33,278 nucleotides of DNA from Bacteroidota bacterium (lineage in GTDB: Bacteria > Bacteroidota > Bacteroidia > Chitinophagales > JACZTA01). Under the pieces are notes generated by a model. That model had not been told where the DNA came from. It made no database searches and was given only the letters and a program-made list of their open reading frames with translations. Numbering within the stretch: the first letter of the stretch is position 1; every line of letters starts with the position of its first letter. The DNA lies in assembly GCA_022573915.1 (NCBI GenBank), contig JACZTA010000004.1, positions 1-33,278 of the forward strand. The letters are read 5' to 3'. This document shows positions 1 through 33,278 of this stretch, one piece after another. Made by a program: the position numbers and the translations under genes.

Positions 1-1
1 G

Positions 2-241
2 TTAAGAATAATCACGTACGAAGCTTCAAATAGCAAGCTAAAGGTTAGAAATTTGGTGGTGACTTTAAGCGCTGAGAATGATTCCGTCATAAGTATTGTG
101 GGAACCGTAGAAACCAAGAATCTATTGTCTGATTCTGAGCAACACTTGCGGTACGAGAGTGGAAAAGGCTATCTGATTTCCGGTAAAGAGAAGATCCTTT
201 TTTTAAAAGAAAAGATTTATGAAATAGAGGTTGAGTACTAA
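2..241 (+). CDS. C-terminal fragment of a hypothetical protein truncated by the window edge
   Basis: Frame is open from base 2 (LRIITYEASNSKLKVRNLVVTLSAEN...) to the TAA at 239-241. The listed start at 53 (TTG) is probably internal. Confidence 0.5.
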   Translation, partial: LRIITYEASNSKLKVRNLVVTLSAENDSVISIVGTVETKNLLSDSEQHLRYESGKGYLISGKEKILFLKEKIYEIEVEY

Positions 242-299
242 CAAGGATCTGAAATTCGTGAGCTATTTATAATACCTTAATTATTGAAGATAAGTTGAG

Positions 300-1652
300 A
301 TGGGGAGTTCTGAAAAGTTTGTAATACTGGCGCGCAGGACGCTACCCATGCCGTTTACCATAGCGGTTTTACTGACTTTTGTGACAATCCTGCTTGCTTT
401 ATTCCTTACCGAAATGAATTTAGAAACTAACACACCGCATTTCCTTCAGGTATTAGAAGCATGGGAAATGGGTTTTTGGGAACTGCTGCAGTTTGGTATG
501 CAGATGATCCTGATTCTCGTTTTAGGCCATGTACTTGCGCTGACCAAATTTTTCAATAGTGTTATTTCAAGAGCTGTGGCTTTTTGTAACAACACAGCAA
601 ATGCCGCTGCAGCCGTAGCGCTTCTAACCGTTGCTCTTTCCTTTTTTAACTGGGGCCTGGGGTTGGTGTTCGGAGCTATTTTTGCCCGTAAGGTTGGGGA
701 GCATGCAATAAAAAATAATATCCCAATCAATTATCCGGTGGTCGGGGCCGCAGGGTATGCCGGATTGATGGTCTGGCATGGAGGCCTATCCGGTACGATA
801 CCTGTCACGATCTCAAATCCGGGCCATTTCTTAGAAACATCAATTGGTGTCTTGCCTCTTAGTAGCACAATTTTCTCTTCAATGAATCTGATTGTTTCTG
901 CTTTGTTGCTAATCTCGATACCACTGGGATTTTATTTTATTGGTAAAAGATCAAAGGCAGCTAGAGTAGATATCAAGCAGACCTTCGAAGATTCAAATGA
1001 AACAAGCGAGGAAATGATTGGAGCCGAGAAGCTGGACCATTCAAAGATCCTGGCATATCTCTTTGGCTTGCTAATAATTGGTTTCGGGATTTACAAAGCG
1101 ATCTTCAGTGAGGGCATAAATACATTATCTTTTATAACCCTCAACTATATCAATTTTATACTGTTTGGATTGGGTATTCTTCTCCATGGTAATTTTTACA
1201 ATTATATAAAGGCGATAAGCAGGGCCATTAGCGGAGCTTCGGGCATCCTGATCCAGTTTCCGATTTACGCGGGCATCATGGGGATCATGAAATACACGGG
1301 ATTGGTGATGGTATTTTCAGATTTCTTTGTAAGCATATCCAACCAGGCAACCTTTCCCATACTTACTTTTATAAGTGCAGCTGTGGTTAATATTTTTGTG
1401 CCTAGCGGAGGCGGACAGTGGGCGGTTCAAGGGCCTATCATCATTGACGCAGCGACAAGGATGGGGGCAGATATGAACAAGAGTATCATGGCTTTAGCCT
1501 ATGGAGATCAATTAACGAACATGATTCAGCCATTTTGGGCGCTTCCCCTGCTTGCAATAACGGGATTAAAGGCGAAAGATATACTTCCATATACCGTATT
1601 TACGATGTTCATTGGAATGGTCATTTTCTTAACGATGTTGATACTATTTTGA
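300..1652 (+). CDS. Short-chain fatty acid transporter, AtoE family
   Basis: 450 aa, hydrophobic multi-TM protein. Family-like segments MPFTIAVLLTFVTILLALFLTE, NWGLGLVFGAIFAR and FVPSGGGQWAVQGPI are recognised. Confidence 0.85.
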   Translation: MGSSEKFVILARRTLPMPFTIAVLLTFVTILLALFLTEMNLETNTPHFLQVLEAWEMGFWELLQFGMQMILILVLGHVLALTKFFNSVISRAVAFCNNTANAAAAVALLTVALSFFNWGLGLVFGAIFARKVGEHAIKNNIPINYPVVGAAGYAGLMVWHGGLSGTIPVTISNPGHFLETSIGVLPLSSTIFSSMNLIVSALLLISIPLGFYFIGKRSKAARVDIKQTFEDSNETSEEMIGAEKLDHSKILAYLFGLLIIGFGIYKAIFSEGINTLSFITLNYINFILFGLGILLHGNFYNYIKAISRAISGASGILIQFPIYAGIMGIMKYTGLVMVFSDFFVSISNQATFPILTFISAAVVNIFVPSGGGQWAVQGPIIIDAATRMGADMNKSIMALAYGDQLTNMIQPFWALPLLAITGLKAKDILPYTVFTMFIGMVIFLTMLILF

Positions 1653-1716
1653 CGCAACCACCTCCCAAAACCCTTGTTTTGAAAGGCTTATACTTATTTT
1701 AGCAATAAAGTAACTG

Positions 1717-2487
1717 ATGAAAAGCAGGCCATCGATCCTGGTAACAAACGATGATGGCATTACTGCGCCCGGAATTCTTGCGCTGGTTGATGTGATGCGC
1801 GAAATAGGGGAGGTAGTGGTGCTTGCTCCCGACAGTCCTCAATCTGCAATGGGACATGCCATTACTACCTCGGTACCTATAAGGATGGAGAAGGTCGATC
1901 TGTTTAAAGGCATAGAAGCCTATCAGTGTACCGGCACACCGGTGGATTGTGTGAAGCTGGCAATTGATAAGGTGTTGGATAAGCTACCTGATCTTTGTGT
2001 ATCAGGTATTAACCATGGTTCCAATTCTTCGATAAATATAATTTACTCGGGGACCATGTCGGCCGCTTTAGAGGCAGCCATAATCGGTATCAACGCCGTT
2101 GGTTTTTCATTACTGGATTATAAATACGATGCAGATTTCACTGCCGCAAAGACTTATGTGAAGGAAGTTGCGTTAAATGTGTTGGACTCAGGTTTGCCCA
2201 AGGGAACTTTGTTGAACGTGAATGTGCCGGCTTTGGATCAGAAGCATATTAAAGGGATGAAGATCTGCCGGCAAGCAGAAGCCAGGTGGGAAGAGAATTT
2301 TGATGAAAGAGTGGATCCAAGAGGTAAGAAATATTATTGGTTAGCCGGTAGATTTATGAGTACAGATCAAGGCGAGGATACAGATGAATGGGCGCTCCAG
2401 AATGGGTTTGTGTCCGTGGTACCGGTGCAGTATGATCTCACAGCACGACACGCAATTGGTTTTTTAACCAACAGTTGGAAACTATGA
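1717..2487 (+). CDS. surE: 5'/3'-nucleotidase SurE
   Basis: N-terminal ILVTNDDGITAPGI, VLAPDSPQSAMGHAIT, YQCTGTPVDCVKLA and VSGINHGSNSSINIIYSGTMSAALEA are SurE hallmarks. Confidence 0.97.
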   Translation: MKSRPSILVTNDDGITAPGILALVDVMREIGEVVVLAPDSPQSAMGHAITTSVPIRMEKVDLFKGIEAYQCTGTPVDCVKLAIDKVLDKLPDLCVSGINHGSNSSINIIYSGTMSAALEAAIIGINAVGFSLLDYKYDADFTAAKTYVKEVALNVLDSGLPKGTLLNVNVPALDQKHIKGMKICRQAEARWEENFDERVDPRGKKYYWLAGRFMSTDQGEDTDEWALQNGFVSVVPVQYDLTARHAIGFLTNSWKL

Positions 2488-2786
2488 AGCGACGATTTGA
2501 TACAGAGATGATCGGACTGAATATCGGCATTGTTTTACCTATATTAATCGGTTTTCTTTTTTATCCATTGATGAAATATGGCCAGGCTCCCGGAATGACG
2601 GTATCAGAATATATCGATCTGGTCTCGGATCATTTGGTCTTGCCAAAATTGTTGACCGTGGCTTTGATAGGAGATATGTTTGCTTCACTTTTCTTTTTCT
2701 GGAAGGATCTTCATCGTGCTGGCATGGGTATTATCTATGCTATGGCGATTTACGCACTAATTATTGTTGCTATAATATTCTTCTAG
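2484..2786 (+). CDS. Small multi-TM hypothetical membrane protein
   Basis: Hydrophobic ORF. The ATG at 2484 overlaps the surE stop (ATGA); the listed TTG start at 2475 is less likely. It lies between surE and lpxB. Confidence 0.7.
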   Translation: MKRRFDTEMIGLNIGIVLPILIGFLFYPLMKYGQAPGMTVSEYIDLVSDHLVLPKLLTVALIGDMFASLFFFWKDLHRAGMGIIYAMAIYALIIVAIIFF

Positions 2787-2839
2787 TAACTAAGTATTAA
2801 AATGCAGGACGTGGGACGTTTGAATAAATATTACCGTGA

Positions 2840-3967
2840 ATGAAGTATTACATTATTGCTGGGGAAGCTTCAGGAGATATGCATGGAGCAAATTTGATTA
2901 AGGAACTTAAATCGCTTGATTCCGATGCCACGTTCAGGTGTTGGGGAGGTGACCTGATGAAAGCTGAAGGAAAAGACCTGATCAAACATTATAGGGACCT
3001 TGCGTTTATGGGGTTCTGGGAGGTAATTAAAAACATCAACACCATCTATGGTAATATGAAGTTTTGTTTCCGGGACATAATAAGTTTTGATCCTGATACG
3101 GTGATCCTAATCGATTATCCGGGCTTTAATTTGCGAATAGCTAAGAAAGCGAAGCAGGCCGGTTATAAGGTTGTCTATTATATTTCACCGCAGGTTTGGG
3201 CCTGGCGGGCCGGCCGGGTCAAACAGATAAAAAAATATGTTGACAAGATGATCGTGATCCTTCCATTTGAAAAGGAGTTTTATTCTAAATGGAATTATGA
3301 AGTTGATTATGTGGGTCATCCTTTGTTGGATGTTATAAACAATGATGATATCGCGATGGCCAATCAGGAGAATAGCAAGACAGCCGGCAATTTAATCATT
3401 GCAGTGCTGCCAGGGAGCAGGAAGCAGGAGATGGGCATTATTTTACCCATTATGCTTTCGGTGAAAAAGCATTTTGAATCATATCAATTTATCGTTGGGG
3501 GAGCTCCTTCGGTAGATCCACAATTTTATAAGGATATAATTGTCAGATATGAATCAAACAATTCGGGAGAAGGTATCGGGTTCGTACAAGATCAAACCTA
3601 TGACCTGCTTAAAAAAGCTGATATAGCGCTGGTGACATCGGGAACGGCGACTTTGGAAACGGCATTGTTCGGTGTACCGCAAATAGTCTGCTATAAAGGA
3701 AGCTTTATCTCTTATATAATTGGCAGGTCTCTGGTAGATGTAAAATACATTTCTTTGGTCAACTTAATCCTCGATACCCGCTTGGTGCCCGAATTGATAC
3801 AATCGGACCTGAATGAAGAGAACATAAAGTATCAGTTAGACCTTTTGATAACAGGCGAATCAGACAAGGACGATATGATCAGCGGCTATAACCGGTTGAC
3901 CCAATTGCTGGGAGGGCGTGGCGCTTCAAGAAAGGCGGCAACGGCCATAAACCAATTTTTGAATTAA
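2840..3967 (+). CDS. lpxB: Lipid-A-disaccharide synthase
   Basis: MKYYIIAGEASGDMHGANLIKEL, VILIDYPGFNLRIAKKAK, YYISPQVWAWRAGRVKQI and LPGSRKQEM motifs. Confidence 0.97.
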   Translation: MKYYIIAGEASGDMHGANLIKELKSLDSDATFRCWGGDLMKAEGKDLIKHYRDLAFMGFWEVIKNINTIYGNMKFCFRDIISFDPDTVILIDYPGFNLRIAKKAKQAGYKVVYYISPQVWAWRAGRVKQIKKYVDKMIVILPFEKEFYSKWNYEVDYVGHPLLDVINNDDIAMANQENSKTAGNLIIAVLPGSRKQEMGIILPIMLSVKKHFESYQFIVGGAPSVDPQFYKDIIVRYESNNSGEGIGFVQDQTYDLLKKADIALVTSGTATLETALFGVPQIVCYKGSFISYIIGRSLVDVKYISLVNLILDTRLVPELIQSDLNEENIKYQLDLLITGESDKDDMISGYNRLTQLLGGRGASRKAATAINQFLN

Positions 3968-3970
3968 GAC

Positions 3971-5191
3971 ATGATCTCAATGAGTCGAATTATCATTAAG
4001 CGAATCCTAAATCCTACGATTATGCGCACACAAGCAATCTTAATCACACTTTTGTTGCTGACGACGTCTGTTTTCGGTGTTCGGGATTTCTATATCGGCA
4101 TATTAGGAAATGAAGAGCTTCATGAATTTGAATACACTGTTGTCCAGGGAGCTTATGACGTATGGGCAGAAGGCGAATTGGTGTTAACGATCAGGAAAGA
4201 TCAGACATTGGTTATTACCTCCGACGGTATGAATGAACTGATCATGTCTAACGGCACTTCTGAGGTCATGAAGGATCGTTCGCAGTTGAAGGCCATTATC
4301 ATTCGATTTATTGGAAAAGAGCCAAGTAACGAGTTTCGTATAGAAGTTTCCGGTGACGCGAGTGAAGCCTATGGCTATCAGGATGACCTGCTCATTACCA
4401 ATAAAGACAGCACTCTGAACCTGATCAATGTGATCGGTGTGGAAAGTTATTTGCAGGGCGTGATAAAGGCTGAGATTGGAAATCTTTATGATCCTGAATT
4501 TCTTAAAACCATGGCGGTCGTATCAAGAACGTACGCTATAAGAAACATCTTTCGTCACTATACGGAAGGATATGATCTATGTGATAATGTTCATTGTCAG
4601 GTATTTATTGGAATCAGGGGTTTGGATGGCCGAATTGTGAAGGCGATCAGACAAACTGAGGAAGAGGTTATAGTTGATGAGGAGTACAAGATCATTCAGG
4701 CAGTCTATCATTCAAATAGCGGTGGGTTGACAGAATCCGGAGGTGCCGTTTGGACAACCACTACCCCTTATTTGCAAAGCAAGATTGACACTTTTTCAAG
4801 AAAGGGGAAACACTATTTCTGGACATACCAGATCTCGACAGACAGTTGGGAATACTATCTATCCAAAAAAATGAATGAAAAGGTCACAGATTATGCGCTT
4901 GACACGTTAATGTTGAGGAGACCGTATTACAGCTGTCAGGGAAAGAGGATACCAATGCAAACAATTAGAAAGGACCTGGGTTTGAAATCCACCTTATTTG
5001 TTATGAAACAAAGAGGCGATCAGATCAAATTCATCGGTAGAGGATACGGGCATGGAGTTGGTTTGAGCCAGGAGGGGGCGTTCAGAATGAGCCGGTTAGG
5101 TTTTACGTATGAAGAAACGATCTATTTTTATTACACAAATGTTGAGATAGTTTCCTACAAGATATTCTCTTCCTTTCACGGTACCTGGTGA
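3971..5191 (+). CDS. SpoIID/LytB domain-containing protein
   Basis: NVIGVESYLQGVIKAEIG, FLKTMAVVSRTYAIRN, YHSNSGGLTESGGAVW and GRGYGHGVGLSQEGAFRMS motifs. A signal peptide begins at an alternative start, 4022 (MRTQAILITLLLLTTSVFG). Confidence 0.9.
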   Translation: MISMSRIIIKRILNPTIMRTQAILITLLLLTTSVFGVRDFYIGILGNEELHEFEYTVVQGAYDVWAEGELVLTIRKDQTLVITSDGMNELIMSNGTSEVMKDRSQLKAIIIRFIGKEPSNEFRIEVSGDASEAYGYQDDLLITNKDSTLNLINVIGVESYLQGVIKAEIGNLYDPEFLKTMAVVSRTYAIRNIFRHYTEGYDLCDNVHCQVFIGIRGLDGRIVKAIRQTEEEVIVDEEYKIIQAVYHSNSGGLTESGGAVWTTTTPYLQSKIDTFSRKGKHYFWTYQISTDSWEYYLSKKMNEKVTDYALDTLMLRRPYYSCQGKRIPMQTIRKDLGLKSTLFVMKQRGDQIKFIGRGYGHGVGLSQEGAFRMSRLGFTYEETIYFYYTNVEIVSYKIFSSFHGTW

Positions 5192-5300
5192 TAAATCACT
5201 CCTCCAAAGCCCAATAGGTTCAGGCAGTTCACAAATTTCGGCATGGGAATATATGCGGAATTAATATAACCTATCCAATCTTTTTTAGATAAGTTCTTAG

Positions 5301-5308
5301 TACATTTG
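5301..5308 (+). promoter_or_regulatory. Bacteroidota-type -7 promoter box TACATTTG
   Basis: Exact TAnnTTTG match 22 bp upstream of the M20 peptidase ATG at 5330. No clear TTTG -33 box. Confidence 0.55.
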
Positions 5309-5329
5309 TGTCAATAAATAAAATTACGC

Positions 5330-6709
5330 ATGGAAGCATTGAAGACACAATTGGAGGAGAATAAGCAAAAATATCTGGATGAGCTATTTGAACTTTTAAG
5401 AATTCCTTCAGTTAGCACCGACCCTAGTTTTAGTGATGATGTTTTTGAGGCGGCGGAATTCGTGAAGAAGAAATTAGCGGCTGCCGGTGCGGATGAAGTA
5501 GAATTAGTGGCTACCAAAGGATATCCCATTGTTTATGGTGAAAAGATCATAGATCCAAACCTACCGACAATTCTGGTGTACGGACATTATGATGTTCAAC
5601 CAGCCGATCCGTACGATCTTTGGGAAACTCCTCCTTTTGAACCTGAAATACGAAATGATAGTATATACGCACGAGGATCATGTGATGATAAGGGACAGAT
5701 GTACATGCATATCAAGGCATTTGAGATGATGATGGAGCATGACACCCTGGCTTGTAATGTAAAATTCATGATAGAAGGAGAAGAAGAAGTTGGTTCAAAG
5801 CATTTGAGCAAATTTGTAGAAGAGAACAAGGACAAGTTGAAGGCAGATGTGGTTCTTATTTCAGATACTTCCATGGTTTCAATTGAAACACCCTCTATCA
5901 CAGCCGGCTTACGCGGCTTAAGTTTTTTGGAAGTCGAGGTGACAGGCCCAAATAAGGATCTTCACTCAGGTGTATATGGTGGGGCAGTGGCTAATCCGCT
6001 CAACGTACTTTGTGAAATGATAGCGAAGCTCAAGGATGATGATAATAAGGTTGCAATCCCGGGATTTTATGACGATGTAGAGGATGTATCACAGGCTGAG
6101 AGGGATGAAATGGCATCGGTAGCCATGGATGACGAAGTTTATAAGAGGTCATTAAATGTTAAGGAACTGCGAGGAGAAGCAGGGTATTCAACCATAGAAC
6201 GAACTGCAATCCGGCCTACTTTGGATGTGAATGGAATGTGGGGAGGTTATATTAAGGAAGGAGCGAAGACTGTCATTGGCGCGAAGGCTACAGCTAAGAT
6301 CTCAATGAGGTTGGTTCCGCATCAGGATTCTACCAAAATAGGGGCGTTGTTTACGAAGTATTTCAAATCCTTAGCTCCGGATTCCGTGACTGTGAAAGTA
6401 TCCACATTTCATGGAGGGGAACCTTATGTTACGCCTATAGATTCAACTGCTTATAAGGCGGCATCAATGGCTATAGAAAAAACATTTGGAAAGAGACCTG
6501 TTGGTATCCGTTCGGGTGGGTCTATTCCAATTACTGCATTATTTGAACGAGTTTTAGGAGTAAAATCTATCTTGTTGGGGTTTGGACTCGATTCGGATGA
6601 TATTCACTCACCTAATGAACATTTCGGACTCTTCAACTTTTACAAGGGGATAGAGACGATTCCATACTTTTTTAAATACTTTGCCGAGATCACTCAAAAG
6701 AATAATTGA
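5330..6709 (+). CDS. M20 family dipeptidase/metallopeptidase
   Basis: VYGHYDVQPADPYDLWETPPFEPE, RGSCDDKGQMYMHIKA, IEGEEEVGSKHL and DIHSPNEHF metal-ligand motifs. Confidence 0.95.
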   Translation: MEALKTQLEENKQKYLDELFELLRIPSVSTDPSFSDDVFEAAEFVKKKLAAAGADEVELVATKGYPIVYGEKIIDPNLPTILVYGHYDVQPADPYDLWETPPFEPEIRNDSIYARGSCDDKGQMYMHIKAFEMMMEHDTLACNVKFMIEGEEEVGSKHLSKFVEENKDKLKADVVLISDTSMVSIETPSITAGLRGLSFLEVEVTGPNKDLHSGVYGGAVANPLNVLCEMIAKLKDDDNKVAIPGFYDDVEDVSQAERDEMASVAMDDEVYKRSLNVKELRGEAGYSTIERTAIRPTLDVNGMWGGYIKEGAKTVIGAKATAKISMRLVPHQDSTKIGALFTKYFKSLAPDSVTVKVSTFHGGEPYVTPIDSTAYKAASMAIEKTFGKRPVGIRSGGSIPITALFERVLGVKSILLGFGLDSDDIHSPNEHFGLFNFYKGIETIPYFFKYFAEITQKNN

Positions 6710-6738
6710 AGATCAAACAGGAATAATTTTTGCGCTAA

Positions 6739-7350
6739 ATGGAAAAATTCCTTAGACCGATGAAATATTTTAGACTGGCCCGGTACCTCGGCATTTGTCT
6801 CATAATATGTTTGCTTTCCAATTGCATCCCCTCCCTGCATCCATTGTACACAGATAATGTGCTTGTATTCGACGACCTACTGCTTGGCAGTTTTGAATCT
6901 ATTGACGAGGAAATCTGGGTCTTTGAAAAACGCGATGAAAAATCTTATTCTGTAATTATTTCACACGAAGAATCAGAAGTTGAATTGATAGGTCATTTAG
7001 TAAAACTGGGCGATAATTATTTTATGGATTTTTATCCCAAGTTGAATTCTGATTTGTTTAGTGTAATGGGTGAGAAGGGCTTCAATTTTTGGTATGATAT
7101 GCATTTTGTTCCTTGTCATACTTTTTCCAAAATAATTTTGAACGGAAATAGTCTACAGATTAACTTGTTGAACAACAACTGGTTTGTAGAGATTATCGAG
7201 GCGGGGTACACAGGAGTCAAATACGAGTATACCGAAGATGAAATGCTGGTTTTGACTTCCTCTTCAATCGAATTACAAGAATTCGTAAAACTATATGCAA
7301 ATGATGAAGACGCTTTTCCGGAGACCTTGAAACTGGAAAGGAAACTTTAG
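6739..7350 (+). CDS. Putative lipoprotein of unknown function
   Basis: N-terminal hydrophobic segment ending in the lipobox-like LLSNC, then PSLHPLYTDNVLVFDDLLLGSF. Confidence 0.65.
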   Translation: MEKFLRPMKYFRLARYLGICLIICLLSNCIPSLHPLYTDNVLVFDDLLLGSFESIDEEIWVFEKRDEKSYSVIISHEESEVELIGHLVKLGDNYFMDFYPKLNSDLFSVMGEKGFNFWYDMHFVPCHTFSKIILNGNSLQINLLNNNWFVEIIEAGYTGVKYEYTEDEMLVLTSSSIELQEFVKLYANDEDAFPETLKLERKL

Positions 7351-7363
7351 AGCTTACCCGTTA

Positions 7364-8362
7364 TTATAGCTTGTATATTTTTTTGGTTTGAGTCGAATTA
7401 CCACTTTCCAATTCGATGATGTATACACCCGGCGCAAGATCAGATACATCAATCTCTAGTTTTTGAGAGGTACCTATAAAGTGCATTTTTAGCGCGAGAA
7501 TGACTTTTCCCTCCGTGTCCTTTAAACTTAGCGATGTTTCCTGACCTCTGCTTGCATTGAACTCAAGTACTATTGAATTTATAGCCGGATTAGGGTAAAT
7601 ATTAAGCGCTAATATATGTTCTTCCTGAATAGAAGTTGCAGGATTACAGTTTACAGAATCAATCCAAATAAAAGCGTCTGTCAGGATTTGATTTCTATTG
7701 GGAAAATCTATGGTATGTCCCACTCCTGACATTAAAATATAATCGATCAATGCACCCTCGTTATCGAGCGCGTTGAATACCGGCCAGAACCTCGTATTCG
7801 GACTGTCATTAAGACCGTGAACGATATAGACTGCCTTGCCTGAAGAATTTTTTTGCAGGGTACTGTTGACCTCTGTAGTGTTGTTGATCGCCGCTCCTAT
7901 GGGCATATACCCTCCAAATCGTCCGGGGCGTGCCAGTCCGTATGTATAAACTGTTTTACCGCCCCAGGAAAATCCCATCACATATATCTTTGCTGAATCG
8001 ATATTGTACCAAAGTTCCATGGAGTCGAGAATGGCTGTGGTAAAAGCAGTATCGATGGGGTCATCGATCTTGCCATCAATTCCGCCGTCCGGGCAGATCA
8101 ATAATAGATCATTAGCTTCCGCAAAATCTATCAACGTATCGCACCAGGATACTCCATTCCAGCGTGTCGTATTAAAAGGATGCAATCCCAGCATTAGTTT
8201 GTTCGGTGTCGCGGCATTATAGCTGGAGGGGATGTAGATCGAGTATTTTTTATTTGGGTCGGATTGAAATGCAAAGCTTCCGTCAATTCTTGATTGACCC
8301 AGGCATATAACCGGTAAACACAATACCAATAACAGGCAGGATGAAATTCTCAGGTTTAACAT
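7364..8362 (-). CDS. Secreted PHB-depolymerase-like alpha/beta-hydrolase esterase with T9SS C-terminal sorting domain
   Basis: KYSIYIPSSYNAATPNKLMLGLHPF, VMGFSWGGKTVYTYG (GxSxG-type nucleophile) and a C-terminal LNIYPNPAINS...KKIYKL. Likely start is 8362 (MLNLRISSCLLLVLCLPVICLGQ) rather than 8395. Confidence 0.85.
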   Translation of the reverse strand: MLNLRISSCLLLVLCLPVICLGQSRIDGSFAFQSDPNKKYSIYIPSSYNAATPNKLMLGLHPFNTTRWNGVSWCDTLIDFAEANDLLLICPDGGIDGKIDDPIDTAFTTAILDSMELWYNIDSAKIYVMGFSWGGKTVYTYGLARPGRFGGYMPIGAAINNTTEVNSTLQKNSSGKAVYIVHGLNDSPNTRFWPVFNALDNEGALIDYILMSGVGHTIDFPNRNQILTDAFIWIDSVNCNPATSIQEEHILALNIYPNPAINSIVLEFNASRGQETSLSLKDTEGKVILALKMHFIGTSQKLEIDVSDLAPGVYIIELESGNSTQTKKIYKL

Positions 8363-8499
8363 GTATGAGCGTTCGATTCTGGCGGAAAGGTACAATTAAA
8401 ATATATTGTAACCTTAGGTAAATTGATTCCATTTACAGAGTTAGTTAGACTAGCGTTTAGACCAAACCAGAAGGTAGGCTGCCCACGAATTTATGAAAT

Positions 8500-8889
8500 C
8501 TACACTTTTAGCATGCCTCTCAACATGACGTTTACAGGTTGTCCATGTTGCAGACCGGGTTGCCAAATAGGCATGGCATTTAAAACCCTTACAGCTTCTG
8601 CATCGCACGAATCACAAAGACCCTTGATGATCTTAATATTCGCCACTTCGCCTGTTTTTGTAATTACAAAGCTGTACCAAATTTTACCTGATATGCCATT
8701 TGCTTTGGCAACCTCGGGCGTAATATAATTCTCCCTGACGAACTCCATGAACTGAGCTTGCCCACCGGGAAACTCCGGCGGTTCATCAGGTGTATGGATA
8801 ACGGAAAGTGAATTATCGGTTATAAAATTGGAATTCGCTAAAACGGAGCTGCTGATAATTATTAGCAGAGCGAGAAATATATTCTTCAT
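8500..8889 (-). CDS. TonB C-terminal-domain protein (small, signal-peptide-bearing)
   Basis: PEFPGGQAQFMEFVRENY...GKIWYSFVITKTGEVANIKIIKGLCDSCDAEAVRVLNAMPIWQPG is a TonB_C pattern. Paralogous to the two upstream genes. Confidence 0.85.
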   Translation of the reverse strand: MKNIFLALLIIISSSVLANSNFITDNSLSVIHTPDEPPEFPGGQAQFMEFVRENYITPEVAKANGISGKIWYSFVITKTGEVANIKIIKGLCDSCDAEAVRVLNAMPIWQPGLQHGQPVNVMLRGMLKV

Positions 8890-8992
8890 GATTCAGATTG
8901 AGTTTAATGGTTGCCTTTTTGGATTCAAAAATTATGCCCTGCGGATTAAATTAGTAAATGAAAAATAATAAAAGGGCCTGGTAGGAAAAGTG

Positions 8993-9661
8993 TTATTCAC
9001 AATGTAATTGAAGAAGATTGTATTTGCCAGATGAACTCGAGTCTTTGATTTTATCCCATAATTCACAGGCTTTTTCATCAAATCCCTGTTTTATGTAGAC
9101 CAATGCTAAACCATATTTATATGCAGATTCATTAGGGTACCGAAGAATAAGTTTTGCAAATCGTTTCATCGCTCTTTTGTAACGACCTGCCTTATAATGT
9201 TTGAATGGCCTTCTATACTTACGAGGATTGTTATACGTGTAGCTGGCGCCATTTAGTGTTACTCTGATCCTGCCACTTGCTTCAACCTTTACTTTTTTAC
9301 CTCCTTGAGTACCGGGCGTCCATCTAGGCATAGAACGGACAACTCTTATCGCTTCTTCATCACAGGGTTTACATATTCCTTTGAGAATTTTAACCTGCAT
9401 AATATTTCCCATTGGATCTACGATAAAGCTAAAATAAATAGTTCCGTCGACGCCATTCTGAGAGGCAATTTTAGGATGATGATAATTTTCTTGAATGAAT
9501 CTAATATATGCCATTTCTCCTCCCGGAAACACCGGATTTATCTCAATCAGTTCGGAGGAGTCGCCTGGGATGGAATCCGGTTGAGGTAATGCAGGAGTTT
9601 CTTGACTATAGCCTAAAATTGGAAGACACAGGATACAGAATATGATACGATAAATCATCAA
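8993..9661 (-). CDS. TonB C-terminal-domain protein with C-terminal TPR-like extension
   Basis: FPGGEMAYIRFIQENY...GICKPCDEEAIRVVRSMPRWTPG, then a TPR-like tail YKAGRYKRAMKRFAKLILRYPNESAYKYGLALVYIKQG. Confidence 0.85.
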   Translation of the reverse strand: MMIYRIIFCILCLPILGYSQETPALPQPDSIPGDSSELIEINPVFPGGEMAYIRFIQENYHHPKIASQNGVDGTIYFSFIVDPMGNIMQVKILKGICKPCDEEAIRVVRSMPRWTPGTQGGKKVKVEASGRIRVTLNGASYTYNNPRKYRRPFKHYKAGRYKRAMKRFAKLILRYPNESAYKYGLALVYIKQGFDEKACELWDKIKDSSSSGKYNLLQLHCE

Positions 9662-9724
9662 TTGAAATTAAATAAAAAAGCGATATAATAGAAATCTCTA
9701 AATAAGACCCACCTTTTACCTTGC

Positions 9725-9749
9725 GTAGCCTAGGGCGAAGCAAGGCTAC
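9725..9749. repeat. Short inverted repeat GTAGCCT-agggcgaagca-AGGCTAC
   Basis: Exact 7-bp inverted arms (9725-9731 and 9743-9749) in the intergenic region between two TonB-CTD paralogues. Confidence 0.6.
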
Positions 9750-9875
9750 AATTAAAGTAAAGGTTGATCAGACTGTTGCCAACAGGGAATTAGTGGACGT
9801 ATTTAGCGGTTGGTTAGAGTGAAGTTCGTCCTCTAAGATGAGCTGTATCTTTGGGTAAAATTCTATGCAACATTC

Positions 9876-10511
9876 TCACTTGCAATGTTTTCTAACAGGA
9901 TCCTCTCTACCATAAAGATTTAAGTGTTTAATCTTTTTCCATGCATCGCAGGCCAAACCATCAGACCCTAGTTTTATGTACATCATCGCCAAACCATGCC
10001 AATATGCGGCTATATCGGGATGTCGGGATACTAATCCTTTATACATCTTCATAGCTTTGTAATACTCTCCCTCATCATAATATTTAACGGCTTTATGATA
10101 GCTAGCAGGCAGACTGTTTATAATAATTCTAATTTTCCCGCTTATCTGAACTCTAACAGGCTTATCCCTTTGTGTACCCGGTTTCCATCGGGGCATTGAT
10201 CTTACTACTCTTTTTGCTTCTTGATCGCAAGGTTTACACAAACCTTTCAGGATCTTGACATTGCCGACATTACCTAAAGTGTCAAGAATGAAGTTGAAAG
10301 AAATAACACCCTCTATCGAGTTTAAAGAAGCGATGGTAGGATGATTGTAATTTCTTTGAACATATTCTAGATACGCTTCTTCACCTCCCGGAAACTCCGG
10401 CATTTTTTCAACAATAATAAAGTAGCCACTGTCGTCGATCACGGGCGGAATTTCTTGTGCAAAACCTAAAATCGGAAGCATTGCCAGACATAAATGAAGG
10501 AAATATTTCAT
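9876..10511 (-). CDS. TonB C-terminal-domain protein with C-terminal TPR-like extension
   Basis: PEFPGGEEAYLEYVQRNY...GLCKPCDQEAKRVVRSMPRWKPG plus a TPR-like tail. The ATG at 10511 gives a clean signal peptide (MKYFLHLCLAMLPILGFAQ). The listed start 10652 runs into the upstream gene. Confidence 0.85.
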   Translation of the reverse strand: MKYFLHLCLAMLPILGFAQEIPPVIDDSGYFIIVEKMPEFPGGEEAYLEYVQRNYNHPTIASLNSIEGVISFNFILDTLGNVGNVKILKGLCKPCDQEAKRVVRSMPRWKPGTQRDKPVRVQISGKIRIIINSLPASYHKAVKYYDEGEYYKAMKMYKGLVSRHPDIAAYWHGLAMMYIKLGSDGLACDAWKKIKHLNLYGREDPVRKHCK

Positions 10512-10599
10512 CAAATTAAAATTAGATAATATTATAATGTAATTCAAATCTGATTCTAGTTGAGGACATACGGAATCAGTGGACGTATTTGGCGGCCTG

Positions 10600-12684
10600 T
10601 TAGTACGTAGATTGGTTTCGCAGGCGAGCCATGTTTTGAAGGATAGGTGCAAAACGGGGCCTTAATTCTAATCCCTTTTGCCACATAATCTTTGCATTTT
10701 TATAATCCCGTAGATTAAAGTAGCAAATCCCTGTGCGGTTATATATCTCGGCTGTAGGCAGCACGCCCTGATTATGTTTCAGCCCGATTAGATATTGTTC
10801 CAATGCTTTTTCCCAATCCTGGTAAAACTCCATGTACAACAAAGCCAATGAGTTAGATATTGTTGGATGTGGTGAAGGACAGTTATCAAAGTATGTGTGG
10901 AGCATAATGATAGCGGAGTCCATCTTTTTTTGCCCGGTATAACTATCCGCCAGGTTCAAATAGCTCTGAGGAAAACACGGCGCGACTTTGATAGCCCGCT
11001 TTAAAAAGCCAATCGATTCTTTAAACTCTCTCTTCATCTTTGCTTGAAATGACAGGCTGTTTAAAATCTCATAATTATTTGGATCGTTCTCTAAACCTGT
11101 TAGAAAAGCTTCTTTACCCTTATCTTCTTCACCATTATTATTGTAGAAATGACCCAATTGATAGTACACCTCATCCTTGCAAGCAGGGTTAATTCCCTCG
11201 ATGATTCCTTGCTCAAAAAAATTCTTTGACAGCTGAGCCTGATTGCCGATCATTAAAACATTTCCTATCAATGTATAGGTGTGCGCAGGATCAATCTCAT
11301 AGGGAAAATCATCCTGGAAGTACTTGATATTCGTTAGAACCGCAAGTGCAGCAACAATCCCGATCATCATAATTAACTTTTTAATCTTCTTCTCTTGAAA
11401 TTTATCCCAAAGATAAACCAGGATGAAACTGCTGAACATAACAAGAATTGGAATGATAGGAAGTCTGTACCTGGCAGAAATGAAGAAGATAATTATTGAT
11501 AGGGCATAACTAAACAAAATACCTATTACTAACAGTTTCTCCCGGAGGTTCTGTTCTTTTCTGAACCGGATTAATATAAGACCCAGGCCTGCCAAAGCAA
11601 GTGGTAGAATCGTATGTAATTTAAAAACCGGGAGCTTGGTTATGAATGAATATCTTGCAAAAAAGGCCAGGTCGAAGTTGCGGGGAAACTCAAAACCGTT
11701 GAAAAATAACACCGACTTTTTTAACATTAATCCGATCCAATGACCGGGATTTTCTTGAATATAATTTCCCACTTCTCTGTACCAAAATTTATCCTGCTCA
11801 TTAAAGCTAACTACTCGCTCATTCTCATAAGGATACATAAGCATGGTCTGCCATTCAATTCCCGGACGGGCGCCGATTGATTTCTTGACGTCTAAATTAT
11901 TTCCTATGTAAAGGTTAATTCCTCCGTTTCTGGAGATAAGAATAGTGTCATCAGATACGGATGCATTCCGCATCGCAGTAATAATGACAGGAGTAGATGC
12001 GATCAAACCAAGAATTAGAATATGCTTAAAGCGATAGGCTAATTTGAGCTCAGTAAGAGAAAGAATGACGAGGCCCATTATAGGCAGGAAAAAAACATAG
12101 TTTGGCAGTGTGACTATGTTTAGACCTAAGAAAACAGATGAAGCAATGAGCCAATAAGTAGCTTTCTTGGTTGGTTTTTCCCTGCGCAAGTAGAAAATAA
12201 AGCAAATCAGGGAAAGAAAACCTAAAAAGATCATCATGATGGGGGGCAATATCTCTACGCTAAATTGAATGATACGGATATAGGCCGCGTAGATGAACGC
12301 GCTGAAAAATGCGACGCGAATATTGAACAGGAGACGTGCCAGGATGAACAATAATAAGGTGTTGATTACATCCATGATGATCTGAACGATCTTGATCGTA
12401 GCATTCGAGTCATTAAGAAAATACATCACATAGGCCACAAAATATGAATAGCCGGGAGGGTGAAAATATGGGTCATTGGTTCCCTTCCAACTAACATTCT
12501 TATAATAATGAGCATCATCAACATATTCTTTGGAATCAACCAGCGGCAGATCAAATACCGGGTTATTGGATTTCATCTGGCTGTAATGCGTAATACGCAT
12601 CACTAATGCCAGAGCTATTATCAGATAGAGCCATCGTCGTTGCTTCGCAGACATACTAAGCACTTTTCTGGCTCTATCGATCAT
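10600..12684 (-). CDS. GT-C type (GT39/ArnT/PMT-like) membrane glycosyltransferase with C-terminal TPR repeats
   Basis: 694 aa with an N-terminal multi-TM region (KGTNDPYFHPPGYSYFVAYVMYFL, LFISARYRLPIIPILV-type segments), then TPRs (YYQLGHFYNNNGEEDKGKEAFLTGLENDPNNYEIL, GICYFNLRDYKNAKIMWQKGLELRP). Confidence 0.8.
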   Translation of the reverse strand: MIDRARKVLSMSAKQRRWLYLIIALALVMRITHYSQMKSNNPVFDLPLVDSKEYVDDAHYYKNVSWKGTNDPYFHPPGYSYFVAYVMYFLNDSNATIKIVQIIMDVINTLLLFILARLLFNIRVAFFSAFIYAAYIRIIQFSVEILPPIMMIFLGFLSLICFIFYLRREKPTKKATYWLIASSVFLGLNIVTLPNYVFFLPIMGLVILSLTELKLAYRFKHILILGLIASTPVIITAMRNASVSDDTILISRNGGINLYIGNNLDVKKSIGARPGIEWQTMLMYPYENERVVSFNEQDKFWYREVGNYIQENPGHWIGLMLKKSVLFFNGFEFPRNFDLAFFARYSFITKLPVFKLHTILPLALAGLGLILIRFRKEQNLREKLLVIGILFSYALSIIIFFISARYRLPIIPILVMFSSFILVYLWDKFQEKKIKKLIMMIGIVAALAVLTNIKYFQDDFPYEIDPAHTYTLIGNVLMIGNQAQLSKNFFEQGIIEGINPACKDEVYYQLGHFYNNNGEEDKGKEAFLTGLENDPNNYEILNSLSFQAKMKREFKESIGFLKRAIKVAPCFPQSYLNLADSYTGQKKMDSAIIMLHTYFDNCPSPHPTISNSLALLYMEFYQDWEKALEQYLIGLKHNQGVLPTAEIYNRTGICYFNLRDYKNAKIMWQKGLELRPRFAPILQNMARLRNQSTY

Positions 12685-13432
12685 TACGGTGTGGGTTCTT
12701 GGTTTTTTTGAAATCTCCCCGGGAAAAGAATTTCTCTATGAGGCAATAAAAATATATAAAAAGATATCTGCTACCCATTTCCTTGATCCTGAATTTGGAA
12801 ATTCCATGCTGCCGGTTGGTCCACGAGTTAGGCAAAACAGTATAGGAAAATCCTCTTACTATCGACTTCAGGGGCATTTCAAGAGTTAAGTTGTAATGCG
12901 GTGCCATAAGTGGTTTGATGCCATCTATAGTTTCTCGTTTATATAGCTTAAACGCATTGGTTATGTCGTTGTATCTAAGTCGAAACGAGATATTTATGAA
13001 AAAATTTGCAAACCTGTTGAGAAACAATTTTGGAAAGGGATAGTCAATTACTTTGCTCCCCTTTATAAACCGGCTTCCAAATACGCAGTCATAATTTCCT
13101 TCTATCATTTTTTTATAAAACAACACGAGGTCGTCGGCAGAATCTGAAAGGTCGGCCATCATTATCGCGACGCAATCACCGTTATATTTTTCCAGGCCGT
13201 AACGAACCGCATAGCCGTAACCTCTTGAATTCTCATTGTTTAAAATTTTTAAACTTGGTGTTATAGTGGTTAATTCCTCCAGTACCTTTCTTGTCTCGTC
13301 TTTAGAATGATCATTTATAACCAATATCTCATGATCAATATTTGCTTCTGATAATGCATTAAAGATCTGCGTAATTGTGCCGGTAAGATTTTCAGCCTCA
13401 TTATGTGATGGTATGACAACGCTTAGTTTCAT
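12674..13432 (-). CDS. Family 2 glycosyltransferase (dolichol-phosphate-mannosyltransferase-like)
   Basis: MKLSVVIPSHNEAENLTGTI, EILVINDHSKDETR, RGYGYAVRYGLE, IMMADLSDSADDL and FGSRFI motifs. Confidence 0.9.
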   Translation of the reverse strand: MKLSVVIPSHNEAENLTGTITQIFNALSEANIDHEILVINDHSKDETRKVLEELTTITPSLKILNNENSRGYGYAVRYGLEKYNGDCVAIMMADLSDSADDLVLFYKKMIEGNYDCVFGSRFIKGSKVIDYPFPKLFLNRFANFFINISFRLRYNDITNAFKLYKRETIDGIKPLMAPHYNLTLEMPLKSIVRGFSYTVLPNSWTNRQHGISKFRIKEMGSRYLFIYFYCLIEKFFSRGDFKKTKNPHRNDR

Positions 13433-13463
13433 TTATGTGATCTGGCAACAGCGGTGAAAGAAC

Positions 13464-14540
13464 TTAGGAATCCTTCTTGGTCACGCGGTTTGTCAAGCTT
13501 TCAAATAGTTGGTTGAGAATATCTTGCAGATTGTATTTCCAATTCCATTCAGGATAATGAGATTTAAATTTGCTTAGGTCACTAATCCACCATATATGGT
13601 CTCCAATCCTGTTCTCCTCATCGTAATTATAGTTCATCTTATTTCCGGTAATAGATTCGCTTAATGCTATTGCTTCCTGCATAGAACAATTGGAAAATCG
13701 GCCACCACCGGCATTATAAACCTCTCCTTTTCTTGGCGATTGGTAAAAATGCCAGAACATATTGACCAAATCCCAGCTATGAATATTATCCCTGACCTGT
13801 TTGCCTTTGTATCCGAAGACCGTGTATTGCTCACCTGTAACTGTACATCTCATCAGGTAGGCTAAAAAACCGTGTAATTGGGTTCCGGAATGTTGCGGTC
13901 CTGTGATACATCCTCCTCTGAATATGCCAACGTTCATGTTAAAATACCGGCCGTATTCCTGCGCAACAAGGTCTCCGGCCAATTTAGAAATCCCAAATAA
14001 CGAGTGTTTCGAATTATCGATTGACATGAGTTCATCAATTCCCTGTTTGTAATATGGATGGTCTTCTGCTATTTCCCACCTGGAATCTAATTCTACTAAG
14101 GGTAAACTATTGGGTGTATCTCCATAAACCTTGTTAGTAGAAGTGTAAATAAATGTTGCACCTTCACAATTAAGGCGGGTCAATTCCAGGAGATTAAGTG
14201 TACCGTTAGCGTTGATCGTAAAATCGGTTAATGGCTCTTTTGCTGCCCAGTCGTGACTCGGTTGTGCAGCCGCATGAACAATCAAATCAATATCAGTTGA
14301 GTACTGTTTGAACAGGATTTCCAGTGCTTCATAATCTCTGATATCAATGTTTAAATGCTCATAATTATTAAACTGCTCTTCTAATCTTTCCTTGTTCCAG
14401 TTGGTGGAAGCGTCCTCGCCAAAAAAAACCTTTCTATGGTCATCATCAATACCAATTACCTTGTCAAACTTATCCGAGAAGAACTGCACTGCTTCACTAC
14501 CCACTAATCCAGCAGAACCGGTAACGATCACTACTTTCAT
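13464..14540 (-). CDS. NAD-dependent epimerase/dehydratase (extended SDR), CDP-paratose 2-epimerase-like
   Basis: [11 protein letters not shown]-binding motif, [42 protein letters not shown] and EVYNAGGG. The active-site position reads FGISK. Confidence 0.85.
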
Positions 14541-15601
14541 TATTCCAATATATTTTTGAGGTCTTCCTCGTTACTACCGATCCATTTATTGATATCTCCC
14601 ACGATCTCTTTGACCGAAAGCTTGGGTTTCCAGCCAGTTGCAGCCGTGACCTTCGAATTATCAGTGACGTAAATTCGAACATCTGCAATCCTGTTCTCTT
14701 CCACTCCCTTGATTTCAAGCTTATTACCGGTCACCTCTGCGCAAATGGAACTCAGCTCATTTAACGAGACACTGTTTTCCATTCCTCCACCCACGTTATA
14801 TGTTTGACCGGAGAGTTCATCGATATGCTCGATCTGGTAATCGATCAGTTCAGCAAAGTCTTTAATATGCACCACATCCCTTACCTGTTTGCCCTCACCA
14901 CCATATCCAAAATACTGCAGGTCCCTATTCCAATAATGTCTGGAAGTCCAAAGAACGACAACTCCCTGATCCACTTTTCCCATCTGCCAGGGACCGGTGA
15001 TGACGCTGCAGCGGTTAATAATAGTTTTTACATTTAACAAGGAATGATATTCCTGGATTAGAATTTCCGATGCCAATTTTGTCGCACCATAGAATGATCT
15101 GCTACCCTCCAAAGGAAAATCCTCAGTAATACCATTATTGGAGGCGCCTTTAACTTCTCCGTTTAATTGCAGTTCAAACCTCTTATCGGTTTCGCTATAA
15201 CCCAGGCTTTCGATTGTATGGATTGGATATACCCTGCTGGTTGACAGGAATATAAAAGAGGCATTTAGTTTTTTGGCTAATTCCAAACAGTTTACTGTTC
15301 CGATAAGGTTATTGGTGATGACAGGCGTGACCGGTGATGTTATACCTGCCATGACGGAAGGATTTCCCGATGCGTCTATGATCAGGTCTGCCCTATCAAC
15401 CAGTTCGAGATCCTCTTTATTTCTGATATCGCCATGCAGAAATTCAACCTTAGCCGACGCGAGTCTGGTCAAATTCAATTCCGATCCCCTGCGTTTCAAA
15501 TTATCCATACAGATAATTTCGTACCCGGAATGTTTTTCTTTAAGTAAAATGGCAAGATTAGACCCAACAAAGCCTGCTCCACCTACAATGAGTAGTTTCA
15601 T
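14540..15601 (-). CDS. NAD-dependent epimerase/dehydratase (extended SDR), CDP-paratose 2-epimerase-like
   Basis: [36 protein letters not shown] (YxxxK), [20 protein letters not shown] and QTYNVGGG. Overlaps the next ATG by 1 bp (TAATG). Confidence 0.88.
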
Positions 15602-15644
15602 TTTCGTAAAAATATCAAATTTTGAGTGATTCGGGATAAGATGC

Positions 15645-16910
15645 TCAGTCAGCAGGTTCTTCAGGAAAGCTTTCTTGAACTGAATCGTGCGGTTCTTCCA
15701 TCCGTATATGATTGTCTTCTACATCCGATACTCTTTTGCCTTTTGCCAATAATCCGACCATCATTATTACACTGGTCGACAAGATCGTGAGGAGGATTAT
15801 ATTTTGATCAAAATTTGGATGCGCAATTTTTGCCGGGATAGCAAAGAACAATAGAATGGTGATCAGTCCCCTGGGTGCTATAAACAACTCCGGGTAGATA
15901 GAGGTTCTAAGGAAGAACTTTAGATTTAAGTAGCGGATCGTATACAGAACTCCTAGTATCAATGCGGTGATAATAAATATCCTGATGCTGCCAAATCCGA
16001 CAAATACGATCGACATGCCGAAGATCACAAAAAAGAAGGTTCTTACCACAAAGGCAGATTCTATCACAACAATCTTGAAGTCTCTGAGTAACTCTTCAAA
16101 GCTGTCAACAAAAATCAGCCTCTTAAAAATTCCTCTAAAAAATAGTGACTTGTTATTGATCACCAATCCAAAGATAAGTATGGTTAACAGCGCTGACAGA
16201 TGAAATGATTTCCCAATGGAGTATAGCAGGATAAGAACGGCAAGCATCAAAACATACTTCACAGGTGTTTTAATCCTCTGAAAAAGGTATACCATGCCAT
16301 ATGAGATCAATATTGATACGATAAATGTGAGTATCACTTTAATAGAGAAATCCTGCATCATGGTACTGATCTTACTCACTTCATAATTATCGATTAAGAA
16401 ATAAAAGAAGATAATACCCAGGATATCTGAAAAGGTAGCTTCACAGATCATAAAGTCCCTTTTCTGCTTTGTTAACTGCATTACAGAGGGTATGATGACG
16501 GCGCTGCTCATTATTGAAAGCGGAACAGCGTATATCAATGCCGTTCTATTATCCATTTCAAGAAAGAACTTCAGGATAAATGCGATGAACAATGAGGAAA
16601 ACAAGAGAATTACTACTGCCACCATAAACGACCTCCATAGTATTGGCCAATTCTCACGGCTCAGCTCGAGATCCATGGATGCTTCCAGCACGATCATGAT
16701 GAGGCCGATGATTCCGATCACTTCGAGTATCGGTAATAGATTGATTTGTTCTATGGTTGAACCGCCTATGAGTTTAATGACTATTCCTGTGGCCATCAGC
16801 AACAGAACAGAAGGAATATTGAAGCTTTTTGCTAATCGATTAAAGAGGTAAGAGAGGATTAAAATGACAGAAATACCTATCACTATCCAGTTAGAGTCGA
16901 TTGATTGCAT
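15645..16910 (-). CDS. Monovalent cation:proton antiporter (CPA family)
   Basis: Multi-TM; LLLMATGIVIKLIGG, VIGIIGLIMIVLEASMDLEL and APRGLITILLFFAIP. Start 16910 (MQSIDSNW) is preferred because an exact -7 box overlaps the listed start 16934. Confidence 0.85.
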   Translation of the reverse strand: MQSIDSNWIVIGISVILILSYLFNRLAKSFNIPSVLLLMATGIVIKLIGGSTIEQINLLPILEVIGIIGLIMIVLEASMDLELSRENWPILWRSFMVAVVILLFSSLFIAFILKFFLEMDNRTALIYAVPLSIMSSAVIIPSVMQLTKQKRDFMICEATFSDILGIIFFYFLIDNYEVSKISTMMQDFSIKVILTFIVSILISYGMVYLFQRIKTPVKYVLMLAVLILLYSIGKSFHLSALLTILIFGLVINNKSLFFRGIFKRLIFVDSFEELLRDFKIVVIESAFVVRTFFFVIFGMSIVFVGFGSIRIFIITALILGVLYTIRYLNLKFFLRTSIYPELFIAPRGLITILLFFAIPAKIAHPNFDQNIILLTILSTSVIMMVGLLAKGKRVSDVEDNHIRMEEPHDSVQESFPEEPAD

Positions 16911-16931
16911 ATGATCCTGTATCGAACGCGG

Positions 16932-16939
16932 CAAAAGTA
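16932..16939 (-). promoter_or_regulatory. Bacteroidota-type -7 box TACTTTTG for the antiporter gene
   Basis: Minus-strand sequence gttaCTTTTGcc contains an exact TAnnTTTG, 22 bp upstream of the ATG at 16910. Confidence 0.5.
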
Positions 16940-17239
16940 ACTTAAATTATATTGAGTCGGCTCCCGCTAAGCATAAATTCCAGCGAACTCTTTCGAGTAG
17001 ACAATTTACTGAGGCAAATGTTCCTTTGTTTATAAATCCAATTGTTTTAATACAGATTTAGACGGATTTTTGCGTCATAAATTTGAATTACAACTAATTA
17101 ACCGACCATTTCCAAGATAACAACATAGGCTATTGTTGCCTCATTTTACTTGAAAACTAAAGCTGTATGGACATTTAATCTTTTTTATCCGCATAAATTC
17201 CTTTTATCAAACAGAATCTTTAACCTTAAAAACCAAATT

Positions 17240-17632
17240 ATGGAGCACATCAACTTCGAATATCATGATGAATACCTGAAAACCTGTAAAGAATGTCAGG
17301 AGGAGTTCTCGGGACGCTTAAATCAAATATTTTGTACTTCAAAATGTAAAAGTCAGTACAACAATAGATTTTCGCGCATCGAACGTAATGCGACAAAGGA
17401 TATTGACAAGATTTTGCATGTAAATCGAAATATTCTATTATCCTTCTATGAGAAAGACCCGGATGCTAAGATCTCAAAAAGGGCATTGGTTGACCATGGA
17501 TTCAATTTCAAGTTTGTTACTCATAGCGAGCAGGATCTACATGGTGCATTTTGTGAATACTGTTATGAGTATGGCTTAAAAAAGCTTAAGGATGGTTTTC
17601 ATGTCGTTAAGGAAATGGCGGTGGCTGTTTAA
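17240..17632 (+). CDS. Small zinc-ribbon-like hypothetical protein
   Basis: CKECQEEFSGRLNQIFCTSKCKSQYNNRFSR Cys pattern. Best start is the ATG at 17240 (MEHINFEY). Confidence 0.7.
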   Translation: MEHINFEYHDEYLKTCKECQEEFSGRLNQIFCTSKCKSQYNNRFSRIERNATKDIDKILHVNRNILLSFYEKDPDAKISKRALVDHGFNFKFVTHSEQDLHGAFCEYCYEYGLKKLKDGFHVVKEMAVAV

Positions 17633-17776
17633 AAGGCGTCCTATGATGTTCAAATTAACGATCTAGAGCCTGATCCTGTATCCAAATATCTACTCAAGGA
17701 CTGAATTATCTTGCCTGAGCCAGGTACTTTCGAGTATTATTCCCAGAACTTATAGCCGACTTTAAATTCAAAAATA

Positions 17777-18640
17777 CTATTGAATAAATAGTTTTTTCGT
17801 ACTACTCGTGCTTCCTGAGATGCACTGTACCAAATAAATTCCGGATTGCATTGTTTTTTCCGGAGTTACAGCAGTATGAGAATTACCTGCTTCCACTATA
17901 AGCTCTTGAACAAACTGTCCATTGAGGTTATAAACCAGAATAATCGCGTTTTTCACACCGTTTGGGAGGATAAAATGAATTTGGTTGTTGACTTGATATA
18001 CCAAAAAATCGGATTCCTCATTGTTCCACTCATTTTCATGAATTCCGGAAACAGTTTTAGAACTTATGGTTAATGTTTCGGTATAAACGAGGTCACCATT
18101 ATCAGTAGCATCATTATTTGCAGCAACTGTCGCTACATAAAACGTTATATCACCTTCATCCGTTGCGGGAGCAGTCCAGTTAAATGTCCATTCTCCCAGC
18201 CCCGCGCTTTTAGGATTTGTGCCGTCAAATTTATAAGTAACATATCTTCTGTTTGGAAAGTCATTCGAACCCGGTAAAACCTGAGTTCTTCCCGGTTCAG
18301 TCATGGCTAAGGAACCAATATTGGTATCATCATTATCACGCAGGGCAACGAATTCGAAACCAAATCTGTAAATATTGGCTTGACTCAACGAAACGGTCAC
18401 GGGATAAGTCACTCCCGGAGTATATTCGGTTTCATTATCGCCCATGACGATGCTGGTGATTCCCGGGCCCGTATTCAATCCAACATCCGAATGACAACCA
18501 CTTTTATAGCAGGTCACTTCTCCGGGTGCGCCGGTACTTGCTGCAGGCGCTCCGGTCGAAGCCGCCTGGTTAAAAGCAGAATAAACAACTGCACCAATAA
18601 CCAATAAAACCATGGGAAGAATATGCTTGATTTTTAACAT
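17777..18640 (-). CDS. Secreted protein with 'choice-of-anchor V'-type domain and T9SS C-terminal domain
   Basis: Signal peptide, ASTGAPAASTGAPGEVTCYKSGCHSD, reelin-like beta domain, and C-terminal VYNLNGQFVQEL...SGIYLVQCISGSTSSTKKLFIQ. Confidence 0.75.
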   Translation of the reverse strand: MLKIKHILPMVLLVIGAVVYSAFNQAASTGAPAASTGAPGEVTCYKSGCHSDVGLNTGPGITSIVMGDNETEYTPGVTYPVTVSLSQANIYRFGFEFVALRDNDDTNIGSLAMTEPGRTQVLPGSNDFPNRRYVTYKFDGTNPKSAGLGEWTFNWTAPATDEGDITFYVATVAANNDATDNGDLVYTETLTISSKTVSGIHENEWNNEESDFLVYQVNNQIHFILPNGVKNAIILVYNLNGQFVQELIVEAGNSHTAVTPEKTMQSGIYLVQCISGSTSSTKKLFIQ

Positions 18641-18846
18641 GATTTGGACGGATTTTTTATAAAAATAAGGTTTTTTCCGATTTAAAAAAATCCAAACATA
18701 TAGTAAAAATTACATACCGGCGTATCATGCGTTTGTAATATTTTTATTTTCTAATAAATTCAGTAATTTGCACTATATCAAGTTAAAATTGGCGAACATA
18801 TCATGAGAATACAATGTGTTATTCTCAAAATTTAAAACCTGTAATA

Positions 18847-20655
18847 ATGAAAAACTCAATTTATATTCTTACGCTGTTATTGTTATTTGGAATGACAGCT
18901 TTTGCACAAAGCACTTTTCAACGAATTTACGTGGAACCGGATAACGCCCGGTTTTATGGAATGGACCTGACCTCCGATGGCGGTATTATCCTGGCCGGTT
19001 ATACAGGGACCAATCAAAATTATGATGTTTATCTCGTTAAATTGGATTCCATCGGTGATACTTTATGGACGAGGGAGTTAGGTGCTGGTGGGATAGATAT
19101 AGCCTATAGTGTCAAACAAACCAGTGATGGTGGATATATAGTTACCGGATTGACAGATAGCTACGGGCAATTGAATTATGATGTGTTTTTACTTAAGGTT
19201 AGTGCAACCGGAGGCCTGGATTGGTCTAAAACTTATGGTGGCATTGCAGATGAGGTGGCATATTCTGTACTACAGACCAGTGATGGTGGATTCTTTATGG
19301 CAGGCTATTCTGAAAGTATTGGTGCAGGTGATAACGATGTTCTTTTGATTAAAACGGATGGCTCAGGAGTATTGAGTTGGAATAAAGCTTATGGTACCAA
19401 TGACGACGATCAGGCGCGGGCAGCTCGCGAACTTTCGGGTGGTGGATTTATGATCACCGGACATTCAGGTGCCGGGCAATCAGGCTTGAGAGATGTCATT
19501 GTTATGATAACGGATGCGGATGGAGACACCGTTTGGACAAGGCAGCTGGGTGGGTCGCAAAATGATCTGGGCTATGATATCAATGTTACTTCAGATGGTG
19601 GTTATGTATTTACGGGTGAAACTTTTAGTTTTGGCGCAGGTCAACGCGATGGGTTCATTTGGAAAATGAGCAGCTCAGGTATATTTATGTGGGGCAAAAC
19701 ATATGGCTCAGGCGGTTATGAAGAAGGGTATGAGATATTTGAAGCGGCTGATGGAGGTTTAGCACTCATCGTAGAAACCAGTGGAATCGGTTTGGGAAGC
19801 AATGACTTTCAGTTGATCCGTACTGATGCTAATGGGGATACAACATTTACCAGAACATATGGTACAACAAATGGAGATAATCCACGTATGCTGATGCAAA
19901 CACCGGATGGTGGGTATGTACTTGCAGGATATAACACAACGGGTGGATTTGGTGGAAGCAGCAGGGCATTTGTAATAAGAACCGATGATAAAGGGCAACA
20001 TCCTTCAGAATGTAATATAGGACCGGGAGGTGGCATAGTTGCTCCTTCAACCCCCACGGTTAAGGCTACGAATTATTCCATGAACACTACAGCATTAATT
20101 GAAAATAATACTACCTGGAATTATAACGGAACAGGGACTGACGTCCAACAATTGGAAATGATTGTTTCTGCATTTTCAAGCCCGGCAACGGATTGGTCGT
20201 TTGGTAGTGCCACAGTTACGATTACAGGAGGGAATTTCCCGTTCTCATATCTTTGGGATGACCAGGCGAGTCAAACATCTCAAACTGCCATTAACTTATT
20301 TCCGGGTGTGTATTCGGTCGTAATTTCTGATAATTTGGGTTGCACTGCCAAAGCTGAAGTTCGGGTATTTAACAATACCGGTATTGCAGATATTCAATCA
20401 GGTAATAAGTTCTACATTTATCCAAATCCTTCTGATGGTCAGTTCACCGTGGTCATCCCTCAGGTTGGATCCGACATTGAAATGTCAGTTTACACAATGG
20501 ATGGCAAGCTTGTCCATTCGGCAGAGTTTGGACAAGGAACTTATGGTTCTCAATTGCACAAGACGCTTGATCTTAGTCAATTTGGAAGAGGGTTATTCTA
20601 TGTGAAGGTCATAACCAAGGACTATGTGATGACGCAAAAGGTGATCGTAGAGTAA
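18847..20655 (+). CDS. Secreted T9SS beta-propeller-like repeat protein
   Basis: Repeated motif TSDGGYI.TG...G..D..L.K.D..G...W...YGG; C-terminal FYIYPNPSDGQF...YVMTQKVIVE. Start 18847 gives a signal peptide (MKNSIYILTLLLLFGMTAFAQ). Confidence 0.88.
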   Translation: MKNSIYILTLLLLFGMTAFAQSTFQRIYVEPDNARFYGMDLTSDGGIILAGYTGTNQNYDVYLVKLDSIGDTLWTRELGAGGIDIAYSVKQTSDGGYIVTGLTDSYGQLNYDVFLLKVSATGGLDWSKTYGGIADEVAYSVLQTSDGGFFMAGYSESIGAGDNDVLLIKTDGSGVLSWNKAYGTNDDDQARAARELSGGGFMITGHSGAGQSGLRDVIVMITDADGDTVWTRQLGGSQNDLGYDINVTSDGGYVFTGETFSFGAGQRDGFIWKMSSSGIFMWGKTYGSGGYEEGYEIFEAADGGLALIVETSGIGLGSNDFQLIRTDANGDTTFTRTYGTTNGDNPRMLMQTPDGGYVLAGYNTTGGFGGSSRAFVIRTDDKGQHPSECNIGPGGGIVAPSTPTVKATNYSMNTTALIENNTTWNYNGTGTDVQQLEMIVSAFSSPATDWSFGSATVTITGGNFPFSYLWDDQASQTSQTAINLFPGVYSVVISDNLGCTAKAEVRVFNNTGIADIQSGNKFYIYPNPSDGQFTVVIPQVGSDIEMSVYTMDGKLVHSAEFGQGTYGSQLHKTLDLSQFGRGLFYVKVITKDYVMTQKVIVE

Positions 20656-20665
20656 TCTGAGAAGA

Positions 20666-20941
20666 TCAGGAAATGCCGTGATCCTGGTGCATCGCTTTTA
20701 CTTCATCAGCGGTGAAAGTGTTTAGCTTGATTACTCGGGCTTTGTCTGTGTGGATAGGTGAAAGAGTATTTCTAATTTCTTCTTCACTTTCAGCATCAGC
20801 GATCATGATTCCTGTATGATTTCCCGCATTGCATCCCCAATAGAAGTGTGTTATATATCCTTGAATTGCAATAGCTTTTATAGCCTTGGCACATGTCGAA
20901 TCAAGTTTAACCGCAATGGGCAAAGCATACGCAAAGAACAA
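20666..20941 (-). CDS. Small hypothetical protein, possibly a ferredoxin-like/DUF4242-type fold
   Basis: 91-aa ORF with charged amphipathic C-terminus (ADAESEEEIRNTLSPIHTDKARVIKLNTFTADEVKAMH), divergent from the ABC operon. Family assignment is weak. Confidence 0.45.
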   Translation of the reverse strand: MFFAYALPIAVKLDSTCAKAIKAIAIQGYITHFYWGCNAGNHTGIMIADAESEEEIRNTLSPIHTDKARVIKLNTFTADEVKAMHQDHGIS

Positions 20942-21019
20942 GGAAGTATTAAAGCTGGTTTAATTGCTCTGCGACCTTCGCGTCTCCATCTTTGCGTGCT
21001 TTGGGGTTTTCTTTTGTCT

Positions 21020-21027
21020 TATATTTG
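21020..21027 (+). promoter_or_regulatory. Bacteroidota-type promoter: -7 TATATTTG with TTTG (21000-21003) about 16 bp upstream
   Basis: Exact TAnnTTTG 19 bp upstream of the ABC ATPase ATG at 21039, plus an appropriately spaced -33-like TTTG. Confidence 0.6.
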
Positions 21028-21038
21028 CATTCCCTAAA

Positions 21039-21980
21039 ATGAACCCAACCACCGAAAATATAATCGAAGTAACCAACGTCAAGAAGTATTTCAAAGACGT
21101 CAAAGCAGTTGATGGGGTGGATCTTGAAATCAAGACGGGGGAGTACGTTGCCCTGCTTGGTCCTAATGGGGCCGGCAAAACAACCCTGGTAGAAATGATT
21201 GAAGGCATCCAAAAACCGGACTCCGGCGAAATTAGGATCAATGGTAAAAAGTGGCGGGGAAATAGAGATGCACTTCATAAAATTATAGGGATCTCATTTC
21301 AGGAAACCAGATTCATGGACAAGATAACGGTTAATGAAACGCTGAAGATGTTTGCCAGTTTTTATGATCTTGACCTTGACAGGGTGCAGTTGATTCTTAA
21401 GTTGATTAATCTCGAAGAAAAACAGAAGAGCTACGTGGTAAATCTATCCGGTGGGCAGAGGCAAAAATTGGCCCTTGGAATCGCATTGTTAAATAAGCCC
21501 CCGCTATTGCTACTCGATGAGCCTACAACCGGACTGGATCCAACAGCACGGAGGGAGATGTGGGATATTTTGTTCAGACTGAAAAAAGAGAATAACACGA
21601 CCATGATACTGACTACCCATTATATGGAAGAAGCCGAAACTCTATGTGATAGGATCGTGATCATGGATCAGGGAAAAATATTGGCGAAAGGAACACTCGA
21701 TGAGTTACTTTCAGAGAACAAGAGTGGGGAAGTGATAGAATTTGGTTTGGAGGGCAACGGACATACACCTGATTTTAGCCGGCTGAAGGGAATGCAAAGT
21801 GTGCACTATAATGAGGAAAATGCAAAGGGGAAACTGATCGTGGATGATATAGCAATACAGCTTCCGCATTTCATTGACACGATCAATGAACAAAATTTTA
21901 AACTCAAGTCCCTGGAGTGCAGAAAGATGACTCTTGACGATCTTTTCATTAAAATGACCGGCAGACGATTAAGCGATTAG
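21039..21980 (+). CDS. ABC transporter ATP-binding protein
   Basis: Walker A LLGPNGAGKTT, signature NLSGGQRQKLALGIAL, Walker B LLLLDEPTTGLD. Start 21039 is favoured by promoter position over 20964. Confidence 0.95.
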   Translation: MNPTTENIIEVTNVKKYFKDVKAVDGVDLEIKTGEYVALLGPNGAGKTTLVEMIEGIQKPDSGEIRINGKKWRGNRDALHKIIGISFQETRFMDKITVNETLKMFASFYDLDLDRVQLILKLINLEEKQKSYVVNLSGGQRQKLALGIALLNKPPLLLLDEPTTGLDPTARREMWDILFRLKKENNTTMILTTHYMEEAETLCDRIVIMDQGKILAKGTLDELLSENKSGEVIEFGLEGNGHTPDFSRLKGMQSVHYNEENAKGKLIVDDIAIQLPHFIDTINEQNFKLKSLECRKMTLDDLFIKMTGRRLSD

Positions 21981-21981
21981 G

Positions 21982-23091
21982 ATGGTCAAGAGCACACTTC
22001 TACAACTCATATCGATTCAATTCAAGGAATTCTTGCGCGAACCCGGTATCATCTTCTGGGCATTGTTGTTTCCTATACTCATGGCCTGGGTATTGGGTAT
22101 AGCATTTACGAAGAAAGGAGAAGTCGTGCGCCAGGTAGCTCTGATTGAAAATATAGATTCTACTAATATCAACTTAAGAGATTTTTTGAGTGATCCACAA
22201 ATTAAAGTTCTAAAAAGCGGAGAACATCAGCAAACATTCACCAGCGTAATTGAAAACACAAAATTGGGTAATACAACCTATAAGTTTTTGATCACCTCAT
22301 GGGATGCTGCAGAGCTTATGCTCAAGAGAGGAAAAATAGCAGTGATTCTTGTAGAACACGAGGAGAATGTTGAGTTTCATTTTGATCCAAGTAACCCCGA
22401 ATCTCAGTCGGTATATTTGCAGCTGTCGGCTGTCTTTAACGATGCTTCATTCATATATGAAACCAGTACTATCAGACCTCTTACAAAGGCAGGTACCAGG
22501 TATATAGATTTCCTGGTTCCGGGATTGATTGCGTTAGGAATCATGAATTCCTGTATGTGGGGGATCAGTTATGCGCTGATCGATATGAGATCCAAGAAGT
22601 TGCTGCGACGAATGGTGGCTACACCCATGAAGAAATCGACATTTCTTATCGCGCAGTTCAGTACCAGGGTAGTCATGAGCTTTGTCGAATCTGCTCTGCT
22701 GTTCACATTTGCATTTTATATTTTTAAAGTGGACCTGCAGGGAAGCTTTATTGCATTACTGGCAGTCTTCGTAGCAGGTAATATTGCCTTTTCGGGATTG
22801 GCTATTCTGGTTTCTTCACGGACCGCACATTCGAGGGTGGGAAATGGACTGATCAATGCGGTAGTCATGCCGATGATGATCCTCTCAGGTATATTTTTCA
22901 GCTATCATAACTTCCCGGATTGGTCGGTCGATGTGATTCAAAAACTACCACTAACGATGCTCGCTGATAGCGTGAGGAGCATCTTTAATGAAGGTGCCGG
23001 TTTATCAGATGTATTATTTGAAGCCGGGATGTTAAGCGCAATTGGGATCCTGTTCTACTCTGTTGGTTTGTGGATTTATAAATGGTACTAA
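21982..23091 (+). CDS. ABC-2 type transporter permease
   Basis: N-terminal EFLREPGIIFWALLFPILMAWVLG and C-terminal multi-TM region with LRRMVATPMKKSTFLIAQF. Starts 1 nt after the ATPase stop. Confidence 0.92.
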   Translation: MVKSTLLQLISIQFKEFLREPGIIFWALLFPILMAWVLGIAFTKKGEVVRQVALIENIDSTNINLRDFLSDPQIKVLKSGEHQQTFTSVIENTKLGNTTYKFLITSWDAAELMLKRGKIAVILVEHEENVEFHFDPSNPESQSVYLQLSAVFNDASFIYETSTIRPLTKAGTRYIDFLVPGLIALGIMNSCMWGISYALIDMRSKKLLRRMVATPMKKSTFLIAQFSTRVVMSFVESALLFTFAFYIFKVDLQGSFIALLAVFVAGNIAFSGLAILVSSRTAHSRVGNGLINAVVMPMMILSGIFFSYHNFPDWSVDVIQKLPLTMLADSVRSIFNEGAGLSDVLFEAGMLSAIGILFYSVGLWIYKWY

Positions 23092-23399
23092 CAGAGTGTG
23101 GGTGTGAGAGTGAGTGTGGCTTAACTCTATATTGAATAAGAAATGCATGTGCATGGAGAATGCATGCAAACCTGGCCTAGCTTTAGCGAAGGCATGGCCG
23201 CGCATTCAAGTAGCCATTTAACCATGCAGCCATGTAGCAATTTCTTTAGCTGAGTGAATTTAATCATATCTACACAAACTTTTCTTATTCAAATCCTCGC
23301 GCTAAGATTAAAGCCCAATTTGGAACAATTTTCGCATCCTTATAGTGAATTTACTGTTTACTAAAGTTGTTTCTCTGGTTACAGTAACAATTTTGTGAT

Positions 23400-24158
23400 A
23401 TGGCCCTTAAACCTAACCTACTTATCACCCTTAGCTTAATCCTTGCCGTTAATTCTTACGCATTTTCACAAGACATTGAGATAGGACTAACCTCTCAGCT
23501 TGGAGGATACACCAAGGGAGAATTCAGCACGTACGGCATAAACAACACGCTTAACAGGTATGAATCCAATACAGAATCATTTATTGGTGGAGTTACGGGG
23601 TTGCTGCATTCAACAAATCAGAAGTTTTACGTGTTAAAGCTTATTTATCAAAATTATAATTATCATTCTTCGTTTACATCTGATAGCTCCAGCGGCAACT
23701 ACTCTGTTATTTTGGATGACCAATTTACCCGGGGAATAGAAGCAGGCTTTGGTATTGGAAAGTTATTGGAGCGTGAAAAACTAAGGTTCAGGGTAGGAGT
23801 AGAAATTAGTTTTTATGGAGCCTTCGCAAATAAAGGATTTTATTCAAAAGCAGAATATGTTAATTCAATACTCCGTGATTCTCTGGTCATTCACACTTCC
23901 AATCTCTTGGGTGAAATAACCAGACTTGCCATATTTTATTCAATAGAGTACAATATATTTGGCGATGTTTTCTTGGGAACTGAATTGGGTACCGGTGTAC
24001 AGCATACCGTTTCAATAGGTACGATCAGGCAAACCTTCGAATATTATAATGAAAGCGGAACGTTGTACGACACGAAGGTTCAGGATCTGAGAGTTAAGAA
24101 TTCAGCTGATTCGTTTTATTTCCTTGTGCCGTCAATAAATTTGTTTTATAAATTTTAG
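23400..24158 (+). CDS. Hypothetical secreted/outer-membrane beta-barrel-like protein
   Basis: Signal peptide MALKPNLLITLSLILAVNSYAFSQ, alternating amphipathic strands and an aromatic C-terminus SINLFYKF. Confidence 0.65.
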   Translation: MALKPNLLITLSLILAVNSYAFSQDIEIGLTSQLGGYTKGEFSTYGINNTLNRYESNTESFIGGVTGLLHSTNQKFYVLKLIYQNYNYHSSFTSDSSSGNYSVILDDQFTRGIEAGFGIGKLLEREKLRFRVGVEISFYGAFANKGFYSKAEYVNSILRDSLVIHTSNLLGEITRLAIFYSIEYNIFGDVFLGTELGTGVQHTVSIGTIRQTFEYYNESGTLYDTKVQDLRVKNSADSFYFLVPSINLFYKF

Positions 24159-24187
24159 TAACACTATTAAGGAAGATAGAGGGGGGC

Positions 24188-26569
24188 ATTGTAATCCGTA
24201 AGTTAAAATTTAAATATAGCAATTCTAAATATCTCGGACCTTCGGCCAAAGTAATTATAAGCCTCCTGATTCTTATTTTCTTCTCAACCCAAAAGGCATC
24301 TTCACAAGGCGTCTTTGCATCTTCGCTAAGCACCTTAGATAGTGGATTAATTGTGTACTATCCGTTCAGCGGTAATGCAAATGACGAAAGTGGTAATGGT
24401 AATGATGGGATTGTAATCGGTGCGTCGTTAACGTCTGACCGATTTTCAAATCCGAATAGTGCGTACTATTTTGACGGGGTAGATGATTATATCATTATTG
24501 ACGGTGCTGCAAGGTCATTGACTGAATATGCGATTTGTTTCTGGTACAATACAACAACTTTAAAGTGGGGCAGCAGTTGGAAAGCTGGGATACTATTCAG
24601 CGGCAACCATGCAACTTCAAATCGTCTAGGAAAACCAAATATACATCTGGAAGAAGATGGCACGGTGAGGGTTACGGGTGGATGGCCAAGTTCAGGAAAC
24701 TATCCGGAGGTTGTTTCAGATACGGGTATGGGAAATGGCAAATGGCATTTTGTTGTAGCCAACTTCAATGACCATGTCAATGCATTTGAGTTATACGTAG
24801 ATGGACAATTTGTGGGAGCCGATACCAGTTATACCAGGCCGCTGCACCTTGAAAATAAAAATGCGACAAATTATATGCTCACTCTTGGATTCAGAAATGG
24901 TAATTCACAATATTATGAAGGGATGATAGATGACTTCAGGATCTATGAGCGGCAGCTTAATAAACGGGAAATACGGGCTCTTTTTCTTGAAGAAAAAAGC
25001 ACCTCAATCAAACCTAAAGTTCCAAGAGCTTATAAAGTTACGAGCAATGGAAAACCAGGTGGTCATGGGGGACACCCAGCCGAAATGGCATTTGACCAAA
25101 ATTACTGTACAAATTGGAACTCAGGTCTGCGTGCACCACGTTGGATTGCCATTGATTTTATAGACAGAATTGATATAGATCATATCCGCCTTCGTGTGCA
25201 GCAAACACCAATTGTTGGTACAACCACGCACCAAGTGCTAATATCTCACGACGGATTGAATTGGGAAGTGTCTGAGGAGTTCACACTCAAAACCGTCAAT
25301 GGTAATTTTATCAACCGGTTCTATTATCCACCATTAAGAGATGTCAGGGCATTAAAAATTCTAACGGTTAAATCGCCATCATGGATAGCATGGAAGGAAA
25401 TAGAGATAAATCCCGAAGACACATTGCCAATTCAAGTATATCCAAGAGGTCCGTTAAAAGTATCCGAAGGAGAATATGTTGATCTAAAAATCCATGTCAA
25501 TACACTTGATAAAAAAGTTAAGTGGCAATTGGATGGCCAGGATATTGCCGGCGCGAATTCCTCTGTTTATCGTGCGAATCAAACCGGAAGTTATACAGCT
25601 TTGATAGGGAAGGATGATTGCTTTCTGTCTTCTCAGCCCGTGATAATTGAGGTAATAGCTAGTTGTCCGGGAAATGTGCCCACATCCGAGAACCTGATTA
25701 TAAATGGTGGTTTTGGTGATGGCTTTGTCGAGTTCGAGACAGAATATAATTTCGTGAGAGGAGCCAACACGAGTAGGGAGGCGGCCAAATTTACTATCGC
25801 TACTTATCCTTTTCAATTTCAATCCAAATGGACCGCCTGCCATGATCCGGCAGACAGGGGTTCGCCGATGATGATAGTTAACGGAGCGACTACCGAAAAG
25901 TTTCTTTGGAAACAATCCGTGCCTGTCCAACCGGGAAATACTTATATCTTTTCCATGAAAGTAGCCTCGGCTATTAGTCACAGTGTTGCGAAGATGCAAG
26001 TTTCAATTAATGGCAGAATTTTAAACAATTCTATTGGTGCTTCAAATACCGTTTGTCTATGGAAATCGGTTAACGCAACCTGGGAGTCAGACAAGAATTC
26101 TGTCGCTGAGGTTATCATACACAACACAAACCTTGAATCAGGAGGAAATGATTTTGTAATAGATGATATTTCGTTAGTCAGGTGTAACAGTCAAACGATC
26201 GAGGAGATGCTTGAAGAGATGGGATCAGATGCCTCTATCATTCTTGATAAGATTCATTTTGATCTAAACAGTTACGAACTCAAGCCATCATCATTCGTAC
26301 AATTGGATGATCTGGTATCTTATTTAAAGAGGAATCCTGAGATTAAGTTCGAGATACACGGGCATACCGATTCGGGTGGTCCGTACTGGTTCAATAAGCC
26401 TCTTTCTGAGAATAGGGCCAAGGTTGTCGGTGATTATTTAGTCGATAAGAGAATCAGCCGCACTCGGTTCACAACACATGGATTCGCCAGTGAGTACCCG
26501 ATCGTCCGGAATACCGATCGCGCTGGAAGGTATAAGAATAGAAGAGTAGAATTTAAACCTATTGATTGA
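24188..26569 (+). CDS. LamG / F5-8 type C (discoidin)-like / Ig-like / carbohydrate-binding-like / OmpA-C fusion protein; probable non-canonical start
   Basis: GLIVYYPFSGNANDESGNGNDG (LamG), HGGHPAEMAFDQNYCTNWNSG (discoidin-like), ILDKIHFDLNSYELKPSSFVQLDDLVSYLKRNPEIKFEIHGHTDSGG...NRRVEFKPI (OmpA). The open frame extends upstream of the listed GTG 24353 and encodes KVIISLLILIFFSTQKASSQ, a signal peptide. The boundary at 24188 (ATT) is provisional. Confidence 0.75.
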   Translation: MVIRKLKFKYSNSKYLGPSAKVIISLLILIFFSTQKASSQGVFASSLSTLDSGLIVYYPFSGNANDESGNGNDGIVIGASLTSDRFSNPNSAYYFDGVDDYIIIDGAARSLTEYAICFWYNTTTLKWGSSWKAGILFSGNHATSNRLGKPNIHLEEDGTVRVTGGWPSSGNYPEVVSDTGMGNGKWHFVVANFNDHVNAFELYVDGQFVGADTSYTRPLHLENKNATNYMLTLGFRNGNSQYYEGMIDDFRIYERQLNKREIRALFLEEKSTSIKPKVPRAYKVTSNGKPGGHGGHPAEMAFDQNYCTNWNSGLRAPRWIAIDFIDRIDIDHIRLRVQQTPIVGTTTHQVLISHDGLNWEVSEEFTLKTVNGNFINRFYYPPLRDVRALKILTVKSPSWIAWKEIEINPEDTLPIQVYPRGPLKVSEGEYVDLKIHVNTLDKKVKWQLDGQDIAGANSSVYRANQTGSYTALIGKDDCFLSSQPVIIEVIASCPGNVPTSENLIINGGFGDGFVEFETEYNFVRGANTSREAAKFTIATYPFQFQSKWTACHDPADRGSPMMIVNGATTEKFLWKQSVPVQPGNTYIFSMKVASAISHSVAKMQVSINGRILNNSIGASNTVCLWKSVNATWESDKNSVAEVIIHNTNLESGGNDFVIDDISLVRCNSQTIEEMLEEMGSDASIILDKIHFDLNSYELKPSSFVQLDDLVSYLKRNPEIKFEIHGHTDSGGPYWFNKPLSENRAKVVGDYLVDKRISRTRFTTHGFASEYPIVRNTDRAGRYKNRRVEFKPID

Positions 26570-26579
26570 GAAAATATAA

Positions 26580-27620
26580 TTATTCAATTTTCCCTCTTTT
26601 AGATAACATTATAGCTATTGACTTGGTCTGCTCGAACTGAGAAAACACAATGACCATGATTACTGCAATTGGCACGCTCAGGAGCATACCGGTTATACCC
26701 CATATTGCACCCCAGAATGACAAGGATATTATAACGACAAGTGGGCTTATGTTCAATGTATTTCCCATTAGTCTGGGCTCTAATAGATTTCCAACAACCA
26801 GTTGTGTACTGCCGACAAATATCAGGACCTGTATACCCTGGGTAAATTCTCCAAATTGAAGAAGGCAAAATATGGCCGGAAACAGGGTAGCGACTAATGA
26901 ACCAATGGTTGGAATAAAATTTAGAATAAAAATCAAGAATGCCCAAAACACCGGAGAATCTATACCAATTATTTCCAGGGCCACATAGCTCACCCCTCCC
27001 GTTATCAGACTTATCAGAGTTTTGAGACCTAGATATTTTGTAACTGCAGACTCAATACTTCCTAAGATCTGATCAACCTTAGCATATTGATCACCCCGGC
27101 TAAATGCGACTTTTAGTTTAGTAGTGAAGTGAGTTTCCTCTAAAAATATGAACATAATGTATATCAAGATCATGAATGCGCTGCCAACAATGTCTGTCAA
27201 TGAACTGAGAATTGAACCAAGAACTGACCCAAAGTCAAATTCTCCCGCGCGCTCTTCTATTAATTCAATCAGATTTAAATTTAAAGCTTCGTTAATTTGG
27301 TTGGTTATCAACCCGATATTTGATTCATACGTCTTGTATGATTTCGCAAGTTCTTCTATGCTGGATGATAACACCTTGGAAGCCAGTGCCAGAATAGTAA
27401 GCATGAAGACGGACGAGATCAGACTCTTGACCCAGGAGGGAAATCTGCGTTTTATAAATCCGATCTTATCCAATACCGACTTCAATCCTCTGACCAAAAT
27501 CCAGAGAAGTAAAGCAAAAACAAATGGTAATATCAACCCCTGGCCATAAATAAGGATTATCACAAGGCCAATAGCGACAATAAAAAATGAGGCGATTTTG
27601 TTCAAGGTCATTTCAGACAC
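26580..27620 (-). CDS. AI-2E family transporter (PerM-like permease)
   Basis: LPFVFALLLWILV, FWAFLIFILNFIPTIGSLVATLFPAIFCLLQ, GNLLEPRLMGNTLNISPLVVIISLSFWGAIWGITGMLLSVPI. Confidence 0.92.
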   Translation of the reverse strand: MSEMTLNKIASFFIVAIGLVIILIYGQGLILPFVFALLLWILVRGLKSVLDKIGFIKRRFPSWVKSLISSVFMLTILALASKVLSSSIEELAKSYKTYESNIGLITNQINEALNLNLIELIEERAGEFDFGSVLGSILSSLTDIVGSAFMILIYIMFIFLEETHFTTKLKVAFSRGDQYAKVDQILGSIESAVTKYLGLKTLISLITGGVSYVALEIIGIDSPVFWAFLIFILNFIPTIGSLVATLFPAIFCLLQFGEFTQGIQVLIFVGSTQLVVGNLLEPRLMGNTLNISPLVVIISLSFWGAIWGITGMLLSVPIAVIMVIVFSQFEQTKSIAIMLSKRGKIE

Positions 27621-27716
27621 TTAAAACTCAATATTACTGCTCTTTCTGTTGATATTGTATTGGATCAGGCAAAAGTGGAATAAGTTGAATCAATAGTGTG
27701 ATACCTGTTTAATTTC

Positions 27717-28433
27717 TTAACGCCTTATTGTATAGTTAACCCCAATATCTATAGCCAAAAAATTCAGGTATTCTTTTGTATCCGACAGGTTATTGGTTGA
27801 TGTGAATGATTGATTAAGATTCAAATTCGTTTTTAAAAGCCAATGACGGGTTAAGCTATAGGAAGTGCCTATTCCAATATGACCAAATAAATTGAAGAAA
27901 CTATAGGTGTATCCGTTATTCGGATAACTGATCCAAACATCATTTGTTTTAATTTCGGATATCACTGTTTTGCCGTTATACAGATTTATAGATGTCCCAA
28001 AAATTAACTCTGTACTCCACCTATTGTTTTCGCCTAATTTATAATACGCCAGGATTGGAATACCTATATAACTATACTCACTCGTACTACGTATTTCAGT
28101 TGCGTAATTAGGATCCGGAGTAATCCATACAAGCGCAGTTGCTTTTGTTTTGAAACCTATCCTGGAAGAGGTCAACCCTGTTCCAAAACTCCATCCTCCT
28201 TTGAGACGACGAACAGCCAGGATTTTTCGGGAGTGCCCAAGCCGCGTAATTTCTGAGCTATTTCTATTTTCCCTGTGCCATTTTTCTGATTCAGATCCCG
28301 CTAAAATCCGATAGGAAACATTGGGTGAATAAAATACTTCGAATGACCAATTACTGAATCTGCTGGTATCTTTTTGTGCTTTAACTACACTTGTAAGAGC
28401 CAGGAATGTGAACAGTAAAACTAAATTTTTCAT
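27717..28433 (-). CDS. Outer-membrane beta-barrel-like protein
   Basis: Signal peptide MKNLVLLFTFLALTSVVKAQ and a beta-barrel-like pattern (YSYIGIPILAYYKLGENNRWSTELIFGTSINLY). Its ATG directly follows the upstream gene's stop (TAGATG). Confidence 0.7.
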   Translation of the reverse strand: MKNLVLLFTFLALTSVVKAQKDTSRFSNWSFEVFYSPNVSYRILAGSESEKWHRENRNSSEITRLGHSRKILAVRRLKGGWSFGTGLTSSRIGFKTKATALVWITPDPNYATEIRSTSEYSYIGIPILAYYKLGENNRWSTELIFGTSINLYNGKTVISEIKTNDVWISYPNNGYTYSFFNLFGHIGIGTSYSLTRHWLLKTNLNLNQSFTSTNNLSDTKEYLNFLAIDIGVNYTIRR

Positions 28434-29492
28434 CTATAAAGTCTTTACGTAGGCCTTCATTATTTCAATGCCTTTTTCATCCGGAAGACTGGTTCCAATA
28501 AATGGCATGAATCCCGATTCAACATTCCCGACAAGAAATGTTTTTTTAGATTCAATACCGGTCTCATCAAATGGAGTATAATTTCTGAAATCCAGGCCCA
28601 GCCAATCTGAAAATCCACCGGGAGAATGGCAATGGCTGCAGTTGATCTCCATGTAAGCCCTGCCTCGTTCTTCATCGCTCGAACTGTCATCATTATAATC
28701 AGCGAGGTTGTCAACAGAAGTTATATCAAAGTTATTGATCAAGCCTAGTTGTTGAAAATGATCCAGTTGATTCAATGTATCTCCATTTCTTTCCACTTGC
28801 CTGTTGAGATTATATAATTTCAGGCCAATCAGAGTCATTTTGCCATCGGATTGATGACAAGTGAAACATTCTTTGTTACTTGGAATGTGATAGGTGGTTA
28901 CTTTACCTTCTCCTTTTTCATTTATCCAGTTCCTGGGTTCATCATTACCACTAGTCAGTAGATAGGCTTCGGTCTGGCTATCATTCCATTTATACACCGC
29001 AACCTTCCATTCATTATTTTCAAGGATCAAGAATCTCGTTTCAATTATATTTTTCCCTTTGGAAGGGGTTCTCTCATCCTTCCAATAATAAAATGTTTTA
29101 ACTATCCATGTTCCATCGGGGAAAGTGGGTAAACCATCATCGATTTTAGTAAGCTGTTCACCGGCGGGAAGTCTGATCAAACGTTGTTTTTCGGCATAAT
29201 CTGAAAAGAGTTCAGAGGATAACTCATAAAGGTAATAATCAGATGCAGGTATGAGGTCAGAAATTGGGCTGGTAAACACACCTATTTCTGAAAGCTTTAA
29301 TGGAAAATCCGGGTCAGTTGGACCGAAGTTATTTTTTTGACAAGCATGTATGGTGAATAGAAGAATTGCGAATAAAATGCTAACATTTCGTTTTTTGTTA
29401 TCAATCAATGGCCTGATATGTTTTTTGAATGTGTCGATAATTCCGTATTGGAGGCCTGATAATAAAAGATAAGTTACACTTTGTTCGTTCAA
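28434..29492 (-). CDS. Lipoprotein with two c-type haem-binding motifs
   Basis: CFTCHQSDGKMTLIGLK and CSHCHSPGG (two CxxCH); lipobox-like LLFTIHAC. An alternative TTG start at 29408 would give a compact lipoprotein signal MIDNKKRNVSILFAILLFTIHAC. Confidence 0.75.
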   Translation of the reverse strand: MNEQSVTYLLLSGLQYGIIDTFKKHIRPLIDNKKRNVSILFAILLFTIHACQKNNFGPTDPDFPLKLSEIGVFTSPISDLIPASDYYLYELSSELFSDYAEKQRLIRLPAGEQLTKIDDGLPTFPDGTWIVKTFYYWKDERTPSKGKNIIETRFLILENNEWKVAVYKWNDSQTEAYLLTSGNDEPRNWINEKGEGKVTTYHIPSNKECFTCHQSDGKMTLIGLKLYNLNRQVERNGDTLNQLDHFQQLGLINNFDITSVDNLADYNDDSSSDEERGRAYMEINCSHCHSPGGFSDWLGLDFRNYTPFDETGIESKKTFLVGNVESGFMPFIGTSLPDEKGIEIMKAYVKTL

Positions 29493-29501
29493 GTATCATT
29501 A

Positions 29502-29509
29502 CAAATATA
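29502..29509 (-). promoter_or_regulatory. Bacteroidota-type -7 box TATATTTG upstream of the haem-protein gene
   Basis: Exact TAnnTTTG on the minus strand. It is only about 10 bp from the ATG at 29492, which favours a downstream start (TTG 29408). Confidence 0.4.
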
Positions 29510-29520
29510 CGTAGATATAT

Positions 29521-29640
29521 ACAATGATTAATTTTGATAATTAAGGTTTAAATTAATGTTTTTACGGTGCTTCGTTAGCATTCTTCGCGTCCGTTTTCGC
29601 ACGCGCGTAAGGCCGGGCGACAGACTGCGAACAGGGAGGT
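29521..29640. repeat. 120-bp dispersed direct repeat, copy 1
   Basis: Aligns without gaps to 32341-32460 with 103/120 identities (hand count). Shared core GGCCGGGCGACAGACT(A/G)CGAACAGGGAGG. Confidence 0.92.
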
Positions 29641-30551
29641 TATTTAATATTTTCATTGATCCACTCTCCCGAAACGGATACTCTGGTCCACTTATTTACA
29701 CGCCCATAGTATCCATTTTTAAACAGTTCATCAATATTTACACCACCTCCGGCAGTTATACCTATTAATTTCCATTGTTCATTATCCTGTTCAAAGAGGC
29801 CTCCTCCGCTATGACCAGCTGTTGCAAAAAATTCTAAGGGTAGTGGAATCACATTTCCCATTTTATTGCAACATTGTTTGTTGGTAGGATGATCAAAATC
29901 TGCATATAAACTTGAATACTGGTTTGAATTTGGTTCCAAAAAACCTCCCAATGAATCTATAGTATTCTCACCTGCAATCTTTTTTTCAGATCTTTTATAT
30001 AATTGCTTTTTAGGTTTGTCCGCTAGATATATCATTCCATAGCCTACTCCAACAACTTCAGCGTGAAGTTCACCAAAGTCTGCGTTCAATTTTGCAGGAG
30101 TCAAATTTGTTACTTCACGGTCTAATTCTATTATGGCAAGGTCTGTTTTATTGTCAGAGTTGAGGTAGGTTGGGTGGAAAGTCAATTTAACCCCTTGGTA
30201 TAGCTGATCCTTATGATCCATAAAGCAAAATTGGAAATTTTTAATATCCGCTTTTCTGGGATTGGATGTGTTATATACAACCAGCATGGTGTCTTTACCT
30301 AGGTAAATTGTATCGGGCGTAATATCAACTTCGGTAAATATATGGGCTGCCGATAATATATGTTTGGGGGTGATTAAAACACATGAACCAAATAGGTTTC
30401 CATCCGATATAATTTTTCCAACGCAATCAAATTGTGGCTGCTGAGCCAAGGCAAAATATTTATTAATAGGAACGTCATGCCGGATAGCTCCAGAAATAAA
30501 AAAAAATGCTAATGATAGTACCAACAATGTTTTTAATTTTATGTTATTCAT
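29640..30551 (-). CDS. Trypsin-like (S1 fold) secreted serine protease
   Basis: FGSCVLITPKHILSAAHIF (His region), KTDLAIIELDREV (Asp region), TAGHSGGGLFEQ (Ser region). Start 30551 (MNNIKLKTLLVLSLAFFFISGA) is preferred. Confidence 0.8.
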   Translation of the reverse strand: MNNIKLKTLLVLSLAFFFISGAIRHDVPINKYFALAQQPQFDCVGKIISDGNLFGSCVLITPKHILSAAHIFTEVDITPDTIYLGKDTMLVVYNTSNPRKADIKNFQFCFMDHKDQLYQGVKLTFHPTYLNSDNKTDLAIIELDREVTNLTPAKLNADFGELHAEVVGVGYGMIYLADKPKKQLYKRSEKKIAGENTIDSLGGFLEPNSNQYSSLYADFDHPTNKQCCNKMGNVIPLPLEFFATAGHSGGGLFEQDNEQWKLIGITAGGGVNIDELFKNGYYGRVNKWTRVSVSGEWINENIK

Positions 30552-30647
30552 AGTCTTTCTTATCGCTTTTATGAGCAGGAAGGTAGCTTTTTGCTGCGAC
30601 ATTAATCCAAAAACATGATGGAAATAATGCCCTTATCTCCCGAATAG

Positions 30648-30821
30648 TCAATAACGCTGATATATAAACAATCTTGCGGTTTGCTTACTATTCCTGATCC
30701 CGGATTTGAAAACCTTCGCCAATACATCAAGGTTATTTATTCTGGAAATCTTATTTTAACTGTATATAATAAGCGCTTGTTAAAACTTGATTTTTTGGGC
30801 CAGACGATGAGTAGGTGTTGA
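30648..30821 (+). pseudogene. Possible remnant of a T9SS/beta-propeller gene
   Basis: Start-less open frame SITLIYKQSCGLLTIPDPGFENLRQYIKVIYSGNLILTVYNKRLLKLDFLGQTMSRC*; 'GNLILTVYNKRLLKLDFLGQT' resembles propeller-repeat text. Confidence 0.3.
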
Positions 30822-30884
30822 GTAAAAACAAAACTTAACTTGCTCCTTAGAGTTGACGCTGCGGAGAGGAGGAGGATGCTAAGA

Positions 30885-32267
30885 TTACAGAATAACTAAC
30901 TTCCCGGTGCTGAGCAGACCTCCATTTCCGATCAGTTTGTATATATATAACCCGCTTTTTAGATTCTCTTTGTACAAAGTCAGGACAGGAGACGTAATAT
31001 TATCTAACCTTTTAATTTCTCTGCCATATAGATCAAATATGCTTAAATAAGTTGTCTTTGAGATAAACTGTTCAGGAATAAACATTGAAGTAGAATTCGT
31101 AAAAGGATTCGGGTGAATACGCACATCTAGGCTGAAATCAATATATTGATTATCCACCGATAGAATCACACCGCAGGTATCGGTATAATTACCACCAATC
31201 CATTTGGCGATATAGTTAAAAGTATCAGTATCAATGGTCACGAAGCCTCCTACTATGTACAGCTCATTATTATAAACGCCTAATTCACTCACATTACCAG
31301 GCAAAAAGGAACTGCCAAAGCCGCACCATTGATTACCATCCCACTTTGCCACATATTCTGCCGGCACTCCACCAGCCGCCAAAAACTTTCCTGTAGCATA
31401 TAATTCACTATTAAATACTTCCAGGCCTTCAACCTGTCCCACGGGTAAATCCATACCTCCGCCGACATGTGACCACGATGTACCATCCCATTTTTGAATA
31501 TGGTTTCCTGCATTTCCAGCCTGGCTCGTGAAAAAACCACCTACATAAAGCTCTCCGTTATAAACCTTCATCGTATTTATCCAAGAATTGATTGTAAAAC
31601 CATTCCCTACCTGCCTCCATGAATTCCCGTCCCAACGGGCAATGTAGTGAAGCGTATCAATATTGAAGGTGCCCCCAATATAAAGTTCACCTTTATAAAC
31701 AGCAGCTGGTTCAATGGCTATCGCTCCTGATCCCTTCCAGTTGTTGTTATTCAGTATCGACCAATTAGTTCCATCCCATTTAGCAATACCATTTGCTTGC
31801 ATACCGGCAATACTGTCGAAGGTGCCCATCACATAAAGATCATTATTGTAAACCGTTAAATTCATTATAACACCGTTTCTAGCTGTTGCTATCTGTGTCC
31901 AAAGGCTATCATCCCACCTACCCAAATAGTGGTTGTTAGGATCAAGACCCCAAAATCGTCCATCAGCATAAATCTTATTCTTATACCGCACAATTCCGAA
32001 CACAGGAGAAGCACAATCTGTACCCCCGGCAAGTGAATCCCATTTAACTCCATCCCATCTGGCAATGCAATTGACTGAAATTCCATCTGCATATTTAAAC
32101 ATACCCCCAATATACAAGACACTGTCAATGGAATCGCCGTAAATCGTTCTTATCTGAACGTCAGTACCAGTTCCTAAATGAGCCCAATTTTGAGCAAATA
32201 CAGAAAAATTAACTGCACTTAATAATGAAAGGATTAATATCCATTTGAAGGTTAAACTCATTTTCAA
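30885..32267 (-). CDS. Secreted repeat (beta-propeller-like) protein with T9SS C-terminal domain
   Basis: Repeated 'AKWDG..W...G......V......Y..ELYVGG.F' units of about 45-50 aa; C-terminal VRIHPNPFTNS...KSGLYIYKLIGNGGLLSTGKLVIL. Confidence 0.88.
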   Translation of the reverse strand: MKMSLTFKWILILSLLSAVNFSVFAQNWAHLGTGTDVQIRTIYGDSIDSVLYIGGMFKYADGISVNCIARWDGVKWDSLAGGTDCASPVFGIVRYKNKIYADGRFWGLDPNNHYLGRWDDSLWTQIATARNGVIMNLTVYNNDLYVMGTFDSIAGMQANGIAKWDGTNWSILNNNNWKGSGAIAIEPAAVYKGELYIGGTFNIDTLHYIARWDGNSWRQVGNGFTINSWINTMKVYNGELYVGGFFTSQAGNAGNHIQKWDGTSWSHVGGGMDLPVGQVEGLEVFNSELYATGKFLAAGGVPAEYVAKWDGNQWCGFGSSFLPGNVSELGVYNNELYIVGGFVTIDTDTFNYIAKWIGGNYTDTCGVILSVDNQYIDFSLDVRIHPNPFTNSTSMFIPEQFISKTTYLSIFDLYGREIKRLDNITSPVLTLYKENLKSGLYIYKLIGNGGLLSTGKLVIL

Positions 32268-32340
32268 TAATCTAGTTACGAATCACCTGTATATTTTGAA
32301 TTAAAATTTAAACTAATATAGTAACAATTGAATTACTTAA

Positions 32341-32460
32341 ACAATGATTAATTTTGATAAATAAGGTTTAATTTAATGTTTTTGTAGTCCTTTGTCAGCA
32401 TTCTTCGTGCACGTAGTCGCAAGCGCGCAAGGCCGGGCGACAGACTACGAACAGGGAGGG
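32341..32460. repeat. 120-bp dispersed direct repeat, copy 2
   Basis: Gap-free alignment with copy 1 at 29521-29640. Carries an inverted pair CGTAGTC...GACTACG. Confidence 0.92.
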
Positions 32461-32490
32461 GCGTGAGTGAAATGGTATTCATATAAATAA

Positions 32491-32922
32491 GTTAGGTGCC
32501 AGTAAAAAAAATGAAAAAAGAACAGGAATTTGCTTTAGCCCTCTATAAAAAGCATCAATACGATCTTTTTCTGAAAAATGCTGAAGATTCAGATAGAATG
32601 GATCCTAAATGGGTAATTTGGAATGAAAGCAAAGAAGAAGGAAAAAAGAACCTAAGAAAATTAGGCATTAAGGTAAAAGAGGTCGAAGTTGATTTCTACG
32701 AATTCTGTGAATACATTAACGAAAATAAATTGAAAAATAATGGCGAATCTCGTGCGGGGTTTGCTGCTTTTTTAGCATTTAGTAATAAAGCCAAATAGAA
32801 TGGTAACTGGCACCTAACATTCGCTATATGCAATGGTGGCTAATACAAGTTGGTTTGTCGTTATCATTGAAGTTAATTAGTGGTTAATTGGCCATGAGCC
32901 ACCACTGCACATAGCGTTTACC
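32491..32922 (+). mobile_element. Putative integron-like gene cassette (single-ORF cassette with attC-like site)
   Basis: GTTAGGTGCCAGT (32491-32503) and its exact reverse complement ACTGGCACCTAAC (32806-32818) bracket one ORF. The 3' side carries a long palindrome ending in GTTAGCA. Confidence 0.6.
32511..32798 (+). CDS. Small hypothetical protein, putative cassette-borne ORF
   Basis: MKKEQEFALALYKKHQYDLFLKNAEDSDRMDPKWVIWNES... The ATG at 32511 is preferred over the GTG at 32496, which lies within the inverted-repeat boundary. Confidence 0.7.
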   Translation: MKKEQEFALALYKKHQYDLFLKNAEDSDRMDPKWVIWNESKEEGKKNLRKLGIKVKEVEVDFYEFCEYINENKLKNNGESRAGFAAFLAFSNKAK

Positions 32923-32929
32923 GTTAGCA
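32812..32929. other. attC-like recombination site (118 bp imperfect palindrome)
   Basis: ACCTAAC (fits RYYYAAC) ... GTTAGCA (GTT core) at the ends. Inner arms CGCTATATGCAATGGTGGCT (32822-32841) and AGCCACCACTGCACATAGCG (32897-32916) match at 18/20; the central loop is about 55 nt. Confidence 0.65.
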
Positions 32930-32953
32930 ACCAATTAAAACTAAAAATGAACT

Positions 32954-33187
32954 ATGAAAACAAAATTATTACTTATTGTAATCTGCAGCGGTTTCATTCT
33001 GTTGTTTAATCAATGTAAGAAAGATGACTCTGTATTTGACGTTTATTTCTGGACAAGTAAAACAGAAATAGAAGGAACACTAACACTTTACATTGATGAT
33101 AAGAATAAAGGAATCCTGCCATATTCAGCAATTAAACCAGAATGTGGAAACTGTATCCCGTCAAACAAATGTGGACAGATTACTTGA
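32954..33187 (+). CDS. Small putative lipoprotein, possibly 3'-truncated
   Basis: MKTKLLLIVICSGFILLFNQCKKDD lipoprotein signal, then EIEGTLTLYIDDKNKGILPYSAIKPECGN. The short Cys-rich tail ends abruptly at a stop overlapping an inverted repeat. Confidence 0.55.
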   Translation: MKTKLLLIVICSGFILLFNQCKKDDSVFDVYFWTSKTEIEGTLTLYIDDKNKGILPYSAIKPECGNCIPSNKCGQIT

Positions 33188-33263
33188 TTGTTGATTGAGA
33201 GGATGATATCTTTATTAACCCTTTCCTGAGAGTTATTTCTCAGGGAAATAAATCAACTAATCA
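33185..33263. repeat. Nested inverted-repeat structure
   Basis: Outer arms TGATTGTTGATT (33185-33196) and AATCAACTAATCA (33251-33263) with a 1-nt bulge. Inner exact hairpin CCTGAGA (33225-33231) / TCTCAGG (33238-33244). Confidence 0.5.
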
Positions 33264-33278
33264 TGGAAGATAACAAGA

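Follow-up and report, generated by a model that had tools for sequence, protein, structure and literature searches.

An integron-type gene cassette with an attI-like site in a Bacteroidota genome, and a candidate recombinase system without the I2 insertion

Results

A gene cassette behind an attI-like site

The window, that is, the whole stretch of 33,278 nucleotides analyzed here, ends in a compact succession of an attI-like site, a gene cassette with its attC and the beginning of a second cassette that is broken by a repeat:

32474-32491, forward: attI-like site GGTATTCATATAAATAAG, with the crossover placed between G 32491 and T 32492 (G^TT)
32492-32923, forward: first cassette (432 bp), led by GTTAGGTGCCAGT, of which the trailing ACTGGCACCTAAC is the exact reverse complement
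32511-32798, forward: cassette-1 ORF, 95 aa; start codon 20 nt past the crossover
32806-32818, forward: extended R'' box ACTGGCACCTAAC
32811-32930, reverse: attC, covariance-model match; the bottom strand folds better
32822-32841, forward: attC inner arm, 5' side, CGCTATATGCAATGGTGGCT; complementary at 18 of 20 positions to 32897-32916
32897-32916, forward: attC inner arm, 3' side, AGCCACCACTGCACATAGCG
32917-32922, forward: 6-nt spacer TTTACC before GTT, facing the 3-nt spacer ATT (32819-32821); one-sided excess on the bottom strand
32923-32929, forward: R' box GTTAGCA, the junction of cassettes 1 and 2
32924-33151, forward: start of cassette 2 with leader TTAGCAACC and a lipoprotein-like ORF from 32954; 3' part missing
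33152-33278, no strand assigned: end of a repeat that is present in several copies and is probably an insertion sequence; it breaks cassette 2 and closes the contig; 127 bp identical at the ends of contigs C298, C248, C151 and C64

The original prediction, made from the letters of the window, had described an exact 13-bp inverted repeat around a single small ORF, and this is indeed present (GTTAGGTGCCAGT, 32491-32503, and ACTGGCACCTAAC, 32806-32818, with the ORF at 32511-32798). The palindrome at 32812-32929, the 18/20 match of its inner arms and the two arm mismatches, both A.C on the top strand and T.G on the bottom strand, are likewise found in the sequence. The core of the prediction, an integron-like cassette of Bacteroidota with an attC-like palindrome, a leader complementary to the trailing R'' box and a folded bottom strand, is supported. 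By itself, the 13-bp repeat is not compelling evidence, given that by our own estimate about 0.2 such repeats at such spacing are expected by chance per 33 kb. The reading of the locus as a lone cassette or CALIN-like element does not hold: the attI-like site immediately 5' of the cassette, the second cassette from 32924 and the multi-copy repeat at 33152 had been overlooked. The window cassette is thus the first in line behind the attI-like site.

The 95-aa product of cassette 1 belongs to no Pfam or NCBIfam family, and a search with 8-mer patterns revealed no relative among the GTDB representatives. A broader protein search yielded a single homologue in 396 genomes of the phylum (locus L160; 32% identity, E=6e-9), the gene for which likewise begins just past an attC (30.7 bits), as expected for cassette cargo. 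No Rfam family matches the window. BLASTN with the palindrome returned short scraps only, as it is the structure of attC arms and not their sequence that is conserved, so that a covariance model is required.

The attI-like site and the recombinase locus

The 22-mer GGTATTCATATAAATAAG^TTAG (32474-32495) has an exact second copy once in the 3.5-Mb MAG, on contig C219, about 75 bp past the stop codon (3') of a tyrosine recombinase gene. A near copy with 2 mismatches lies on contig C61 ahead of another cassette, and the reversed 22-mer pattern has no match anywhere in the MAG. The crossover in the window would fall at the G^TT of this site (..ATAAATAAG^TT). The cassette on C219 starts at the attI copy and consists of GTTAGCAAATATTCC, an ORF, TTTGCTAAC, a hairpin and CCGTTAG; in the C61 cassette, leader GTTGTGCCCA and trailing TGGGCACAAC are reverse complements of each other. 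No integrase lies beside the window cassette, as the original prediction had remarked; the matching recombinase, which is not an IntI, is encoded on C219.

A site of the form TATAWACWAG^TT follows the recombinase gene in at least 64 of the 80 named loci under a strict pattern, and the cassettes begin exactly at G^TT. Across 71 loci, TATA is conserved at 92-99% and A-G-T-T at 99-100%, conservation drops past GTT, and the crossover lies mostly 104-105 bp beyond the matched end of the recombinase gene. The core-adjacent box is repeated upstream (longest repeat 7.6 nt versus 4.9 in shuffles), which indicates that attI has accessory, often palindromic boxes. The window site is without the upstream hairpin common to C219 and C61 and has no recombinase alongside.

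The genome also contains a dispersed family of REP-like palindromes (GTAGTCGC..GCGACAGACTAC type), located in the window at 32385-32460 and 29567-29639 and also on C153, C139, C6, C69, C144 and C218, with about 10 further copies of 80-91% identity. One of these copies occupies the place of the attI hairpin seen in C219 and C61; another is at the border of a trypsin-like protease ORF (29640-30602, reverse strand) which, by eye, resembles an ORF inside a cassette on C277 (2654-3538).

Covariation and fold of the attC

Covariance model R1 was built from 47 attCs of other species, independently of this genome. At 32811-32930 of the window, it scores 48.5 bits on the reverse strand, with E=1.4e-10 (a rough value, as the model was calibrated only briefly), and 18.5 bits on the forward strand; this is a strong match, not background. 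Because of this score and the exact match of the 22-nt attI-like site to the recombinase locus on C219, the window feature as a whole is far beyond chance. Further matches in this genome lie on C61, C277, C181, C153, C174 and C144, some with degenerate ends, and the short attC on C219 scores only 18.8 bits. As would be foreseen for an integron-like cassette with an attC-like site, the other attCs flank different ORFs, both in this genome and in its relatives.

In 27 named loci, the model yields 149 matches, 10 of which are the opposite strand of the same palindromes, and all but one are downstream of the recombinase. At E <= 1e-6, attCs are present in at least 97 of 150 genomes of the order; these tallies are lower bounds, the initial genome scan having overlooked the window's own site. 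By recombinase status, attCs were detected in 24 of the 32 genomes with a recombinase versus 73 of the 118 others, which at the strict threshold used for the recombinase is no strong association, and we do not count co-occurrence across the 150 genomes as evidence.

When both strands of the window attC were folded, the bottom strand was the more stable, as predicted (-20.9 versus -17.5 kcal/mol; z -3.0 versus -1.8). The same bias is seen in 76 of 116 attCs (p=5e-7), and A.C mismatches outnumber C.A mismatches 170:33. Compensatory changes occur in 19 of the 24 stem pairs of the 47 attCs; 94% of the stem cells are paired, versus 67% when shuffled and at most 45% when slid, with a covariation score of 0.67 versus 0.17. 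Two stem pairs are G.T on the bottom strand, in 47/47 and 44/47 attCs, and hence A.C on the top strand, the same kind of mismatch as the two in the window's arms. Between the R and L stems, the bottom strand carries 3-4 unpaired, mostly T-rich nucleotides with nothing opposite. This one-sided bulge is four versus none in 37 of the 47 attCs; in the window, where we counted the spacers ourselves, it is six versus three, an asymmetry of the same kind (3-4 nt) as in the attCs of relatives. There is no conserved bulge within the L arm (a gap in 45 of 47 attCs), so that L-arm extrahelical bases are absent, in line with the earlier observation that none is obvious in the inner stem of the window palindrome.

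Cassette arrays, cargo and exchange between genomes

Counted from attI, 117 cassettes in 41 loci obey the integron rule: the 7-nt leader has its exact complement in an R'' box further on, behind which a hairpin extends to its closure at the following GTT. The first cassettes comply in 36 of 46 loci, compared to a mean of about 6 (2-11) when leaders are shuffled among loci. The complement spans 7 to 10 nt, mostly 9-10, in the cassettes of relatives and 13 nt in the window; the leader complements the R'' box of its own cassette at this locus as it does in the 117 cassettes of relatives. The leader-length and arm-score rules were chosen with the data in view; independent checks come from the covariance model, from the test with shuffled leaders and from the comparison of orthologous loci. 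The main cassette ORFs read in the same direction in 96 of 106 cases, and the cargo includes restriction enzymes, MerT, and APH-like and LinB-like domains, most Pfam matches being single cases.

Orthologous platforms in relatives carry different cassettes, as in insertion and not as in an ancestral fixed gene. In five pairs of loci, the similarity extends over several kb ahead of the recombinase gene. F. daejeonense and F. pokkalii are 95.7% identical over the 1.5 kb that end at G^TT, the last 70 bp being identical, and BLAST detects no similarity beyond G^TT. The same switch at G^TT is seen in a Cyclobacterium pair (92.8%) and in two further pairs (84-85%); in the fifth, F. limicola and F. 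caseinilyticum, identity is 69% over the stretch up to G^TT. Cassettes also recur across and within arrays: the first cassette of F. denitrificans, 1437 bp long, matches cassette five of another Bacteroidia genome over its whole length at 94% identity, and a 1088-bp cassette is present twice, at 99.6% identity, in the array of F. saccharophilum.

The recombinase

The C219 protein is a tyrosine recombinase of 380 aa (locus L017, 8246-9388). Its family is placed near archaeal XerA and IntI, and the nearest solved structures are those of archaeal XerA, followed by IntI. A search of this genome for IntI-family recombinases, suggested at the outset, found no IntI above the cut-off; the C219 enzyme scores 201.6 bits against TIGR02249 (cut-off 265). 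The IntI insertion, about 40 residues around I2, is absent in every aligned member of the family when compared with IntI1, IntI2 and Vibrio IntI. The protein has an extra N-terminal domain of the beta-beta-alpha-beta-beta-alpha form (AlphaFold model, mean pLDDT 82) that, judged by shape, might bind DNA at the attI boxes. The recombinase gene reads towards attI.

In a tree of 47 sequences, the Bacteroidota clade stands beside three IntI (99/90), with the Xer proteins outside; because the IntI sample consists of only these three sequences, taken from plasmids, the apparent sister relationship to IntI is a lead, not a result. Of 150 genomes of the order, 32 encode homologues of the C219 recombinase (E <= 1e-60), and the 80 named loci come nearly all from Bacteroidota, including Flavobacterium, Algoriphagus, Cyclobacterium, Pedobacter, Bacteroidales and others.

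Two loci with the same recombinase and attI are recorded under other phyla, namely an Azoarcus MAG record (L098) and an Ignavibacteria MAG (L061), and reflect either binning error or transfer. Some of the deeper recombinase relatives (L040-L055) have a GTT-R site past the gene, and L044 and L055 also have an attC match, so that the system may extend further.

State of the system in this genome

The C219 recombinase has Trp in place of the first catalytic Arg (GLWRGEL versus GLRRSEL), a position occupied by Arg in 29 of 29 homologues; the gene may be dead, or the Trp may be a consensus error. An intact copy was not detected in this MAG, which is 80% complete. Decay of the system in this genome is probable, as suggested by the Arg-to-Trp change, the degenerate attC ends, the repeats inserted in two cassette regions and the attI copies without a recombinase. 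On C61 (L023), an insertion sequence that contains a transposase-like ORF breaks the attC of the cassette at the G^TT end.

The last 127 nt of C219 (L017, 10476-10602) match exactly the start of the first cassette on the same contig, which suggests reads joining the attC end to the cassette start. Their source would be either a cassette repeated in tandem or one excised as a circle, the assembly alone being compatible with both.

Discussion

Proposed mechanism and alternatives

We consider it highly probable (roughly 87%) that the feature is a gene cassette of an integron-type, recombinase-driven system of Bacteroidota. What the comparisons establish is the anatomy, its conservation and covariation, and the exchange of cassettes between genomes. 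Under the mechanism that we infer from this comparative anatomy, the tyrosine recombinase, here the one on C219, would act on attI (TATAWACWAG^TT) and on the attCs of circular cassettes. In the circle, the R'' box and the leader would pair over about 7-13 bp and the inner arms over about 20 bp, and the resulting bottom-strand hairpin would present the recombinase with a double-strand-like site. One strand would then be exchanged with attI at G^TT, the incoming cassette taking the first position in the array, and the junction would probably be resolved by replication, as in integrons. The choice of strand could depend on the one-sided 3-4-nt bulge and the bottom-only G.T pairs, which would replace the extrahelical bases that in IntI are recognized through the I2 helix. 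Weighing against this reading are the Trp in the C219 recombinase, the failure to detect an intact copy, the window attI-like site with neither the upstream hairpin nor a recombinase, the low score of the C219 attC and the loose correlation between recombinase and attCs across the order.

A CALIN of the usual kind, whose cassette had been moved by a canonical IntI now elsewhere or lost, would share the cassette logic, the R boxes, the GTT core and the bottom-strand bias, and model R1 does weakly recognize one Vibrio attC (21.6 bits). Such an origin is nevertheless very improbable in a genome with no IntI over the cut-off, given a conserved attI-adjacent recombinase that lacks the I2 insertion in every aligned member, attCs without L-arm extrahelical bases, and the disparity between the one complete Bacteroidetes integron in IntegronFinder 2.0 (PMC9024848) and attCs in 97 of 150 genomes. 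Chance juxtaposition of a fixed gene with a dispersed palindromic repeat (REP or MITE), raised as a caveat in the original prediction, draws on the presence of REP-like palindromes in this genome, one of them 5' of the window attI; we assign it next to no weight, since attC arm sequences differ between sites and pair by covariation, each R'' box matches the leader of its own cassette, and orthologous loci change content exactly at G^TT.

Less easily dismissed, albeit still unlikely, is conventional double-stranded site-specific recombination at a short GTT core, with the palindrome as a terminator or by-product. XerA-like enzymes use double-stranded sites, and I2 is held to permit single-strand substrates (PMC7790495), so that an enzyme without I2 might work on double strands. 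Against this stand the strong covariation of arms that are free in sequence, the mere 3 nt or so that attI and attC have in common at the crossover, and a consistent strand asymmetry of the hairpin that neither a terminator nor a double-stranded site needs. The REP-like dispersed palindrome, the terminator and the plain CALIN of a canonical IntI were rejected.

Relationship to known systems

Compared with integrons (IntI1, IntI2, Vibrio IntIA and sedentary chromosomal ones), the integron-type system of Bacteroidota has in common a recombinase gene beside attI, tandem cassettes with one main ORF, mostly in one orientation, R'' and R' boxes with a GTT crossover, a leader complementary to R'', a folded bottom strand, and adaptive and defence cargo. 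It differs in its recombinase, which is without the I2 insertion, carries an additional domain at the N terminus and is encoded by a gene reading towards attI; in its attI, with repeated, often palindromic boxes; in its attC, where a one-sided bulge and invariant G.T pairs stand in place of L-arm extrahelical bases; and in its R pairing, which often exceeds 7 nt and reaches 13 nt in the window. Spirochaete integrons with a reversed intI also have a recombinase gene that points at the cassettes (PMC9668308), whereas their integrases are counted in the IntI family and regarded as having its domain. A parallel is offered by CTXphi, which integrates through a hairpin without extrahelical bases by means of an enzyme lacking I2 (PMC4792948) but hijacks the host XerCD and forms no cassette array, in contrast to the dedicated recombinase, attI and arrays described here.

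Of the traits that define an integron in the strict sense, attI beside the integrase gene with a G^TT crossover is present in the system, the recombinase being non-adjacent in the window itself, as are tandem attC-ended cassettes with R'' complementary to the leader and, by computation, a bottom-strand attC fold with R and L boxes. The L-arm extrahelical bases are absent, their place being taken by a one-sided bulge of 3-4 nt close to the R box, and so is the IntI-specific additional domain (I2 helix). Because this defining domain was tested for and is lacking, the system is not an integron in the strict sense; by its working, it is the same kind of thing. Nor is the locus a CALIN, which comprises at least two attCs without an integrase: the contig has one attC and an attI-like site.

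IntegronFinder 2.0 reported a single complete Bacteroidetes integron, in Salinibacter ruber, and before that only In0 elements (PMC9024848), and Bacteroidetes are not among the taxon-specific attC models of PMC8352920. The system occurs across Bacteroidota and seems to have been missed because integron searches target standard parts. In the open-access literature, the scope of our search, we found no prior description of an I2-less integron in Bacteroidota. On balance, we favor the possibility that these loci represent a phylum-wide Bacteroidota integron lineage, sister to IntI, that handles folded single-stranded attCs without I2, with attCs devoid of L-arm extrahelical bases, and is either a living relative of the pre-I2 state or an independently evolved way of recombining single strands.

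The I2 helix has been described as an acquisition that lets integrases use single-stranded sites and dock extrahelical bases, and in the accepted view it was I2 that enabled a Xer-like enzyme to act on cassettes in single-stranded form (PMC7790495, PMC4792948). This idea becomes directly testable with a system that has integron-type cassettes but lacks I2. If our interpretation is correct, a major bacterial phylum would harbor a big reservoir of mobile cassettes, carrying restriction enzymes, metal transport and possible drug-modifying enzymes, that is invisible to surveys requiring the IntI domain.
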